From Arenibacter algicola (GTDB lineage Bacteria > Bacteroidota > Bacteroidia > Flavobacteriales > Flavobacteriaceae): DNA of 64,000 bases. Within the stretch, counting starts at the first letter, position 1, and each line of letters opens with the position of its first letter. Positions 1 to 64,000 of the stretch are shown piece by piece. The stretch is taken from NCBI RefSeq assembly GCF_018860365.1, contig NZ_JAHKPO010000024.1, positions 372,001-436,000 of the forward strand. The letters run 5' to 3'. The translations under genes were made by a program, and so were the position numbers. A model generated the notes under the pieces. That model made no database searches and was not told where the DNA came from. It saw nothing but the letters and a program-made list of their open reading frames with translations.

Positions 1-576
1 CATGGGAACTTAAACCCGTTCCCGCTTTTGGCGAATAAGGTTGTATGGTATATCCCTTATAAATAAGTCCTTTGTCGTAAATCTGTTTAAGCAACCACCA
101 AACAGATTCCATATATTTGGATTTGTAGGTAATATATGGGTCCTCCATATCTACCCAATATCCTACTCTTTCGGTCATGGAATTCCATACATCGGTATAC
201 CGCATAACCGCCTTCTTACAGGCTGCATTGTATTCTTCAACGGATATTTTGGTGCCAATGTCTTCCTTGGTGATTCCCAATTCCTTCTCCACTCCCAATT
301 CAATTGGAAGTCCGTGGGTATCCCACCCGGCCTTGCGCTTTACCTGAAACCCTTTCATGGTCTTATAGCGTGGAAAAATATCCTTAATGGTCCTGGCCAT
401 TACATGGTGAATGCCAGGCAATCCGTTTGCAGAAGGCGGTCCTTCATAAAAAACAAAACTATCTTTGCCTTCCCTACTGCTTACACTTTTCTCAAAAACA
501 TTGTTCTCCTTCCAATAGTGCAATACCTCCTCAGCGACTTTCGGTAAATCTAAACCCTTGTATTCTGCAAACTTCA
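1..576 (-). CDS. ileS: Isoleucyl-tRNA synthetase, N-terminal part (cut by window edge)
   Basis: Reading the minus strand from the ATG at 576 gives 192 codons open to the left edge, so this is the N-terminal sixth of a class I aminoacyl-tRNA synthetase of about 1100 residues. The protein starts MKFAEYKGLDLPKVAEEVL. It carries the class I HIGH-type signature as PSANGLPGIHHVMART at about residues 52-67, followed by the conserved WDTHGLPIE segment about 30 residues later, which is typical of IleS/ValS/LeuS and in this exact form of IleS. The enzyme charges tRNA-Ile with isoleucine in the cytoplasm. A Bacteroidetes -7 box lies 35 nt upstream of the start. The rest of the gene lies outside the window, so the editing and anticodon-binding domains cannot be checked. 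Confidence 0.93.
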
Positions 577-610
577 TAATAACAGCTTCTAATGCTACAT
601 TTTAAGTTTG

Positions 611-618
611 CAAAACTA
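611..618 (-). promoter_or_regulatory. Candidate -7 promoter box for ileS
   Basis: On the minus strand this reads TAGTTTTG, an exact match to the Bacteroidetes sigma -7 consensus TAnnTTTG, 35 nt upstream of the ileS ATG. No good -33 TTG was found at the usual spacing, so the call rests on one box and its position. Confidence 0.4.
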
Positions 619-652
619 ATGATTTTTAGTGTAAAATGATTCTGTTAAAAGC

Positions 653-680
653 AAAAAGCCCCTTAGAAAAGGAGCTTTTT
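653..680 (-). terminator. Stem-loop terminator after the DUF4382 lipoprotein gene
   Basis: The arms AAAAAGCCCCTT and AAGGAGCTTTTT pair with one mismatch around a short A-rich loop. The A/T ends give a U-run in the minus direction, just past the stop of the lipoprotein gene at 704 and before the ileS promoter. Confidence 0.6.
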
Positions 681-703
681 AAAATTTTTGTACGTTGTTG
701 AAA

Positions 704-1651
704 TTATTTTGTCCCGGTTACGGTAACATTTGCGCTTATTTGGATGGCCGAGCTTACCTCTATAGCCCCTAAATTAAGCCCTGTGGTCGACTCTACATTC
801 AACAAAGCGTTGAAGTAGAACTCATTATTGACATCTTCCTTATAGGATGCAAAAATTAATTCGTATTCCCCTTCCTCCAAGAAATCCAGACTATATGATC
901 CACTTAAGTTTTTTACTTCCGCACTGGTTACGGCATTGGCAAAGGTAACTTCGCTCTCCCCTTTTCCCTGCGTTTCAACATCGGCATTGAAAGTCCCTTT
1001 TTCATAGGCATAGACAATAATCTTGTCCGATGTATTGTTGGCATCATTGGCACTCCCTGAAATTTTTCCGGTCAATTCTGCATTAACCGTTCTTATTCCT
1101 GCAGTAAGCTCTGCCATGGTAACAAAATTGAAATCATTGGACAATCCATCCTTCTCTTTCTTGATAGTTTTTCTAAGGTCGAAATCTACCACGATTACAT
1201 TAGTGGCATTAGCCAGTACCTCAAAGGTATTGTTTATGGTGATTTTGTTGGATGAGGCAACCAAAGCATCTTTTTCACCGTTGGCCTTTTCCACGTAACA
1301 ACCAGGAGCATCACCATTCACATCCTTATCAAAATCCAATTCAAAAACGATACTGGAATATGATTTAGCCTGCAAATCCAGGTTTCCCAAAGCCTCTGTT
1401 TTGCCATTGACCAAAGCCGCTAAGTTTATAGTTGTTGCGTTAAAACCTTCCAAAGACTTTCCATCTACGGAAACATTGGTAATGGTAACAAAAACTGCCT
1501 CTACTTCGGCGTTATCTATAGGTGCATCCGTAACTTCAAAAGATGTATTATACGATTCCCCCTCCATGGCAGAATCATCATCTTTATTACATGACATCAT
1601 CCCAACTAACGCTATTAAAGCTAACCCTGAAATCTTTAAATAATTCTTCAT
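704..1651 (-). CDS. DUF4382 domain lipoprotein
   Basis: This is a 315-residue protein with a short signal peptide and a lipobox ending in Cys21 (LVGMMSC), so it should be a lipidated envelope protein. From about residue 35 it has the features of the DUF4382 family: an opening FEVTDAPIDNAEVEAVFVTI strand, then VDG and a long beta-sandwich-like stretch with INLAAL and VVDFDLR. The remainder (about 190-315) looks like a second beta-rich domain, possibly a carboxypeptidase-regulatory-like fold (YSLDFLEEGEYELIFASY). The substrate or partner is unknown. The gene is monocistronic, bounded by a terminator at 653-680 and a non-coding gap upstream. Confidence 0.75.
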   Translation of the reverse strand: MKNYLKISGLALIALVGMMSCNKDDDSAMEGESYNTSFEVTDAPIDNAEVEAVFVTITNVSVDGKSLEGFNATTINLAALVNGKTEALGNLDLQAKSYSSIVFELDFDKDVNGDAPGCYVEKANGEKDALVASSNKITINNTFEVLANATNVIVVDFDLRKTIKKEKDGLSNDFNFVTMAELTAGIRTVNAELTGKISGSANDANNTSDKIIVYAYEKGTFNADVETQGKGESEVTFANAVTSAEVKNLSGSYSLDFLEEGEYELIFASYKEDVNNEFYFNALLNVESTTGLNLGAIEVSSAIQISANVTVTGTK

Positions 1652-1879
1652 AATAATTTAGTTTTAAACATTTGCCTATATAACAATCAAGACCAGTCTT
1701 CCCCTACCTAAAAAATCCCCCTGAAAAATGAATTCTTGTCTAGAAACCTGATTTACAGAAACCTAAACGATTAATTTTCTTACAATTTTCTTGGTCTTAG
1801 AACAAGAAATATGGTCTAAATCCCCAAGACTTACGTATATATCTGTATCACATTCAATTTAATTTCAAAAACTAACAAA

Positions 1880-2299
1880 ATGAAAAAAGTAATTTTAAGT
1901 TCAATTTTGATGATTGCCTTGAGCATTTCATTTGTATCGTGTAGAGAAACGAAGGATAAGGCCAAGGATGCCATGGAAGAAACAAATGAAGCATTAAAAG
2001 AAGTTGGGGAGGATATGAAAAAAGTTGGGGAAGAGGTAAAAGGTGCTGCCTCAGAAGCCATGGAAGATGCAAAAGAAATGGGAGATGATATGAAAGAGGC
2101 GGGCAACGAGGCCATGAATAAGGCCGGTGATGCTGCCAAAGAAGCAGGAGAGGATATTAAGGGCGCCGCCACCGATGCAGTAGACAAGACCAAAGCTGTT
2201 GCCAAGGAGGTAGGTGACGAGGTAAAAGATGCCGCCACCAAGGCTGCAGACAAGACGAAGGCCGCTGCCAAGGAGGCCAAAGAGAAAATACAGGAATAG
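1880..2299 (+). CDS. LEA-like Ala/Lys/Glu-rich helical lipoprotein
   Basis: This 139-residue protein starts with a lipoprotein signal peptide (MKKVILSSILMIALSISFVSC, cleavage before Cys21). The mature part is almost entirely Ala, Lys, Glu, Asp and Gly with no aromatic residues. It shows a loose 11-residue periodicity (AKDAMEETNEA, AKEMGDDMKEA, AKEAGEDIKGA, AKEVGDEVKDA), as in group 3 LEA proteins and apolipoprotein-like amphipathic helices. It is likely anchored in the outer or inner membrane leaflet and disordered or helical on demand; a role in envelope stress or desiccation is only inference. The gene stands alone, with a strong terminator 20 nt after the stop. The repetitive composition also keeps the antisense strand open, but that reading frame looks like a by-product. 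Confidence 0.75.
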   Translation: MKKVILSSILMIALSISFVSCRETKDKAKDAMEETNEALKEVGEDMKKVGEEVKGAASEAMEDAKEMGDDMKEAGNEAMNKAGDAAKEAGEDIKGAATDAVDKTKAVAKEVGDEVKDAATKAADKTKAAAKEAKEKIQE

Positions 2300-2320
2300 T
2301 TTTCCCTATTTTCATTAAAA

Positions 2321-2350
2321 AAAAGTCCGGTATACAAATACCGGACTTTT
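2321..2350. terminator. Bidirectional terminator between LEA-like gene and TonB receptor
   Basis: A perfect 13-bp stem (AAAAGTCCGGTAT / ATACCGGACTTTT) with a 4-nt loop is flanked by A8 on the left and T10 on the right. It lies between two convergent stop codons and can serve both genes. Confidence 0.88.
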
Positions 2351-2354
2351 TTTT

Positions 2355-4763
2355 TTAAAACGTATAGCCCACACCCAAAATTAAATTAATTCCCGGTGCC
2401 ACGATTCCGGAGGAATAGGAACGATACCTTTGATCCGTAATATTTTCCAAATTTGCAGTGAATTTAAAGGCGTTGGAGAATTGGTATTGTGATCTAAAAT
2501 TTAAGGTATACCAAGATGGGGAGTAAGGATTGCCGTCCGCATCTACTGCATATATATAGTCCTTTGTTTTTTCGGACATAGACATATCCGAATAACTTAT
2601 TTCCCCGTTAAAGTTGGCAAAGAGATCGGTTTTTAATTTTTGATTCTTCCAAACTATATGAAAATCGCCAAAAGTTGGGGCCACATGTCTTCCTGGGGTG
2701 TCGGTACCATCCTGCTCTTCCTCAATCCCCTCGGTAAGGGTAAGGTTGGCGTTCACAGATAGGCTTTCGGTCAGAAAGGCATCCAAACCAAATTCGAAAC
2801 CGTAAACATAGGCCTTTGCCGCATTCTGTATTGCCTGGACATTATGTAATTCCCCGTTGTAAACTATTTCGCTGTTCCCATTAAATTGAAAGTCCCGTCG
2901 GACAAGGGCATCTACCAAATAAGTATAGAAGGAGGCTCCCTTTAACATCCATCTATCATTAAAATTTTTCTGGATCCCAACCTCCAAATTATAGGCATAC
3001 TCCGGCTCCAAATCTGGATTGGGAACTACCACAGACCCAGGCTCTGAATCAAATATCTTACCTACATCATCTATATTCGGGGCCCTAAATCCGGTGGATC
3101 CATTAAAGGTAACCTGTAAATCCGCTTTTGGAAACCAACTAAATCCCAAGCTTCCGGTTAAGGCGCCAGTACTAAGATCGGCATCAATAAAGGGAAAAGA
3201 ATAAAAAGTTTGGTCAAAAATTGCATCTATCCAAACATGGCTATATCTGAGCCCGGATAGAAATGTAAAGTTAGGCTTGGCCTTTAGCTCACCACTAATA
3301 TAGCCGGCGAGTGTTTGCCAGGTAGAATTGTCCGGATACCTGGATGCACTAGGCGAGGTGGCCATAGTCTCTATATTAAACTCATTTCCTGTAGACCCTA
3401 TTTTATTAAATATGTATTCCCCACCATAGTAAAGCCTAAGATTTCCAATACGCTTATTTTCAAAATCCACGTTCGCAGAAATAGCATCTACATTCTCCTT
3501 GGTCCTATACCTTATAGCATCCCCATAATTCCTGTCGTTCCTACTTTCCCCAAAATTTTGATAGGCAGTTGTTATTTTTAGTCCATCATAAAACTTTCCT
3601 TTGCCGTTTTTATAGAATTGCAGGTTTCCCATAAACCATTTCTGTGGACCGTAGAACCATTCCGCGGAACGTAGGCCAAGCCCGTCCTTGGACGGTCTAA
3701 TAAGTCTATCATATCTGGAATAATCGGAAGTTTCGGAATAATATGCGCTTAGATTGATATTCCAATTGCTATTGGGCCTGAAGAGCACTTTTTGCATTAT
3801 ATTAATTTGATCATACCCTGAGGGCACCTGCTTTTTGGCGTTCTCATTTTCCCTAAGTTCATCCTGACCATTTTCGGTAACTACGTAATTGTTCCTCAAA
3901 TAGGAAGAAGGTCCATGGGACCCCATTTTAAGATCTCCAAAGTTGTTATAGGTAAGGCTGCTCAAAAACGCCCATTCCCTTTTGCCCAAATTGAAATCCA
4001 CATGAAAGGTATTTTCGTTATTGGCCGAAGAATACCTATAATTTGATTTCCCGGAGAACTGCAAACTATCGGTCTTTGAGAATTGGGGATTGTTGGTATA
4101 GAAATTCATGACCCCTCCAATAGCATCAGAACCATAAATTACAGATCCAGGACCAAAAATCACCTCGGTACTTTTAATGGTAAAGGGATCTATTGAAATC
4201 ACATTTTGAATGTTGCCCCCCCTAAAAATGGCATTGTTCATACGAACACCGTCTACGGAAAGCAACAATCTATTGGTTGCAAAACCCCTTATCATTGGAC
4301 TACCGCCCCCTAGCTGACTTTTCTGGACAAATACTTTTCCGCTATTCTGAAGGAGATCTGCCGAGGTTTGGGAGGCCGTAAATTCTATGGTTTTGGCATT
4401 CATCAGCGATATTTTCTGAGGAATGTCCTTTTTCTGCTGTTCCCATTTGGAGATAGACATCACCACCTCATCCAACTGCTCCGCAATCAATGTCATATAG
4501 AGCTTTTCCTTTTTAAGCACATGGGACTTGGTACTTCTATAGTTTTGGTAGCCTATATGCGTGAAGGTGATCCGTTCGCCCAGATCAAATTTGGAAAGGT
4601 CGCATTTGCCGTCAAAATCGGAAAGGGCCGTTCTGGATTTATCCCAATTATAAACAATCACATTGGGAATCGGCTGATGGTCTTCCTCGTCCAAAATAAC
4701 AATTTCCTGCCCCAATGCACCATTAACTATTAGGAGGACAACTATGAAAACTATCTTTTGCAT
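2355..4763 (-). CDS. TonB-dependent outer-membrane receptor, haem/haemoglobin-type
   Basis: The 802-residue product has a signal peptide (MQKIVFIVVLLIVNGALG), then an N-terminal carboxypeptidase-regulatory-like domain (about 20-100, with NVIVYNWDKSRTALSDFDGK and FTHIGYQNY). A TonB-box-like LDEVVMS and a plug domain with GGGSPMIRGFATNRLLLSVDGVR follow. The rest is a 22-strand-type beta barrel ending in GVGYTF with the expected terminal Phe. Plug and barrel motifs (RGFATNRLLLSVDG, GSDAIGGVMNFYT) resemble haemoglobin/haem receptors, so haem or another iron source is the likely cargo. I chose the ATG at 4763, two nt after the recO stop, because it gives a clean signal peptide; an ATG at 4781 inside recO is in frame. 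Overlap or near-abutment with recO implies co-transcription. Confidence 0.85.
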   Translation of the reverse strand: MQKIVFIVVLLIVNGALGQEIVILDEEDHQPIPNVIVYNWDKSRTALSDFDGKCDLSKFDLGERITFTHIGYQNYRSTKSHVLKKEKLYMTLIAEQLDEVVMSISKWEQQKKDIPQKISLMNAKTIEFTASQTSADLLQNSGKVFVQKSQLGGGSPMIRGFATNRLLLSVDGVRMNNAIFRGGNIQNVISIDPFTIKSTEVIFGPGSVIYGSDAIGGVMNFYTNNPQFSKTDSLQFSGKSNYRYSSANNENTFHVDFNLGKREWAFLSSLTYNNFGDLKMGSHGPSSYLRNNYVVTENGQDELRENENAKKQVPSGYDQINIMQKVLFRPNSNWNINLSAYYSETSDYSRYDRLIRPSKDGLGLRSAEWFYGPQKWFMGNLQFYKNGKGKFYDGLKITTAYQNFGESRNDRNYGDAIRYRTKENVDAISANVDFENKRIGNLRLYYGGEYIFNKIGSTGNEFNIETMATSPSASRYPDNSTWQTLAGYISGELKAKPNFTFLSGLRYSHVWIDAIFDQTFYSFPFIDADLSTGALTGSLGFSWFPKADLQVTFNGSTGFRAPNIDDVGKIFDSEPGSVVVPNPDLEPEYAYNLEVGIQKNFNDRWMLKGASFYTYLVDALVRRDFQFNGNSEIVYNGELHNVQAIQNAAKAYVYGFEFGLDAFLTESLSVNANLTLTEGIEEEQDGTDTPGRHVAPTFGDFHIVWKNQKLKTDLFANFNGEISYSDMSMSEKTKDYIYAVDADGNPYSPSWYTLNFRSQYQFSNAFKFTANLENITDQRYRSYSSGIVAPGINLILGVGYTF

Positions 4764-4764
4764 A

Positions 4765-5484
4765 TCAGCTAAAAACTTCATTTAACACGGCCAATGATTT
4801 CGGTTTTCTAAATCCCTGCAAATGTAATTCAAAATAAAGGACAAGATTTTTCAAGAGCTCCTGACGGTTCTTTTTGTTTAGTTTAATACTATGTAGTGCA
4901 TCAAAATTTATGCCCAAAAGCTCTTTAAAGTGTTTTAAATTCTCCCCTTCCAAGATTGGATTTAACGATGGCGATTTTATGAACTCCCCCTCCAACAGGT
5001 CAAAGCACAAATAATCCATATTATTGGTGTCCGGGTAAAAACCAAAATACTTGGTCAATGATAGCAAAAAATAGAGATGAAAATTAGCAAATTCATCATG
5101 GGCATCCAACCACTGCAGAGCCGCTTCAATAAAGTTGAACAGACTGTCATTGGCCTCTTCCTCGTGAATACTATTGTTTAACATTTCTGCCAAAAAAAAT
5201 GCTAGGGCATTCTTGGCAATATCCGTGTGCAGCGACTGATAATGATAACTTACCTTGGCTTCGGTAATGCTTTCCAAGGTTCCCTTGTTCTTATGGGAGG
5301 CAATCAGATCCAATTGAAGCAAGGGTTGAAAGTATGCTGTTTTTAACTTCCCTTTTTTTGAAGCCAGAATCCCTCTCAACAGATAGGATTTTATTCCATC
5401 CGAAAGAGTAAATATCCTGACAATTAAACTGGTATCCCCATATTTAATAGACGTTAAAACAATTCCTTTGGTAGCAACCTGCAT
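4765..5484 (-). CDS. recO: DNA repair protein RecO
   Basis: This 239-residue protein starts MQVATKGIVLTSIKYGDTSL, the typical OB-fold N-terminus of RecO, followed by the helical C-terminal part (NALAFFLAEMLNNSI, FHLYFLLSLTKYFGFYP). Bacterial RecO is 230-250 residues; the Bacteroidetes form lacks the four-Cys zinc site, and none is seen here. RecO loads RecA with RecR in gap repair. An in-frame ATG at 5514 would add ten residues that look foreign to the family, so 5484 is preferred. The TonB receptor starts right after its stop. Confidence 0.9.
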   Translation of the reverse strand: MQVATKGIVLTSIKYGDTSLIVRIFTLSDGIKSYLLRGILASKKGKLKTAYFQPLLQLDLIASHKNKGTLESITEAKVSYHYQSLHTDIAKNALAFFLAEMLNNSIHEEEANDSLFNFIEAALQWLDAHDEFANFHLYFLLSLTKYFGFYPDTNNMDYLCFDLLEGEFIKSPSLNPILEGENLKHFKELLGINFDALHSIKLNKKNRQELLKNLVLYFELHLQGFRKPKSLAVLNEVFS

Positions 5485-5518
5485 TACAAATATATCTGGG
5501 AGCAAAGATAACACAAAG

Positions 5519-5551
5519 AGACCCTTAAGGTCATGAAAACCTTAAGGGTCT
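5519..5551. terminator. Terminator-like hairpin after gdhA
   Basis: A perfect 12-bp inverted repeat (AGACCCTTAAGG / CCTTAAGGGTCT) with a 9-nt loop lies between the gdhA stop and the recO start. It should end gdhA transcription; the downstream U-run in the minus direction is poor, so read-through into recO is possible. Confidence 0.6.
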
Positions 5552-5603
5552 TGAAAATTGCTCATAATTAAAATAGCTCGACTTAATATCGACTTATTAA
5601 AAC

Positions 5604-6947
5604 TTATATCACTCCCTGCGCCAACATAGCGTCGGCAACTTTTACGAACCCGGCAATATTTGCTCCTTTTACGTAGTTACAATAGCCATCGTCGTCCTTT
5701 CCATATTCTATACAGGAATCATGAATATCCTTCATTATTTTTTGTAGACGTTCATCTACCTCTTCACGCGTCCAACTAATGCGCAATGAGTTCTGTGACA
5801 TTTCCAAACCTGAGGTGGCCACCCCACCTGCATTGGACGCCTTTCCTGGGGCAAATAGTATTTTAGCTTCATGAAAGGCATGTATTGCTTCAGGGGTCGA
5901 TGGCATATTCGCTCCTTCGGCCACACAGATACATCCATTTTTCAGCAAGGTCTCTGCATCCTTCCCGTCCAGCTCATTTTGGGTTGCACATGGCAAGGCT
6001 ATTGCGCATGGCACCTCCCATGGTGTCTTTCCTTTATGGAATTCTGCGGATGTATACTTATTCAGATAATCGGATATTCTTCCGCGGTTTTTGTTTTTAA
6101 TATCCATAACGAAGGCCAGTTTTTCCTCATCAATACCATCCTTGTCATAAATATAGCCGCCAGAATCTGAAAGGGTAACTACCTTGCCCCCTAATTGAAT
6201 CACTTTTTCAGCAGCATATTGCGCTACGTTTCCAGATCCGGAGATTACCACGGTTTTACCCTTAACATCTTCCTTTTTGGATTGCAACATACTTTGGGCA
6301 AAATAAACGGTACCATACCCTGTAGCCTCAGGTCGAATTTTAGACCCGCCCCAAGAAAGACCCTTCCCGGTTAAAACCCCTGTAAACTCATTTCTGATCT
6401 TTTTATACATTCCGAACAGGAACCCAATTTCCCTTGCGCCGACACCTATATCACCTGCAGGCACGTCCGTATTGGGACCAATGTGCCTACAAAGCTCCGT
6501 CATAAACGCATGGCAAAAACGCATTACCTCATCGTCCGATTTTCCTTTTGGATCAAAATCCGATCCTCCTTTTCCTCCTCCCATAGGCAGGGTTGTAAGG
6601 CTATTTTTAAAAACCTGTTCAAAGGCCAGGAACTTTAGGACGCTTGCATTTACAGTAGGATGAAACCTAAGCCCGCCTTTATAAGGACCAATGGCAGAAT
6701 TCATTTGGATCCTATAACCTCTATTTACATGTATTTCACCATCGTCATCCACCCAAGAAACCCTAAAGGAAATTAACCTTTCGGGCTCTACCATTCTTAA
6801 TAATATATTCTTTCCATTGTAAATTTCATGATTACTAATGTAGGGAATAACGGTTTCGGCAACTTCTTGCACTGCTTGAATGAATTCCGGCTCATGGCTA
6901 TTACGCCCTTTTACCTCATCCATAAAAGCATTTATCTTGTCTTCCAT
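5604..6947 (-). CDS. gdhA: NADP-type glutamate dehydrogenase
   Basis: The 447-residue length and motifs match the hexameric bacterial/fungal NADP-specific enzyme (EC 1.4.1.4). Seen are the glutamate-binding region (GYRIQMNSAIGPYKGGLRFH), the catalytic lysine loop PMGGGKGGSDFDPKGKSD near residue 120, DVPAGDIGVG, and the Rossmann nucleotide loop VVISGSGNVAQYAAEK near 235. It catalyses reversible amination of 2-oxoglutarate to glutamate and is a main ammonium entry point. The gene is alone, with a -7 box upstream and a hairpin downstream. Confidence 0.96.
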   Translation of the reverse strand: MEDKINAFMDEVKGRNSHEPEFIQAVQEVAETVIPYISNHEIYNGKNILLRMVEPERLISFRVSWVDDDGEIHVNRGYRIQMNSAIGPYKGGLRFHPTVNASVLKFLAFEQVFKNSLTTLPMGGGKGGSDFDPKGKSDDEVMRFCHAFMTELCRHIGPNTDVPAGDIGVGAREIGFLFGMYKKIRNEFTGVLTGKGLSWGGSKIRPEATGYGTVYFAQSMLQSKKEDVKGKTVVISGSGNVAQYAAEKVIQLGGKVVTLSDSGGYIYDKDGIDEEKLAFVMDIKNKNRGRISDYLNKYTSAEFHKGKTPWEVPCAIALPCATQNELDGKDAETLLKNGCICVAEGANMPSTPEAIHAFHEAKILFAPGKASNAGGVATSGLEMSQNSLRISWTREEVDERLQKIMKDIHDSCIEYGKDDDGYCNYVKGANIAGFVKVADAMLAQGVI

Positions 6948-6993
6948 AAAATCTGATTTATTGCTAATTGTTGATAAATATTGAGTTTAAGGG

Positions 6994-7001
6994 CAAAATT
7001 A
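6994..7001 (-). promoter_or_regulatory. Candidate -7 box for gdhA
   Basis: The minus strand reads TAATTTTG, an exact TAnnTTTG match, 46 nt upstream of the gdhA ATG. No clear -33 TTG at normal spacing. Confidence 0.35.
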
Positions 7002-7051
7002 TATTATTTCTATAATGTAAACCCTATTATTTTCAAAATTTGATAACATAT

Positions 7052-8206
7052 TTATTCTATAGCTTGGCGTAAGTCCTCAATTAAATCTTCCTTATCCTCT
7101 ATGCCCACACTTAGTCTAATCAAGGCATCTACAACACCACTTTTTTCCCTTTCCTCTTTCGGAATACTGGCATGGGTCATGCTGGCCGGATGCCCTGCCA
7201 AACTCTCCACCCCGCCCAAGGATTCTGCTAGGGTAAACAGCTGTAGTTTTTCAACGATTTTAATGGCATCTTGGTAATTGCCCCCTTTTGGAACAAAGGA
7301 AATCATTCCCCCAAAATCTTTCATTTGACTTTTTGCCACTTTATGATTGGGGTGATCCGGAAAACCTGGCCAAAATACTTTTTCAATTTTTGGATGATTT
7401 GCCAAATATTCCGCCACCGCTCTCCCATTTTCGCAGTGTCTTTGCATCCTTACGTGCAAGGTTTTTATTCCCCTAAGCACCAAAAAGCTATCCATTGGTC
7501 CGCACACCGCACCACTTGCATTTTGAATAAAATACAATTGGTCTGCCAGTTCCTTATCCTTGACCACCAATGCCCCCAGGACAACATCGCTATGTCCCCC
7601 AAGGTATTTCGTGGCGGAGTGCATTACAATGTCGGCCCCCAAATCCATAGGCAGCTGCAGATAAGGCGTCGCAAAAGTGTTGTCCACAGCAAGCAGGATC
7701 TTATGTTTTCTTGCCAATTGGGAAACCAACTTAATATCAATAATATTCATCATTGGATTGGTGGGGGTCTCCACCCAAATAAGCTTTATTTTTGCACTAA
7801 TATGTTTTGCTATTTCTGCAGTATCCTGCATCTCAACAAAATGGAAAACGATACCGAACTTTTCAAAAATTTTCTTGAAAATCCGATAACTACCCCCATA
7901 CAGGTCACTGGTGGAAATAACCTCATCCCCAGGACCCAATAATTTAATAACCGCATCAATGGCCGCCAATCCACTACCAAATGCCAAACCATAATTCCCA
8001 TTCTCAATACTGGCCAAGGAATTCTCCAATGCTGTCCTAGTTGGGTTGGCACTTCTGGAATATTCATATCCCTTATGGCCGCCCGGAGTGCTTTGGGCGT
8101 ATGTAGATGTCTGATAGATGGGGGGCATAACCGCACCATATGCCTCGTCGGGTGACTGTCCTCCATGAATTGTCCTGCTATTGAATTTTAATTGTTTTTT
8201 ACCCAT
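7052..8206 (-). CDS. Cystathionine gamma-synthase / gamma-lyase family PLP enzyme
   Basis: This 384-residue protein belongs to the Cys/Met-metabolism PLP-dependent family. It shows YEYSRSANPTRTALENSLASIE (PLP-phosphate and substrate region), the SDLYGGSYR tyrosine region, WVETPTNPMMNI, AVDNTFATPY, and the PLP lysine at residue 200 in HSATKYLGGHSD. It ends with the conserved RLSVGIEDKEDLIEDL. Cystathionine gamma-synthase, gamma-lyase and methionine gamma-lyase share these motifs, so the exact reaction is not settled. The ATG at 8206 is chosen over one at 8254 because a well-placed promoter (8224-8254) lies between them. Confidence 0.88.
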   Translation of the reverse strand: MGKKQLKFNSRTIHGGQSPDEAYGAVMPPIYQTSTYAQSTPGGHKGYEYSRSANPTRTALENSLASIENGNYGLAFGSGLAAIDAVIKLLGPGDEVISTSDLYGGSYRIFKKIFEKFGIVFHFVEMQDTAEIAKHISAKIKLIWVETPTNPMMNIIDIKLVSQLARKHKILLAVDNTFATPYLQLPMDLGADIVMHSATKYLGGHSDVVLGALVVKDKELADQLYFIQNASGAVCGPMDSFLVLRGIKTLHVRMQRHCENGRAVAEYLANHPKIEKVFWPGFPDHPNHKVAKSQMKDFGGMISFVPKGGNYQDAIKIVEKLQLFTLAESLGGVESLAGHPASMTHASIPKEEREKSGVVDALIRLSVGIEDKEDLIEDLRQAIE

Positions 8207-8223
8207 ATCTAAATTTCTATACA

Positions 8224-8254
8224 CAAATGTACCTTTATCTTTTTGGGAATACAA
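8224..8254 (-). promoter_or_regulatory. Promoter of the PLP-enzyme gene
   Basis: On the minus strand, TTG (8254-8252), 20 nt spacing, then TACATTTG (8231-8224), an exact Bacteroidetes -33/-7 arrangement, 17 nt upstream of the chosen ATG. It overlaps the oppositely directed promoter at 8241-8270. Confidence 0.6.
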
Positions 8255-8270
8255 TGATATTGTAGCTTTG
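8241..8270 (+). promoter_or_regulatory. Promoter of the DUF3298 lipoprotein gene
   Basis: TTTTG (8241-8245), 17 nt spacing, then TAGCTTTG (8263-8270), an exact -7 match, 24 nt upstream of the ATG at 8295. Confidence 0.6.
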
Positions 8271-8294
8271 CACCTATCTTAAGTAATTGCTTTT

Positions 8295-9038
8295 ATGAAG
8301 ATTAGATTCGCCTATTTTTTGATCGTTTTATTATTGTGGAATTGTGAAAAGGATGATCGGCTCACTTTTGAGCCCCTCAATTTTATAACAGAAGATTGTA
8401 ACAATTGTCCAAAGGTAACCATCCACATCCCTAGAGCCCTGGACGACAAACCTATAAGCAACATCATAAACAATTCAGTGAAGGAAGAGGTGATATCCTT
8501 ACTTATTTACGATGATGAAATAGAAGCTACCAACATAGAGGAAGCCATCCAATCCTTTAAGAACGGATATTTGGAATTAAAAAAAATGTATCCCGATGAG
8601 CCAGTTGGTTGGGAAGCCGATATTGAAGGCAAAGTAACCTATGAGGATAAAAATATACTGACCATTCAGGTCAATGCCTATTCCTTTACCGGTGGGGCAC
8701 ACGGTTTTTCCTCTACCCGATTTTTAAATTTTGATAAGGCAAAAGTGTTGGAAATGGAAACCATGGAATTATTTAAAGACCCATTGGAATTTCAAAGTTT
8801 TGCAGAAGGCAAATTTAGGGACCAAGAAAAAATTCCAGTAAACGGCTCAATTAATGCCACCGGTTTTATGTTTGAGGACGATAAATTTTACCTTCCGGAA
8901 AATATTGGGTTTACCCAAGAAGGCCTACAATTGTTCTACGAACAGTATGAAGTTGCCTCCTATGCGGACGGACCAATTATTTTAACCCTGAAATTCAAGG
9001 AATTAGAACCCTACTTAAAATTCAAGAAAGAATTATAA
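8295..9038 (+). CDS. DUF4163/DUF3298 (RsiV-like) lipoprotein
   Basis: This 247-residue protein has a signal peptide and lipobox (LLLWNC, Cys17). After a short linker come a DUF4163-like segment (VTIHIPRALDDKPISNIINN, then the strand pair VTYEDKNILTIQVNAYSFTGGAHG) and a DUF3298 tail (VLEMETMELFKDPLEFQSFAEGKF, then FYLPENIGFTQEGLQLFYEQYEVASYADGP split across the domain). The YxxTGGAHG motif is the hallmark of these families, which occur in peptidoglycan-related PdaC and in anti-sigma RsiV; no deacetylase domain is present. Function unknown; it probably sits in the periplasm or on the cell surface. The gene is divergent from the PLP enzyme and convergent with DinB. Confidence 0.8.
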   Translation: MKIRFAYFLIVLLLWNCEKDDRLTFEPLNFITEDCNNCPKVTIHIPRALDDKPISNIINNSVKEEVISLLIYDDEIEATNIEEAIQSFKNGYLELKKMYPDEPVGWEADIEGKVTYEDKNILTIQVNAYSFTGGAHGFSSTRFLNFDKAKVLEMETMELFKDPLEFQSFAEGKFRDQEKIPVNGSINATGFMFEDDKFYLPENIGFTQEGLQLFYEQYEVASYADGPIILTLKFKELEPYLKFKKEL

Positions 9039-9047
9039 ATGCTGCCC

Positions 9048-9515
9048 CTAGGATACAACTTTTAACAAGGATAAAATAGCTCCAAGATGAAGGCCTTCAT
9101 GATAAACATTGAAAATAATGGCATCATCCACCGAGCTTAAAGTTACATTGGCGCTAGTAGTATATTCAGTATACTCTTTAAATAGTCCTTTCGCATAGTC
9201 CTCTTGCATCCATTCAAGAGTAGGCAATAATAAATCTGCCACTTGTTTAATCTCCTCTTCTGTAGCAGTACCATCAGGTATGGTTCCCTTTTTAAATTTT
9301 TCCACCAAGGCCTCACTCACCCTTATGGGTTGTCCGCTGAATTTGTACACCAGAAGTTGTTGGGTAACTACCACATGGGCAATATTCCACCAAATATTGT
9401 TGCGGAAGCCATGTGGAATCTGTAGAAGAATCTCCTTTGGAGTCTCGGTTAAAAATTTATAAAGTCTTTTTCTGTTTTGAAGCGTAACATCGAATGCATT
9501 TTCCAAAGTTGACAT
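9048..9515 (-). CDS. DinB family protein
   Basis: The 155-residue four-helix protein has the DinB/YfiT metal-site pattern: a His in NIWWNIAHVVVTQQ near residue 47 and the HxxxH pair in VYHEGLHLGAIL near 138-142, giving three His. The family binds a divalent metal. Some members are thiol S-transferases, but most are uncharacterised. It is a single gene, convergent with the preceding lipoprotein gene (9-nt gap). Confidence 0.85.
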   Translation of the reverse strand: MSTLENAFDVTLQNRKRLYKFLTETPKEILLQIPHGFRNNIWWNIAHVVVTQQLLVYKFSGQPIRVSEALVEKFKKGTIPDGTATEEEIKQVADLLLPTLEWMQEDYAKGLFKEYTEYTTSANVTLSSVDDAIIFNVYHEGLHLGAILSLLKVVS

Positions 9516-9720
9516 TTTTTTCGGTTATTATTTTTTTACAATTGCCGCTAAAAATAGTACAATTCAATGTAATTGGGTTTCTTTGCAAGGCGAAAATATA
9601 TGGAGGAACAGATTTACAAAATGAAACCGACATGATTAAAATAATCTTTTCCTGGGTATTTAATAGTTATTTTGATCATAAGTGGTTTCATGTGACCTCT
9701 GAAAGCGATAATAAATATAC

Positions 9721-10074
9721 ATGAAAAAGATATTTCACTTGAGCACTTGTGATACCTGCCAAAGGATCTTAAAAGAGTTGGAACCACCCAAGGATTTTAA
9801 ACTTCAGGATATTAAAACCGAGGCTATTACACCGGACCAACTGGAAGGTATGGCCAAATTGTCCGGGAGCTACGAGAGCTTGTTCAGCAAGCGGGCGCGA
9901 CTCTATAAAGAGCGAAATCTGAAGGAACAAAAACTAACGGAAGCAGACTACAAGGACCTTATCCTTGAACACTATACCTTTTTAAAACGCCCGGTTATCA
10001 TTATTGACAACGATATTTTTGTAGGAAATAGCAAGGCTGTTGTGGCAGCAGCCAAAGCAAAAATAAATTCGTGA
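9721..10074 (+). CDS. ArsC/Spx-family thioredoxin-fold protein
   Basis: This 117-residue protein has an N-terminal HLSTCDTCQRIL, a CxxC motif where ArsC has a single active Cys and Spx has CxxC. The C-terminal KRPVIIIDNDIFVGNS matches the cis-Pro substrate loop of the glutaredoxin-like arsenate reductase family. The arsenate-binding Arg pattern is not obvious, so I would not call it an arsenate reductase outright; a redox or regulatory role is equally possible. It overlaps the next gene by 4 nt (GTGA), so the two are translationally coupled. Confidence 0.8.
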   Translation: MKKIFHLSTCDTCQRILKELEPPKDFKLQDIKTEAITPDQLEGMAKLSGSYESLFSKRARLYKERNLKEQKLTEADYKDLILEHYTFLKRPVIIIDNDIFVGNSKAVVAAAKAKINS

Positions 10075-10964
10075 GTAGACGAACCCTTGCTATCCTAGCT
10101 GCCTTGGGGGCAACAACCATATATGGCATAAACCACACCATTGCCAAGGGGGTGATGCCTACCTATGTTAAACCTTTTGGATTTATTTTCCTTAGGCTTT
10201 TAGGTGCAAGCCTATTATTCTGGGGCATTTCCTTTTTTGGTCCAAAAGAAAAACTGGAACGGAGGGACTGGGGAAGGTTATTGGTTTGCGCCTTCTTTGG
10301 AATGGGTATCAATATGCTTTCGTTCTTTAAGGGATTGGACCTTTCCACCCCAATCAACAGTGCAGTACTCATTACTGTTACCCCAATCCTTGTCGTAATA
10401 TTATCTGCACTATTTATCAAGGAAAAAATTACCCTTCAGCGAGGGATTGGTGTTTTTATGGGCTTGATAGGAGCACTGGCATTAATTTTATTTGGTGCTG
10501 AAATTAGACAGGATGCCACCAACATACCATTGGGAAACCTGCTATTTATAGTAAATGCTACTTCATATGGGCTGTACCTTATATTAGTTAAAAAACTACT
10601 CGAAAAATACCACCCTTTCACCCTTATGAAATGGATGTTTGGAATTGGATTCATCATTACACTTCCCATAACATATTCAGAATTTACAGAGATACAATGG
10701 AGCCATCTTCCTGCAGAGGCCCTTGGAGCCATCGCTTTTGTAGTCATTGGAACTACCTTTTTGACCTATTTGTTCAATGTTTTTGCACTTACGCAACTCA
10801 AGGCCTCAACAGTAGGTGTTTTTATGTACCTGCAACCCTTGATAGGAATCATATTTGCCATTGTAGCCGGCAAGGACCATCTTACTTTGGTTAAGTTTTT
10901 GGCAATAGTCTTGGTATTGATCGGCGTGTATCTGGTAAGTAAAAAAGTTAGACCAGGTCCTTAG
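10071..10964 (+). CDS. EamA/DMT-superfamily transporter
   Basis: The 297-residue product has about ten hydrophobic segments arranged as two EamA repeats. The first starts LAILAALGATTIYGINHTIAKG and the second near residue 155 (GNLLFIVNATSYGLYLILVKK), with the typical PINSAVLITVTPI and LKASTVGVFMYLQPLIG helices. It is an inner-membrane drug/metabolite exporter of unknown substrate. The start is GTG at 10071, overlapping the ArsC-like stop. Its 3' end overlaps the convergent thioesterase gene by 17 nt. Confidence 0.88.
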   Translation: MSRRTLAILAALGATTIYGINHTIAKGVMPTYVKPFGFIFLRLLGASLLFWGISFFGPKEKLERRDWGRLLVCAFFGMGINMLSFFKGLDLSTPINSAVLITVTPILVVILSALFIKEKITLQRGIGVFMGLIGALALILFGAEIRQDATNIPLGNLLFIVNATSYGLYLILVKKLLEKYHPFTLMKWMFGIGFIITLPITYSEFTEIQWSHLPAEALGAIAFVVIGTTFLTYLFNVFALTQLKASTVGVFMYLQPLIGIIFAIVAGKDHLTLVKFLAIVLVLIGVYLVSKKVRPGP

Positions 10965-11424
10965 GACGCACCGAAAACTTACGGGTATCCTCTTTGGTAA
11001 GTACCTTAAATCCGTCTCCCTTGGGCACCTTGTTAAAAGCCTCCAGAAACTCCTTGCCCAAACCGGTCAAGGTTCTTGTTTTCAAATCTATCCATGCCCC
11101 CATAATCTGACAATGGGCAAAATTCTTTCCATTTCCATCGTAAAAATTATGATGAAATTCAAAGAACATTCCGTCCTCACTAAGTCCAACCAACTCCAAG
11201 GAAACCTTTACTGGCTTCCCTAAAAATGCTTCCTTAAAATAATAGACATGCTCATGGAACACCACGGGACCAATATTGTTCTGTGACATTGTCTTTTGGT
11301 TAAAGCCAATTTCCAGCAAAAAAGACATCCTTGTGTGGCTCATAAAATTTAAATAGGCGGAATTGGCCATATGGCGATTGGCATCTACATCGCTCCATCG
11401 TATTTCGAATTCTTTTAAATACAT
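10948..11424 (-). CDS. Acyl-CoA thioesterase (4HBT hot-dog fold)
   Basis: This 158-residue protein opens with EFEIRWSDVDANRHMANSAY, the classical 4HBT/YbgC motif with the catalytic Asp and the N/HM pair, then NFMSHTRMSFLLEIGF. It should hydrolyse an acyl-CoA or acyl-ACP thioester in the cytoplasm; chain length cannot be read. Its start faces a nitronate monooxygenase across a 46-bp palindrome, which may control both. Confidence 0.85.
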   Translation of the reverse strand: MYLKEFEIRWSDVDANRHMANSAYLNFMSHTRMSFLLEIGFNQKTMSQNNIGPVVFHEHVYYFKEAFLGKPVKVSLELVGLSEDGMFFEFHHNFYDGNGKNFAHCQIMGAWIDLKTRTLTGLGKEFLEAFNKVPKGDGFKVLTKEDTRKFSVRPKDLV

Positions 11425-11434
11425 TCTTTTTATT

Positions 11435-11480
11435 TAGTACATTTGAATTATTATGCATGCATAATAATTCAAATGTACTA
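11435..11480. promoter_or_regulatory. 46-bp perfect palindrome in a divergent promoter region
   Basis: Every base of the left 23 nt (TAGTACATTTGAATTATTATGCA) is mirrored in the right 23 nt; the centre is TGCATGCA. Each half contains TACATTTG, an exact -7 promoter box, one facing each flanking gene (11438-11445 plus, 11477-11470 minus). The symmetric layout fits an operator of a dimeric regulator, for example MarR- or TetR-type, that shuts both promoters; no regulator gene is adjacent. Confidence 0.65.
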
Positions 11481-11561
11481 TTTTTTATAAAAATTTAAAT
11501 ATTTTAGTCATTTACTTTTAGGTTATCCAAGTATATTCAATTCTTAAAAACCATAATCCAA

Positions 11562-12536
11562 ATGAGCAAAAAAGCCGCTTTCATAAAAGAACTAGCACTA
11601 CCCGTGGTGGCAGCACCCATGTTTCTTATATCTGGCCCACAATTGGTCATTGAATGCTGTAAAAATGGGATAGTGGGCACTTTTCCAGCACTCAATCAGC
11701 GTAGTACAGAGGGTTTTGAGGATTGGTTGGTAGAGATTAAAACCGAATTAAAGAAATATGAAGAGGAAACTGGAAAGAAAGCGGCCCCTTATGGCGTGAA
11801 TCTAATTGTTCACCCTACCAATCCCAGATTGGAAGCCGATTTAAAAGTCTGTATAAAGCATAAAGTCCCTCTAATAATTACCTCTTTAGGTGCTGTAGCC
11901 CAGGTAGTCCACGCCATACATAGTTATGGTGGCCTGGTGTTTCATGATATCATTAAAAAAAGACATGCGGAAAAAGCCGCCGAAGCTGGGGTAGACGGCT
12001 TAATACTTGTTTCCGCTGGTGCGGGAGGCCACGCCGGCACCATAAACCCCATGTCCTTAGTGGCAGAAATAAAGAAATTCTACGACAAAACCATTTTACT
12101 CTCTGGCTGTATCAGTACAGGACAGGATATTGCCTCGGCCTTGCAAATGGGAGCAGATCTCGCCTATATGGGCACTAGATTTATAAACACTAAAGAAAGT
12201 AAAGCCTCGGAGGAATATCGACAAATGATTATCAAGGCCGGGGCCAGTGATGTGGTCTATACCGCCGCAATATCAGGCGTACACGCCAACTTTTTGGGAG
12301 CCAGCCTAAAGGCTGCCGGAATTACAGAGGAAGATTTAAAAAAAGACAGAAAGATAGATTTTGGGAAAGAGCTCAATACGGAAGCCAAAGCGTGGAAAAC
12401 TATTTGGTCTGCCGGACAGGGAGTTACGACTATAGACAATGTAGAATCCGTATCAGAATTGGTGGCGAACCTAAAATCCGAATTTAAATCGGCTATTGAA
12501 GAGCAGATAAAGATTTTGGAAATTTATCCCAAATAG
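11562..12536 (+). CDS. Nitronate monooxygenase (2-nitropropane dioxygenase family)
   Basis: The 324-residue FMN-dependent TIM-barrel protein shows ALPVVAAPMFLISGPQLVIE, the FMN-binding LILVSAGAGGHAGTINP in the middle, and GCISTGQDIASALQMGADLAYMGTRFINTKES for the phosphate-binding end. Family members oxidise propionate-3-nitronate and other alkyl nitronates to carbonyl compounds. The gene is the last before the SusC region and shares a palindromic divergent promoter with the thioesterase. Confidence 0.9.
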   Translation: MSKKAAFIKELALPVVAAPMFLISGPQLVIECCKNGIVGTFPALNQRSTEGFEDWLVEIKTELKKYEEETGKKAAPYGVNLIVHPTNPRLEADLKVCIKHKVPLIITSLGAVAQVVHAIHSYGGLVFHDIIKKRHAEKAAEAGVDGLILVSAGAGGHAGTINPMSLVAEIKKFYDKTILLSGCISTGQDIASALQMGADLAYMGTRFINTKESKASEEYRQMIIKAGASDVVYTAAISGVHANFLGASLKAAGITEEDLKKDRKIDFGKELNTEAKAWKTIWSAGQGVTTIDNVESVSELVANLKSEFKSAIEEQIKILEIYPK

Positions 12537-12977
12537 TTACTTTCATCCCACTTTGTATTTTTATGCCGTTTATTTTTATAGTAGGCAACAATTTTTTTCT
12601 ATATCCAATCCTACTACCGCATTCCTATACAATAAATTAAAATACTTTTTGTACAAAAAACTTTACCCATTTAAACTTTTGCGGTAGTCAGAGTACATAA
12701 AATCGTACCACACTTACCTGTTATTTCCTACTCAAGTCCCATAAACACTATATGTTATACTCAAAAAACAAGGTTTTACACCCTCGCAAAATATTAAGTT
12801 AATTTATGTTAATAAATATTGATTCCATAATTAAATACCGTGTTAAATGGTCTTTTATAACTTTTAACACTAAATTTTTATAAAAATCCTATTACGTATA
12901 AAATATATTATTATATTCGTTAACGTTCACGTTAAAATTAACGTGTTATGTTTAATTAACTCATCAAACTTCAAATT
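12537..12977. other. 441-bp gene-free region upstream of susC
   Basis: AT-rich, with no credible coding frame. It holds a 9-bp inverted repeat ACTACCGCA (12613-12621) / TGCGGTAGT (12680-12688) nearly concentric with a 14-bp palindrome TTTTTGTACAAAAA (12646-12659), and near its end the LacI-type operators and a near-consensus -7 box TATGTTTA (12947-12954). Confidence 0.6.
12918..12945. promoter_or_regulatory. Overlapping LacI-type operators upstream of susC
   Basis: CGTTAACGTTCACG (12918-12931) is an imperfect palindrome around TTAACGTT. It runs into CACGTTAA-AA-TTAACGTG (12928-12945), a perfect 8-bp inverted repeat with 2-nt spacer. Both share the TTAACG half-site with the 24-bp palindrome at 23480-23503. 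A near-consensus -7 box TATGTTTA follows directly, 24 nt before the susC ATG, so a bound repressor would block initiation. The LacI gene at 17878-18927 is the obvious candidate. Confidence 0.6.
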
Positions 12978-15900
12978 ATGAAAAAACAGATTAATGAAGC
13001 AATTCATTTACAGCAGGGTATTCCTGTTTGGAAGAAAATCTTTATTCAGATTTTCTTTTTGTCCTTACTCACAGCTTTCAGTCCAGCCCTGGCGTTGAAC
13101 GGCCCCCCAACAGCAGTTCAACAGGAAGTTTCCGGTACGGTGACAGACGCGAATAACATGCCATTGCCTGGGGTTAGCGTAGTAGTTGTTGGCACCATTA
13201 AGGGGACCGTTACCGATTTTGATGGTAATTTTACCATTGCGGTTGAAAACGGCAAGATATTGGAATTCTCATATATTGGTATGAGCACCAAAAGAATGAC
13301 CGTTTCCGGTGCCAGTATGAATGTAGTATTGGAAGAGGATTCCCAAGCCTTGGACGAGGTGATAATTACTGGTTATGGAACGCAAAAAAAAGGAGAAGTA
13401 ACTGCAGCAATTTCTTCTGTTGATGCTAGCGCCATAGAAAGAATTGCAACTTCCAGCAGTATAGATGCCATTAAAGGACAGGTTGCAGGGGTAGACATCC
13501 AAGCCGATGGTGGACGACCAGGAGAAAACTCTACGGTTAGAATACGGGGAAGAAGATCTATTGGGGCTTCCAATGATCCGCTTTACGTTATAGATGGTAT
13601 TCCTCAAATAAGTGGAAACGAATCCGTAGCAGATATCAACCCCCAGGATATTGAATCCATGCAAATATTAAAAGATGCCGCGGCAACTGCAATTTATGGA
13701 TCACGAGGTGCCAACGGTGTAATCCTAATTTCTACTAAGCGTGGAAGGGTAGGAAAAACAAAGGTTACCTATAGCAGCCATATCGGTACTACCTCGGCCA
13801 CAAGGTTGGTAGACATGATGAATGGCGAAGAATTTGCAGATTTGAAAAGAGAATCCAGAAGATCTTCCTGGAATGGAACCATTCCAGATGATACGGCTGT
13901 TTTCCTAGACCCTGTTGAACTTAAATCCATTGAAGAAGGTAGATCCACAGATTGGTTGGACCTAGTGTTGAACAATGGGTGGCAGACCAATCACCAATTA
14001 GGGGTGAGCGGTGGCTCTGAGAACACTACTTTTAATGCTTCTTTAGGCTATTTCAATGAGCAAGGTATCATTAGCAATATGGATTTTGAACGTCTTACAG
14101 GAAGAATAAATCTTGATCACCGCATAAATGATATTTTTAAAGTTGGGATCTCATTCTCCATTTCAAACTCCATCCAAAATTGGGGATCCTCGGCGACCAT
14201 GGGAGAAGCCTTGGCCATTAATCCTTTGGGTATACCTTATGATGACGCTGGCAATCTTTTGTTCTTGCCAACCAATGACGGTATTAGGACCAATCCATTG
14301 AACGAACTGGTTGATGGAGCATATATTGATGAGCGTAAAACCACAAGGATATTCGCACCGGTATATCTAGATATCAACATCAGCCCAGAATTAAAATGGA
14401 CCACTACTTTCGGTCCCGATATACGGTATAGAAGACGCGGTCAATTTAGGGGCAGTTTAACAAATGATAACCGCGGAGGCCCAGGAGATGCTTCAATTGA
14501 GCACAATGACAATTTTGGGTATACGCTGGAAAACTTATTAACTTTCAACAAATCTATTACGGATAGTCAAAACCTGAAAGTTACCTTATTACAGAGTATC
14601 CAAAAATCACGTCAAGAAAATAGCTATACAGCCGTAGCAAACATCCCCTATGAATCACAACAATTTTACAATATGGGGTCTGCATCGGTAAAAGGCGATA
14701 TCACCTCGGGATTGGTGGAATGGACACTATCTTCCTTTATGGGTAGGGTTAATTATGATATAGATGGAAAATACCTCTTTCAAGGTTCGTTAAGGGCAGA
14801 TGGTTCCTCAAGACTGGCTGAAGGCAACAAATGGAACTACTTTCCTGGATTTTCAGCAGGTTGGAGATTATCCCAAGAAGACTTTTTAAGTGATTCCAAT
14901 ACATTGTCGGATTTAAAGCTACGAGCTTCCTATGGGGAAGTGGGCAACACTTCTGTAGATCCTTATCAGACTGCAGGTAGACTTGAAGGTACTGCCTATG
15001 CTTATGGGGAAACTACAGCTCTTGGATTTGGGCTTAATGAAATTCCCAATTCCGATTTGGGATGGGAAGTCTCCAAAACCTTTAACGTGGGTGTCGATTA
15101 TGGTTTCTTAAATGGCAGAATAAGCGGTGCATTGGATTGGTTCAGCACTAAAACCACCGATATTTTGTTAAATAGAAGTTTACCATATACCTCTGGATAT
15201 GAAAGTATCTTGCAGAATATTGGTGCAACTGCATCCTCAGGTTTGGAATTCAATATAAATGCCGATATACTTACTAATCCTGAAGGCCTTAATTGGGACA
15301 TAGGTTTCAACATTGCTGGCCTAAAAGAGGAAATTACCGAATTGGCCCTAAAAGATGAAAATGGCAATTCTATTGACGATGTTGGAAACCAGTGGTTTAT
15401 TGGCTCTCCGATCAACGTATTCTATGATTATGAAAAAGTTGGAATTTACCAAACATCCGAAGAAGCGCTGGCCAATACGGCAGAAGGAAAGGTGCCTGGT
15501 GAAATTAAATTGGGAGATCAGGATGGTGACGGAATCATCACTCCTGACGACCGAGTAATTTTGGGATCTGATGTACCTGATTTTTATGGAGGTATTACCA
15601 ACAATTTCTCCTACAAGGGATTGGATCTTAGCTTTTTCTTCTATTTTAGACAAGGGCAAATGATACGGTCCAGATTCCATGATAGCAATAACTCCCTATT
15701 TGGGCGCTATAACAATTTAGATGTAGACTATTGGACTATTGACAATCCTACCAATGCCAATCCTAGACCTAATGAAAATCAGGAAAGTCCTAGAAACGCA
15801 TCTACTTTATCATATTTTGATGGTAGTTATATAAAACTGCGTAATGTTACCTTGGGCTATAATTTCCCAAAATCCATAACGGAAAAGCTAAAAATGTCCA

Positions 15901-16061
15901 ACATAAGGCTGTATGTGGCAGGGCAGAACCTTTTTTCCATAACAGACTATGATACATTTGATCCCGAAACCTCTGAAACCGATCAGGAAGATGGAGGTCT
16001 ATCGTCCAGTACCATCCCTAGTAACAAAATGTTTTCTCTAGGATTGAACGTAACTTTTTAA
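12978..16061 (+). CDS. SusC/RagA-type TonB-linked outer-membrane transporter
   Basis: This 1027-residue protein has an N-terminal cytoplasmic extension and signal segment to about residue 41 (IFIQIFFLSLLTAFSPALAL). A carboxypeptidase-regulatory-like domain (VSGTVTDANNMPLPGVSVVV, 50-120) and a TonB box (ALDEVIITGYGTQKK, about 125-139) follow. The SusC plug has VRIRGRRSIGASNDPLYVIDG and AAATAIYGSRGANGVILISTKRG, and the barrel ends LGLNVTF. SusC forms the outer-membrane pore of a pedal-bin complex capped by SusD, importing oligosaccharides or glycosides. The susD gene starts 32 nt downstream, so they form an operon. LacI-type operators lie in its leader. Confidence 0.95.
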   Translation: MKKQINEAIHLQQGIPVWKKIFIQIFFLSLLTAFSPALALNGPPTAVQQEVSGTVTDANNMPLPGVSVVVVGTIKGTVTDFDGNFTIAVENGKILEFSYIGMSTKRMTVSGASMNVVLEEDSQALDEVIITGYGTQKKGEVTAAISSVDASAIERIATSSSIDAIKGQVAGVDIQADGGRPGENSTVRIRGRRSIGASNDPLYVIDGIPQISGNESVADINPQDIESMQILKDAAATAIYGSRGANGVILISTKRGRVGKTKVTYSSHIGTTSATRLVDMMNGEEFADLKRESRRSSWNGTIPDDTAVFLDPVELKSIEEGRSTDWLDLVLNNGWQTNHQLGVSGGSENTTFNASLGYFNEQGIISNMDFERLTGRINLDHRINDIFKVGISFSISNSIQNWGSSATMGEALAINPLGIPYDDAGNLLFLPTNDGIRTNPLNELVDGAYIDERKTTRIFAPVYLDINISPELKWTTTFGPDIRYRRRGQFRGSLTNDNRGGPGDASIEHNDNFGYTLENLLTFNKSITDSQNLKVTLLQSIQKSRQENSYTAVANIPYESQQFYNMGSASVKGDITSGLVEWTLSSFMGRVNYDIDGKYLFQGSLRADGSSRLAEGNKWNYFPGFSAGWRLSQEDFLSDSNTLSDLKLRASYGEVGNTSVDPYQTAGRLEGTAYAYGETTALGFGLNEIPNSDLGWEVSKTFNVGVDYGFLNGRISGALDWFSTKTTDILLNRSLPYTSGYESILQNIGATASSGLEFNINADILTNPEGLNWDIGFNIAGLKEEITELALKDENGNSIDDVGNQWFIGSPINVFYDYEKVGIYQTSEEALANTAEGKVPGEIKLGDQDGDGIITPDDRVILGSDVPDFYGGITNNFSYKGLDLSFFFYFRQGQMIRSRFHDSNNSLFGRYNNLDVDYWTIDNPTNANPRPNENQESPRNASTLSYFDGSYIKLRNVTLGYNFPKSITEKLKMSNIRLYVAGQNLFSITDYDTFDPETSETDQEDGGLSSSTIPSNKMFSLGLNVTF

Positions 16062-16110
16062 AGCCAAAAATCTTAAATAGATATATTATTAAATGTCTAA
16101 ACAAAATATT

Positions 16111-17769
16111 ATGAAAGGAATAACATATAAAATCTTGGCTTTATCACTGATGGTTAGCATAACCTCCTGTGATAAATTCCTAGAAGAAGAGTTGGTGACC
16201 GATGTCTCATCAGCTTCATATTACACTACCGAGAAAGGGTTTGGTGATGCCGTGAACGCCACATACGCCCTACTAAAACCCTTTTATGGGCAAGAACGTG
16301 GATTTGCAATGACAACTATGGGCTCTGATATCTGGACAAATGGTTCCGATGGTGGCCATAAGGTATTTAATACCTATGACGTAGGGCTCAACAGTGCCGA
16401 AAGTTATGTAAGGGATGCTTGGAGAGACTGGTACAAAGGTATCAACCAAGCAAATGCCGTTATAGGTCGCTCTGAAGGTTTGGAAATGGATGAGACCATT
16501 AAAAATATTCGCTTGGCCGAAGTGAGATTTCTAAGGGCACTCTACTATTTTGACTTAACAAATACCTACGGCGACGTACATTTAAGCCTAGAGGAGACAG
16601 TAGGAATAGAAATAGAGGCCAATAAGACCGCAAGGGCAGAAATCTATAGCCAGGCAATTGTGCCAGATCTTGAATTTGCCATAGCCAATCTGCCCGCCAC
16701 ACAATCTCCTTACGGTAGGGCCACGAAAGCCGCTGCTGAATTTTTGTTGGCAAAAGCACTCTTGACAAGAAGTTATACTTCATGGGCCGAAAGTACTGAT
16801 GCCTCTAGGGCAGAAACTTTGATGACCAGTGTAATAACCAACTACGGTTTTTCCCTTTTGGATAATTATGCCGACCTATGGGACATAAACAATCAGGAAA
16901 ACAGTGAAATTGTTTGGAACATTACAAATTCCAAGGCCCAAGTTGACGACGGTACGGACGATTTCGGACACCGCGGACACTTGTATTTCTTAATGGAGTA
17001 TGATGTTCTTCGGGGCCTGACCAGAGATGTAGAAAATGGAAGGCCATGGAAAAGACACCGCCCTACGGACTTTATGTTGGGGCTTTGGGACCGAAACCAA
17101 GACAGCAGATACGATGACTCTTTTAAACATGTATGGTACGCCAATAAGGATGAGCCCGCTACTGTAGCCAGTGGAAGTGAACCTGCAAGGGCTGCGCTTT
17201 CAATCGGTGATACTGCAGTATATATTCCTGGACCTGGAAAAGATATTGATTGGCCACAGTCCTTACAAGACACCAAACCATATATGACGATAACCAATGA
17301 CGAATATACAGAAAGGTTGTTCCCCTCATTGAACAAATGGATAGACCCGACCCGTCCTGACAGACAACATACACCAGGACAGCGCGATTTTGTACTTATG
17401 CGTTTGGCCGATGCCTATTTGATACGTGCCGAAGCAAGATTAAAACAAAGCGATCCAGGTGGAGCGGCAGATGATATTAATATGGTAAGGGTAAGGGCTG
17501 CTGTACCAGGAATGGAAACAGCCATGCAAATTACGGGAGCTGATGTTGATCTAGATTTTATCTTGGACGAAAGGGCACGTGAACTGGCTGGGGAAGGACA
17601 CCGTTGGTGGGATTTGGTAAGAACAGGCAAACTAGTTGAAAGAACTACTTTGCACAACCCACAAGCAGCTCCAAACATTCAGGAATATCATACACTGAGA
17701 CCTATACCTCAAGATCAAATAGACAGAAGCTTGGGAGGTTATCCACAAAATCCAGGATATCCACAATAA
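16111..17769 (+). CDS. SusD/RagB-type glycan-binding lipoprotein
   Basis: A 552-residue surface lipoprotein. The ATG at 16111 gives a compact signal MKGITYKILALSLMVSITSC with the lipid-anchored Cys at 20; an in-frame ATG at 16093 adds six residues. Then comes DKFLEEELVTDVSSASYYTT, the SusD N-terminal signature, tetratricopeptide-like helices (IRLAEVRFLRALYYFDLTN), and the C-terminal ERARELAGEGHRWWDLVRTG motif. It binds the glycan at the cell surface and hands it to SusC. It forms an operon with susC, ended by a strong terminator. No glycoside hydrolase or sulfatase is encoded next to it, so glycan identity cannot be inferred from neighbours except through the DUF1080 operon opposite. Confidence 0.94.
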   Translation: MKGITYKILALSLMVSITSCDKFLEEELVTDVSSASYYTTEKGFGDAVNATYALLKPFYGQERGFAMTTMGSDIWTNGSDGGHKVFNTYDVGLNSAESYVRDAWRDWYKGINQANAVIGRSEGLEMDETIKNIRLAEVRFLRALYYFDLTNTYGDVHLSLEETVGIEIEANKTARAEIYSQAIVPDLEFAIANLPATQSPYGRATKAAAEFLLAKALLTRSYTSWAESTDASRAETLMTSVITNYGFSLLDNYADLWDINNQENSEIVWNITNSKAQVDDGTDDFGHRGHLYFLMEYDVLRGLTRDVENGRPWKRHRPTDFMLGLWDRNQDSRYDDSFKHVWYANKDEPATVASGSEPARAALSIGDTAVYIPGPGKDIDWPQSLQDTKPYMTITNDEYTERLFPSLNKWIDPTRPDRQHTPGQRDFVLMRLADAYLIRAEARLKQSDPGGAADDINMVRVRAAVPGMETAMQITGADVDLDFILDERARELAGEGHRWWDLVRTGKLVERTTLHNPQAAPNIQEYHTLRPIPQDQIDRSLGGYPQNPGYPQ

Positions 17770-17797
17770 TAAAAAGTAGCCATTGAGTTAGTATCAA

Positions 17798-17827
17798 AAT
17801 AGGCCTCCAAATATTTGGAGGCCTATT
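17798..17827 (+). terminator. Terminator after susD
   Basis: A 14-bp perfect stem (AATAGGCCTCCAAA / TTTGGAGGCCTATT) with a 2-nt centre, followed by ATTTTTG, 28 nt after the susD stop. It also separates susCD from the convergent lacI gene. Confidence 0.85.
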
Positions 17828-17877
17828 ATTTTTGTTGATATTTAAACGCAACTTAAGTGATAGAGGGAGATGGCTCT

Positions 17878-18927
17878 CTAAAGCGCATCACTATTCTCCT
17901 GCACAATTATTTCTACTGGGACATCTATATTTAAATCTGAGGAATCCTGTTCCGTAAGGAATTTAAACATTCCCTTAATAGCTGTATACCCTTGAAATTC
18001 CGGTTTTTGATTGATTAAAAAATCAATCTCCTGCCTTCTTAGGCAGTCCAAGTTATTTTGATGCAGATCAAAGCCCACCACGGAAACATTTGAAACATTA
18101 TAGGTCTTAAGAATTTCCGGAATTAAATAAGATCTTGCGTTGGTTACAAAAATCCCTTTTCGCCTAGGGTCTTTGAACCAGTTTTCTATTTCAGGATTAA
18201 TTTCGAAAGGACGATCAATAGGATGATTAATGGTCATAATGGAAATTGGCTTTCCCTTAAAATTCGTTGCAAAAAACTCCCTAAAGCCATTTTCCCTTTG
18301 TTGATTATTGGCATGCAAGCCCCTCTCCGTTACAATATTGATTACAAAATAGAGGCCCTCGGTCCCGACCAGCCCATGTAAAAGCCTAGCTCCCACCATT
18401 CCGGCCTTATGTGAATTCTGCCGAATAAAACAGGAAGGGTAATCCAGTTTGATTTCCGTATCCATAAAGACTACAGGAATATTTTTGGCTTTGGCCTTAC
18501 TTAACAGATTGTTGCATTCCACCATAAAAAATGGAACCGTGACCAAGGCGTCATAATTTTTATTGGTAATGGCGTCTCCCAATTTTATAAAGGAAAAAGG
18601 ATCGGTAAAATAGTAATATGAGACAAGGATGCCCATCTCGCTTAATTCTTCCACAGCCTTTTCGATACCTTTTTTGGGCAGCTCCCAATAGCTCCAATTA
18701 CTGGAGACCTCCGGTATAAGAACGGCTATTTTTAATTTCTTGCGTCCTGCCAAATTAAGGCGACTGGCCACCGTATTCTTTTTATATCCGGTTTCCTTGA
18801 TTATAGCCTTTATCTTGTCCCGTGTGGCATTGGATACCCCGGGCCTATTATGCAACACCCTATCTACGGTGCCAATGGAGACATTGGCCAGTTTGGCAAT
18901 TTGTTTAATTCCGATAAGATTGTCCAT
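17878..18927 (-). CDS. LacI-family transcriptional regulator with sugar-binding domain
   Basis: The 349-residue protein has a LacI helix-turn-helix at residues 6-30 (IKQIAKLANVSIGTVDRVLHNR), the hinge region near 55-63 (VASRLNLAGRKK), then a type I periplasmic-binding-protein-like effector domain (LKIAVLIPEVSSNWSYW, VVFMDTEI, GLYFVINIVTERGLHANNQQRENGF, SVVGFDLHQN). It most likely binds a sugar or glycoside and controls both susCD and the DUF1080 operon through the shared TTAACGTTAA-type sites. It follows the last gene of that operon by 70 nt but has its own -7 box, so it may be both independently and jointly transcribed. Confidence 0.92.
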   Translation of the reverse strand: MDNLIGIKQIAKLANVSIGTVDRVLHNRPGVSNATRDKIKAIIKETGYKKNTVASRLNLAGRKKLKIAVLIPEVSSNWSYWELPKKGIEKAVEELSEMGILVSYYYFTDPFSFIKLGDAITNKNYDALVTVPFFMVECNNLLSKAKAKNIPVVFMDTEIKLDYPSCFIRQNSHKAGMVGARLLHGLVGTEGLYFVINIVTERGLHANNQQRENGFREFFATNFKGKPISIMTINHPIDRPFEINPEIENWFKDPRRKGIFVTNARSYLIPEILKTYNVSNVSVVGFDLHQNNLDCLRRQEIDFLINQKPEFQGYTAIKGMFKFLTEQDSSDLNIDVPVEIIVQENSDAL

Positions 18928-18975
18928 AGGCCAGCTTCCTTAAATTAGCATTATAAGGGCAATATAAAATGGCGG

Positions 18976-18983
18976 CAAAATTA
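18976..18983 (-). promoter_or_regulatory. Candidate -7 box for the lacI gene
   Basis: The minus strand reads TAATTTTG, an exact TAnnTTTG match, 48 nt upstream of the regulator's ATG. No TTAACG half-site is seen here, so autoregulation through this box is not indicated. Confidence 0.4.
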
Positions 18984-18997
18984 CAACTTGATTCTGT

Positions 18998-19603
18998 TTA
19001 AAGCTTGCCTAAAACTATTTTTCTAAAGTGTATCTCCATTTCCCTGCCCGGATGTAATTGCAGCCCAACGGGACCTTGCAGATTGGCATTATCCATAGTA
19101 TAGTTCATGACTTCCTCTCCATTTAACCAAACCGTATACCTATTGTTCACTGCACGGGCCTTGATAGTATTCCACCCCTTTAAACGAAGTAATTTATTTA
19201 CATTCTTCGCTTCCACAGGATAACTGGCTCCTGGAACATATGGCGACCCGGTCATATCCCTTTTTAGTGAACCCGATATGCCAATTTGAATCTGAGGATT
19301 ATTTTTATCCTCTCCCCGCATAAATATGCCAGAATCTATGTTCCCACTTATCATTTTAAAATCCATTTGCACCACAAAGTCATTATAACTCTCATTGGTC
19401 CAAAGAATGGAACCCTTTTTTCCGGGATTGTTCTTGGCTATTATTTTTCCATTTTTTACGGTCCATTCCCCACCATCCGGTATTTTCCATGACTCCAATG
19501 TTTTACCATTGAACAAGCTGTTCATGGATGCCTTTTCCGAATCCTGGGCCATTCCACTTTTCCCAAAAGTTAGAAAAAGCAATAAAACCGCAACATATTT
19601 CAT
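18998..19603 (-). CDS. DUF1080 (3-keto-disaccharide hydrolase family) protein, single domain
   Basis: A 201-residue exported protein with signal peptide MKYVAVLLLFLTFGKSGMAQ. The start at 19603 lies 7 nt past the stop of the upstream gene. One DUF1080 jelly-roll domain is seen: SLFNGKTLESWKIPDGGEWTVK, then FVVQMDFKMISGNIDSGIFMRG, and the closing GPVGLQLHPGREMEIHFRKI. DUF1080 (Pfam 3-keto-disaccharide hydrolase) members cleave glycosides oxidised at C3. It is the last gene of the four-gene operon that contains a matching oxidoreductase. Periplasmic location is likely. Confidence 0.87.
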   Translation of the reverse strand: MKYVAVLLLFLTFGKSGMAQDSEKASMNSLFNGKTLESWKIPDGGEWTVKNGKIIAKNNPGKKGSILWTNESYNDFVVQMDFKMISGNIDSGIFMRGEDKNNPQIQIGISGSLKRDMTGSPYVPGASYPVEAKNVNKLLRLKGWNTIKARAVNNRYTVWLNGEEVMNYTMDNANLQGPVGLQLHPGREMEIHFRKIVLGKL

Positions 19604-19610
19604 AGTAGTA

Positions 19611-20675
19611 TTAATTTTTGCTAAAATCAGAAAAATATCCATTCAGTGAATCTTGTGACAATTGCTCGCCGTTGTGCACCAAGATGGTATATTTGAAAGT
19701 TACGGATTCCCCTTTGGCCAAAGTAAAATTCAATTTTTCCTTGCCTTCCGAAAACACCTCTTGTCCCAATGGATTGGCTGCAAATAGTCCGTAACCCCGT
19801 GCATGCCAATAGGTAGGATATCCCACATTGTTGGGATGATCCATTATGGTTACCGAAACAGGCTCTTCAGCAATCTTTCCGTATAAAGTAGTCCATTTGG
19901 CCCGTGTTCCCCAGGCCTCTTCACCAGTCTTCCCTTCACTGGTTAAATAATTACCATTAACCCCTTCGTTGTTCAGAGCTTTAACCTCGGTTGGTATCCC
20001 ATTGGCATCCATGAATATAGAAGGTTGGTCAGAAGGAAGTTCCAGCCCTCGAGTTACCCGGATAGCAATCATTCCCTCTTTGTTATCTTTAAAGGAAACA
20101 TCTTCCATGGCTTTCAAGGTAGTAGTTCTAACAATTTTCCTAGTATCCCCGTTTTGACTAAAGGAAAATTCCGTTGTTTCCTCCAATAGCTTGGTATTAT
20201 CTGAAGTATCCCAGCTAGCTTTGGTAACCAGAGTACCCTTTTCCGCATTGGTTTCCACGATCTGCCTATGGTTTATGGTTCCATATTTATGTTTATCCTC
20301 TTCTTTTATGGCATAGGAATTGTTCCAAAAATCCAACCCGTTTACATCTCCGTAATTAAACCATATTCCCACATGGTGCGGATGATCTACCCTTTCCCCC
20401 TCTACTGGCTCTATAGGGAACCCCCGGGTTATTTTTTTACCGCTTTTGGTAATTACCGGATAGAGCACGGGTTTAGGTGTTTTTCCGTCGTATACATAGC
20501 TTGTGAATAAATTCCCGTCTATTAGTACGTCTACCTTTTGATTCTTTTCATCTTTGTTAAAGGTAACTTGATCCGTCTTTTGTGAAGGTTCCTCAACATT
20601 ACCCTTTTCCACCTTATCCTTACAGGAAGAAATTACCATAAGAATGAGCAAACAACTAATATTGATCTTATTCAT
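19611..20675 (-). CDS. PmoA-like (DUF6807) lipoprotein
   Basis: A 354-residue lipoprotein: signal MNKINISCLLILMVISSC, lipid Cys at 18. The body matches the DUF6807 family, formerly labelled methane oxygenase PmoA. Motifs are HPHHVGIWFNYGDVNGLDFWNNS with a His-rich core and the closing YPTYWHARGYGLFAANPLG. It has no transmembrane helices or copper-site pattern of a membrane methane monooxygenase, so the PmoA name should not be taken as function. The family recurs in sugar loci with Gfo/Idh/MocA and DUF1080 genes; a role in handling the glycoside or its keto product is inference. The start is placed 19 nt past the upstream stop. Confidence 0.82.
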   Translation of the reverse strand: MNKINISCLLILMVISSCKDKVEKGNVEEPSQKTDQVTFNKDEKNQKVDVLIDGNLFTSYVYDGKTPKPVLYPVITKSGKKITRGFPIEPVEGERVDHPHHVGIWFNYGDVNGLDFWNNSYAIKEEDKHKYGTINHRQIVETNAEKGTLVTKASWDTSDNTKLLEETTEFSFSQNGDTRKIVRTTTLKAMEDVSFKDNKEGMIAIRVTRGLELPSDQPSIFMDANGIPTEVKALNNEGVNGNYLTSEGKTGEEAWGTRAKWTTLYGKIAEEPVSVTIMDHPNNVGYPTYWHARGYGLFAANPLGQEVFSEGKEKLNFTLAKGESVTFKYTILVHNGEQLSQDSLNGYFSDFSKN

Positions 20676-20694
20676 GCTATTATCGATTTTAGGA

Positions 20695-22053
20695 TTAATA
20701 TTTGAAAACCTTGTCACCGGCCAAAACATCCTGAGCCTTCTCATCAAAAGTGGATTTTAATCCTGTCCTAAGGGCCGCGGTGGTCATAATGTTGGCAATA
20801 GAATGATTGTAAGCCGCATCTATTGGACCATTTGTTTCCTTTCTGCTCCTTACACATTCCATCCAATTCAACATATGCAATGAGGTCATATTATCGGCAC
20901 CGGTGTCAGCGGAGGTAACCACTTGTACGGCACTATCCGACAGATCAAATTCTGGTAATTTATTCTCTTGCATTCCCATTTTATTGGCATGGGAAGCATT
21001 TAACCCACCATTGGGACTCACCTTATTTGTGTCCAGATTTAATTCTCCCCCATTGGAATAATAAATCTCCTTGGTGCCACCTGCGGAATTGGTAAACCTG
21101 GACGAATATACCACTTGAAAACCTTTGGAAAGGTCATCCAATGGGCCATAATCGAATACCGCAGTCATGGTATCGTAATTTTTTCTTCCATCTTTCCAAA
21201 GATAGATTCCACCATTGGCTGCAACACTCCTTGGATGGTTTAGTCCCGTAAACCAGTGTACGGTATCAATCTGGTGGGACATCCATTGTCCTGGAATTCC
21301 TGAAGAAAAAGGCCAAAACAATCTATACTCCAAATACTTTCTAGGATCCCAGGCCTCATAAGGTCTGTTCATTAAATAACGCTTCCAATCGGTATCCGAT
21401 TCTTTGATCTGACTGGTCAATTCAGGCAAGCGCCATCTGTCCGGTTGATTTACGTTCCAACTCATTTCAACCATTACGATATCCCCAAATTTACCTGATT
21501 TAATATAGTCGTTGGCAGCATGGTAATTGCGTCCACTTCGCCTTTGGGAACCTATTTGAAACACGATACCGGAATCTTCGACCGCCTTTTTACCCACCCT
21601 TGCATCGTCCATGGTTTCTGCAAATGGTTTTTCTACGTAAATATCCTTTTTTGCATTGGCAGCTTGAACGGTGTGTAGGGCATGTTGGAAATCTGGAGTA
21701 GAAATTATAACAGCATCAATTTTATTTTCCTCGTACATTTCATCATGGTTTCTCCAAACCCTCATCTTGTCCCCGGTTTTCTCCTTCAAATAGGCAGCTC
21801 CTTCGTCCCTTCTTCGGTTCCAAATATCGGAAACCCCCACAATTTCAAAGTTCTGTTTTTTATGATGCCCCAAAAATGCAGGAATCAAGGCTCCTTTGGC
21901 CCTATTGGAAAAACCCGCAATTCCTACCCTTACCCGGTCATTGGCACCAATGATCTTACTGTAGCTTTTTGCACTCATAGAGTTGATTCCCAAGGCTATG
22001 CCTCCTGAGGCCAATGCTGTTTTCTTTATGAAATTTCTACGTCCTTCACCCAT
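20695..22053 (-). CDS. Tat-exported Gfo/Idh/MocA family oxidoreductase
   Basis: A 452-residue protein. A twin-arginine signal GRRNFIKKTALASGGIALG lies at residues 4-22, then a Rossmann domain (VRVGIAGFSNRAKGALIP, VGVSDIWNRRRDEG), the catalytic Lys in DIYVEKPFAETMDDA, and the C-terminal domain with MSHQIDTVHWFTG carrying the Asp/His pair. The family oxidises sugar hydroxyls using a tightly bound nicotinamide cofactor, as in glucose-fructose oxidoreductase, which is also Tat-exported already loaded with NADP. Here it likely makes the 3-keto glycoside for the DUF1080 partners. The start at 22053 follows the upstream stop by 28 nt and puts the RR at positions 5-6. Confidence 0.9.
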   Translation of the reverse strand: MGEGRRNFIKKTALASGGIALGINSMSAKSYSKIIGANDRVRVGIAGFSNRAKGALIPAFLGHHKKQNFEIVGVSDIWNRRRDEGAAYLKEKTGDKMRVWRNHDEMYEENKIDAVIISTPDFQHALHTVQAANAKKDIYVEKPFAETMDDARVGKKAVEDSGIVFQIGSQRRSGRNYHAANDYIKSGKFGDIVMVEMSWNVNQPDRWRLPELTSQIKESDTDWKRYLMNRPYEAWDPRKYLEYRLFWPFSSGIPGQWMSHQIDTVHWFTGLNHPRSVAANGGIYLWKDGRKNYDTMTAVFDYGPLDDLSKGFQVVYSSRFTNSAGGTKEIYYSNGGELNLDTNKVSPNGGLNASHANKMGMQENKLPEFDLSDSAVQVVTSADTGADNMTSLHMLNWMECVRSRKETNGPIDAAYNHSIANIMTTAALRTGLKSTFDEKAQDVLAGDKVFKY

Positions 22054-22081
22054 AATCTTAATATTTTGAATTGAACCTTTT

Positions 22082-23464
22082 TTAAAACTCACGAATTTTT
22101 ATACTTCTAAAGGAAACATGGTCTCCATGATCCTGCAAAAGGATCCTACCTGCAGGTATTGTTCCAAAATTTTCCCATTTGTCATACTTGCTTTTTTCGA
22201 CCAGAGCCTTAAAGGTCTGGCTAAACCGGTCGTATTCCACCACCTTCACATTATTCAACCAATGTTCAACATGGCCTCCCCTTACAACTATACGGGCATT
22301 GTTCCATTTATCTACCCCATTGAAGTTCTTGCCCCTAGAATTTTCAAAGTTCTCTGCACGGATCAGGTCATATAGGGATCCCACGGTCCTATTGCCATTT
22401 TTTCCCATTTTGGCATCTGGATGTTCCTTATCATCCAACACCTGAAACTCCAACCCTATGGCAGAACCCTGTCCCATATTGAGCCCTGGATCTACAAAAT
22501 ATTTAATCCCGCTATTGGCCCCTTTGGTCAACTTAAAATCTACACTTAATTCAAAATTGCTAAACGCCTCCGTTGTTACAATGTCCCCACCATTTCTGGA
22601 TTCGGCACCATCAGATGACAGAACACTTAGTGTTCCCTCTTCCATATTCCAACCTTTCTCTGGAAACGCATTCAGTTTGGCACCACGCCATCCTTCCGAT
22701 GTTTTGCCGTCCCATAATAATCTCCAGCCTTTTCTAATTTCATCAGAAGTAAGCTGATTTTGCAAATAGCTTATTTCCGGGGCATATACGGCCACCTGCT
22801 TACGCTCCTTCTCCAAATCAGTGGTTTTGATCCTAATGTTTTTCCATTTCACTATTTTGCCCTCCAAACTGGCATCGTGAATGGAATGCACCTGAAAAGC
22901 AATAAATCCTTTGGCAGTAACATCGTCTACCAAGTTGGCACACTGTATCCCATTTATCCAAGTTCTAATATTGTTGCCGATAGCCTCAATTCTATAATGG
23001 TTCCATTCCCCAGGTTTAAAAGCATTTTGTCCTTTATTGTTTCTGGACAAAGGATATAACCAGCCCCTTCTTGCCTCATCATATATACCCCCAGCCCATT
23101 TTCTATCACTGGTTTCAATTTCACATTGGTATCCATGCACCCTTCCATCCATATATTCGGGAAGGCTCAAACTCCTAAATTGAACTCCGGAATTGAGTCC
23201 GTTTTCCACAAATACATCAAACTCCAAAATAAAATCGCCATAGGCCTTTTTGGTAGCCATAAAACTATTAGGTGTATTCAACCTAGAGGTTCCTATCATT
23301 TCCCCATTTTCAATTTTATACTTCGCGTTTCCGTTCAATTGTTCAAAATTGGAGAAATCCTTACCGTTAAAAAGTGTTTCCCACCCATCTTGGGCAAGAG
23401 CATTGAAAAAGGTAAAGTGAAGCAGTATTACCAAGGTTATCCTGGTCAGTTTCCTATTAGCCAT
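22082..23464 (-). CDS. Two-domain DUF1080 (3-keto-glycoside hydrolase family) protein
   Basis: A 460-residue exported protein (signal [25 protein letters not shown]) with two tandem DUF1080 jelly-roll domains. Domain 1 runs from about 26 to 215 ([53 protein letters not shown]). Domain 2 runs from about 244 to 460 ([60 protein letters not shown]). The duplicated NSGxxxR/F motif marks the sugar-binding face. It is the first gene of the operon and carries the 24-bp palindrome on its promoter. It is likely the main keto-glycoside cleaving enzyme; whether both domains are active is open. Confidence 0.88.
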
Positions 23465-23479
23465 AACATTTAAGTATTA

Positions 23480-23526
23480 ATTTTCGTTAACGTTAACGAA
23501 AATATAAAAATATGTTGAAACAACAA
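23480..23526 (-). promoter_or_regulatory. Promoter and 24-bp palindromic operator of the DUF1080 operon
   Basis: A perfect 24-bp palindrome at 23480-23503, ATTTTCGTTAAC/GTTAACGAAAAT, has the central CpG typical of LacI sites. On the minus strand a near-consensus -7 box TATTTTCG (23504-23497) lies inside its upstream edge, with TTG at 23526-23524, 19 nt further up. The operator thus covers the -7 box and start site, 16 nt before the ATG, fitting repression by steric block. Confidence 0.7.
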
Positions 23527-23734
23527 CATATTAATTGACAAATTCATATATATAATTTGCAATAAACATGAATTAAGTAAATTTTTCAACCATTTTATGG
23601 CATATTCTAAAAAATTTGAGTCTCTATTCTACCGTCCTTTAATATCCTGGCAACCAATCTTTGAAAGAATATAGGATAGCCTTATCTTGTAGCTTTATAC
23701 TTGTAATTCTACAACCCCATTTAGAACACTATCT

Positions 23735-24697
23735 ATGCCCATAATCCATTCCAAATACAACCCCCCATTCCCCTTTAAAAGTGGACATTTTTCCACTATC
23801 TATTCAGGATTAATTAGAAAGGTCAATGGTCTAAACCAACAACGGGAACGCTTAGAGCTTAGTGATGGGGATTTTTTGGATTTGGATTGGAGCTACTCCT
23901 CCCGGCCATCTACAGGAGTGGTAATACTTTTACACGGTTTGGAAGGCAATGCCCAAAGACCTTATATTACCGGTAGTGCGAAACAGTTCAATGCCATTGG
24001 TATAGATGCCTGTGCCGTTAACTATAGAGGTTGCAGTGGTGAAACCAATCGTCTTTTCCGATCTTATCATTCCGGGGCCACGGAAGATCTGGAAGCCGTA
24101 ATTGACCATATACTAAAAGAAAAAAAATACGCTTCTATTTACTTAAAGGGATTTAGCCTGGGCGGCAATATGACCTTAAAATACTTGGGAGAAGGAAGGT
24201 CGATTCCCAAGGAAATAAAAGGGGCGATAGCAGTATCTGTACCATGCAATTTGCACAGTTCATTATTAGAACTTCTGAAACCTAAAAATATGATGTATGC
24301 CAAACGGTTTAAGAAACATCTTATAGAAAAACTGCGGTCTAAACAGCTTCTTTTTCCAGACGAGATAAGCGATTTGGATATTGCAAAGATAAACACCCTA
24401 AAAGATTTCGATGACATCTATACCAGTAGGGCTCATGGATTTAAGGATGCCATTGATTATTACCAAAAATCCAGTTCACTACAATTTATCCATTCGATTA
24501 GAACCCCTACCCTGATTATAAATGCACAAAATGATTCCTTTTTAGGGGACCAATGTTATCCCTACAAGGAAGCCGAACAAAACAATTCCGTACATTTTGA
24601 ACTTCCCTTGTATGGCGGTCATGTAGGGTTTTATGGTCAAAAAAATATCACCTATACTGAAAAAAGGGCATTAAAATTCGTTGAAGAATTATATTAA
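23735..24697 (+). CDS. YheT-family alpha/beta hydrolase
   Basis: This 320-residue protein starts NPPFPFKSGHFSTIYSGLIRK, the YheT N-terminus. The hydrolase core has VVILLHGLEGNAQRPYI (oxyanion His-Gly), the nucleophile elbow KGFSLGGNMTLKYLG (Ser near 144), an acid residue in INAQNDSFLG and the catalytic His in YGGHVGFYG. This is the YheT/Abhd1-3 group of cytoplasmic esterases with unknown natural substrate. It is a single gene upstream of the cytochrome c gene (42-nt gap), so the two may be co-transcribed. Confidence 0.88.
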   Translation: MPIIHSKYNPPFPFKSGHFSTIYSGLIRKVNGLNQQRERLELSDGDFLDLDWSYSSRPSTGVVILLHGLEGNAQRPYITGSAKQFNAIGIDACAVNYRGCSGETNRLFRSYHSGATEDLEAVIDHILKEKKYASIYLKGFSLGGNMTLKYLGEGRSIPKEIKGAIAVSVPCNLHSSLLELLKPKNMMYAKRFKKHLIEKLRSKQLLFPDEISDLDIAKINTLKDFDDIYTSRAHGFKDAIDYYQKSSSLQFIHSIRTPTLIINAQNDSFLGDQCYPYKEAEQNNSVHFELPLYGGHVGFYGQKNITYTEKRALKFVEELY

Positions 24698-24739
24698 AAT
24701 AATCTATTTATTATCTTCGTGAAATAATATACCAAAACG

Positions 24740-25219
24740 ATGAGAAAATTATTTATCCCTTTGGCCTTAGCTGGATTAATCCTTAGCTGTGGCGAAAAAA
24801 AAGAAGAAAAGAAGGAAGGTTTTGAAATGAACCGTACCAAAAAAGAAGTCAAGGCGGAACCTGTAAGTGAGGGAGTACCTGTAGACATGAGCAACAAAGG
24901 TGTTGGCCCTATTAAATCTGTAACTTTCGCAGATGAAATAGATACCGAGCTGGCTGCCAAAGGACAAAAGACATTCAGTACTATTTGTGTGGCCTGCCAT
25001 ATGGCCGAACAACGTTTAATTGGACCGGCACTAAAAGGTGTTTTTGAAAGAAGAAGCCCTGAATGGGTTATGAACATGATCTTGAACCCAGATGGTATGC
25101 TTAAGGAAGACCCTATAGCTAAGGCCTTATTGAAGGAGTATAACAATGCCGTTATGTTAAACCAGAATCTTTCCGAAGAGGATGCACGTGCGGTAGCAGA
25201 GTATTTAAGGACCTTATAG
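24740..25219 (+). CDS. Lipoprotein c-type cytochrome
   Basis: A 159-residue protein with lipoprotein signal MRKLFIPLALAGLILSC, a charged linker rich in Lys/Glu, and one class I cytochrome c domain from about 70. The haem motif is CVACH, with the distal Met probably in MNMILNPDGM; it ends LSEEDARAVAEYLRTL. From memory this layout resembles the small cytochrome found at the head of flavobacterial nos clusters, but no nosZ is present here. It probably carries electrons in the periplasm, anchored by its lipid. A terminator follows. Confidence 0.85.
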   Translation: MRKLFIPLALAGLILSCGEKKEEKKEGFEMNRTKKEVKAEPVSEGVPVDMSNKGVGPIKSVTFADEIDTELAAKGQKTFSTICVACHMAEQRLIGPALKGVFERRSPEWVMNMILNPDGMLKEDPIAKALLKEYNNAVMLNQNLSEEDARAVAEYLRTL

Positions 25220-25240
25220 TATACAGATCCATAAAAAATA

Positions 25241-25282
25241 AAAAGGCGTTTGCACCAATATAAGGTTGTTGCAAACGCTTTT
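25241..25282. terminator. Terminator after the cytochrome c gene
   Basis: Arms AAAAGGCGTTTGCA and TGCAAACGCTTTT pair with one bulged G, loop of about 15 nt, followed by CTTTTT. It lies between the cytochrome c gene and the convergent SulP gene and may serve both. Confidence 0.75.
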
Positions 25283-25325
25283 CTTTTTAGAATTATACTC
25301 TGTGACAAATATCCTTAAGGGTAAA

Positions 25326-26903
25326 CTATACCTTATCCACAACTACCTTGTAAGTAGGATCCTCTATTACGTTTACATCAATAATTTCATTGGCATTCTC
25401 CAATAACCTGATACAGTCGCGACTTAAATGTTTAAGATGTACTTTTTTACCAACCTTGGCATAGCGTTCCGTTAATTTGTTAAGGGCCTCAATTCCGGAC
25501 ATATCCGCAACCCTACTTTCCTTAAAATCTATAATTACTTCGTTGGGATCGTTCTGTATATCAAACTTTTCGGCAAAGGCGGTTGTGGAACCAAAAAACA
25601 AAGGTCCGTATATTTCATAATGCTTTACCCCGTTTTCATCGATGGTCTTTCTAGCCCTAATACGCTTGGCATTTTCCCATGAATAGGCCAAGGCAGAAAT
25701 AATTACCCCAAACAAAACGGCAACGGCCAAGTTATGGGTAATAGCTGTTATTAATGTAACCAAAACCATTACGACTACATCAGAAGAAGGCATTTTTCTA
25801 AATGTCTTAAAACTGGCCCATTCAAATGTACCAATTGCCACCATGAACATAAGTCCAACCAAAGCGGCCATGGGCAATTGTTCAATTAAATTAGATCCGA
25901 ACATTATAAAGACCAACAACATTACGGCCGCTGTAATCCCAGATAATCGGGCCCTGGCGCCAGCAGAAGTATTGATCAAACTTTGTCCGATCATAGCACA
26001 CCCGCCCATCCCGGATAGAAATCCTGAGAAAATATTTGCTGTTCCCTGCGCTATACACTCCTTGTTGCCACTTCCGCGAGTATCGGTGATTTCATCTATT
26101 ATGTTCAATGTCAATAGACTTTCAATTAAACCAACTCCCGCTACTATGGCCGCAAAAGGAAAGATTATTTTAAATGTTTCCAGAGTTAAGGGAATATTTG
26201 GAATGGATAAAGGTGGAAACCCTCCTTTAATTGTCTCGCCTTCGGCCATAGTATCCGCTACTGTAAGCGTATCTATACCAAAGCCCAAAACTATTGCAGA
26301 CACCACAACAATGGCCAATAAGGAAGATGGAATTGCCTTTGTTAATTTTGGAAGGCCCCAAATGATCAACATGGTTAAAAGCGTTAACCCCAGCATAATC
26401 CACAATGCCGAACCGGACAAAAGATCTGTGGTGCCCTTCACATAGAAATTAGGGAACTGCGCCATAAAAATTATAATGGCCAGTCCGTTTACAAATCCAA
26501 ACATTACAGGGTGTGGTACCAAGCGTATGAATTTACCTAATCTTAGAACCCCTGCCATTATTTGTAATAGCCCGGCAATGATAACGGTAGCAAACACATA
26601 GTTCAAAATAGTTTCTGGAGTAATTCCGGGAAACGTATTTTTTAATTCTAAAATTAAACCAATAAATATGACTGCCACGGCTCCTGTAGCACCAGAAATC
26701 ATTCCTGGCCTACCGCCTAAAATAGAAGTTACCAAGGCCAATACGAAGGCTGCATATAACCCTGTTAGTGGTGAAAACCCAGGAATCAAGGCAAAAGCTA
26801 TTGCTTCAGGGACCAAAGCTAGGGCTACTGTTAAACCTGATAATATCTCGGTCTTATAATCTACTTTTTGCTTAAAATCGAATAGATTTAAATACTTTTT
26901 CAC
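25326..26903 (-). CDS. SulP-family anion transporter with STAS domain
   Basis: A 525-residue inner-membrane protein with about 12 hydrophobic segments. The SulP signature is near the N-terminus (SGLTVALALVPEAIAFALIPG, PLTGLYAAFVLALVTSILGG), and a cytoplasmic STAS domain starts near residue 425 (VIIDFKESRVADMSGIEAL, where a conserved Ser precedes GIEAL). SulP proteins move sulfate, bicarbonate or other anions; the bacterial BicA/SulP lines cannot be separated by eye. It is a single gene. Confidence 0.9.
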   Translation of the reverse strand: MKKYLNLFDFKQKVDYKTEILSGLTVALALVPEAIAFALIPGFSPLTGLYAAFVLALVTSILGGRPGMISGATGAVAVIFIGLILELKNTFPGITPETILNYVFATVIIAGLLQIMAGVLRLGKFIRLVPHPVMFGFVNGLAIIIFMAQFPNFYVKGTTDLLSGSALWIMLGLTLLTMLIIWGLPKLTKAIPSSLLAIVVVSAIVLGFGIDTLTVADTMAEGETIKGGFPPLSIPNIPLTLETFKIIFPFAAIVAGVGLIESLLTLNIIDEITDTRGSGNKECIAQGTANIFSGFLSGMGGCAMIGQSLINTSAGARARLSGITAAVMLLVFIMFGSNLIEQLPMAALVGLMFMVAIGTFEWASFKTFRKMPSSDVVVMVLVTLITAITHNLAVAVLFGVIISALAYSWENAKRIRARKTIDENGVKHYEIYGPLFFGSTTAFAEKFDIQNDPNEVIIDFKESRVADMSGIEALNKLTERYAKVGKKVHLKHLSRDCIRLLENANEIIDVNVIEDPTYKVVVDKV

Positions 26904-26985
26904 GTCTTTGTTTTAAGGGCGCAAAAGTAGTGGATTTTCTGGTTTTAAAGGCCACGTAATGCCTAAATGTGACATTTACAACAAA

Positions 26986-27957
26986 TTACCAAGATTGAAG
27001 CCCTAATAATTTCTTGCCCAAATCACTTAAATCGGCCGTTTTATATTTGGTCTGTTCCCAATTTCTAGGGTCACCGGGAAAAGCATATCCTTCTGGGGCC
27101 AATCTATTTTTCCAAGAATTGATACGCCAGGTTCTTAGGGGAATATTGTGCTCTTCAGCCGGCATCATAGAAATATATTGGGCAATACGGACCTTGTCCT
27201 TTGAATTATTGGGCCTTATACCGTGGGGTTGCAAGCTATTAAAAATTAAAAGATCGCCCGCCTCCATCTTCACTTTTACAATCTTATCCTGCAGTCCGCT
27301 AACATCTGGCTTAAAACGGTCCCTATTCTCCGGCTGGTCAAGTTTCCAAGTTTCATAATTCCGGTATAACCAGGGAACACATTGAAATCCTCCCATATTT
27401 TCATCGGTCTGGTCCACTAGAGCTAATACACCCTGTACATTCTGAGGTCTAGTTTCCGGGTCATAGTCCCAATGGATAAAGCCTTTTTGCTCAAATCCTG
27501 ACCGAATTGGAAAGTTTAGATTGGCCCTATCAATAGTTACCCAAAGTTTTTCCGTTCCCCAAATATCTACAAAAGCATCGTAAATTTTCTCTTGTTGCCT
27601 ATTGTTCCATAGATACTGATGGTTATACACCTCAACCATTCCCGTACCCGTTAATTCCTTCATTTGCATTTCTGCCCTTGGAGGCGTATACCAACTGTTG
27701 GGATTCTTAGGGTCTTTTTCTTCAAATTCCCATATAAATTTTGCGGTTTCCCGCGCTTGGTTCTTTGTGATAGCATTTTTGATAACAATATACCCGTTGT
27801 ACAACCAAAATTTCCAATCCTCCTCACTCAAGATCCGTAATGGTTTTCCATTACTTCTGTCGTTCAAACCAATTTTGCTTGTTGTTGAGGTGGAAGGATT
27901 TCCCGGAATCTCCGCATGTGGGTTCTTGTTTGTTGCCTTAGTATACTTGGATCGCAT
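26986..27957 (-). CDS. Phytanoyl-CoA dioxygenase (PhyH) family protein
   Basis: A 323-residue Fe(II)/2-oxoglutarate-dependent oxygenase. The metal triad reads as HWDYD (HxD) in the centre and a distal His in FNSLQPHGIRPNNSKDKVR, whose Arg would bind 2-oxoglutarate. It opens with the typical LSEEDWKFWLYNGYIVIKNAI. Family members hydroxylate acyl-CoAs or small natural products; the substrate is not apparent. It is a single gene, with an inverted repeat CCGCCAA-TTA-TTGGCGG 74 nt upstream of the ATG. Confidence 0.87.
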   Translation of the reverse strand: MRSKYTKATNKNPHAEIPGNPSTSTTSKIGLNDRSNGKPLRILSEEDWKFWLYNGYIVIKNAITKNQARETAKFIWEFEEKDPKNPNSWYTPPRAEMQMKELTGTGMVEVYNHQYLWNNRQQEKIYDAFVDIWGTEKLWVTIDRANLNFPIRSGFEQKGFIHWDYDPETRPQNVQGVLALVDQTDENMGGFQCVPWLYRNYETWKLDQPENRDRFKPDVSGLQDKIVKVKMEAGDLLIFNSLQPHGIRPNNSKDKVRIAQYISMMPAEEHNIPLRTWRINSWKNRLAPEGYAFPGDPRNWEQTKYKTADLSDLGKKLLGLQSW

Positions 27958-28083
27958 CTCCTTGATTTTTAATCGTCACGAACAATACCATAATTTAAGG
28001 AATTTAATTGAAAAAATCCTGTTTGTTGGACCGCCAATTATTGGCGGAATTAATCTTTAAAAATGCTGTAGAACTATGGCAAA

Positions 28084-28118
28084 TAAAAAACCGCCCTGGG
28101 TAATTACTCCAAGACGGT
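28084..28118 (-). terminator. Terminator after the duplicated-domain lipoprotein gene
   Basis: In the minus direction ACCGTCTTGG pairs with CCAGGGCGGT (10 bp, two G-U wobbles) and is followed by T6-7. It lies about 60 nt past the stop at 28182. The preceding 3' leader contains GGTTGGTTA, also seen before the terminator at 45367. Confidence 0.75.
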
Positions 28119-28181
28119 CTTTAACTAAATAACCAACCAAAAACTTCTTTATATAGTCACCGTATAATTTTACGGCAATAA

Positions 28182-29108
28182 TTATATCTTTCTTTTTCTG
28201 ACCACCTTCATGGTCCCATATTCGGTTTTCATCCTCTTCTTATCCAATTGGGATATACCAGATTTCAAATAAGTGATAAATCCCTTTCCCTTAAACTTGT
28301 AAACCGTTCCACTTTTGGAATGATACAGCTCTATTGTACTATCATTAATAACGTACAACTCAAAGTAATCATTGCCCATGAAGTCATAATCCAGTGTTAA
28401 AGTTTTAAGCGTTTCATCGTTATAAACATCAAATAATGAATACTCCCCTCCATAATCCCATAAAATGTCGTTGAAATGCATCCCGTTGGGGTCTACCGAG
28501 GAATTGAACATACTTCTGTTTCCTTCAAAATAGAACTGTAGGTAATTTTCCGAATCAAAATCGTTCACTGTTCCCTCCTCACTAGTAGCAACCTTTTCCC
28601 AAACTTCATATTCCTGCAACAAGTACTCAATATTATCGTAAAATAACATGTCGTAATCAAAGTTATTTCTTTGATATCCCTCCAAATAATATGACGTTCG
28701 GCTGTTGGAATCATATAGTTCAATAGTGTTGTTATCCACAAGAAATACCTCTAAGCTCCAGTAGCCGTCCACATCATGATTAATTTGCAGCCTTCCATTA
28801 TCAGTATTAAAATACCCAACATCCAATCCAAAGCCGTTCCCCGTTTTACCAATACCCACTATATTATTGTTGGCAAAAACCGTTTCACCCACAAAGGAGA
28901 CGGTAAAAGCCCTTTGTAAAAAAGGAACCTCCCCATTGCCAGAAGTAGCATTGATATCTACATACCAAAGCTCATAGGATTTTAATAGGGCTTGTACATT
29001 TAGAATGGGTTCATCCAAATATTCGTCCTCAATAATAACTTCGGTATAACAACCCGTTGCCAAAATACTAAGGGTTATAGCTGTAAGTAGTAGTTTTATG
29101 GCTCTCAT
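28182..29108 (-). CDS. Lipoprotein with tandem-duplicated beta domain
   Basis: A 308-residue lipoprotein, signal MRAIKLLLTAITLSILATGC. The mature part contains the same domain twice. Copy 1 (about 40-140) has ALLKSYELWYVDI, FTVSFVGETVFANNNIVG and EVFLVDNNTIELYDSNSRTS. Copy 2 (about 158-280) has YLLQEYEVWEKV, LQFYFEGNRSMFNSSVD and ELYVINDSTIELYHSKSGT. Both are lipocalin- or nicotinic-acid-like small beta folds of unknown role, and no enzyme motif is seen. The protein ends in a very basic tail. It is a single gene with its own terminator. Confidence 0.7.
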   Translation of the reverse strand: MRAIKLLLTAITLSILATGCYTEVIIEDEYLDEPILNVQALLKSYELWYVDINATSGNGEVPFLQRAFTVSFVGETVFANNNIVGIGKTGNGFGLDVGYFNTDNGRLQINHDVDGYWSLEVFLVDNNTIELYDSNSRTSYYLEGYQRNNFDYDMLFYDNIEYLLQEYEVWEKVATSEEGTVNDFDSENYLQFYFEGNRSMFNSSVDPNGMHFNDILWDYGGEYSLFDVYNDETLKTLTLDYDFMGNDYFELYVINDSTIELYHSKSGTVYKFKGKGFITYLKSGISQLDKKRMKTEYGTMKVVRKRKI

Positions 29109-29180
29109 ATCATAAAGATTAATGTTTCTTATTCCAGTAAAACAATCATTATGCCAATAATGTTAAATACTGATTATCAG

Positions 29181-29327
29181 TTATTTGTAATTAAAAATGT
29201 ATATAGGCTCAAAATTTTGGATTCCCAATTTGGGGCCAAACCTTATGCCTATGGTATTGAATTCTTGTTTTGAATCTCCAAAAAACAGTCCTACATTGCC
29301 ATAGATTTTATTGAACCATCTGCTCCT
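29181..29327 (-). pseudogene. Possible 3' remnant of an outer-membrane protein gene
   Basis: Between a TAG at 29328-29330 and a TAA at 29181, one minus-strand frame is open for 48 codons without an ATG. It reads like a beta-barrel C-terminus (NKIYGNVGLFFGDSKQEF, then NTIGIRFGPKLGIQNFEPIY). The alternation of Gly and aromatics suggests a decayed coding end rather than random AT-rich spacer. No start or upstream part is visible. Confidence 0.3.
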
Positions 29328-29425
29328 CTAAATTAATACCGGAAAATTGATGGGCTATTGATTTTTTTTAACAAGAAGACATCTTGGTTATTGGATCTTG
29401 GCGTACAACAAGAAATATTAAATAA

Positions 29426-30427
29426 ATGAAAAACAATATAAAGTTTGCAATGTTGGGTGGTGGTAGCTGGGCAACTGCCATTGTTAAGATGTTAACAGAG
29501 AATGCCGATGTGGTTAATTGGTACATGCGCAATACCGATGCTATTGAACACATTAGAACACAGAAACACAACCCTAATTACCTAAGTTCGGTAGAGTTTC
29601 GTACAGAACAATTAAACCTGACTGACAATATCAATGAGGCTGTTGCTGATGCCGATGTCCTTATTTTTGCAATTCCCTCTGCTTTTTTAGAGAACGAATT
29701 GAAGCAATTGACCGTAGATATCAAGGACAAAATTATTTTTTCGGCCATTAAGGGTATTGTACCGGAATCCGGTTTGATCGTCGGGGAACATTTTCATGTC
29801 AACTTTAAAGTTCCCTTCGAAAATATCGGGGTCATTACAGGACCATGCCATGCCGAAGAAGTTGCTTTGGAACGTTTGTCCTATTTAACAATAGCCTGTG
29901 CGGACACCGAAAAAGCCAAATTAGTGGCCAAACACCTAAGTAGTGACTACATAAAAACCAAAATATCCGACGATATTATTGGGACGGAATATGCGGCCAT
30001 GCTGAAGAATATTTATGCCATTGCTGCCGGTATTGCCCATGGATTGGGATACGGCGACAACTTTCAAAGCGTACTTATGAGCAACTCCATTAGAGAAATG
30101 AAGCGGTTTATAAAACGGGTACATAAGATGAAACGCAATATAAACGACTCTGCCTATTTAGGGGACCTTTTAGTAACGGGCTACTCCGTTTTTAGCCGTA
30201 ACCGCATGTTTGGGAATATGATCGGCAAAGGTTACACTGTAAAAAGTGCCATGATGGAAATGAAAATGGTGGCTGAAGGATATTATGCCACCAATAGTGC
30301 CCATTTAATAGTATCAAAACACAAGAATAAATCAAAAACCCCTATTCTAAATGCCGTTTACGAAGTGCTTTATGAAAATAAAAGCCCGAAAAAGGTCTTT
30401 AAGGAACTGACCGAAAAGCTGGATTAG
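29426..30427 (+). CDS. gpsA: Glycerol-3-phosphate dehydrogenase [NAD(P)+]
   Basis: The 333-residue protein starts with a Rossmann loop FAMLGGGSWATAIVKML and carries NPNYLSSV, IFAIPSAFL, the substrate-binding GPCHAEEVALER, and the catalytic Lys in AAMLKNIYAIAAGIAHGLGYG. It reduces dihydroxyacetone phosphate to sn-glycerol 3-phosphate for phospholipid synthesis. It is convergent with glpD, which does the reverse reaction at the membrane; the two stops are 51 nt apart. Confidence 0.95.
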   Translation: MKNNIKFAMLGGGSWATAIVKMLTENADVVNWYMRNTDAIEHIRTQKHNPNYLSSVEFRTEQLNLTDNINEAVADADVLIFAIPSAFLENELKQLTVDIKDKIIFSAIKGIVPESGLIVGEHFHVNFKVPFENIGVITGPCHAEEVALERLSYLTIACADTEKAKLVAKHLSSDYIKTKISDDIIGTEYAAMLKNIYAIAAGIAHGLGYGDNFQSVLMSNSIREMKRFIKRVHKMKRNINDSAYLGDLLVTGYSVFSRNRMFGNMIGKGYTVKSAMMEMKMVAEGYYATNSAHLIVSKHKNKSKTPILNAVYEVLYENKSPKKVFKELTEKLD

Positions 30428-30478
30428 GCTTACAAATTAACACCCGTAGGCCTCTCAAGATCACCTTTACCACTGTCC

Positions 30479-32146
30479 TTAAATTCGGTCTAGCGAAAAA
30501 TTGGAATGCTCTTCCATTTCTCCTTCCAAGGTCTTCCGGTAAGAGTTAATTGCCTCATCATCCAATTTGTAAATAGTTTTGAACTCGGCCAAGATGGGTT
30601 CCATCAATTTTCTAATACTATCTATATCAAAGTATAACCTTCCAGTTCTACGTATAAAAAAATCCATGGGAGTTTGTACCATTTCATTTTCAATGGTAAA
30701 TTTTAACTCGGCCTTTGCCATGCCCACTACATGATCATCTTCCTTCTGCTTTGCATAGTACTGCAAAATTGTTTCGGTTTGTTTTCCATAATTGGTTACT
30801 AAATACCAGGCATCATATTGAGAAAATCCCTCGGGGGTTAATCTTTCATGGATTTCGGCAATATATTTCTTAACGTATTTATACTTTTTAAACTCATTTC
30901 CACATAGAGGAATATGTTCCGTATCCGAAGCCTTTACACTAATTCCATAATCTTCCTCCATTTTTTTGGCTACTCTGTTAACTACGCGCTCCGCCATTTT
31001 ACGATAGCCCGTTAGTTTTCCTCCAGCAATACTTATGAGGCCGGTATCTGAAGTAAAAATTTCATCTTTTCGAGACAATTCAGAGGCAGACTTACCTTCT
31101 TCGTGTATAAGTGGGCGTAGTCCTGCCCATGAGGAGATTATATCTTCCATTTCCAAATTTATTTTTGGAAACATATTATTTACTGCAGATATTAGATAAA
31201 TAGCATCGGCCACATCTGTTTTTACGCTATCCTTGTTTTCATTAAAATTGGTGTCCGTAGTGCCAACATAGGTAATCTTGCCCCTTGGAATCGCAAACAT
31301 CATACGCCCGTCCGGAATATCAAAATAAACGGATTGCTTTATAGGTAATTTTTCATAAGGAAAAACCAAATGCACCCCTTTCGTAAGATGAAGTCGCTTT
31401 CCCTTTTTAGAATTGTTAATGCCCCGAAGCTCATCTACCCAAGGTCCTGCAGCGCTTATTACATATTTGGCCTTTATGGCGAATTCAGTATCCAAGACCG
31501 TGTCCTTTACTTTAACACCTGCAACCACATCCTCCTCATAAATAAAGTCCGTCACCTGGGTATAGTTTAGTGGCATGGCGCCATATTGCAGGCTGGTCTT
31601 TATGGTCTCCATGGTGAGTCGGGCATCATCTGTTCTATACTCCGCATAATATCCTGCTCCATTCAATATCTTTTTTGGCAACAAAGGTTCTAATTTCAGG
31701 GCCTCTTTTTTCTCCAACATTTTACGTTTATCATCACCTGTCACCTGGGCCAAAATATCATAAACCTTTAACCCAATAGAAGTAAGCCATTTGCCATAAG
31801 ACCCATTTTCTATCAATGGCAACAACATTTTCTCCGGCAACACTAAATGTGGCGCCAAATTATGTACTATGGCCCTTTCCGAACCCACTTCTTTTACCAA
31901 CCAGAAATCAAATTGTTTTAGATATCGCAATCCGCCATGAATCAATTTTGTTGACTTGCTACTGGTTCCTGATGCAAAGTCATTTTTTTCAACCAAGGCG
32001 ACCTTCAAGCCTCTGGATGCAGCATCCAAGGCAATCCCACCACCTGTAATGCCGCCACCGATCACAACCAGATCAAAAGCCTCTTCCGCTAGTTTGGCAA
32101 CGGTTTTTTTTCTGTCCAAATTAGAAAATCGAATATTTTTTGTCAT
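30479..32146 (-). CDS. glpD: Aerobic glycerol-3-phosphate dehydrogenase (FAD)
   Basis: The 555-residue flavoprotein has the FAD loop FDLVVIGGGITGGGIALDAA near residue 27. It continues with the GlpD signature VEKNDFASGTSSKSTKLIHGG and RYLKQFDFWLV, and IAGGKLTGYRKMAERVV in the C-terminal half. It oxidises glycerol 3-phosphate to DHAP at the inner membrane, passing electrons to quinone. It pairs with gpsA in opposite orientation. Confidence 0.95.
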   Translation of the reverse strand: MTKNIRFSNLDRKKTVAKLAEEAFDLVVIGGGITGGGIALDAASRGLKVALVEKNDFASGTSSKSTKLIHGGLRYLKQFDFWLVKEVGSERAIVHNLAPHLVLPEKMLLPLIENGSYGKWLTSIGLKVYDILAQVTGDDKRKMLEKKEALKLEPLLPKKILNGAGYYAEYRTDDARLTMETIKTSLQYGAMPLNYTQVTDFIYEEDVVAGVKVKDTVLDTEFAIKAKYVISAAGPWVDELRGINNSKKGKRLHLTKGVHLVFPYEKLPIKQSVYFDIPDGRMMFAIPRGKITYVGTTDTNFNENKDSVKTDVADAIYLISAVNNMFPKINLEMEDIISSWAGLRPLIHEEGKSASELSRKDEIFTSDTGLISIAGGKLTGYRKMAERVVNRVAKKMEEDYGISVKASDTEHIPLCGNEFKKYKYVKKYIAEIHERLTPEGFSQYDAWYLVTNYGKQTETILQYYAKQKEDDHVVGMAKAELKFTIENEMVQTPMDFFIRRTGRLYFDIDSIRKLMEPILAEFKTIYKLDDEAINSYRKTLEGEMEEHSNFSLDRI

Positions 32147-32244
32147 CTCTTTATACGGTATCTGTTTATTGCGGCTGTATTTATCTTACTTTGACCAATT
32201 TCATTAAAGGTAATTGTTTATAGACCCAAATCAAAGGACAATTG

Positions 32245-34635
32245 TTACTCTATCGTTATCGTTATAACAACTTCATTACCTAGCGCATCAACTGCCGTAA
32301 TTACATGCTCTCCAGGTGCAGGCATCAATCCTATTTCGTGATAGTCTATGGTTTGCCCAATAAATTTCTCATCCAAATACCAATAAACCGGAGTTGCCGG
32401 TTTAACATGGGCCAACTTAACTACCAATTCATTCTTCTTGCCTTCAAAATTTCTTGCCAAGGTAATTCTGCTTCCGTTCCTTGGATATATAAACTCCATT
32501 GCCGCAGTATTGGTTTCCCTACAATTATCCAGAAATGGTGGTAAAGTTTTATAGGAAGGATGTCCCTTTTTATAGTAATATTCCATCAAAGGGGGCAACA
32601 CAAACCAGGATTCGCTCACTGCTTGTGACAAATCTGCGCAGGAGGAATTGACCCTGTACTGCTTTTGAGCATTTAAATGCACCATTTGATGATACCCACA
32701 TGACTTTACGAAATTTTGCTTTTTGGGAATAGAAATTACTTTTTTGGGACAAATGTCAGTTGCAAGGTAACCACTTTCCGAACATACTTTAATTTCAGTA
32801 AACTCATCCTCTGGCTTTTGAAACCAGGTAGATCTGGGCAGAACATCGAACACATCGAATAAAATTGGTGCCGCACTGGTGAGTCCGGTTACATTTGGTC
32901 TTCCTTCTCCATCGGCATTTCCTGCCCACACCCCAACTACGTAGTCTTTGGTAATGCCTATGGCCCAGGCATCCTTGTTTCCAAAACTCGTACCCGTTTT
33001 CCAAGCTATCTGCTTGGAGGAATCAAAAAACTCCCAGGATTCACTACCCTCAGGACGGTTTACCTTTTTCATGGCCTCAAAAGTAAGGTAGATACTCGCC
33101 GCATCAAAAATAGTCACCTCGGTAGATTTAGCACCAAAATCTACCTTGGTATCCACTGTAGGGATTGGCTCAACAAATTCCTTGGTATAGTACTCACTTG
33201 AGGTAGCGTTGAAATGGTTTACGGTTGATGCCAAGGAAGCATAGGTCTTGCACATATCCCACAGATTGCTTTCTGCTCCGCCAAGAATTAATGTCAAGCC
33301 ATAATGATCGGCAGACTTATCCAGGCCCCTTAAGTTAAACAAATCCAGTTGATCCCTAAATTTTTCCAATCCGTAGGAACGTAACAGGCGTACAGCAGGT
33401 ATATTTAGGGACTTGGCCAGCGCCTTGTCGGCCTCTACGGCACCACTATAGCTTTCATTAAAATTCTCCGGAGTATAACCTGCTATTTGGGTTGGAATAT
33501 CGGGTATTAGCATATTGGGCAACAATTCTCCCGCATTCATCATGGCGGTATACAATAAAGGCTTTAGAACACTCCCGGTACTGCGATTGGCCTGCACCAT
33601 ATCCACATCCTTTTCGTGTTCGTTGTCCGTTGGGGTGTTACCTACATACGAAAGTACCTTACGTGTTTTAACATCCATCAACAGCACTGCCGCATTGTAG
33701 ACTTGATTCTGCTTTAAGTTTTTATAGTGCTTGCTTACAATACTGTTTATACCGGCCTGTAGGTTTTCATCCACATGGGTCAAAATTCTCTTCCCCTTAT
33801 ATTTTTTAGCCAAATATTGAACCATATGAGGTGCTGTATCCGGTAATTGAAAAGGCTTTAGGGGCAATTCTTCCAAAAGCGAAAGCTGGTAGGTAGTACT
33901 ATCTATATAATTATTATTCAATAATTTATGAAGTAACCTATTTCTCTTGTTCAGCAGTTTTGATTGATTCTTTCCAGGGTAAATTAAACTTGGGGCATTG
34001 GGCAATACGGCCAAAGTAGCTGCTTCTGCCCATGACAATTGACTGGGCTGCATACCAAAGTAACGCCAAGCCGCTGCCTCCAAGCCTACCACATTTCCTC
34101 CAAATGGGGCATGACTGGCATATAATTTCAATATATATTTCTTGGAATATCCCAACTCCAACCTCGTTGCCAAAACCAGTTCCCTAACTTTTTCCCAATA
34201 GGACCGTTTTTTGTGATTGCGGGATAAACGTATTACCTGTTGGGTAAGGGTACTGCCCCCCCTAACTGTTTTCCCTGCCATAATATTTGCTATAAAAGCT
34301 TTGCTTATGGAAACTGGATTAAATCCGGGATGCTTATAAAAATAGGCGTCCTCAAAATTTAAAATACAGGTCTCAAATTTATAGGGCACACTATCCACCA
34401 CAGGGAATCTCCATTGCCCGTCCTCGGCAATAAGTGCTCCCAAAAGCTTGCCCGATCTACTCTCAACAACAGTGGCATGGGGGGTGTGGAATAGTTGTTT
34501 GGGCAAACAGAAATAATAGGCAATCAAGAGTAAAGTAAGGATAAGTAATTTCTTGGGATGCCTATGAATTAGCCCCCTCAACCGTAGAAAGGTTGTTTTT
34601 CCCTTTTTCGAATCCTTATCCGTTCCCAAATTCAT
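32245..34635 (-). CDS. pbpC: Penicillin-binding protein 1C
   Basis: A 796-residue bifunctional peptidoglycan synthase with one N-terminal transmembrane helix (LLILTLLLIAYYFCLP). The glycosyltransferase domain has FEDAYFYKHPGFNP (catalytic Glu) and RGGSTLTQQVIRL. The transpeptidase domain has the SxxK motif STGSVLKP, SLN, and KTGTS, and a PBP1C-type C-terminal beta domain follows (ATPVYWYLDEKFIGQT). PBP1C in many bacteria is linked to an alpha-2-macroglobulin gene; here one lies 2 kb away on the same strand. The start at 34635 overlaps the upstream gene by 20 nt; an ATG at 34707 is possible but adds an uncharacteristic tail. Confidence 0.93.
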   Translation of the reverse strand: MNLGTDKDSKKGKTTFLRLRGLIHRHPKKLLILTLLLIAYYFCLPKQLFHTPHATVVESRSGKLLGALIAEDGQWRFPVVDSVPYKFETCILNFEDAYFYKHPGFNPVSISKAFIANIMAGKTVRGGSTLTQQVIRLSRNHKKRSYWEKVRELVLATRLELGYSKKYILKLYASHAPFGGNVVGLEAAAWRYFGMQPSQLSWAEAATLAVLPNAPSLIYPGKNQSKLLNKRNRLLHKLLNNNYIDSTTYQLSLLEELPLKPFQLPDTAPHMVQYLAKKYKGKRILTHVDENLQAGINSIVSKHYKNLKQNQVYNAAVLLMDVKTRKVLSYVGNTPTDNEHEKDVDMVQANRSTGSVLKPLLYTAMMNAGELLPNMLIPDIPTQIAGYTPENFNESYSGAVEADKALAKSLNIPAVRLLRSYGLEKFRDQLDLFNLRGLDKSADHYGLTLILGGAESNLWDMCKTYASLASTVNHFNATSSEYYTKEFVEPIPTVDTKVDFGAKSTEVTIFDAASIYLTFEAMKKVNRPEGSESWEFFDSSKQIAWKTGTSFGNKDAWAIGITKDYVVGVWAGNADGEGRPNVTGLTSAAPILFDVFDVLPRSTWFQKPEDEFTEIKVCSESGYLATDICPKKVISIPKKQNFVKSCGYHQMVHLNAQKQYRVNSSCADLSQAVSESWFVLPPLMEYYYKKGHPSYKTLPPFLDNCRETNTAAMEFIYPRNGSRITLARNFEGKKNELVVKLAHVKPATPVYWYLDEKFIGQTIDYHEIGLMPAPGEHVITAVDALGNEVVITITIE

Positions 34636-34927
34636 ACTCCCTTTCCACCATACAAATACGTACCTTGTACCATTTGTACCATTCTTCCCTACCTTTTTTT
34701 TGGGCAAACAAATGATCCGCCTGCATTTTCCAATCCGCTATAGCACCCAGACTATCCCAATAACTTACACTTAACCCTATTTGGCCCCTAGCGCTTTCAA
34801 AGCCTAGAAAGCCTTTCTGACTTTTTGCCAATGACTCCATTTGATGGGCCATTTCCAAATACCCGTTGGCATCTTCCGTTGTAATAGAAGTAAATATTAC
34901 GGCGTAATAGGGTTTTTTAAGTTCCAT
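34616..34927 (-). CDS. ABM (antibiotic biosynthesis monooxygenase) domain protein
   Basis: A 103-residue ferredoxin-like protein. PYYAVIFTSITTEDANGYLE, then QKGFLGFESARG and ISVSYWDSL-type strands (here LSVSYWDSLGAIADWKMQ) match the dimeric alpha-beta barrel ABM family. The family degrades haem or oxidises small aromatics, but many members are unassigned. It overlaps pbpC by 20 nt and follows the next gene by 2 nt, so the three form one operon. Confidence 0.78.
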   Translation of the reverse strand: MELKKPYYAVIFTSITTEDANGYLEMAHQMESLAKSQKGFLGFESARGQIGLSVSYWDSLGAIADWKMQADHLFAQKKGREEWYKWYKVRICMVEREYEFGNG

Positions 34928-34929
34928 AT

Positions 34930-35286
34930 CTAAATAATGTATTCCTTTTCCAAGAAATAGCTCACCAAAGCCTCCTTCATTAAAACGGATTGTTCGCCGG
35001 CCTTTAAAGAGGGCAGCTCTTCTTTTATGTTATAATGCGGCCATCCATCTTCGTCAAAAAAATCGAATTCATAATACCCATATGGTTCCAACAACCTGCA
35101 GATAGCGATATGCATTAGATTTAATTTTTCATCCTTCTTAAAGGTTTTATGAATTTGCCCCAGTTCCTGGACTCCTACCAGATATATGATGGCATCCAAT
35201 TCCAAGGGATCGTTGTCCGCAAATTGGGAAGACAATTTTTTTACCAAAATCTCCCACCTATCTTTTAATTGTGTATCTCTAGACAT
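34930..35286 (-). CDS. Conserved hypothetical protein (first gene of the pbpC operon)
   Basis: A 118-residue soluble acidic protein with no signal or membrane segment. It reads as mostly helical (DAIIYLVGVQELGQIHKTF, DEKLNLMHIAICRLLEPYGY), followed by an aromatic, acidic stretch (EFDFFDEDGWPHYN). I do not recognise a domain with a known role; similar short proteins occur in many Bacteroidetes. It sits 2 nt upstream of the ABM gene and has its own promoter, overlapping the cvpA promoter. Confidence 0.75.
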   Translation of the reverse strand: MSRDTQLKDRWEILVKKLSSQFADNDPLELDAIIYLVGVQELGQIHKTFKKDEKLNLMHIAICRLLEPYGYYEFDFFDEDGWPHYNIKEELPSLKAGEQSVLMKEALVSYFLEKEYII

Positions 35287-35343
35287 TGTAATTTATCCTA
35301 AATTATATCTATTGCTGGATTCACTTATCCAAACAGAATAGAA

Positions 35344-35383
35344 TTGTTCAAAGGTACAAATCAAAGTTTTATATTTGTCAAAA
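35344..35383. promoter_or_regulatory. Overlapping divergent promoters of the pbpC operon and cvpA
   Basis: Plus: TTG (35344-35346), 23 nt, TATATTTG (35370-35377), exact -7. Minus: TTTTG (35383-35379), 22 nt, TACCTTTG (35356-35349), exact -7. The boxes interleave, so polymerase can occupy only one side at a time. The plus box also argues for the cvpA ATG at 35393 rather than the upstream TTG. Confidence 0.55.
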
Positions 35384-35392
35384 GACTTTTGT

Positions 35393-35941
35393 ATGGGTGT
35401 ATTGGATATTATTATTGGACTACTATTACTATACGGCCTATATAAGGGAATTAAAAATGGTCTCTTTGTGGAATTGGCATCTTTGGTTGCCCTTGTTGCT
35501 GGTTTGTATGGTGCCATTCACTTCTCCTACATTGTAGGGGAATATCTCTCCAAAAATATGGAGTGGAACGAAAGATATATGAACACTGCTTCCTTCCTGA
35601 TCACCTTTATAATTATTGTCCTTATAGTGAATATGGCTGGAAGATTGTTGACCAAGATTGCCGATTTTGCCATGTTGGGAATACTAAATAAAATAGCGGG
35701 AGGAATATTTGGAGCGCTCAAAGTTGCTGTAATCCTAGGCGCCCTATTGATATTTTTTGACAGGACCAATAATCAACTTGGATTTGTTAAGCAAGAATCA
35801 ATTGACGAATCCAAACTATATATGCCTGTAAAGGAAATAGGGGCCCTTGTTTTTAGTAAGGTATTAAAAGAGAATAAAGCTTTGGAGACCGAGCCACCAC
35901 AAAATAAGGATAAAAACACCTTCATTAAGGTGGGTGGCTAA
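35393..35941 (+). CDS. CvpA family membrane protein
   Basis: A 182-residue protein with four hydrophobic segments: DIIIGLLLLYGLYKGIKNG, LVALVAGLYGAIHF, FLITFIIIVLIVNMAG, and GIFGALKVAVILGALLIFF. This matches CvpA/colicin V production family members. It is a likely inner-membrane envelope factor of unclear function. It is divergent from the pbpC operon with interleaved promoters. Confidence 0.88.
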   Translation: MGVLDIIIGLLLLYGLYKGIKNGLFVELASLVALVAGLYGAIHFSYIVGEYLSKNMEWNERYMNTASFLITFIIIVLIVNMAGRLLTKIADFAMLGILNKIAGGIFGALKVAVILGALLIFFDRTNNQLGFVKQESIDESKLYMPVKEIGALVFSKVLKENKALETEPPQNKDKNTFIKVGG

Positions 35942-35947
35942 TTATAG

Positions 35948-35998
35948 CATCCTATGGTTGTCAAATTATTTTTTTGGACCATAGGATGATATAATCTT
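35948..35998. terminator. Stem-loop between cvpA and the lipocalin-like gene
   Basis: An 11-bp perfect stem (CATCCTATGGT / ACCATAGGATG) with a T-rich 29-nt loop lies between two convergent stops. No U-run follows in either direction, so it may act as a weak terminator or mRNA stabiliser. Confidence 0.5.
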
Positions 35999-36012
35999 AC
36001 ACTCAATACCAA

Positions 36013-36543
36013 TTAATTGGTCGCTTCCGTTTTAGTATAGGTAAATGTAACGTCTGTTTGTACGGTTTGCCCATTTACATCTGTTATGTTATAATTGGAA
36101 GTAGTGGTAAATGCAGATTTGCCCTCATTGAAAACAATTTTCAAATTTTGAGAGGAACAATTCCCAATTAAACCTAGGATGCCACTGGAAAGCTTCCAGG
36201 TTCCTTCAATCTTAAGCTTATTACTGCAGCTAGACGCATTTTGACCTTGGGCGAATTCGTAGGCGCGACCTGGTCCGAAAGTATACTCGGCATCCTTTTC
36301 GCAGTCCGTATATTGCACATAAATATCCTTTTTTGGATTCTGCTCGTCATCTTTGGTAATATCTACTTCCTTTTCCGCCACTATAGCCGTCAACTCCCAG
36401 GCTCCGAGCAGCTCATTTTCCTCCGCAACAAGTGCCCCTTCAAAATCAGCTGGACATTCAACGGTATTATCCGTACTACAACCTACCAATAAGCTGTTAA
36501 ATGCAATTGCCCCAAAGAGCCCAAACCAAATTATTTTTTTCAT
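36013..36543 (-). CDS. Lipocalin-like lipoprotein
   Basis: A 176-residue lipoprotein: signal MKKIIWFGLFGAIAFNSLLVGC. The opening NELLGAWELTAIVAEKE, then a mid-chain IEGTWKLSSGILGLIG and final strand VTFTYTKTE fit the small lipocalin-like (DUF5004-like) family common in Bacteroidetes. Cys pairs (near 78 and 103, and later NCSS) may form disulfides. Ligand unknown. It is transcribed towards cvpA, downstream of the macroglobulin gene. Confidence 0.7.
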   Translation of the reverse strand: MKKIIWFGLFGAIAFNSLLVGCSTDNTVECPADFEGALVAEENELLGAWELTAIVAEKEVDITKDDEQNPKKDIYVQYTDCEKDAEYTFGPGRAYEFAQGQNASSCSNKLKIEGTWKLSSGILGLIGNCSSQNLKIVFNEGKSAFTTTSNYNITDVNGQTVQTDVTFTYTKTEATN

Positions 36544-36634
36544 ATGATATTATTTATATTTTTATTCATAAATGCAAAAAATACAAAATGGTTGCGTTAA
36601 AGGAGGTTGATTTTTTTATGCCCATTGAGGGCAA

Positions 36635-39600
36635 TTATTGCACAACTTCTACCCATTGGCCTATGGTACGCACGGAATAATCATTGTTGTACATGGCCTC
36701 TGCCTGTATCCCGGGCAAGTAATATTTTCCCAAATAAGATGCGTTCAGCAATACCCTAAATATTTTTGTTTCGTTCTTCTTCATGTCAAAATAAAAATTG
36801 GCCCTATCATCCCTCAAATCCGTATAGGTCACCTCGTTTTCAGCAAAATCGCCAAAATCCGTGAACCTGGTATTTACTATTTCCCAGCCACTAGGGAATA
36901 TTTCGGACAGTGCTACATTTTTAATTACCTCTGCCTTGGTATTGGTAAGTGATACTTCTGCGACAAAATCCGTGCCCTGCATTATGGAGGATGGGTCCAA
37001 TTTAATGCCGTTCCTTCCCTTAAAGACCACATTGGCTACTAAATTGCGCTGCACCTCCCTTTCCTCTCCCACAGGCAAAATTCCACTCTTAATTATACTC
37101 ACATAAAGCAAATTTTCGCCAGTATTTTTTATATTAATGGAATTGGTTCCCGTTCTAATACCCAATTCTGTATTGGCCAAGGTTTTGTCCGTATCAATTG
37201 TGGTATTGCCCCCGTTAACAGTTATGCTGGCCTTAATTCCCTTTCCCCCTATCATATCGGCAAATTTTGCCAATGCCAAGAGGCAATAGGCAGTACTCTG
37301 AGTACTCATCCATTGATCCGAACTTAAGCGCTGTGCTAAACTCTTGGCCATTTCCTGAGCCTTAACCTTATCATTTAAAAGCACAAAGGTTTCCAAGGCC
37401 ATTGCCCTATTGCGTTCGGAGGACCCAAAGGTTTGATAGTCATATTTACCATCCGAAAAATCATAGTTTGCGGATTTAATTATCTGCTGGGCCACAGTTT
37501 CCTGGCCAACAAGTCCGTAGGCAGCCGCCAAGCGGAATTTCCCTTCATTGGACAGATTGGGCGTTTCCCTAAGTCTGTTCATTGAAGCAATATCCGCATT
37601 TCCTGAAAGTGCCAAGGAATATAGGCGATATGCCTGGGCCAAATCTGAAGACCCTGTTCCTGATCTCCATTGCCTAGCTATATTTTGTTGATAATTTATC
37701 CAGGAAGACCTAAATCCTAGAGGCAAAACATATCCCTTTTTCTCAGCTTCCAATAAAAAGTGGCCCACATATGATGAACTCCAATCATCGGCATAATTTT
37801 GTCCTGGCCAATAGGCGAAACCCCCATTTGGGGTTTGATAGCTACCAACCCTTTTTATGGCACTTTCAACATTTTGTTGTATCTCTTTTTTCTTTGTTGC
37901 GTTAATATCGAAGATATCCGTAATAAATAACTGCGGAAAAGCACTAGAGGTGGTCTGCTCCAAACACCCATGCGGATATTGGATCAAATATTGCATTCTT
38001 CCATTAAAATTCATAGGTGGAAGGGTAGAAAATTCCAGTTCTGCACTATTGCTGCCAGGAATGCCAAAAGTTTCAAGATCAATTTTTCGGCTACTAGCGG
38101 CCTCCAGGACAATATCCTCTGTAACCGTAGTCAATGGATTGGGGTTTACCACATCTATAGGCACCTCAAAAGAGGCCCTTTCCCCATTACCCGAAGCCTC
38201 CACCACTACCTTGCCGATTCCTTTAAAATCAGCTACCTTTAATTGAAAATAGGCCATTTTTTCATCAGGTTGGGCGAAAGAAAGGTTTTGTACGGTCTTC
38301 CCCTCAATGCTGAAGGAAGGATCCGGTTTAATTTTTAGCGTCATTTCCTTAACCTTGTCTTCCATAACAAAAACAGTAACCGGTAAAGTCACCGTCTCCC
38401 CAGGGGTAATTTTCCTTGGCAAAGAAGCCAATACCATAAGAGGTTTTCTTACGGGGGTTGCTTTTTCTGCCATGCCATATGCGGCTTCCCCTGAATTTCC
38501 TGCTATGATCATTGTACGTACCGAACCAACATATTTGGGAATGTCTATTGTATGTGATTTTGTCTCCCCCTTATTCAAGCTAAAGGGGCCCAAATAAACC
38601 ACCATAGGTTCAAAGCGATTGGCCTTTTTATTTTTAGCGCCGGCCAATTCTCCGTCCCCTCCAATAGCAAAGACCTGATTTATTCTCCCGCCAAAAGCCC
38701 CGATTACATCATCGTATACATCCCAACTCTTGACCCCCAGTGCTTCCCTGGCATAGAAAGTATTCCACGGATTTGGAGTTTTATAACGGGTTAGATCCAG
38801 CAGTCCTTCATCCACCATGGCAATGCTATAGGTCATGGCCCTGCCTTTTTTCTCGTTTATTTTGAGGGTTATACTTTCCTCAGGCTTTAAGACATCCGGC
38901 ATAGCAATTTCTGGTTGCAGTTTGGTCAAAGGATCTTCTACCAAGATAGGAACTACCCCATACATTCGTATAGGCGAATCGTTTAAAGTATTGGCATGCG
39001 GTTGCAGCAAACTAATATTGATATAAACATTTGGGGTGTACAATTCAGTTATGGGTATTTCAAATTTTGTTTCCCCTTTTTCAGATTCCACCCATAGTGA
39101 ATGGAGTACCTCACTGCCATTTTCAATGGTAACCAATGCCCTGCCACCTTGGGAACCCGGAAAGGTAACAATGGCCGTTTCCCCGACTTTGTAAACTTCC
39201 TTGTCCGTGGAGAACACTAGCATAGTGGCGGCGGAAGGATCATTTTTCATGCTTTTTCCAGCCCATCCCGGCCAATCTACATATATTGTTTTGCCCGTTG
39301 CATGCCCTCCCATTGGATCTTCCACTCTAACCAAATAGCGGCCCCATTCGGGATATTTTAACTCAAAATTAAATGATGCCTTACCACTGGAATTAGTGCT
39401 TATGGTTTTCTCAAATACTTTTTCCTGATACTCACTACTGCTAAAACTGGAAAGATTATCGGCAGAAGTCTCCCACCACCATCTCCAGCTCACTTTATAA
39501 ATAGTAGCCTTTAAATTGTTTGTGGCTTTGGGATTGCCCATTTCATCTACGGTCACCACTTCAAACTTATGGGACTCATCTGTGAGCAGCATTCCCCTTG

Positions 39601-42145
39601 TTTTATCACCTTTGGGTACATTAAGGCCTACGTAAGTGTTAAAGGGCGAAAATTGCTTTGTAAAGACATCAGTACTAAAATCGCCCCCATTTTCATAAAC
39701 CTTGGTGATAAATGCTGCCGTAAGCATTCCTGGGGCCTGACTATTAATTTGTGGATTTAACGAAAAGGGTGCTTTACCTTCTGCATTGACAGCACTATTG
39801 AAAACTATTTGATCTTCTGTAGCAAACGCCCTTGTAGGATCATCAAAAACATAAGCCGGGAAGTTTTTAAAAGTTGTAGTCTGTACATTGAACCTGGCAG
39901 TGATATCTGCCTTAAGGTTTTTGGCCACCGCGCCGTGAAGCCAAGCCACCTCCAACATCCCTTTTATGGGTTTACCGCCGGACAGCACCTCATTTTCAAA
40001 CATCGTCTTAATCTTTAATCTATTTGGTTTGATTGTTTCAATCTTAATGGTTTTTGTAAAAGTTGCCCCTCCTACTGAAACCTTCGCCAACCAATTACCG
40101 GTAGGCGCATTTTCATCCGTCCTTAAAACGAAACTATAAAAATTGTTGAGAGAATTTGTCCTTACTTCCCGTAGGACCACCTTATTGTAGGGGTCTATCA
40201 ATTCCAATTTTACAGGATGCCCTACGGGAAGTTTATTTGCCTTATCGTTTAACATAAACGAAAGAAAGAGTTTGTCACCAGGGCGCCAGACCCCCCTTTC
40301 CCCAAAAATGAAACCTTTTATTCCCTTTTGTAGTGCAACCCCATCAACATTGAACTTACTAACGGACAGCGCGTTGCCGTCATTTAGTTTAACGTAGGTC
40401 TTTTGACCATTGCTTTCAGCTACGGCAAAGTACGCCAAATGATCGGTATCAAAGAGAGAAGTACCGTCCAACGCTGTTATTACTTGCCCAATGGGCTGTT
40501 GTTGGTAGTTATAGAAAGTAACCTTGGCCCCGGCAACGGGTTCAGTACTTACAATATTATTGACCGCTACAAAATAACTCTTGTTCACCCCCTGTTTTAC
40601 GGTTATCCCCAGATCCGAGGCCAAAACATTGGTCCCTACCGTTTTATCAAAGTAATAGGAAGTATGGCAAGGGTTGTCCCGTTGGTTCCAATCATAGTTA
40701 AAGTAATAATCTTCGTAATAGGATTCCACTCCGTCCCATGAACTGTTTTCCGTTTCTTGATCAAAATCATCTTCCGATGGGGCTTCTTGTTCAAAATTGG
40801 TGTCGTCACATTTGAAAAGGCTATACGAGGGTTTAAAACTAAATTCAACTCTATAAATAGCCCCTACCTCAGGTGAAATGAGCGTTCTTAAATCTATGGC
40901 ATGGGCGGACCATTTACCATTATAATTGCCAAGACCGGTTTCCAAATCCAATTTCTTGGAGGCTATGGGCCGTGCTACAGTTTTTAAATTGTAACTCCCG
41001 TTAAGATCATTACCTTGTAAGAACTGCAGAATATTACTCACGAAAATTTTATAGACGGTTAGGTTGACCGACTTCAGATTTACCGCCTCAAAATTTATTT
41101 TTAGATTATTGGAGGATGGTAAAATTGTTCCATTTGATAAAAGACGGACCTCCGGTTTTATTTGTTCGAACGCTACCCGCTCTGTGAGCTTTGTTTTAAG
41201 CTTGTACCCATCAACACTTTCAATACCTTCAAAAACCTCCAGCCTAAGGGTTGTACTCATCTCCTTGGAAGGATATACCTTTAGCGTATTGCCCACTACA
41301 TCATATTTAAGGTTGCCATCCCCTTCCAACACTACCAGACCCTTAAAGTTTTGTCCTTTTTTTAAGGGATCCGAAAAATTTATATTTATGATTTGATTTT
41401 CCCCTGTTTCCAAGCCAACATCCAGAATGCTAAAATTACTCTTGCCCGGTATTTTTATAGTATTTTTTCCAGCACTTTCAATATCCACACCGGTGCCATC
41501 CCACACAACCTCCAAGTCTGTATCTTCAGTGAATCGCTGAATACTATCTATCTTAAAATGAAATTGGGTTCCTTCAGCTATGGATGTATCAAATTTAACA
41601 GGGACCTTTTTCCCGTTCTGTTTTACCTCCAACAACTTCTTGGCATTTTCCAAACTTAATTGATCGGCACTTTTCAATTGTCCTTCCAAATATTGATAAT
41701 CCTTGGAATAGGATTGCAGGGCTTGGGTATACACATTGAACTGTTGTTTCAAAGTTTTTACCTCAAAATTAAACTTGCGTAACTCTTTTGGGACCCCGGA
41801 AATAAAAGATCCCAGATCCAAGGTAAACCCATAGGTACTATTCTGCTGAAAACCGGCCTCTGGCACAAAAGCAATGGTTCTACTGTCCAAGGCTATTACC
41901 TTGCCTCTGGTCTTGGGAGATACCAGTAATAAATCACTGTCCAATTCCTTTCCGTTTTCCCAGGAATCAACTGGACGGCTCAACACTATCCTTACATCTG
42001 CTTTTACAGAAATTAATCCATGGGATACTTCCGTTATATATTCCTGATATAGATTTAAGTTATCTACTGGAGTTTTGCCGGTCTCTTTTTTCTGGTTACA
42101 ACCAAGGATGAAAAGAAATATTAGGGCACGGACAATTAATTTCAT
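36635..42145 (-). CDS. Bacterial alpha-2-macroglobulin with intact thioester
   Basis: An 1836-residue lipoprotein (MKLIVRALIFLFILGC). It contains MG-type beta domains through the first 1000 residues, an MG2-like module (FGERGVWRPGDKLFLSF), the bait region, and a thioester domain. The thioester motif is GCLEQ, with the Cys at residue 1394, in YPHGCLEQTTSS, followed by the helical toroid (GGFAYWPGQNYADDWSSSY). It traps attacking proteases by covalent linkage in the periplasm. Bacterial copies usually sit beside pbpC; here pbpC lies 2 kb downstream on the same strand. An ATG at 42157 is a less likely start. Confidence 0.93.
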   Translation of the reverse strand: MKLIVRALIFLFILGCNQKKETGKTPVDNLNLYQEYITEVSHGLISVKADVRIVLSRPVDSWENGKELDSDLLLVSPKTRGKVIALDSRTIAFVPEAGFQQNSTYGFTLDLGSFISGVPKELRKFNFEVKTLKQQFNVYTQALQSYSKDYQYLEGQLKSADQLSLENAKKLLEVKQNGKKVPVKFDTSIAEGTQFHFKIDSIQRFTEDTDLEVVWDGTGVDIESAGKNTIKIPGKSNFSILDVGLETGENQIININFSDPLKKGQNFKGLVVLEGDGNLKYDVVGNTLKVYPSKEMSTTLRLEVFEGIESVDGYKLKTKLTERVAFEQIKPEVRLLSNGTILPSSNNLKINFEAVNLKSVNLTVYKIFVSNILQFLQGNDLNGSYNLKTVARPIASKKLDLETGLGNYNGKWSAHAIDLRTLISPEVGAIYRVEFSFKPSYSLFKCDDTNFEQEAPSEDDFDQETENSSWDGVESYYEDYYFNYDWNQRDNPCHTSYYFDKTVGTNVLASDLGITVKQGVNKSYFVAVNNIVSTEPVAGAKVTFYNYQQQPIGQVITALDGTSLFDTDHLAYFAVAESNGQKTYVKLNDGNALSVSKFNVDGVALQKGIKGFIFGERGVWRPGDKLFLSFMLNDKANKLPVGHPVKLELIDPYNKVVLREVRTNSLNNFYSFVLRTDENAPTGNWLAKVSVGGATFTKTIKIETIKPNRLKIKTMFENEVLSGGKPIKGMLEVAWLHGAVAKNLKADITARFNVQTTTFKNFPAYVFDDPTRAFATEDQIVFNSAVNAEGKAPFSLNPQINSQAPGMLTAAFITKVYENGGDFSTDVFTKQFSPFNTYVGLNVPKGDKTRGMLLTDESHKFEVVTVDEMGNPKATNNLKATIYKVSWRWWWETSADNLSSFSSSEYQEKVFEKTISTNSSGKASFNFELKYPEWGRYLVRVEDPMGGHATGKTIYVDWPGWAGKSMKNDPSAATMLVFSTDKEVYKVGETAIVTFPGSQGGRALVTIENGSEVLHSLWVESEKGETKFEIPITELYTPNVYINISLLQPHANTLNDSPIRMYGVVPILVEDPLTKLQPEIAMPDVLKPEESITLKINEKKGRAMTYSIAMVDEGLLDLTRYKTPNPWNTFYAREALGVKSWDVYDDVIGAFGGRINQVFAIGGDGELAGAKNKKANRFEPMVVYLGPFSLNKGETKSHTIDIPKYVGSVRTMIIAGNSGEAAYGMAEKATPVRKPLMVLASLPRKITPGETVTLPVTVFVMEDKVKEMTLKIKPDPSFSIEGKTVQNLSFAQPDEKMAYFQLKVADFKGIGKVVVEASGNGERASFEVPIDVVNPNPLTTVTEDIVLEAASSRKIDLETFGIPGSNSAELEFSTLPPMNFNGRMQYLIQYPHGCLEQTTSSAFPQLFITDIFDINATKKKEIQQNVESAIKRVGSYQTPNGGFAYWPGQNYADDWSSSYVGHFLLEAEKKGYVLPLGFRSSWINYQQNIARQWRSGTGSSDLAQAYRLYSLALSGNADIASMNRLRETPNLSNEGKFRLAAAYGLVGQETVAQQIIKSANYDFSDGKYDYQTFGSSERNRAMALETFVLLNDKVKAQEMAKSLAQRLSSDQWMSTQSTAYCLLALAKFADMIGGKGIKASITVNGGNTTIDTDKTLANTELGIRTGTNSINIKNTGENLLYVSIIKSGILPVGEEREVQRNLVANVVFKGRNGIKLDPSSIMQGTDFVAEVSLTNTKAEVIKNVALSEIFPSGWEIVNTRFTDFGDFAENEVTYTDLRDDRANFYFDMKKNETKIFRVLLNASYLGKYYLPGIQAEAMYNNDYSVRTIGQWVEVVQ

Positions 42146-42157
42146 GAAAAGAAGCAA

Positions 42158-42499
42158 TTTAGTACAGTAAAGATAAAATGTTTTCCCTTTGTGGCGTATT
42201 TTTTGATTTAATTAAGCCCGGCAAAAAAATTATTTTCCTATCATTTCAAATCCAGTTATGGTATCCAAAATGTAAATACTAAATGTGAATCGACAATTTG
42301 GTGCTGGGTTTATAATATAAGTAGTCCTTGGATTACAGAATGTATAATAAGCTATGCATTTCATCGAATAAACCACTTATTTCGACTTCGTGATAAATTA
42401 ATTTTTTAATATTACAACCGTTGGTTACGAGAAGCCAATCACGAGAACACAAGAATTCCCCATTCTTCCCTTTCTTCCTACTTACAAATAGAACATTAT
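42158..42499. other. Gene-free spacer between macroglobulin and CAP genes
   Basis: 342 bp of AT-rich divergent promoter region. I see no coding frame of note, no clear palindrome and no full-consensus promoter pair. Confidence 0.5.
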
Positions 42500-42976
42500 A
42501 TGAAAATGAAAATGCATTATTTTGTAATGCTTTTGTTCGCATTTGTAGTAGTCTCTTGTAGCACAGAGTCTTTAGAGCCGGCAATTAGTCCCGAAGTCGA
42601 AAATGCGGTTGAAGTGGAACAGGAATTACTTGGAATCGTCAACGAACATCGTATTGCCTTAGGCTATAACGATCTGGATTTTAGCTCAGTGGCATACGAG
42701 TACGCCAACAAGCATACAGACTATATGATAGCCAAAGGGTCTATTAACCATGACAATTTTAGCGCGCGTGCATCGGATATTTCCCAAGCGGTAAATGCCT
42801 CTTTTGTCTCTGAAAATGTGGCAAAAGACTATGATTCTGCCTATGAGGCTTTTCAAAAATGGCTGGCCAGTTCCGACCATAGGAAAACCATGGAAGGCGA
42901 ATTTACCCACACCGCGGTAAGTGTAAAGAGGAATACCGACGGCAAACTATATTTTACACAACTCTTCTACAGATAG
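42500..42976 (+). CDS. CAP (SCP-like) domain lipoprotein
   Basis: A 158-residue lipoprotein; signal ends at SCSTESL (Cys20). The CAP domain has VEQELLGIVNEHRIALGYNDL, then ANKHTDYMIAKGSINHDNF and AFQKWLASSDHRKTMEG (the HN/HxxxM pattern with the signature His and Glu), and a closing YFTQLFYR strand. CAP proteins bind metals, lipids or cell-wall components. The gene is divergent from the macroglobulin gene; no operon is apparent. Confidence 0.87.
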   Translation: MKMKMHYFVMLLFAFVVVSCSTESLEPAISPEVENAVEVEQELLGIVNEHRIALGYNDLDFSSVAYEYANKHTDYMIAKGSINHDNFSARASDISQAVNASFVSENVAKDYDSAYEAFQKWLASSDHRKTMEGEFTHTAVSVKRNTDGKLYFTQLFYR

Positions 42977-43102
42977 TCTTCCTAAAAGCAGTTTACTTTT
43001 ATTATTTTTGATGTTAAACCGCGTTTTATTAATTGATAGCAGCTACTGCATTATCAAATATTAAGGGGCGGAAGTATAATGTTAACTTCTATAAGATGCA
43101 CT

Positions 43103-43648
43103 ATGTCCATAAAACAACCATTCAATCTAAATAAATGGATTTCCGAGAATAGGGATACTTTAAAACCTCCCGTAGGAAATAAAAACCTTTACACGGAATC
43201 GGGAGACTACATTGTTATGGTTGTTGCCGGCCCCAATGCCAGAAAAGATTATCATTACAATGAAACGGAGGAACTGTTTTATCAATTGGAAGGCAATATT
43301 GAGGTCCATATTCAAGAAGACGGCCAAAAAAAGACAATGCAATTGGGACCTGGGGATATGTACCTGCACCCGGCCAAAATACCGCATTCTCCAGTTAGAA
43401 AAGAAGGATCCATTGGTTTGGTAATAGAGCGTAAACGGGCCGAGATGAACGTTGATGACGGCCTGCTTTGGTTTTGCGATAACTGCAACAATAAACTCTA
43501 TGAAGTATACTTCACTTTAAATAATATTGAAAAAGACTTTTTGGGGCATTTTAAAACCTTCTATGGTTCGGAAAAACTTAGAACCTGTAGCAATTGTGGC
43601 ACTATAATGCCCGTTGATGAAAGGTTTATTGCCAAGGAAGACGAATAG
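43103..43648 (+). CDS. nbaC: 3-hydroxyanthranilate 3,4-dioxygenase
   Basis: A 181-residue cupin: MSIKQPFNLNKWISENRD, then the Fe site ARKDYHYNETEELFYQLEG (His and Glu), DMYLHPAKIPHSPVR (second His), and a rubredoxin-like zinc tail with two CxxC (CDNCNN and CSNCGT) typical of the bacterial enzyme. It opens the ring of 3-hydroxyanthranilate in the kynurenine route of tryptophan breakdown and quinolinate supply. I use ATG 43103; the ATG at 43079 gives eight extra residues that the family lacks. An aldehyde dehydrogenase follows, separated by 152 nt and its own -7 box. Confidence 0.9.
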   Translation: MSIKQPFNLNKWISENRDTLKPPVGNKNLYTESGDYIVMVVAGPNARKDYHYNETEELFYQLEGNIEVHIQEDGQKKTMQLGPGDMYLHPAKIPHSPVRKEGSIGLVIERKRAEMNVDDGLLWFCDNCNNKLYEVYFTLNNIEKDFLGHFKTFYGSEKLRTCSNCGTIMPVDERFIAKEDE

Positions 43649-43758
43649 TCGATACCACTTTTCAGTATTACTTCCTATTACTTAAGTTGGACTTAAAGCC
43701 ATAAATCCGGTTTTAAAACATTTATGATTGGTTATACCTTAGACTGCACATTAATTTG

Positions 43759-43766
43759 TAAATTTG
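43759..43766 (+). promoter_or_regulatory. Candidate -7 box for the aldehyde dehydrogenase gene
   Basis: TAAATTTG, an exact TAnnTTTG match, 34 nt before the ATG at 43801. No -33 TTG at normal spacing. Confidence 0.4.
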
Positions 43767-43800
43767 AATAATATAACAATTAACGATAAAATAGTTATAA

Positions 43801-45354
43801 ATGTCAAAAATTGCACAAGAATTTGGAATCCATGAAGCCTTAAAAAAATTAGGCGTCGAAGCTATAAATAACGGAACTTCAACAGGTTCGGATAATTTTT
43901 CCTCCGGAGAGGAGTTGAGTTCATACTCTCCAGTAGATGGTGTTCTAATTGGCAAAGTAAAGACCACCTCTAAGGAAGACTATGAAAAAGTGATGGATGC
44001 GGCCACCAATGCATTTAAACTTTGGAGAACAAAACCCGCACCACAAAGGGGGGAAATAGTGCGACAGTTTGGTGATAAACTTCGTGAGCTCAAGGAACCC
44101 TTGGGAAAATTGGTTTCCTATGAAATGGGAAAATCATATCAAGAAGGATTGGGAGAGGTGCAGGAAATGATCGATATCTGTGATTTCGCCGTAGGTCTCT
44201 CTAGACAATTGCACGGACTTACCATGCACTCCGAAAGACCAGGACATAGAATGTACGAACAATATCATCCTTTGGGGGTGGTTGGCATAATCTCGGCATT
44301 TAATTTCCCGGTGGCCGTATGGGCCTGGAATACAGCCTTGGCATGGATATCGGGAGATGTCTGTGTTTGGAAGCCAAGTGAAAAAACACCCTTATGTGGT
44401 GTAGCTTGTCAAAACATAGCGGCAACAGTATTTAAAGAAAATAATCTTCCTGAAGGCATTTCCTGTTTAATCAATGGCGATTATAAGGTAGGTGAATTTA
44501 TGACCCATGACAAAAGGGTTCCTTTAGTTTCTGCTACAGGGTCTATACGCATGGGAAAAATCGTAGCTCAGGCAGTGGCCGCCAGATTGGGAAAATCACT
44601 CCTGGAACTTGGAGGAAACAATGCAATTATAGTAACCCCTGATGCGGACATAAAAATGACAGTTATAGGAGCTGTATTTGGGGCCGTTGGCACCGCAGGC
44701 CAACGTTGTACCTCCACACGAAGATTAATCATACACGACTCTATCTATGACAAGGTAAAAGATGCAGTTGTTACCGCCTACAAACAATTGCGAATTGGAA
44801 ATCCTCTGGATCAGAAAAACCATGTTGGCCCATTGATAGATACCGATGCCGTAGGGATGTACCAAAAGGCGCTTAAGAAAGTAGTGGAAGAAGGAGGCAA
44901 GCTAATTGTTGAGGGAGGTGTACTGCAAGGAGAAGGATATGAAAGTGGGTGTTATGTAAAACCGGCCATTGCCGAAGCAAACAATACCTATGAGATTGTA
45001 CAACACGAGACCTTTGCCCCTGTATTATATCTATTAAAGTACTCCGGAGATGTAGAAAATGCGATTGATATACAAAACGGAGTGGTCCAGGGACTATCCT
45101 CGGCAATAATGACCAATAATCTGAGGGAGGCAGAGCGATTTTTATCTGTCCAAGGTAGCGATTGCGGTATAGCCAATGTCAACATTGGAACTTCCGGTGC
45201 TGAAATAGGAGGAGCTTTTGGAGGGGAAAAAGAAACAGGTGGAGGTCGTGAATCTGGCTCGGATGCCTGGAAAATATACATGAGAAGACAGACCAATACC
45301 ATTAACTACACCACAGAATTGCCTTTAGCGCAAGGGATAAAGTTTGATCTTTAG
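43801..45354 (+). CDS. Aldehyde dehydrogenase, ALDH7 (aminoadipate-semialdehyde) type
   Basis: A 517-residue NAD(P)-dependent ALDH. GVVGIISAFNFPVAVWAWN is the ALDH7/antiquitin version of the NAD site. Also seen are LLELGGNNAII (catalytic Glu), GQRCTSTRRL (catalytic Cys near 300), and the closing GGAFGGEKETGGGRESGSDAW. The best fit is L-2-aminoadipate-6-semialdehyde dehydrogenase (lysine catabolism). Its position after 3-hydroxyanthranilate dioxygenase raises the alternative of 2-aminomuconate-semialdehyde dehydrogenase, but that enzyme usually belongs to ALDH8. Both cannot be excluded. Confidence 0.88.
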   Translation: MSKIAQEFGIHEALKKLGVEAINNGTSTGSDNFSSGEELSSYSPVDGVLIGKVKTTSKEDYEKVMDAATNAFKLWRTKPAPQRGEIVRQFGDKLRELKEPLGKLVSYEMGKSYQEGLGEVQEMIDICDFAVGLSRQLHGLTMHSERPGHRMYEQYHPLGVVGIISAFNFPVAVWAWNTALAWISGDVCVWKPSEKTPLCGVACQNIAATVFKENNLPEGISCLINGDYKVGEFMTHDKRVPLVSATGSIRMGKIVAQAVAARLGKSLLELGGNNAIIVTPDADIKMTVIGAVFGAVGTAGQRCTSTRRLIIHDSIYDKVKDAVVTAYKQLRIGNPLDQKNHVGPLIDTDAVGMYQKALKKVVEEGGKLIVEGGVLQGEGYESGCYVKPAIAEANNTYEIVQHETFAPVLYLLKYSGDVENAIDIQNGVVQGLSSAIMTNNLREAERFLSVQGSDCGIANVNIGTSGAEIGGAFGGEKETGGGRESGSDAWKIYMRRQTNTINYTTELPLAQGIKFDL

Positions 45355-45366
45355 AATTGAACCTAT

Positions 45367-45414
45367 AAAAAAACCCGCTATGTACTGGATGTAAACCAGT
45401 ACATAGCGGGTTTT
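45367..45414. terminator. Strong 19-bp terminator hairpin
   Basis: AAAACCCGCTATGTACTGG (45370-45388) and its exact complement (45396-45414), loop ATGTAAA. It ends the ALDH transcript (T4 on the plus side) but has a better U-run (A7 at 45367-45373) in the minus direction, where no protein gene precedes it for over 1.5 kb. Confidence 0.88.
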
Positions 45415-45641
45415 AAACTAACCAACCAAATTACATCCTGAAGAATAGCTCTATACTCCAAGACAAAAACTTTCAATTTGAATATTTGAAAGAATATAAA
45501 CCCGTAGCCACTTGAAAATTTCCCCTCCCCCCGAATAGGTCCATTAGAAATAGCTGCGGGTTTAACCAAACTAACTCAAATAATTATGGTGAAAAAGACC
45601 TATTTCAATGCCGGAACTTAGTCGGGAGAAATAAGGTCTTT
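45415..45641 (-). ncRNA. Possible minus-strand structured RNA
   Basis: Read from 45641 down, the strand carries two further stem-loops and the repeated motif GGTTGGTTAGTTTAAA, and ends in the hairpin plus U7 at 45414-45367. No mapped promoter and no homolog check; purely structural evidence. Confidence 0.3.
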
Positions 45642-45982
45642 GTTATTCTAATATTTACGCTAAAGTCTACATTTTGCTCCATGATTAAAAGCAAAACTAT
45701 ATGGATGGTAATAAAATGTGTATAATTGGTAAATTTTGCAACTACTGCCCCCTAATTCTAATGCCCATCTTGCACATTTAAAGTAGTTTAAACATAGGTT
45801 GGAACAATTTTTACAACTAGCCCAATACAACATTATCCCCCTATATTTTTGTTGAAGGAAGTGAAACGTCCCAAAACCTATTTTTTGTGCTAACTACTTG
45901 AATCGTAATATTTAATAACATTTTTTTAACATTTAAGCAAATTTTTTAATACATTTAGACAAAACCCTTACAGCTATCCGAA

Positions 45983-46180
45983 ATGTCTAAGAAAACAACC
46001 AATTTATTGGGTATTGTTATTGCCATAGTTGCCGGAACCTATTTTAACCTCATGTTGTGCAATACATGCATCACCGAAACAGAGGATACTCCCACGGTTG
46101 AAAATACAGTGGATGTTGCTAAAAATAAAATGCTGGCAGAGAAAAAGAATGAGCGTCAGAACCTTGATAAAAACAACTAA
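45983..46180 (+). CDS. Small membrane-anchored protein
   Basis: A 65-residue protein: one hydrophobic helix (LLGIVIAIVAGTYFNLML) then CNTC and a charged tail rich in Glu, Lys and Asn. The N-terminus resembles the leader of flavobacterial OmpA-family proteins (MSKKTTxLLGI), but the OmpA domain is absent and the stop is clean, so this may be a shortened relative. It lies 18 nt upstream of the helix-hairpin-helix protein, with which it probably forms an operon. Confidence 0.6.
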   Translation: MSKKTTNLLGIVIAIVAGTYFNLMLCNTCITETEDTPTVENTVDVAKNKMLAEKKNERQNLDKNN

Positions 46181-46198
46181 CCCAAAACAATAAAGCAC

Positions 46199-46750
46199 AT
46201 GGAAAACCTAAGTATTTGGTGCTGGTTTATTCCTGCCGTAGTAGGTGTAGTCTGCGCACTATTTGGCTACCTAATCGGAAAAGGCAAGAATTCCCAAATA
46301 GACCACACTTCAGAATTAAATATACTAAAGGACAAAAACGCAAAACTGGAAACCGATTTGGCGGCATGTAACAAACAACTATCCCAAAAAGTAGAACTTG
46401 TTGTTCCTGCCAAACCCATTGCCCCAATAGCCGCAGCAGAAGCCCTACTACCATTCAATGCACAGGCAGCAAAAGCCGCCCTTGGAAAAACTGTAAAACG
46501 GGACGACCTAAAGATCGTGGAAGGAATTGGACCCAAAATTCAGCAACTATTCAATTCTTTTGATATAAAAACATGGAAAGATTTGTCCGAAACTGCCGTT
46601 GCCAAATGTCAGGAAATCCTAGACACTGGAGGAGCCCGTTATAAAATTCACGATCCTGCATCCTGGCCTATGCAAGCAAAAATGGCCTACGAAGGCAAAT
46701 GGAAAGAATTGCACAAATGGCAGGAAGAACACAAAAGAGGAAAACTATAG
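46199..46750 (+). CDS. Membrane-anchored helix-hairpin-helix protein
   Basis: A 183-residue protein: an N-terminal helix (SIWCWFIPAVVGVVCALFGYLIG) then a short coiled coil (ELNILKDKNAKLETDLAACN), an Ala/Pro linker, and a C-terminal HHH domain with DDLKIVEGIGPKIQQLFNSF and TGGARYKIHDPASWPMQAKM. The last part matches the family annotated as flap-endonuclease-like 5' DNA nuclease (COG3743-type), but no nuclease active site is evident. The domain may bind nucleic acid at the membrane or mediate protein contacts. Confidence 0.75.
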   Translation: MENLSIWCWFIPAVVGVVCALFGYLIGKGKNSQIDHTSELNILKDKNAKLETDLAACNKQLSQKVELVVPAKPIAPIAAAEALLPFNAQAAKAALGKTVKRDDLKIVEGIGPKIQQLFNSFDIKTWKDLSETAVAKCQEILDTGGARYKIHDPASWPMQAKMAYEGKWKELHKWQEEHKRGKL

Positions 46751-46860
46751 TAATACAATCGTCCTATAACTGCACTTTGGCTAAATCAGAAAAGTGTTAC
46801 TTATACACCTTACAAATAAACCAATAGGACAAGGGTCTCTTGGTCGTAAAAAATACAATT

Positions 46861-46898
46861 AAAAACACCCCACTTATCTGGATAAGTGGGGTGTTTTT
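46861..46898. terminator. Bidirectional terminator
   Basis: A 17-bp perfect stem (AAAAACACCCCACTTAT / ATAAGTGGGGTGTTTTT) with a CTGG loop, between the convergent HHH and desaturase genes. Confidence 0.9.
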
Positions 46899-46920
46899 GG
46901 CTTTTAGTACGCTATTTTTA

Positions 46921-47919
46921 CTAGACCATTCTTCCGTTGGCTTCAACCCACTTGAACCTGTAGTCGTCCTCAGGGAATTTCATCCTGCTTGCGATTCGCT
47001 CCAATCTATCCGGTAATTTCATTAAATAGTCCCTCGCCCTTTCCGCATCATCATTAAGACTTCGAATACTATCCAATTCCCAATAGCTATTCAATTTTTT
47101 CAAAATTTCTATATAGTCCTGAGCTGTGTAAACCCCCAATCTTTGGGCACAATTTGAAAAGTTTTCAAAAGCGGTCCCTATGTTTCCTCCGGACTCCCTT
47201 AGGAAATGGGCCGGCATTACAATTTTTTTCTTCATCATATCGGCAAAAGCCAACATCATCTGGCTTGGGTCGTTTTCAAAAATAACCTTAACAAACTCCC
47301 TATAGGCCAAATGATGACGCATTTCGTCTCCCGCGATAATGGTACACATTTTACCAAGTAGGGCATTGCCCCCCTTTTTACACATTTGACCTACTCTTTT
47401 ATGCGAAATATTGGTAGCCAACTCTTGAAAAGAGGTATATACAAAGTTTTTATAAGGATCTCTGTCCGTTCCTATATCGAAACCATCGGCAATTAGATGC
47501 TGGGTGGTTATTTCCACTTCCCTCATATTGACCCTTCCGGCCAAATAAAGGTATTTGTTCAGCACATCGCCATGCCTATTTTCCTCAGCGGTCCAATGAC
47601 GCACCCATTTGGACCAGCCATTCTTGTTTTCACCATGTTGGTCTATTCCTTCTACATCCATAAGCCAAGATTCGTAGGTAGGCAATGCCTCCTCGGTAAT
47701 AGTATCTGCTACCAAGGTGACCCAAAGATCATACCCCAATTCCTTGGCTTCTTCACGTATTTGGGTTACGTGATCCATAAAGCCTTCACTTTGTGTATCC
47801 GGTAAAAAATCCGTTGGTTGCCAAATATCCTGAATAGGAATAAGGTACTGGTCTATAAAACCATCCACCTTACCCTCAATGGACTTCATCACTTCTATTC
47901 TAACGTTCTTATTAGACAT
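46921..47919 (-). CDS. Acyl-ACP desaturase
   Basis: A 332-residue ferritin-like diiron enzyme. Ligand motifs are EEALPTYE, TAEENRHGDVL (ExxH) and AGDEMRHHLAYREF (second ExxH), with ATNISHKRVG between. It introduces a cis double bond into acyl-ACP, giving monounsaturated fatty acids; the plant stearoyl-ACP 9-desaturase is the model. It is a single gene with a bidirectional terminator. Confidence 0.93.
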   Translation of the reverse strand: MSNKNVRIEVMKSIEGKVDGFIDQYLIPIQDIWQPTDFLPDTQSEGFMDHVTQIREEAKELGYDLWVTLVADTITEEALPTYESWLMDVEGIDQHGENKNGWSKWVRHWTAEENRHGDVLNKYLYLAGRVNMREVEITTQHLIADGFDIGTDRDPYKNFVYTSFQELATNISHKRVGQMCKKGGNALLGKMCTIIAGDEMRHHLAYREFVKVIFENDPSQMMLAFADMMKKKIVMPAHFLRESGGNIGTAFENFSNCAQRLGVYTAQDYIEILKKLNSYWELDSIRSLNDDAERARDYLMKLPDRLERIASRMKFPEDDYRFKWVEANGRMV

Positions 47920-47982
47920 TCTTCAAATTTTATGTAAATATCCTTAATAATCTTGATAATCTGTCCCTATAGACAGTAAAAT

Positions 47983-48708
47983 TTAGTTTCTTCCCATTTC
48001 GGAAGGATAAAACAAATATACCGGATCACTTTGCCAATATTGCTTTGATCCAACATCCATAATGGTCAATGGACCTCTAAAAGCCGCCCCTGTGTCAACA
48101 TTCCAAATATTGGCAGCATTCTTTGGAGTTGTCCTCCCAATCCTTGTTACCGGAGTATGGCCTATAAAAATCTCCTTGTAATGTGTTAACCTTTGAGGAT
48201 AAAATTCATCCTCTTTGGTCAGTGATGGGTCCAAAGACAATGCCAATTCCCAAAGGGTCCTATCCCAATAATAGGTTTTGGTAAAATACTCGTGTCCCAC
48301 ACCCTTTAAGTTAGTAAATCCTGCGTGGATAAACAAACGATTTTCAGTGTCCAGAATATAATTTTCCAAATTATCGTAAAATTGAATGTGGGCTTCCTTT
48401 ATTTCATCCCCTACCAACCGATAAGAATTCTGGGTAGCACTTCCCCCATGTTGTAACCAAAGTGGATTATTCTCCCCGTTTTTTAACCAATCATTGCAAA
48501 GTTCATCGTGATTTCCCCTTATAAATGAGCATTTATATGTAAGCCTAAGCTCCATTAAAAAATTTACCGTATTTACAGCATCACTCCAACCATCCACATA
48601 ATCCCCCAAAAAAATAAGATGATCACTTGGACTCACTTTTGCCCTTTTCAAAACTTGCTCCAAGGCCTTTAACCCAGAATGCAGGTCTCCGATTACCAAT
48701 GTTCTCAT
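47983..48708 (-). CDS. Metallophosphoesterase (PPP-type phosphatase fold)
   Basis: A 241-residue calcineurin-like protein with the full signature: VIGDLHSG (GDxH), LGDYVDGW (GDxxD), FIRGNHDELC (GNHD), HAGF and IGHTPVTRIG. It is related to diadenosine tetraphosphatase and serine/threonine phosphatases (ApaH/PrpA group); the substrate is unresolved. The gene is 63 nt from the desaturase start and may share a transcript with it. Confidence 0.88.
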   Translation of the reverse strand: MRTLVIGDLHSGLKALEQVLKRAKVSPSDHLIFLGDYVDGWSDAVNTVNFLMELRLTYKCSFIRGNHDELCNDWLKNGENNPLWLQHGGSATQNSYRLVGDEIKEAHIQFYDNLENYILDTENRLFIHAGFTNLKGVGHEYFTKTYYWDRTLWELALSLDPSLTKEDEFYPQRLTHYKEIFIGHTPVTRIGRTTPKNAANIWNVDTGAAFRGPLTIMDVGSKQYWQSDPVYLFYPSEMGRN

Positions 48709-49121
48709 TTTGCAAAAATCGCAAATACCACTTTAATATCCATGGCAAAAAGAATTAAAAATGGATTACCCCGGATAATTTAAGTACAAATCCTACAACC
48801 AATAGATAATTCAATGTCTCTTAAAAACCCAATGAACAAGACCAAACCAAGTGAAAACATATCTACCAAAACAAATGGCCTACAAGCCATTTAGTGCAGG
48901 AATTCTATTCACAACGACAACATTCAGAAAATAAAAATTAAAAAAAAGTACAACTTATTTGTTAACTTTTTCCTGTTGATAAATCTTTATATTTTTGATT
49001 ATCAGTTCTTTAAATCATTTTACTTGTAAACTTTCATGATATTTATCATGTTTTTCTTTCTACTTTTTTTAATACTTTTGTTCTTTATTCCAATTCTATT
49101 ACAATCCTAAAAAATCATTAT
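48709..49121. other. 413-bp spacer upstream of nrdJ
   Basis: Very AT-rich near the gene. It contains a hairpin AAATGGC-CTACAA-GCCATTT (48873-48892) without U-run and a 26-codon frame (48814-48894) too short to credit. I looked for a cobalamin riboswitch and saw none of its B12-box pattern. Confidence 0.5.
48990..48997 (+). promoter_or_regulatory. Candidate -7 box for nrdJ
   Basis: TATTTTTG, an exact TAnnTTTG match, 124 nt upstream of the ATG; nearest TTG/TTTG boxes have unusual spacing. Confidence 0.3.
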
Positions 49122-51674
49122 ATGCCAACAAAAATCGCCCAAGGACCACAAAAGACTTACAGTCAGGAAGAAGCCTTTAATGCTTCGTTAAAATATTTTA
49201 AAGGTGATGACCTTGCGGCCAGGGTATGGGTAAATAAATATGCCCTAAAAGATTCCGAAGGGAATATTTATGAGCTAACTCCTGATGATATGCACCACAG
49301 GATAGCCAAGGAGATTTCCAGAATTGAACAAAAATATCCAAATCCCCTAAATGAAGAGCAAGTTTTTGACCTGATCAAAAATTTTAAATACATAGTCCCC
49401 CAAGGTAGCCCAATGGCCGGCATTGGCAATCCTTTTCAGATTGCATCCCTTTCCAATTGCTTTGTAATAGGCAATGAGGGCCAGTCCGATTCGTACGGGG
49501 GAATCATGAAAATAGACCAAGAACAGGTGCAGCTTATGAAGCGCCGCGGGGGAGTTGGCCACGACCTATCCCATATACGTCCCAAGGGGTCGCCTGTTAA
49601 AAACTCGGCCTTGACCTCAACCGGCCTAGTGCCATTTATGGAAAGATATTCCAACACTACCAGGGAAGTGGCCCAAGATGGCCGAAGGGGAGCCCTAATG
49701 TTATCGGTCTCCATAAACCATCCTGATGCGGAAGATTTTATAGACGCTAAAATGGAACAGGGTAAGGTAACGGGAGCCAATGTTTCTGTTAGAATGGACG
49801 ATGATTTCATGAGAGCCATCGAAAGTGGACAACCCTATACCCAAAAATTTCCTGTTCAAAGCCCCAATCCCAAGGTTTCCAAAACTATAGATGCCCAAAA
49901 ATTATGGGACAAGATAGTCCATAACGCCTGGCAATCGGCAGAACCTGGTATTTTGTTTTGGGATACCATTATAAAGGAATCCGTACCGGATTGTTATTCA
50001 GATTTGGGTTATAACACGGTATCTACCAACCCCTGTGGCGAAATTCCATTATGCCCTTATGATTCCTGTCGTTTGTTGGCCATTAATCTCTTCTCCTATG
50101 TAGACCAACCTTTTACGGATAATGCAACCTTTGATTTTAAACTATTTAAAGAACATGTTGCCGCCGCCCAGCGAATTATGGACGATATTATAGACCTTGA
50201 ATTGGAGAAGGTAGATGTAATTCTGAAAAAAATAAAAGCGGATCCGGAATTGGAAGACACAAAAGCTGTGGAATATAATTTATGGACCAACATCAAAGAA
50301 AAGGCCGAACAGGGAAGGCGTACAGGAATTGGCATTACTGCCGAAGGAGATATGCTGGCGGCACTTGGCTTACGTTATGGAAGTAAAGAGGCCAACAAAT
50401 TTTCAATTGAAGTACACAAGACTATTGCTTTGGAAGCCTACAGAGCCTCGGTACATACCGCCAAAGACAGAGGGGCATTTCAAATTTTTGATGCGGAAAG
50501 GGAAAAAAACAACCCCTTTATCCTGAGACTGAAGGAAGCCGATGAAAAACTGTACTACGAAATGTTGGAATACGGCCGAAGAAACATTGCCTTATTAACC
50601 ATTGCGCCCACGGGCACTACCAGTTTAATGACCCAAACCACATCTGGCATAGAACCGGTTTTCCTGCCTGTATACAAGCGCAGAAGGAAGGTTAATCCCA
50701 ATGATAAGGATGTCCGTATTGATTTTGTGGATGAAGTTGGGGATTCATGGGAAGAATATTTGGTGTTCCATCATAAATTCAAACAATGGATGTCCGTCAA
50801 GGGAATTGATACAGAAAAAAATTATTCCCAGGAAGAATTACAGAAAATTGTAAAAAGTTCCCCGTATTACAAAGCCACCTCCAATGATGTTGATTGGTTG
50901 AGCAAAGTACGTTTACAGGGTGCGGTTCAAAAATGGGTAGACCATAGCATAAGTGTCACTATAAACCTTCCGAACGATGTGTCCGAAGAATTGGTCGGAA
51001 AACTCTATTTGGAAGCTTGGAAGGCTGGTTGCAAAGGCGTTACAGTTTACAGGGATGGTTCCAGATCCGGTGTATTGATCTCCAATGATTCAAAAAAATC
51101 GGAAGAGGAGGAAGCCCTTACCCATTTCCCCACAAAACGTCCCCAAATTTTGGAGGCCGATGTAGTGCGACTTCAAAACAACAAAGAAAAATGGATCGCT
51201 TTTATTGGCCTGATCAACGACCAACCCTATGAAATTTTCACTGGTATGGCCGATGATGAGGACGGTATATTAATCCCTAGATGGGTGAATAACGGATTAA
51301 TTATAAAAAGCAGAAACGAGGACGGTTCTTCGCGTTACGATTTTCAGTACAAGAACAAAAGAGGCTATAAAACCACCATTGAAGGACTATCCCATAAATT
51401 TAATCCGGAATATTGGAACTATGCCAAATTGATTTCGAGTACCCTCCGCCATGGCATGCCTATAGAAAAAGTAGTAGACCTTATTAATAGTCTACAACTG
51501 GACAGTGAATCTATCAACACATGGAAAAATGGGGTAGCAAGAGCACTTAAAAGATACGTTGCCGATGGTACAGAGGCCAAAGGACAAAAATGTGATTCCT
51601 GTAATTCCAAGAATCTTATTTACCAAGAAGGATGCCTTACCTGTAAGGACTGTGGTTCGTCCAAATGCGGATAA
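49122..51674 (+). CDS. nrdJ: B12-dependent (class II) ribonucleotide reductase
   Basis: An 850-residue protein. The ten-stranded barrel carries the redox Cys in ASLSNCFVIG (Cys113) and the radical Cys and Glu in STNPCGEIPLCP (Cys305). Other landmarks are GGIMKIDQEQVQLMKRRGGVG and APTGTTSLMTQTTSGIEP. The C-terminus has a four-Cys zinc-like tail (CDSCNSKNLIYQEGCLTCKD) that would reduce the active site, preceded by a TSCPD-like region. Class II enzymes use adenosylcobalamin to make deoxynucleotides with or without oxygen. It is a single gene with a 30-bp palindromic terminator. Confidence 0.93.
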   Translation: MPTKIAQGPQKTYSQEEAFNASLKYFKGDDLAARVWVNKYALKDSEGNIYELTPDDMHHRIAKEISRIEQKYPNPLNEEQVFDLIKNFKYIVPQGSPMAGIGNPFQIASLSNCFVIGNEGQSDSYGGIMKIDQEQVQLMKRRGGVGHDLSHIRPKGSPVKNSALTSTGLVPFMERYSNTTREVAQDGRRGALMLSVSINHPDAEDFIDAKMEQGKVTGANVSVRMDDDFMRAIESGQPYTQKFPVQSPNPKVSKTIDAQKLWDKIVHNAWQSAEPGILFWDTIIKESVPDCYSDLGYNTVSTNPCGEIPLCPYDSCRLLAINLFSYVDQPFTDNATFDFKLFKEHVAAAQRIMDDIIDLELEKVDVILKKIKADPELEDTKAVEYNLWTNIKEKAEQGRRTGIGITAEGDMLAALGLRYGSKEANKFSIEVHKTIALEAYRASVHTAKDRGAFQIFDAEREKNNPFILRLKEADEKLYYEMLEYGRRNIALLTIAPTGTTSLMTQTTSGIEPVFLPVYKRRRKVNPNDKDVRIDFVDEVGDSWEEYLVFHHKFKQWMSVKGIDTEKNYSQEELQKIVKSSPYYKATSNDVDWLSKVRLQGAVQKWVDHSISVTINLPNDVSEELVGKLYLEAWKAGCKGVTVYRDGSRSGVLISNDSKKSEEEEALTHFPTKRPQILEADVVRLQNNKEKWIAFIGLINDQPYEIFTGMADDEDGILIPRWVNNGLIIKSRNEDGSSRYDFQYKNKRGYKTTIEGLSHKFNPEYWNYAKLISSTLRHGMPIEKVVDLINSLQLDSESINTWKNGVARALKRYVADGTEAKGQKCDSCNSKNLIYQEGCLTCKDCGSSKCG

Positions 51675-51714
51675 GCCATTGCCATTTGTATGTATAGTCC
51701 AATTTCTAAAAGTT

Positions 51715-51749
51715 ACACCCCCAAATGCATGCATTTGGGGGTGTTTTTA
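51715..51749 (+). terminator. Terminator after nrdJ, 30-bp perfect palindrome
   Basis: ACACCCCCAAATGCA and its mirrored complement meet without spacer at 51729/51730 and are followed by TTTTT. Confidence 0.88.
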
Positions 51750-51800
51750 GTATTACTGCATTTTTCTATCTATTTTAGATTAATCAATTAAAATCAAGGC

Positions 51801-52748
51801 ATGAAAAACGTTTTCTGTATCGGGGAATTATTAATAGATTTTGTAGCGGAAAAACAAGGCAGCGATCTAGCAAAAGCCAACAATTTCACAAAAAAAGCAG
51901 GGGGTGCCCCGGCCAATGTGGCGTCGGCAATAGCCAAACTGGAGGGCAAAAGTTTTTTTATTGGCTGCGTAGGAAAAGATCCCTTTGGTACTTTCCTAAT
52001 CAATACCTTAACGGAAGGACAGGTGGACGTATCCCTGGCACAGCGGTCCGACACTTTCACTACCCTGGCCTTTGTTTCCCTGGCAGAGGATGGGGAGCGC
52101 GATTTTGTTTTTAGCCGTGGAGCGGACAAAGAATTAACATATGATCGCAGCTTAAGTAAGCTGTTCAAAGATCAAATTGTTCATTTTGGAGCCGCCACCT
52201 CATTCTTGGGGGGCAGTCTGGAAGAGGCTTATTCACTTTATCTCCAAGAGGCCATTTCCAACAATAGTTTTATTTCCTTTGACCCTAATTTTAGGGCAGA
52301 TCTTTGGAAAGGAACAGAAGCCATATTTGTGCAAAAATGTATCCCTTTTATAGAAAAATCCCATCTGTGTAAATTTAGTTTGGAAGAGGCACAGTTACTT
52401 TCAGGAAAGGAAAATTTGGAAGAGGCATGTGCTTTTTTACACCAGCTGGGCTCCAAGATTATTACGGTTACCCTAGGTGGGGAAGGCACCTATTTAAGTA
52501 CACCGGCAATTAAAAAGATAATTCCAAGTATAAAGGTAAGCCCTGTTGATACCACAGGTGCGGGAGATGCTTTTATTGGATGTTTGCTGAAACAGATTGC
52601 CCTGACCACCAACTTGGATACCCTTATGGCCGATTCGGGACCTTTGGAAAATATGGTTCAACAAGCCAATAAGGCAGGTGCAATTACGACCACAAATTAT
52701 GGGGCCATAGAATCCTTGCCCACGCAGCAGCAATTAAACGAACTATAA
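51801..52748 (+). CDS. PfkB-family sugar kinase (fructokinase-like)
   Basis: A 315-residue ribokinase-fold protein: an N-terminal NxFTKKAGGAPANVASAIAKL (PfkB signature 1), GCVGKDPFGTFL, FDPNFRADLW, and the C-terminal ATP/anion hole DTTGAGDAFIGCLLKQ with the catalytic Asp. Fructokinase is the closest type by motif; another hexose or nucleoside is possible. It is a single gene converging on the AlbA_2-domain gene (19 nt). Confidence 0.88.
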   Translation: MKNVFCIGELLIDFVAEKQGSDLAKANNFTKKAGGAPANVASAIAKLEGKSFFIGCVGKDPFGTFLINTLTEGQVDVSLAQRSDTFTTLAFVSLAEDGERDFVFSRGADKELTYDRSLSKLFKDQIVHFGAATSFLGGSLEEAYSLYLQEAISNNSFISFDPNFRADLWKGTEAIFVQKCIPFIEKSHLCKFSLEEAQLLSGKENLEEACAFLHQLGSKIITVTLGGEGTYLSTPAIKKIIPSIKVSPVDTTGAGDAFIGCLLKQIALTTNLDTLMADSGPLENMVQQANKAGAITTTNYGAIESLPTQQQLNEL

Positions 52749-52767
52749 ATGTAATGGTCGGAAACCG

Positions 52768-53904
52768 CTAATTATACTTCATCTTTCTAATGATGCGTAG
52801 GGATTCTTTTATAGATTGATACACCGGAAGATTGTATTTCTTCATTACAGGCTTGGTGTTTTCCATAATATCCTTGGCCTCTTCGAAGCCATTTACATAA
52901 CAAATTAAAAAAGTATCGGACAACAGATCCAAATCCCTTTCCTCATTTGGGGTCAAAGGAATTTCCTTTTCAATTTTCTTAAGCACGGCCACATTTGCGT
53001 TGTATATATGATGAAGTGTTTTTTTATCATATAAGGGAGGTTCAAATATTAAATCGCTTTGAATGGTATAGGTGCCGTTATCAGAAAAGGTAATTACCAC
53101 TTTTTCCAACGGATAATATTTTTGTTCACTGCTTAACCCCAACTGCACATATTCTATGGTAGTGAAGGAATTTTCATCATAAGCTATCGTAATTTCATCA
53201 AATTCCGAAAAAAACAACTTTACTTGTTCATTGATCAATTCAATGTCGACACGGGAATAATAGGTTTCATTTTTTACTTTTTTTTGATGCCCCGCCCAAC
53301 AAACCACAAATTGCTCCTTAAAAACCTTATAATTATTGGTAAGATCCTTATGCCTTTCGTTTAAGAAATCGATCACGCCATCCAAGGTAAGTTCAATGTT
53401 GTTTTTGGCATGCTTTTCTATGGTTGCCACAACATCTGCATTTACATCCGTTAACTCAATTCCATAAGCTTTTGGCATACTTATGCTGCCATCCCTAAAA
53501 AACACCGACCCGCCATAATACTTCCAGATATTCTTCCGCAAAGAACATACCTTCCCATTGGATTTTATAGTTACCAAGCCAACTACTTTACCCATTGGCA
53601 AATGCGGAAATGGAATATTTTCATAAGTAATCCGTGGGGGATTGTCCAAATAGGCGTTTACCAAATTTTGAATCTTGCTATCATCAAAAAAATCGACCCC
53701 TACAATTTCATTGTCCTCATCCTCGACCCCAATTACGATAAAAGAATTGTTTTGAGGGTTGCTATTGGCAAGTGCGCAGACATGCTTCAAAAATTTGGCC
53801 TTCCCCTCCCTCTGTCCAATATCTATAAAGCGCTTTTTATCATAAAAGCTATTCTCGTCATTATGGGCCAATAGGCTTTTTACGAGCAGGCGTTTATTGA
53901 TCAT
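52768..53904 (-). CDS. AlbA_2 (Schlafen-like) domain protein
   Basis: A 378-residue protein whose first 150 residues form an AlbA_2 domain: LAHNDENSFYDKKRFIDIGQ, KHVCALANSNPQNNSFIVIGVED (the AlbA_2 core), NEIVGVDFFDD, and VVGLVTIKSNGKVCSLRKN. The C-terminal part is unassigned and mostly mixed alpha-beta. AlbA_2 proteins bind nucleic acid or nucleotides and often act as regulators. The start ATGA overlaps the stop of the upstream SDR gene by 4 nt. Confidence 0.75.
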   Translation of the reverse strand: MINKRLLVKSLLAHNDENSFYDKKRFIDIGQREGKAKFLKHVCALANSNPQNNSFIVIGVEDEDNEIVGVDFFDDSKIQNLVNAYLDNPPRITYENIPFPHLPMGKVVGLVTIKSNGKVCSLRKNIWKYYGGSVFFRDGSISMPKAYGIELTDVNADVVATIEKHAKNNIELTLDGVIDFLNERHKDLTNNYKVFKEQFVVCWAGHQKKVKNETYYSRVDIELINEQVKLFFSEFDEITIAYDENSFTTIEYVQLGLSSEQKYYPLEKVVITFSDNGTYTIQSDLIFEPPLYDKKTLHHIYNANVAVLKKIEKEIPLTPNEERDLDLLSDTFLICYVNGFEEAKDIMENTKPVMKKYNLPVYQSIKESLRIIRKMKYN

Positions 53905-54674
53905 AATTCCTTATTGACAATAGTGGCACTCGCTTGTGCCGTAGGTAAAATTAATAAGTCTGCAATGTTAACATGGGAGGGTCTGGTTACCATAAAATAA
54001 ATTACATCCGCAATATCTTCCGGTTGCAAGGGCTTATAACCCTTGTAAGTATCCGCGGCCCTTCCATCATCCCCCTTAAACCGTACCTTACTAAATTCTG
54101 TTTCCACCAATCCCGGATTAATGGCCCCAACGCGAATGCCGTATTGGTTTAAATCTATTCTCATCCCTTGGTTTAAGGCATCCACAGCGTATTTACTTGC
54201 GCAGTACACATTCCCCTTAGGATACACTTCCTTCCCGGCAATGGAGCCAATATTTATAATATGACCCGATTTGTTTTTGATCATTTTTGGCATTATGGCC
54301 TTGGAAACATATAAAAGGCCCTTGACATTAATGTCCAACATAGCCTCCCAATCATCCAGATTACCTTCCTCTATGGAATCCAGACCATGGGCATTGCCAG
54401 CATTATTGATTAAAATATCAATATTGGAAAACTCCTCGGGAAGGGAAGCAATAGCTTCAAAAACCGCTTTTTTATCCTGAACATCAAATTCCAAAATGAA
54501 AACCTTGGTATGTCTGGACAGTTCCTTTTTAAGCTCATTCAATCGCTTTTTTCGCCTGCCACAAATAACTAAATTAATCCTGTTGGAGGCAAAGAGTTTG
54601 GCGGTTGCAAGCCCTATTCCGCTTGTAGCTCCTGTTATAAATGCTGTTGGTTTCTCATTAATGGTAATACTCAT
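53901..54674 (-). CDS. Short-chain dehydrogenase/reductase
   Basis: A 257-residue classical SDR: TGATSGIGLATAKLF (NAD(P) site, residues 14-28), the basic CGRRKKR after beta-2 (NADP preference), NNAG, the catalytic Ser in NIGSIAG, YCASK (Tyr and Lys) and INPGLVETEF. It resembles YdfG-type 3-hydroxy acid / serine dehydrogenases. It overlaps the AlbA_2-domain gene by 4 nt, so the two are translated together. Confidence 0.92.
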   Translation of the reverse strand: MSITINEKPTAFITGATSGIGLATAKLFASNRINLVICGRRKKRLNELKKELSRHTKVFILEFDVQDKKAVFEAIASLPEEFSNIDILINNAGNAHGLDSIEEGNLDDWEAMLDINVKGLLYVSKAIMPKMIKNKSGHIINIGSIAGKEVYPKGNVYCASKYAVDALNQGMRIDLNQYGIRVGAINPGLVETEFSKVRFKGDDGRAADTYKGYKPLQPEDIADVIYFMVTRPSHVNIADLLILPTAQASATIVNKEL

Positions 54675-54955
54675 AAAACTAATTCTTTATTTTATTTCTT
54701 AACAATGCCATTGGTCGGTTACTAATGGCTCTTTTACCCTATTTCTAAATCAAGGGAACAAAAACCAATCTTTCTGCTAATAGTTCGTATTTATGGCCTT
54801 TTTTGCATCAATCACCAGTCTAGTACAGGTTGCACTCAAAAGCCAAATTTTGCACCTTGATATTAGCAGTGGAAAGGCTATTCCATAGAACGATTTATTG
54901 CCCAAGGGACCCCTAAAATATCCACCTTGTCAAAAGTGGGATTACCCGGTGCTTA

Positions 54956-55063
54956 TCAATGACCAATTAACATATATCCTTCCCCAAAAGGAAGCTTCTT
55001 ACCCCTATCGCCCCAAGTAATTGTCCCTGTTACGATTTTGAAATAAGATGTTTTATTTTTCAT
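54956..55063 (-). CDS. Possible small protein, 35 residues
   Basis: ATG at 55063 to TGA at 54956. The product reads MKNKTSYFKIVTGTITWGD followed by RGKKLPFGEGYMLIGH, with a varied, protein-like composition and a basic N-terminus. No relative is recognised and no promoter or leader signal is clear. It may also be a remnant of a longer gene. Confidence 0.3.
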   Translation of the reverse strand: MKNKTSYFKIVTGTITWGDRGKKLPFGEGYMLIGH

Positions 55064-55070
55064 ATGTTTG
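55037..55070 (+). promoter_or_regulatory. Candidate promoter of the Bat operon
   Basis: TTTG (55037-55040), 22 nt, TATGTTTG (55063-55070), exact -7 box, 152 nt upstream of moxR. It overlaps the 5' end of the small minus-strand frame. Confidence 0.4.
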
Positions 55071-55222
55071 TGAAATTATGAATAATTCCCTTAAATAGTT
55101 CATAAAACTGGACCCATTGCTTAACTTTTAACCATACATTAACAGCCAATAACTAAATAAATTTTCAATTTGCATCCACTTTTGGAGTAAACCACTGTAA
55201 ACAAAACAAAACAAAGGATTAT

Positions 55223-56224
55223 ATGGAAGAAAATACTTCGGTAGATATCAGTGCCGTGAACGAGAAAATTGCCCAGGAGAGTGCTTTTATTGACCTACTT
55301 ATTTTAGAAATGAACAAAGTAATCGTAGGACAAAAACATATGGTTGAACGATTGCTCATTGGACTTTTAGGACAGGGCCATATTCTACTGGAAGGTGTCC
55401 CCGGTTTGGCCAAAACCTTAGCGATAAACACCTTGGCAAAAGCGGTACAAGGAAGCTTTAGTAGAATTCAGTTCACTCCCGATCTTTTACCGGCAGACGT
55501 TGTTGGTACTATGATCTACAATATGAAATTGAACGATTTTTCCATTAAGAAGGGTCCCATATTCGCCAATTTTGTTTTGGCTGATGAAATTAACCGTGCC
55601 CCTGCAAAAGTGCAATCCGCCCTTTTGGAAGCCATGCAGGAAAAACAAGTTACCATAGGCGATGAAACTTTTGTACTGGACAAGCCTTTTCTGGTTATGG
55701 CTACCCAAAACCCGGTGGAACAAGAAGGAACTTACCCCTTACCGGAAGCCCAGGTGGATCGTTTTATGTTAAAGACCGTAATAGATTACCCCAAACTTAG
55801 CGAGGAGCAATTAATAATTAGGCAAAACCTTAAGGGAGCATATGAAGAGGTAAAACCCGTGGTTAGCGTTAAGCAGATTCTTAGTGCCCAAAAGGCAGTA
55901 AGGGATGTGTATATGGACGAGAAAATTGAGAAATATATTCTCGATATTGTTTTTGCCACCCGATACCCGGAAAAATATAATCTTGAAAGCCTAAAACCTT
56001 TGATCAGTTTCGGAGCTTCGCCAAGGGGTAGTATAAATTTAGCGGTAGCTGCCAAATGCTATGCTTTTATTAAAAGAAGGGGCTATGTTGTTCCTGAAGA
56101 TGTAAGGGCTGTGATTCATGACGTTTTACGCCACAGGATCGGTATAACCTATGAGGCCGAGGCAGAAAACATTACTTCGGAAGAAATAATAAACAAGATC
56201 GTAAACGAAATTGAAGTACCTTAA
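55223..56224 (+). CDS. MoxR-type AAA+ ATPase of the Bat operon
   Basis: A 333-residue AAA+ protein: Walker A GVPGLAKT (58-65), Walker B LADEINRAP, sensor 1 in VMATQNPVEQEG, arginine-finger region LPEAQVDRFMLK, and the lid domain. MoxR ATPases act as chaperones that load metal or mature VWA proteins; the two VWA genes batA and batB are further down the same operon. It is the first gene of the cluster, with an 88-bp gap before the next. Confidence 0.94.
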   Translation: MEENTSVDISAVNEKIAQESAFIDLLILEMNKVIVGQKHMVERLLIGLLGQGHILLEGVPGLAKTLAINTLAKAVQGSFSRIQFTPDLLPADVVGTMIYNMKLNDFSIKKGPIFANFVLADEINRAPAKVQSALLEAMQEKQVTIGDETFVLDKPFLVMATQNPVEQEGTYPLPEAQVDRFMLKTVIDYPKLSEEQLIIRQNLKGAYEEVKPVVSVKQILSAQKAVRDVYMDEKIEKYILDIVFATRYPEKYNLESLKPLISFGASPRGSINLAVAAKCYAFIKRRGYVVPEDVRAVIHDVLRHRIGITYEAEAENITSEEIINKIVNEIEVP

Positions 56225-56312
56225 TCAGTCTACAGTTATCCGTCTACAGCTTTTGGTCTTTAATACTTAAAACTGTAACTGAATACTTTTTACTGCAAAC
56301 TGCATACTGAAA

Positions 56313-57179
56313 ATGGATACCAAGGAATTATTAAAAAAAGTTCGCAAGATCGAAATAAAGACGAGGCGTCTTTCCGACCATATTTTTGGTGGGGAATACC
56401 ACTCGACCTTTAAGGGAAGAGGTATGACTTTTAGTGAGGTGCGCCAATATCAATTTGGCGATGATGTTAGATCCATAGATTGGAACGTAACAGCACGCTA
56501 TAACGAACCCTATGTAAAGGTATTTGAGGAGGAAAGAGAACTTACCATGATGCTTATGGTAGATGTGAGTGGTTCAGAACTATTTGGTACCAGCAATCAG
56601 TTTAAAAAGGAAATTATTACCGAAATTTCTGCTACCCTGGCATTTTCGGCACTTCAGAACAATGATAAGGTTGGACTTCTTCTGTTTACGAATGAAGTAG
56701 AACTTTACATTCCACCAAAAAAAGGAAAAAGTCACGCCCTAAGAATTATAAGGGAGTTACTGGAGTTTTCGCCCAAGAGCAGCGAGACCGATTTGGGAGC
56801 TGCCTTGAAATTCCTTACCAACGTAATGAAGAAAAAAGCAATAGTCTTTGTACTCTCGGATTTTATTACCGACGACTACCTTCAAACCTTGCGTATTACA
56901 GGCAAAAAGCATGATCTTACCGGTATTAGGGTATTTGATGAAAGAGAGGAGACCATCCCAAATTTAGGCATGGTACAAATGCAGGATGCTGAAACTGGAG
57001 CAATTCAATTGGTGAATACCCAGTCCAAAAAAGTAAGGATGGCCTATGGCAAACACTATAATGAGCGCGTTGCCTATTTTCAGGAGACTTTTACCAAATC
57101 TGGTTGTGGAGTGTTAAGTTGTAGGGTGGATGAAAGTTATGTAAAGAAATTATTGGGCTATTTTAAGAGAAGAGGTTGA
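56313..57179 (+). CDS. DUF58 family protein
   Basis: A 288-residue protein: RRLSDHIFGGEYHSTFKGRG, then the DUF58 signature GDDVRSIDWNVTARYNEPYVK, and a VWA-like fold with VDVSGSELFG (DxSGS metal site). DUF58 proteins always accompany MoxR ATPases and Bat-type VWA proteins. It is a soluble cytoplasmic partner. Confidence 0.92.
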   Translation: MDTKELLKKVRKIEIKTRRLSDHIFGGEYHSTFKGRGMTFSEVRQYQFGDDVRSIDWNVTARYNEPYVKVFEEERELTMMLMVDVSGSELFGTSNQFKKEIITEISATLAFSALQNNDKVGLLLFTNEVELYIPPKKGKSHALRIIRELLEFSPKSSETDLGAALKFLTNVMKKKAIVFVLSDFITDDYLQTLRITGKKHDLTGIRVFDEREETIPNLGMVQMQDAETGAIQLVNTQSKKVRMAYGKHYNERVAYFQETFTKSGCGVLSCRVDESYVKKLLGYFKRRG

Positions 57180-57184
57180 TTTAA

Positions 57185-58840
57185 ATGAGGAACTTAATTT
57201 TGAGCATTATAAAGACTTATTCGTATTTTCTACGATATATTACATTGTGTCTGCTATTTGCCTCGACACAAGGTTTTTCCCAAACTCCCCCCACCATTGT
57301 GTCAGGGGTGGATACCACCTATATAAAGATTGGCGAACAGATTAATTTTAAGGTTACCGTTGAAACAGATTCCACCGCCCAGGTAATCTTCCCGGAAGGA
57401 CAGACCTTTTCCCCTTTGGAAACCGTAGAGGCCCTCAAGACCGATACGGTTAAAAAATTGGATAGGATGACCCTGCAAAAAATTTATGCCCTAACCCAAT
57501 TTGACTCAGGTTCCTATACTCTTCCAAGACAACAGATTATGGTAAACGGAAAACCGTTTTTTACCGATTCCATAAAAATTGATGTTGCTACCGTACCTGT
57601 CGATACCTTGGCGCAGAAGATGTACGACATAAAACCCATTATAAATGTAGAAAAATCGAACGGTGCACTTTGGAGAATTCTCCTTTGGGTTCTGGGTATT
57701 TTAATTTTGGTCGGGGCAGCCTTATATTGGTTCGTTTTCAGAAAGAAGCCATTGAGCGAAGAGGAAAAAGTAGCCCTATTACCTCCTTTTGACCGTGCTA
57801 TTCTTGGTTTAAAACAATTGGAAAAATCAAAATATTTAATTCAGGACGATTATAAATCCTACTATTCCGAGTTAACGGACATTGTGCGATCCTACCTGGA
57901 AGAAGATGTACATGTCACTGCATTGGAAAGTACTACGGACCAATTGATAGATAAATTGGAAATGATGAAGGATGCTGGTCAGTTGAAACTGGACCCTGAA
58001 ACCATACAACAGTTCAAAAAGGTTTTACAGACCTCGGATTTGGTAAAATTTGCAAAATCCAAGCCGGAGTCCTCTGCAGCGGAACAAGACAGGAAATCTG
58101 TGGAGCAGATTGTGATAAAGACCAAAGAAGCCATTCCAGAGCCTACTGAAGAGGAATTATTGCAACGCGAAGAGTATTTGGAGGAGCTGGAACGCAAAAA
58201 GCAGAAGAAAAAAATAGTAATTGTTGCTGTCTCTGCAGTTCTTGTACTTTTATTTTCCACTGTAGCGGCAATAGGCTACTACGGATTTGGACAGGTAAAG
58301 GATACCGTTTTGGGCCACCCGACCAAAGAATTATTGGAAAGGGAATGGGTACAGAGCGATTACGGTTTTCCCCCTATTAGTTTACATACCCCGGAAGTCT
58401 TATTGCGACAAGCGGTAAAACTCCCGCCTGAAGCCAAAGCCTCCATAAAAGAAATGCAGGCGTTTGCCTATAGGAGCTCCATTGGACTGTTTACCATTGG
58501 TGCCACCTCTATTACATTGGCACAACCGGAGGAACCGGATTTTGAAAAGGCTTCCGAACAAATTTTGAAAAATTTTGAAAATCAAGGCGCCAAGAACATC
58601 ACTACCAAGCAAGAACCTTTTTCTACCCTCTCAGGGGTAAAAGGGGTTAAACTGTACGGAAGTGGAAAATTTGCCGTGCCCGAATCCAAGGAATTGATTT
58701 CTGGAAACTATGTGGTCCTATTTTTTGGCGGTAAAGGTTTTCAGCAAAATGTAATCTTGACATGGTTGGCAGATGACCAATATGCAGACCAGATAGTAGA
58801 CCGAATTTTGAACTCAGTAGAAGTAAAAACGAGCTTATAG
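57185..58840 (+). CDS. BatD-like two-helix membrane protein with C-terminal extension
   Basis: A 551-residue protein: signal peptide (to about 33), periplasmic beta domain like the first BatD domain (VDTTYIKIGEQINFKVTVETD), a transmembrane helix near 160-180, and a helical cytoplasmic DUF4381-like segment (YKSYYSELTDIVRSYLEEDV). A Lys-rich stretch and second helix (IVIVAVSAVLVLLFSTVAAIG near 340-365) are followed by a 180-residue C-terminal domain of unknown fold (EWVQSDYGFPPISLHTPEV). It sits between DUF58 and batA. The middle part is shared with many flavobacterial Bat loci; the last domain is unusual. Confidence 0.8.
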   Translation: MRNLILSIIKTYSYFLRYITLCLLFASTQGFSQTPPTIVSGVDTTYIKIGEQINFKVTVETDSTAQVIFPEGQTFSPLETVEALKTDTVKKLDRMTLQKIYALTQFDSGSYTLPRQQIMVNGKPFFTDSIKIDVATVPVDTLAQKMYDIKPIINVEKSNGALWRILLWVLGILILVGAALYWFVFRKKPLSEEEKVALLPPFDRAILGLKQLEKSKYLIQDDYKSYYSELTDIVRSYLEEDVHVTALESTTDQLIDKLEMMKDAGQLKLDPETIQQFKKVLQTSDLVKFAKSKPESSAAEQDRKSVEQIVIKTKEAIPEPTEEELLQREEYLEELERKKQKKKIVIVAVSAVLVLLFSTVAAIGYYGFGQVKDTVLGHPTKELLEREWVQSDYGFPPISLHTPEVLLRQAVKLPPEAKASIKEMQAFAYRSSIGLFTIGATSITLAQPEEPDFEKASEQILKNFENQGAKNITTKQEPFSTLSGVKGVKLYGSGKFAVPESKELISGNYVVLFFGGKGFQQNVILTWLADDQYADQIVDRILNSVEVKTSL

Positions 58841-59839
58841 ATGTTTGAGAATATTTCCTTTGCGAACCCACAGTTTTTCTGGTTGTTATTATTACTTCCA
58901 GTGGCAATGCTTTGGTATTTCTTTAAAAGAAAGGAACAGACCGCTTCTTTGAAAATGTCGAGCATTAAGGGCTTTCCCAAAGGTAGCATATTGCCCAAAT
59001 TAAAACCGGCGTTGTTTGTTATGCGCTTGTTGGCATTGGCGGCGATCATAGTTGCCATGGCGAGACCACAGACCGAGGATATCTCCACCAGGACCAAAAC
59101 TACAAAAGGAATTGATATTGTTATGGCCATCGATGTTTCCTCAAGTATGTTGGCAAAAGATCTAAAGCCGTATAGATTGGCAGCACTTAAAAAAGTAGCG
59201 GCCGATTTTATTAACGAAAGACCAAACGATAGGATCGGCTTGGTGGCTTATGCAGGCGAAAGCTATACCAAAACGCCTATTACTAGTGATAAATCCATAG
59301 TTTTAAGGGCTTTGGACGAAATAACATATGGGCAATTAAATGATGGAACAGCTATTGGGATGGGACTTGCCACCTCTGTCAACAGACTAAAGGAAAGTAA
59401 GGCCTTGAGCAAAGTAATTATACTTCTGACCGACGGAGTAAACAATTCTGGATTTATAGAGCCCCAAACTGCCGCAGATCTGGCAGTGGAGTTCGGTATT
59501 AAAACCTACACTATTGGTCTTGGCACCAATGGAAATGCCATGTCGCCCATAGCCTATAATGCCGACGGATCCTTCAGATATGGAATGCGGGAAGTAGAAA
59601 TAGACGAAAGCCTGTTAAAATCTATTGCGGAAACAACCGGAGGGCAATATTTTAGGGCTACCGACAATAAAAAACTGGAGGCCATTTACGAGGAAATAAA
59701 CAAATTGGAAAAAACGGAAGTAGAGGAGTTTAAGTACTACAAATACGAAGAAAAATTTAGACCCTGGGTGTATTTGGCAGGGGTTTTGCTCTTGTTGGAA
59801 TGGTTGGCAAGGAACACCTTGTTCAGGAGTTTTATTTAA
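58841..59839 (+). CDS. batA: Aerotolerance VWA protein BatA
   Basis: A 332-residue membrane protein: N-terminal helix pair (FFWLLLLLPVAMLWYFFK; ALFVMRLLALAAIIVAMA), a VWA domain with the MIDAS motif VMAIDVSSSMLAKD (DxSxS) and TDGVNNSGF, and a C-terminal helix (PWVYLAGVLLLLEWLAR). It abuts the previous gene without gap. BatA and BatB are periplasm-facing VWA scaffolds of the Bat complex. Confidence 0.92.
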   Translation: MFENISFANPQFFWLLLLLPVAMLWYFFKRKEQTASLKMSSIKGFPKGSILPKLKPALFVMRLLALAAIIVAMARPQTEDISTRTKTTKGIDIVMAIDVSSSMLAKDLKPYRLAALKKVAADFINERPNDRIGLVAYAGESYTKTPITSDKSIVLRALDEITYGQLNDGTAIGMGLATSVNRLKESKALSKVIILLTDGVNNSGFIEPQTAADLAVEFGIKTYTIGLGTNGNAMSPIAYNADGSFRYGMREVEIDESLLKSIAETTGGQYFRATDNKKLEAIYEEINKLEKTEVEEFKYYKYEEKFRPWVYLAGVLLLLEWLARNTLFRSFI

Positions 59840-59890
59840 TAAGAAGAAACTAGGTTTCAAAGGAATTGATTTAAAAAGGAAGAATACAAA

Positions 59891-60928
59891 ATGATTCAGT
59901 TAGACGAAAAATCATATTTATATCTGTTATCTATCATTCCGGTGATGGTGGTTCTTTTTGTGCTCCTTCAAATCTGGAAAAAAAGAACGCAGAGAAAATT
60001 TGCGGATATTGGCCTTTTAAAGCGATTGACTCCGGACAGGTCCAATTTCAAATCCACCTTAAAATTAATTTTTATTTTATTGGGAATAGCCTCTTTGACA
60101 ATGGCATTGGTCAACCCAAAGATGGGCACCAAACTGGAAACGGTTAAAAGGGAAGGGGTCGATATAGTATTTGCCGTAGATGTTTCCAAAAGTATGTTGG
60201 CCGAGGATATAGCCCCTAATAGACTGGAAAAGGCCAAACGTCTGGTTTCCGAAATTATCAATCAACTGGCGAGTGACAGAATTGGGATTATTGCATACGC
60301 CGGACAGGCATTCCCACAACTCCCTATAACGACCGATTATGGTGCTGCCAAAATGTTCTTGCAAAACATGAACACCGATATGCTTTCTTCCCAAGGAACG
60401 GCAATTGACCAGGCCATTGAATTGGCATCGACCTATTATGACGATGAGGAACAAACCAACCGTGTGCTTTTCATTATCTCCGACGGGGAAGACCATTCCG
60501 AAGGCAATGTAAGCAATGCTGTTGAAGATGCTACCAATGAAGGCATAAGGGTATTTACGATTGGGGTGGGAAAAACAAAGGGAGCCCCCATACCACTAAA
60601 AAGAAACGGTATTGTTGAAAGCCTGAAAAAAGATAACCAAGGTGAAGTGGTCATTACAAAATTAAATGAAGAGGTGCTTCAAGAAATTGCCGATGAGGGC
60701 AATGGAGAATACATAAACGGGGAAAACACGGAAGAAGCGGTTGCCTTCATTAAGGAGCAATTGAACCAGATGGACAAGAAAGAATTTGAGGCCAAGCAAT
60801 TCGCCGAATTCAAAGATCAGTTCCAGTGGTTTTTGGCCGCAGGGCTTTTATTCTTATTTTTAGACATTTTTGTCTTGGATAGAAAGACCAAGTGGCTTAA
60901 AAAATTGAATCTGTTTAACGAGCGATAA
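59891..60928 (+). CDS. batB: Aerotolerance VWA protein BatB
   Basis: A 345-residue paralogue of BatA: helices YLLSIIPVMVVLFVLLQIW and LIFILLGIASLTMALV, MIDAS FAVDVSKSMLAED, ISDGEDHSEG, and a last helix (FLAAGLLFLFLDIFVL). It is 51 nt from batA and 13 nt from batC. Confidence 0.92.
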   Translation: MIQLDEKSYLYLLSIIPVMVVLFVLLQIWKKRTQRKFADIGLLKRLTPDRSNFKSTLKLIFILLGIASLTMALVNPKMGTKLETVKREGVDIVFAVDVSKSMLAEDIAPNRLEKAKRLVSEIINQLASDRIGIIAYAGQAFPQLPITTDYGAAKMFLQNMNTDMLSSQGTAIDQAIELASTYYDDEEQTNRVLFIISDGEDHSEGNVSNAVEDATNEGIRVFTIGVGKTKGAPIPLKRNGIVESLKKDNQGEVVITKLNEEVLQEIADEGNGEYINGENTEEAVAFIKEQLNQMDKKEFEAKQFAEFKDQFQWFLAAGLLFLFLDIFVLDRKTKWLKKLNLFNER

Positions 60929-60941
60929 ACGCAGAAGGATT

Positions 60942-61799
60942 ATGAAAAAGATAGCATTTATCATTATTTTGATCGGAGGCCTTGTCCAAGCACAGGAAGT
61001 GGACAAGGAAAAGGAAAAATCACTTAAAATTGCCAACAACTTTACGTGGGAAGCAAATAAAGATCTGTCCGAAAGTAATTTTGTAAATGCCGAAGCCAAC
61101 TATAGGAGGGCCATCTCCAAGAGTGCGGAAAGTAGCATAGCTCCCTATAATTTAGGGAACGCCTATTATGAAAACGAAACCTATAGCGAAGCCTTTGGCA
61201 GGTTTAAGCAGGCGGGAGAAAATGCCACCAACAAAAAAGACAAGCACATGGCCTACCATAACATGGGCAATGTCTTTATGAAAAACAAAGAATACCAAAA
61301 AGCGGTAGATGCCTATAAGGAAGCTTTGAGAAATGACCCTACGGATGAGGAGACCCGTTACAATTTGGCTTTGGCCAAAGAAATGCTGAAAAAACAGCAG
61401 GAAGAAGAACAAAAAAACGACCAGAATAAGGACGACCAGAACCAGGAAGACCAAAAAGATCAGAAGGACCAGAACCAGGATAAAAAGGAAGGGGATCAGG
61501 ACGAAGACAATAAAGGCGACCAACAAGAAGAGAACCAGGGCGATAAGAATGAAGAAGGGGATAAAGGCGAGGAAGAGAAAGAAGACAATAAAGAAGGTGA
61601 AGGAGATGATGAAGAGAAAAACGACGAGCCATATAAGGCAGAAGATCAGAAGCAACAACAACCAAGACCTAACCAATTATCTCCTCAGCAAGTGAAAAAC
61701 TTGTTGGAGGCCATGCAGAACGAAGAGAAAAAAGTACAGGAAAAAATTGATGCACAAAAAGTAAAAGGTGCAAAAATCCAAAATGAAAAAGACTGGTAA
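60942..61799 (+). CDS. batC: TPR protein BatC with acidic low-complexity region
   Basis: A 285-residue protein: signal peptide (MKKIAFIIILIGGLVQAQE), three TPR motifs (residues 30-145: ANYRRAISKSAESSIAPYNL; AYHNMGNVFMKNKEYQKAVD), then about 85 residues of Asp, Glu, Gln, Asn and Lys (145-235), and a final helix (SPQQVKNLLEAMQNEEKKV). TPRs bring together the VWA proteins. The antisense strand of the low-complexity part is also open, but as a by-product of composition. Confidence 0.9.
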   Translation: MKKIAFIIILIGGLVQAQEVDKEKEKSLKIANNFTWEANKDLSESNFVNAEANYRRAISKSAESSIAPYNLGNAYYENETYSEAFGRFKQAGENATNKKDKHMAYHNMGNVFMKNKEYQKAVDAYKEALRNDPTDEETRYNLALAKEMLKKQQEEEQKNDQNKDDQNQEDQKDQKDQNQDKKEGDQDEDNKGDQQEENQGDKNEEGDKGEEEKEDNKEGEGDDEEKNDEPYKAEDQKQQQPRPNQLSPQQVKNLLEAMQNEEKKVQEKIDAQKVKGAKIQNEKDW

Positions 61800-61804
61800 T
61801 ACAC

Positions 61805-63583
61805 GTGAATATTAAAAAATACATATCGTTATTTTCATTGTTGTTCCTCGGCATATTCTCGTATGCCCAGAACAATGAAACCGTTACCTTCGAGATGAAT
61901 CTCAGCAAGGATGTATTGGGCATTAACGAACGTCTAAGGGTAGACTTTACCATGAACAGGGATGGGGATAATTTTGTTCCTCCGGATTTTGAAGGTTTCA
62001 GGGTACTTATGGGTCCATCGCAATCCATTAGCTCCTCTTGGGTGAACGGGGTTAGAAGCTTTTCCAAAACCTACACCTATACCCTAGCGCCTACGGCAAG
62101 GGGGAAATTTACCATTAAGCAGGCCACCATTGTCATCAAGGGTGAAACCTATAAATCGCTCCCAAAAGAAGTAGAGGTTACCGCTGCAGTAGAAAGACCG
62201 GACGGGGAAAAAACGGTCGATGATGTTGCCGATGAAAGTTTACATCTGGTTGCCGAAATATCCAAAACCAGCCCATATCTGAATGAAGCCGTAACCGTAG
62301 TTTATAAACTTTACGCAAGTCCTTCTATAGACGTAACCAATTTTAGGGCGCTGGACAACCCTAAATATAACAATTTCTGGAGCCAGGATATTCCAGTTAC
62401 CAAATACGATGTACAGAATACTACCTATGATGGCAAGTCATATAGATCCGTAATCTTAAAAAGGGTAGTTTTATACCCGCAGAGAACGGGAGAATTGGAA
62501 ATTGAGCCACTTTCTCTGGATGTAAGTCTCCAGATTCCCACCAACAAACGGGATTTCTTTGGGGGAAGAATATTTGCCCAAACCAACAAGACCGTATCCG
62601 CTGGCAATAGGACCATTAATGTAAAACCTTTGCCTACAGAAGGCAAACCGGCAGATTTTAGTGGTGCGGTAGGAGAATTCCAATTTTCGGTGACCACCAG
62701 TAAGACCCATCTTAATGCATCAGAGTCCCTACAGGCCAAAGTTGCCATAAATGGTAAGGGTAATTTAAAACTTTTTGAAATTCCAAGTTTAAATCTCCCA
62801 AGTTCCTTGGAAGTATACGATCCGGAGTTCAATGAAAGTGTTCGTACTACCCTCTCTGGTATGGAAGGAAATGTAAGCAATAGCTACACGGTAGTGCCTA
62901 CATTTAAAGGCAAGTATCCCATTCCCAGTATAGCTTTTAGCTTTTTTAACCCAAAGACCGAAAAATATCAAACCTTGAGTTCCGGGGAAATCATGATCAA
63001 TGTACTGGAAGGCCCCACAAGCGGAGCCGTAGACAACACTGGTCTTAGTTCCAATAATAAACAAAGGGTTGTGGCTACAGGGGATCAATTTGTTTTCAAT
63101 AAAATAAAGCCAAACCTAACAGCCATCAATAATAATTACTTTTTTGGGTCTACCAGCTTCTTTCTTTGGTGGCTACTTCCGGTTTTATTAATTCCTCTGG
63201 CCATCCTCTTTGGCAAAAAAAGAGAGGCCATTGCCAGTGACGTAGAAGGAAACAAAATTAAACGTGCCAATAAATTGGCAAGGAAATACCTATCCGCAGC
63301 CAAAAAAGCACTAGGCTCCAAGGAGTCATTTTACGTAGCTTTGGAAAAGGCATTGCACAATTATTTGAAGGCCAAACTTAAAATAGAGACATCAGAATTC
63401 AGCAAGGATAAAATAGCCTCTTTATTAAGTGAAAAAAATGTAGATGAAGCCACTCGGGAGGGCTTTGTGGGATTACTGAAAAATTGTGAAATGGCAAGAT
63501 ATAGCCCTTTTTCTGATGTTCAGATGCAACAGGATTACAATAAAGCGAGTGAGGTTATTTCACAACTGGATAAACAAATTTAA
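61805..63583 (+). CDS. batD: BatD, large periplasmic membrane protein
   Basis: A 592-residue protein with GTG start, 5 nt after batC. It has a signal peptide (ISLFSLLFLGIFSYAQ), three beta-sandwich domains (ETVTFEMNLSKDVLGINERLRV; ISKTSPYLNEAVTVVYKLY; FQFSVTTSKTHLNASESLQAKV), a transmembrane helix near 455-475, and a helical cytoplasmic tail. This is the BatD (DUF4381-like) profile. It shares its N-terminal domain type with the product at 57185. Confidence 0.9.
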   Translation: MNIKKYISLFSLLFLGIFSYAQNNETVTFEMNLSKDVLGINERLRVDFTMNRDGDNFVPPDFEGFRVLMGPSQSISSSWVNGVRSFSKTYTYTLAPTARGKFTIKQATIVIKGETYKSLPKEVEVTAAVERPDGEKTVDDVADESLHLVAEISKTSPYLNEAVTVVYKLYASPSIDVTNFRALDNPKYNNFWSQDIPVTKYDVQNTTYDGKSYRSVILKRVVLYPQRTGELEIEPLSLDVSLQIPTNKRDFFGGRIFAQTNKTVSAGNRTINVKPLPTEGKPADFSGAVGEFQFSVTTSKTHLNASESLQAKVAINGKGNLKLFEIPSLNLPSSLEVYDPEFNESVRTTLSGMEGNVSNSYTVVPTFKGKYPIPSIAFSFFNPKTEKYQTLSSGEIMINVLEGPTSGAVDNTGLSSNNKQRVVATGDQFVFNKIKPNLTAINNNYFFGSTSFFLWWLLPVLLIPLAILFGKKREAIASDVEGNKIKRANKLARKYLSAAKKALGSKESFYVALEKALHNYLKAKLKIETSEFSKDKIASLLSEKNVDEATREGFVGLLKNCEMARYSPFSDVQMQQDYNKASEVISQLDKQI

Positions 63584-63586
63584 GCA

Positions 63587-64000
63587 ATGGTACGTGTATT
63601 AACTATTTTAGCATATTTGGTATGTACCTTGGGATTTTCCCAAAACGAACAACTATTTGACGAAGCTACGGCATTGTACAACCAAGGGGAGTATACAAAA
63701 GCTGCGGACAATTATTTAAAGATATTATCGAATGGGGAGCATTCGGCCGAACTCTATTTCAATCTTGGGAATACCTATTATAAACTTAACAAAATTGCCC
63801 CTAGTATATATTACTACGAAAAGGCATTATTGCTAAAACCAAATGATCAGGACGTTAAGAACAACCTGGCCTATGCCCAAAATATGACTTTGGATGCCAT
63901 TGAACCCCTACCTCAGACCACTATTTCCAAAATGTACAACAGACTTACCGCATATCTCTCATTTGACCAATGGGCCTATGTTGCAGTTGGCTTTATGATG
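63587..64000 (+). CDS. batE: TPR protein BatE (cut by window edge)
   Basis: 138 codons are visible from ATG 63587, open to the right edge. A signal peptide (MVRVLTILAYLVCTLGFSQ) leads into TPR repeats (EATALYNQGEYTKAADNYLK; ELYFNLGNTYYKLNKIAPS; IYYYEKALLLKPNDQDVKNN). A membrane segment starts near the edge. It is the standard last gene of the Bat operon. Confidence 0.87.
   Translation, partial: MVRVLTILAYLVCTLGFSQNEQLFDEATALYNQGEYTKAADNYLKILSNGEHSAELYFNLGNTYYKLNKIAPSIYYYEKALLLKPNDQDVKNNLAYAQNMTLDAIEPLPQTTISKMYNRLTAYLSFDQWAYVAVGFMM

Follow-up and report, generated by a model that had tools for sequence, protein, structure and literature searches.

A LacI-linked operator connects a tandem-DUF1080 locus of Arenibacter algicola with glucuronate import and suggests a regulon for glucuronide cleavage

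Which glycosides are served by a locus that combines a SusCD importer with DUF1080 proteins and a Gfo/Idh/MocA oxidoreductase, and how would they be cleaved? We considered this question for the window, a stretch of 64,000 nucleotides of Arenibacter algicola DNA, in which gene content was checked with Pfam and NCBIfam profiles. The profiles agree with the arrangement first read from the sequence, i.e., the susC-susD pair of a polysaccharide utilisation locus on the plus strand and lacI with a four-gene operon on the minus strand, and the paired palindromes seen before susC and before the operon are real. The features are the following.

12918-12931, no strand: operator O1, CGTTAACGTTCACG, 46 nt upstream of the susC start
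12978-16061, plus strand: susC, TonB-dependent outer-membrane importer (TIGR04056, 890 bits versus a cut-off of 368)
16093-17769, plus strand: susD, surface glycan-binding lipoprotein (PF07980, E 7e-38)
17878-18927, minus strand: lacI, repressor with a Peripla_BP_4 sensor domain (PF00356 and PF13407)
18998-19603 (ORF to 19642), minus strand: small, single-domain DUF1080 protein (PF06439, E 4e-33)
19611-20675 (ORF to 20747), minus strand: DUF6807 protein (PF14100, E 1e-79)
20695-22053 (ORF to 22092), minus strand: Gfo/Idh/MocA oxidoreductase (PF01408; Tat-type signal motif and EKP motif)
22082-23464, minus strand: tandem DUF1080 protein of 460 aa (PF06439, two stretches)
23485-23498, no strand: operator O2, the perfect palindrome CGTTAACGTTAACG within TTTTCGTTAACGTTAACGAAAA, 20 nt upstream of the tandem DUF1080 start

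The shorter starts given for the small DUF1080, DUF6807 and Gfo genes are chosen ATG codons inside the longer listed ORFs. The ten scanned proteins that are encoded between 11562 and 25216 include no canonical glycoside hydrolase or polysaccharide lyase. None of them matches a family of glycoside hydrolases, sulfatases or inner-membrane transporters, in agreement with the local absence of these as read earlier. The operon had been said to contain two DUF1080 genes, which is correct for the proteins but not for the domains: the 460-aa protein consists of two, so that three DUF1080 domains are encoded in two proteins. The label "PmoA-like" is a naming relic from the old Pfam name of DUF6807; the sole Pfam family match of the protein is PF14100 (DUF6807), by which identity with the PmoA of methane monooxygenase is rejected.

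Three exact copies of the operator, CGTTAACGTTNACG, are present in the 5.75-Mb genome. Two are those that precede susC and the DUF1080 operon; the third, on another contig, lies 13 nt upstream of the TRAP transporter genes dctPQM, themselves downstream of uxuB-uxuA. The only uxaC of the genome sits in this uxuB-uxuA-dctPQM cluster. In the window, there are six strand matches at up to two mismatches (100 dinucleotide shuffles gave a mean of 0.41 and a maximum of 3), and a weaker palindrome at 12930-12943 overlaps O1. Over the whole genome, the one-mismatch pattern is not enriched relative to its reversed control (13 versus 19 strand matches); two of the four one-mismatch sites of the home genome are intragenic, one lies before a feoB-like gene (judged by eye) and one before the gene for a second Tat-type Gfo. 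The possibility that the exact operator is a common word was dismissed, as the 18 Arenibacter genomes yield 33 exact forward matches versus 4 for the reversed pattern. Two extra exact sites were taken as chance, one inside a ribosomal-protein-like gene (by eye) of genome G011, which is devoid of this LacI, and one inside a dehydrogenase-like gene of genome G016; another extra exact site in G016 precedes the second Tat-type Gfo gene. LacI presumably binds the operators.

As the third exact operator marks dctPQM, we rejected the idea that the system has no inner-membrane transporter: the one previously called missing is present on another contig, under the shared operator. An exact operator stands between uxuA and dctP in all 12 Arenibacter genomes with this LacI and in none of the six without it, where the best match has five to six mismatches. 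The twelve sites are 100% conserved and their flanks 75-79%, which we do not count as evidence because sites found by an exact pattern search are identical by construction. The second Tat-type Gfo occurs in the same 12 of the 18 genomes, preceded in 12 of 12 by an operator with at most one mismatch, and is likely the fourth member of the regulon. One LacI unit spans both halves, as first read, but it is not a "single locus": the TRAP transporter and probably the second Gfo belong to the regulon from other contigs. dctM is found in 18 of 18 genomes with or without the operator. Three observations in Arenibacter count against the glucuronide regulon proposed below. uxaC occurs in all 18 genomes regardless of this LacI, so glucuronate use is independent of the DUF1080 locus; four genomes lack SusCD, DUF6807 and the small DUF1080 protein and retain the remaining genes; and none of the 10 Arenibacter loci has uronate genes within 10 kb, so that the glucuronate link in this genus rests on the operator.

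We compared 80 related tandem-DUF1080 loci, 10 from Arenibacter and 70 from elsewhere. An operator with at most one mismatch precedes the tandem DUF1080 gene in 35 of 37 loci with lacI and in one of 26 without (Fisher 3.5e-14; the loci share descent, and the counts are not independent), which corroborates the earlier view of one LacI unit across both halves. Outside these 63 loci are 16 with short right flanks, five of them with an exact operator, and L123, with 11 nt of upstream sequence. Both exceptions with lacI (L105 and L108) have sites elsewhere in their own stretches. A site of the same quality (at most one mismatch) also lies upstream of susC in 20 of the 26 related loci checked for it. 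Glucuronate genes (uxaC, uxuA, uxuB, kdgK or TRAP) accompany 45 of the 70 non-Arenibacter loci; in 21 loci, they diverge from the tandem DUF1080 gene with the operator in between, and in L089, dctPQM, kdgK, uxaC, uxuA and uxuB all lie alongside. Where at least 15 kb of sequence was covered, 14 of 46 non-Arenibacter loci showed no uronate gene, and of the 28 with lacI, seven showed none; this, too, speaks against the glucuronide reading.

A LacI regulon, in which several promoters share an operator that co-occurs with LacI, is strongly supported. We think it probable that the locus provides uptake and cleavage within a glucuronide regulon repressed by LacI; from the operator and the neighbourhoods, we infer that the substrate is a glucuronide. 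A glucuronic-acid conjugate would cross the outer membrane through SusCD and reach the periplasm. There, C3 of the glucuronosyl residue would be oxidised by Gfo proteins that are exported by the Tat system and hold NAD tightly, the 20695-22053 enzyme perhaps being aided by the second Gfo elsewhere in the regulon; DUF1080 domains would then remove the aglycone by elimination and add water to the enone so formed. The enzymes that follow act on unmodified glucuronate, and the oxidised intermediate is therefore expected to be reduced again, which the sequence-only reading did not include; with a Gfo re-reducing C3, free glucuronate would be released without net redox change. This order (oxidation, elimination, hydration, reduction) is that stated for 3-keto-glycoside lyases in PMC13273386. 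The DUF6807 and small DUF1080 proteins could work together in an accessory role, perhaps on particular linkages. Glucuronate would be taken up by dctPQM and turned into 2-keto-3-deoxygluconate by UxaC, UxuB and UxuA, and LacI would keep the genes repressed until it binds its inducer, which may be glucuronate or an early product.

The substrates implied by the first reading were neutral (trehalose, sucrose and aryl glycosides). On such a view, these or glucosides would be oxidised at C3 and cleaved in the periplasm, and the regulator would be shared with uronate genes only for general reasons. In its favour, DUF1080 relatives that are characterised or proposed have neutral 3-keto-glycosides as substrates, namely 3-keto-trehalose for BT2157 and 3'-keto-lactose for a proposed hydrolase (PMC9007349), and the C-terminal domain of the tandem protein aligns with the 3-keto-glycoside lyase family. 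The operator held in common with dctPQM in 12 of 12 genomes and the uronate linkage of those 45 loci speak for glucuronides instead and make neutral substrates rather improbable. A better fit for them is the paralogous tandem DUF1080 protein, of which 17 Arenibacter copies (leaving out the one in genome G017) all lie beside another Gfo and an aldose epimerase, without uronate linkage. Uronate linkage as a property of any tandem DUF1080 protein was rejected: in 27 paralogous or more distant loci, clear uronate genes occur only in L062 (L196 has a weak uxuA match), and the exact operator occurs in none.

Within the glucuronide reading, the pathway genes uxaC, uxuB and uxuA are present, and their products exceed the cut-offs of the curated models (UxaC, 600 bits versus 387; UxuB, 315 versus 281; UxuA, 434 versus 200), as do DctP and DctM with subfamily models. 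The acid released could also be another hexuronate, whether galacturonate, an unsaturated uronate or 4-O-methyl-glucuronate; UxaC and the TRAP transporter would then serve both. In favour of this, UxaC accepts glucuronate as well as galacturonate, and the Algoriphagus transporter UxuPQM-II is proposed to carry the two (PMC5507952). The linked branch is, however, the mannonate one, in which UxuB and UxuA above cut-off define the glucuronate route, and we regard another hexuronate as distinctly improbable.

Cleavage, we further infer from sequence, would be oxidative. Placement of the DUF1080 proteins in the 3-keto-glycoside lyase family, as proposed before, is upheld by Pfam and by alignment with solved members, which the C-terminal domain of the tandem protein resembles; the tandem protein matches 4jqt_A (E 4e-172) and 8tda_A (E 7e-34) in the PDB. 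An E-Q-LD-HPDA-R-SLYD motif common to solved proteins of this family is conserved in that domain (72 of 79 orthologues). All three DUF1080 domains retain the Q-x-H histidine (78/79 in the C-terminal and 75/79 in the other domain of the tandem protein; 32/32 in the small protein, which is probably secreted). The Gfo begins with MGEGRRNFIKK, a Tat-type motif, and RRx[FLIVM] and EKP motifs are found in 42 of 42 orthologues of at least 400 aa, in line with the Tat export claimed for it. It falls outside the NCBI families of the BT_2158 glycoside 3-dehydrogenase (88.6 bits; cut-off 750) and of BT_2159 (33.2 versus 650).

If no oxidative step took place, the DUF1080 and DUF6807 proteins would be conventional hydrolases or sugar binders for glucuronides, and the Gfo would epimerise or modify the aglycone or another sugar. 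Two loci, L089 and L098, keep the tandem DUF1080, DUF6807 and small DUF1080 genes without the Gfo, which, like the low family scores of the Gfo, counts against our preferred explanation; moreover, the small DUF1080 protein matches solved relatives only weakly (best E 2.5e-16), and DUF6807 has no sequence relative in the PDB (best E of the profile search, 0.72). On the other hand, a Gfo orthologue (cluster 1) occurs in 44 of the 80 loci, the Tat-type and EKP motifs are kept in the 42 of 42 orthologues mentioned, a Gfo of another subfamily (cluster 10) lies in the examined stretch of 17 loci, and known DUF1080 chemistry uses 3-keto substrates. A non-oxidative role is accordingly unlikely.

More tentatively, the locus may stand for a periplasmic route by which Bacteroidota free glucuronate from glucuronides with no glucuronidase and no net redox change, through a tandem DUF1080 protein, a Gfo outside the named glycoside 3-dehydrogenases and DUF6807, fused to DUF1080 in some species, as a new catalytic partner. 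In the library searched, no paper joins glucuronide and DUF1080, and oxidative glucuronide cleavage is absent from the titles and abstract openings among the matches listed; neither DUF1080 nor PmoA is mentioned in the available main text of PMC11036162.

The route has several partial counterparts. In Caulobacter crescentus, periplasmic C3 oxidation of lactose by LacABC followed by DUF1080 cleavage, the same order of steps, was proposed from fitness data; this system differs in its membrane-bound oxidase and neutral sugar, and no LacI, TRAP or uronate module is described in the available sections (PMC9007349). The predicted Bacteroides thetaiotaomicron regulator UxuR (BT1434) is also of the LacI type and linked to the glucuronate pathway, but the corresponding sections of PMC3878776 name no DUF1080, Gfo or DUF6807 members. 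The UxuR2 regulon of Algoriphagus marincola HL-49 resembles ours in its LacI-family regulator, glucuronate genes, TRAP transporter UxuPQM-II and a "GH109" protein, whereas the available main text mentions no DUF1080 and names no cleavage chemistry (PMC5507952).

The Arenibacter locus shares with the BT2157-BT2160 region of B. thetaiotaomicron the Gfo with DUF1080 partners, the Tat-type Gfo motif, the C-terminal-domain lyase motif and Q-x-H; it differs in a Gfo outside the BT_2158 family, the tandem DUF1080 architecture, the additional DUF6807 and the link to glucuronate import and catabolism, not to neutral sugars. For that region, Nasseri et al. are said to have described, in Nature in 2024, an oxidative four-step glycoside cleavage by a Gfo dehydrogenase and a DUF1080 lyase/hydratase. 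The GH109 designation noted for the Algoriphagus protein is a Gfo-family assignment.

Algal and plant polysaccharides, as well as conjugated drugs and steroids, commonly contain glucuronides, which are usually regarded as substrates of hydrolytic glucuronidases. From the regulon, it is predicted that a gene set present in many marine Flavobacteriaceae cleaves them by a different chemistry; the tandem-DUF1080 proteins of this clade would thereby gain a substrate class, and DUF6807 would be placed in a working context. The operator supplied here allows a direct test of the prediction, and 4jqt, a solved full-length relative of the tandem protein, opens the question to crystallography.

DUF6807 itself, of which we found only passing mention in the literature, is possibly a lipoprotein, as suggested by a Cys18 invariant in 27 aligned rows, although only 17 of 35 ORFs match a crude lipobox pattern. 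The alignment comprises the window protein and 26 of the 35 DUF6807 references found, without L111 and L113, which were removed because of stops in translation, and without L072, L074, L082, L083, L087, L100 and L123. DHPHH and ANPLG motifs occur in 34 and 33 of 35 orthologues, respectively. DUF6807 is tied to the small DUF1080 protein by co-occurrence and by fusion of the two in two relatives, L083 and L123.

The susC and susD genes lie on the plus strand, and the minus strand carries five genes in a run: tandem DUF1080, Gfo/Idh/MocA, DUF6807, single-domain (small) DUF1080 and lacI. The predicted operators and the probable starts of the four enzyme genes, read from the sequence, are as follows.

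12918-12931: predicted operator CGTTAACGTTCACG, 46 nt ahead of the susC start codon
23485-23498: predicted operator CGTTAACGTTAACG, 20 nt ahead of the tandem DUF1080 start codon
23464, minus strand: probable start of tandem DUF1080
22053, minus strand: probable start of Gfo
20675, minus strand: probable start of DUF6807
19603, minus strand: probable start of small DUF1080

With these starts, the four enzyme genes are spaced by 28, 19 and 7 nt, with 70 nt ahead of lacI, and because of these short gaps the five-gene run looks like a single transcription unit. The 460-aa tandem protein consists of two DUF1080 domains, which brings the operon total to three. The Gfo N-terminus reads MGEGRRNFIKK, and all 42 Gfo orthologues of at least 400 aa have both the Tat-type motif RRx[FLIVM] and an EKP motif. 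The gene that the sequence-only reading called PmoA-like is DUF6807, the family named PmoA in older Pfam releases; the Pfam scan of the locus proteins gave no match to the PmoA family itself.

The tandem DUF1080 protein is 97% identical to the Arenibacter echinorum copy, and A. palladensis and A. echinorum are nearest to the window in a three-protein tree; judged by sequence, the window is part of an Arenibacter genome. In eight Arenibacter (the window, 12978-16061, and loci L066-L075), SusC occurs at the same locus in two allele classes, with 69-73% identity between and 86-97% within classes. The classes differ between A. palladensis and A. troitsensis, sister species on the neighbouring-gene tree, which suggests module exchange. 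The own genome has 24 DUF1080 domain matches in its 5.75 Mb, suggestive of several parallel oxidative glycoside systems.

Allowing up to two mismatches, the window holds six strand matches to the operator, against a mean of 0.41 and a largest value of three in 100 shuffles. The exact CGTTAACGTTNACG occurs in only three places in the whole 5.75-Mb genome, i.e., the two window sites and position 170011 of contig C8, while the one-mismatch pattern is no more frequent genome-wide than its reversed control. The third exact site falls between uxuA and dctPQM, 13 nt ahead of the dctP start: the inner-membrane transporter reported missing by the sequence-only reading is thus present elsewhere, as dctPQM. 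This cluster also carries uxuB and, some 14 kb off, the single uxaC copy of the genome. UxaC, UxuB and UxuA score above their NCBIfam cut-offs (600/387, 315/281 and 434/200 bits, respectively), as do DctP and DctM in their subfamily models.

A separate DUF6807 gene, two more Gfo-type genes, SusC/D-like genes and a further LacI belong to the glucuronate cluster itself (L065:65-7701 and L147:16213-17226). Downstream of dctM (L065:13048-19660, on own-genome contig C8) are genes for an aldehyde dehydrogenase, a class-V aminotransferase, an MFS protein, a DAO oxidoreductase and a phosphonoacetate hydrolase, PhnA, that exceeds its NCBIfam cut-off; this looks like 2-aminoethylphosphonate breakdown adjoining the glucuronate cluster. 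Elsewhere in the genome (C19:285245; L042:1501-1514), a one-mismatch operator-like palindrome lies about 70 nt ahead of a gene resembling feoB by eye.

Across 18 Arenibacter genomes, the exact palindrome CGTTAACGTTAACG was counted 33 times on the forward strand, against four for the reversed control. All 18 have dctM (89-100% identity), and 12 have the LacI orthologue (72-100% identity). The exact operator occurs in the uxuA-dctP gap of all 12 genomes with LacI, these twelve sites being identical by construction of the exact pattern search, whereas none of the six without LacI has it, their best match ahead of dctP showing five or six mismatches in a retained uxuB-uxuA-dctPQM order (Fisher P = 5.4e-5, with shared descent ignored). 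A candidate fourth regulon member is a second Tat-type Gfo (C28:121136-122470 in the own genome): at E <= 1e-150 it is confined to the twelve genomes with LacI, and in all 12 an operator with at most one mismatch lies roughly 200-250 nt upstream of it. Since uxaC is present in 18/18 Arenibacter, with LacI or without, glucuronate use as such is independent of the DUF1080/LacI locus in this genus.

Beyond the genus, we compared the best 80 of 380 loci from a scan of genome contigs; 22 of these 80 have the full set of seven genes (susC, susD, lacI, small DUF1080, DUF6807, Gfo and tandem DUF1080). Of the 37 loci with a lacI orthologue, 35 have an operator with at most one mismatch upstream of tandem DUF1080, versus one (L143) of the 26 without lacI and with sufficient flank; in another 16 loci, five with an exact operator, the flank is too short to tell whether lacI is there, and one more locus offers no usable sequence upstream. 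Base-shuffled upstream sequences never reached this threshold (0/3950). Such a site also stands ahead of susC in 20 of the 26 loci with both susC and lacI, and the proposed LacI control of both halves is supported by the co-occurrence of operator and lacI. Loci L105 and L108 carry lacI with no operator directly ahead of tandem DUF1080; in both, a site occurs at another point of the stretch. In L143, lacI is fragmentary (14520-14932), yet an exact operator precedes tandem DUF1080, possibly reflecting unregulated expression.

Neighbour clustering of the best 80 loci returned glucuronate isomerase, mannonate oxidoreductase, mannonate dehydratase and TRAP DctP/Q/M (Pfam, NCBIfam) as recurrent, along with a PfkB kinase that is KDG-kinase-like, yet under the curated KDG kinase cut-offs. 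At least one of these genes occurs in 45 of 70 non-Arenibacter loci; the count in Arenibacter loci is 0/10. Of the 46 non-Arenibacter loci that span at least 15 kb, 32 have at least one uronate-type gene and 16 two or more kinds; 21 of the 28 with lacI have such a neighbour. In 21 loci, the uronate-type genes and tandem DUF1080 point away from each other across the operator, and L089 unites dctPQM, kdgK, uxaC, uxuA, uxuB, the DUF1080 and DUF6807 genes, lacI and susCD in a single stretch. A control set comprised 27 paralogous or more distant tandem-DUF1080 loci, including the own-genome copy on C11: none has the exact operator, clear uronate genes occur only in L062 (L196 has a weak uxuA match), and all 17 Arenibacter copies examined stand beside a different Gfo and an aldose epimerase. 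Because the controls lack the exact operator and nearly lack uronate genes, the uronate linkage, by gene content, characterises this tandem-DUF1080 clade. The mannonate branch belongs to the glucuronate rather than the galacturonate route, and its occurrence here points to glucuronate, not galacturonate. We hold the regulon and its uronate link to be highly probable, and a glucuronide to be the likely substrate.

DUF6807 and small DUF1080 occur together in 34 of the best 80 loci, among which small DUF1080 was never found without DUF6807; DUF6807 lacks a detectable full small DUF1080 in two, L066 (partial) and L086 (cut at the contig end). The two are fused in one reading frame in Maribacter algarum (L083:12753-14369) and an uncultured Flavobacteriaceae (L123:2584-4191). 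A sequence search found no DUF6807 relative with a solved structure. SusCD, DUF6807 and small DUF1080 are jointly absent in four Arenibacter (A. arenosicollis, in which a small DUF1080 remnant is visible by eye, P308M17, A. catalasegens and genome G005), requiring at least two changes on the tree, and F26102 retains SusCD with a DUF6807 fragment and no small DUF1080. Because tandem DUF1080, Gfo, LacI and the operator are retained where the module is lost, we read the locus as a core (tandem DUF1080 and Gfo) with a dispensable module, putatively for particular glucuronides.

The underlying chemistry family is already known, and for Algoriphagus, PMC5507952 proposes a LacI regulon that takes in glucuronate genes, a TRAP transporter and a GH109 protein. 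Our search, mostly outside subscription journals, found no literature joining glucuronides and DUF1080. Within the literature searched, the following are new: the tie of the tandem-DUF1080/Gfo/DUF6807 operon to glucuronate uptake, a sequence-defined operator and the DUF6807-small DUF1080 association.

For 3-keto-glycoside lyases, PMC13273386 gives the order C3 oxidation, beta-elimination, hydration and re-reduction, and a His275 variant of a B. thetaiotaomicron lyase deficient in hydration. In our loci, a Q-x-H histidine is conserved in 78/79 C-terminal and 75/79 N-terminal domains of tandem DUF1080 and in 32/32 small DUF1080 proteins; the C-terminal domain aligns to 8tda (E 7e-34), and the tandem protein, nearly full length, to 4jqt (E 4e-172). 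We take the B. thetaiotaomicron lyase to be a DUF1080 protein and, from construct numbering, its His275 to be the histidine of the Q-D-H-G motif. The 3-keto stage of the glucuronosyl unit should be reversed prior to uptake, because the downstream enzymes take plain glucuronate, and a single Gfo with tightly bound NAD, like that of glucose-fructose oxidoreductase, could perform both oxidation and re-reduction with no soluble periplasmic cofactor. All catalytic steps of this Gfo/DUF1080 route are predicted, and we lean modestly towards the complete oxidative mechanism. By score, the window Gfo is not a member of the named BT_2158 family (88.6 bits; cut-off 750). Loci L089 and L098 have tandem DUF1080, DUF6807 and small DUF1080 with no adjacent Gfo.
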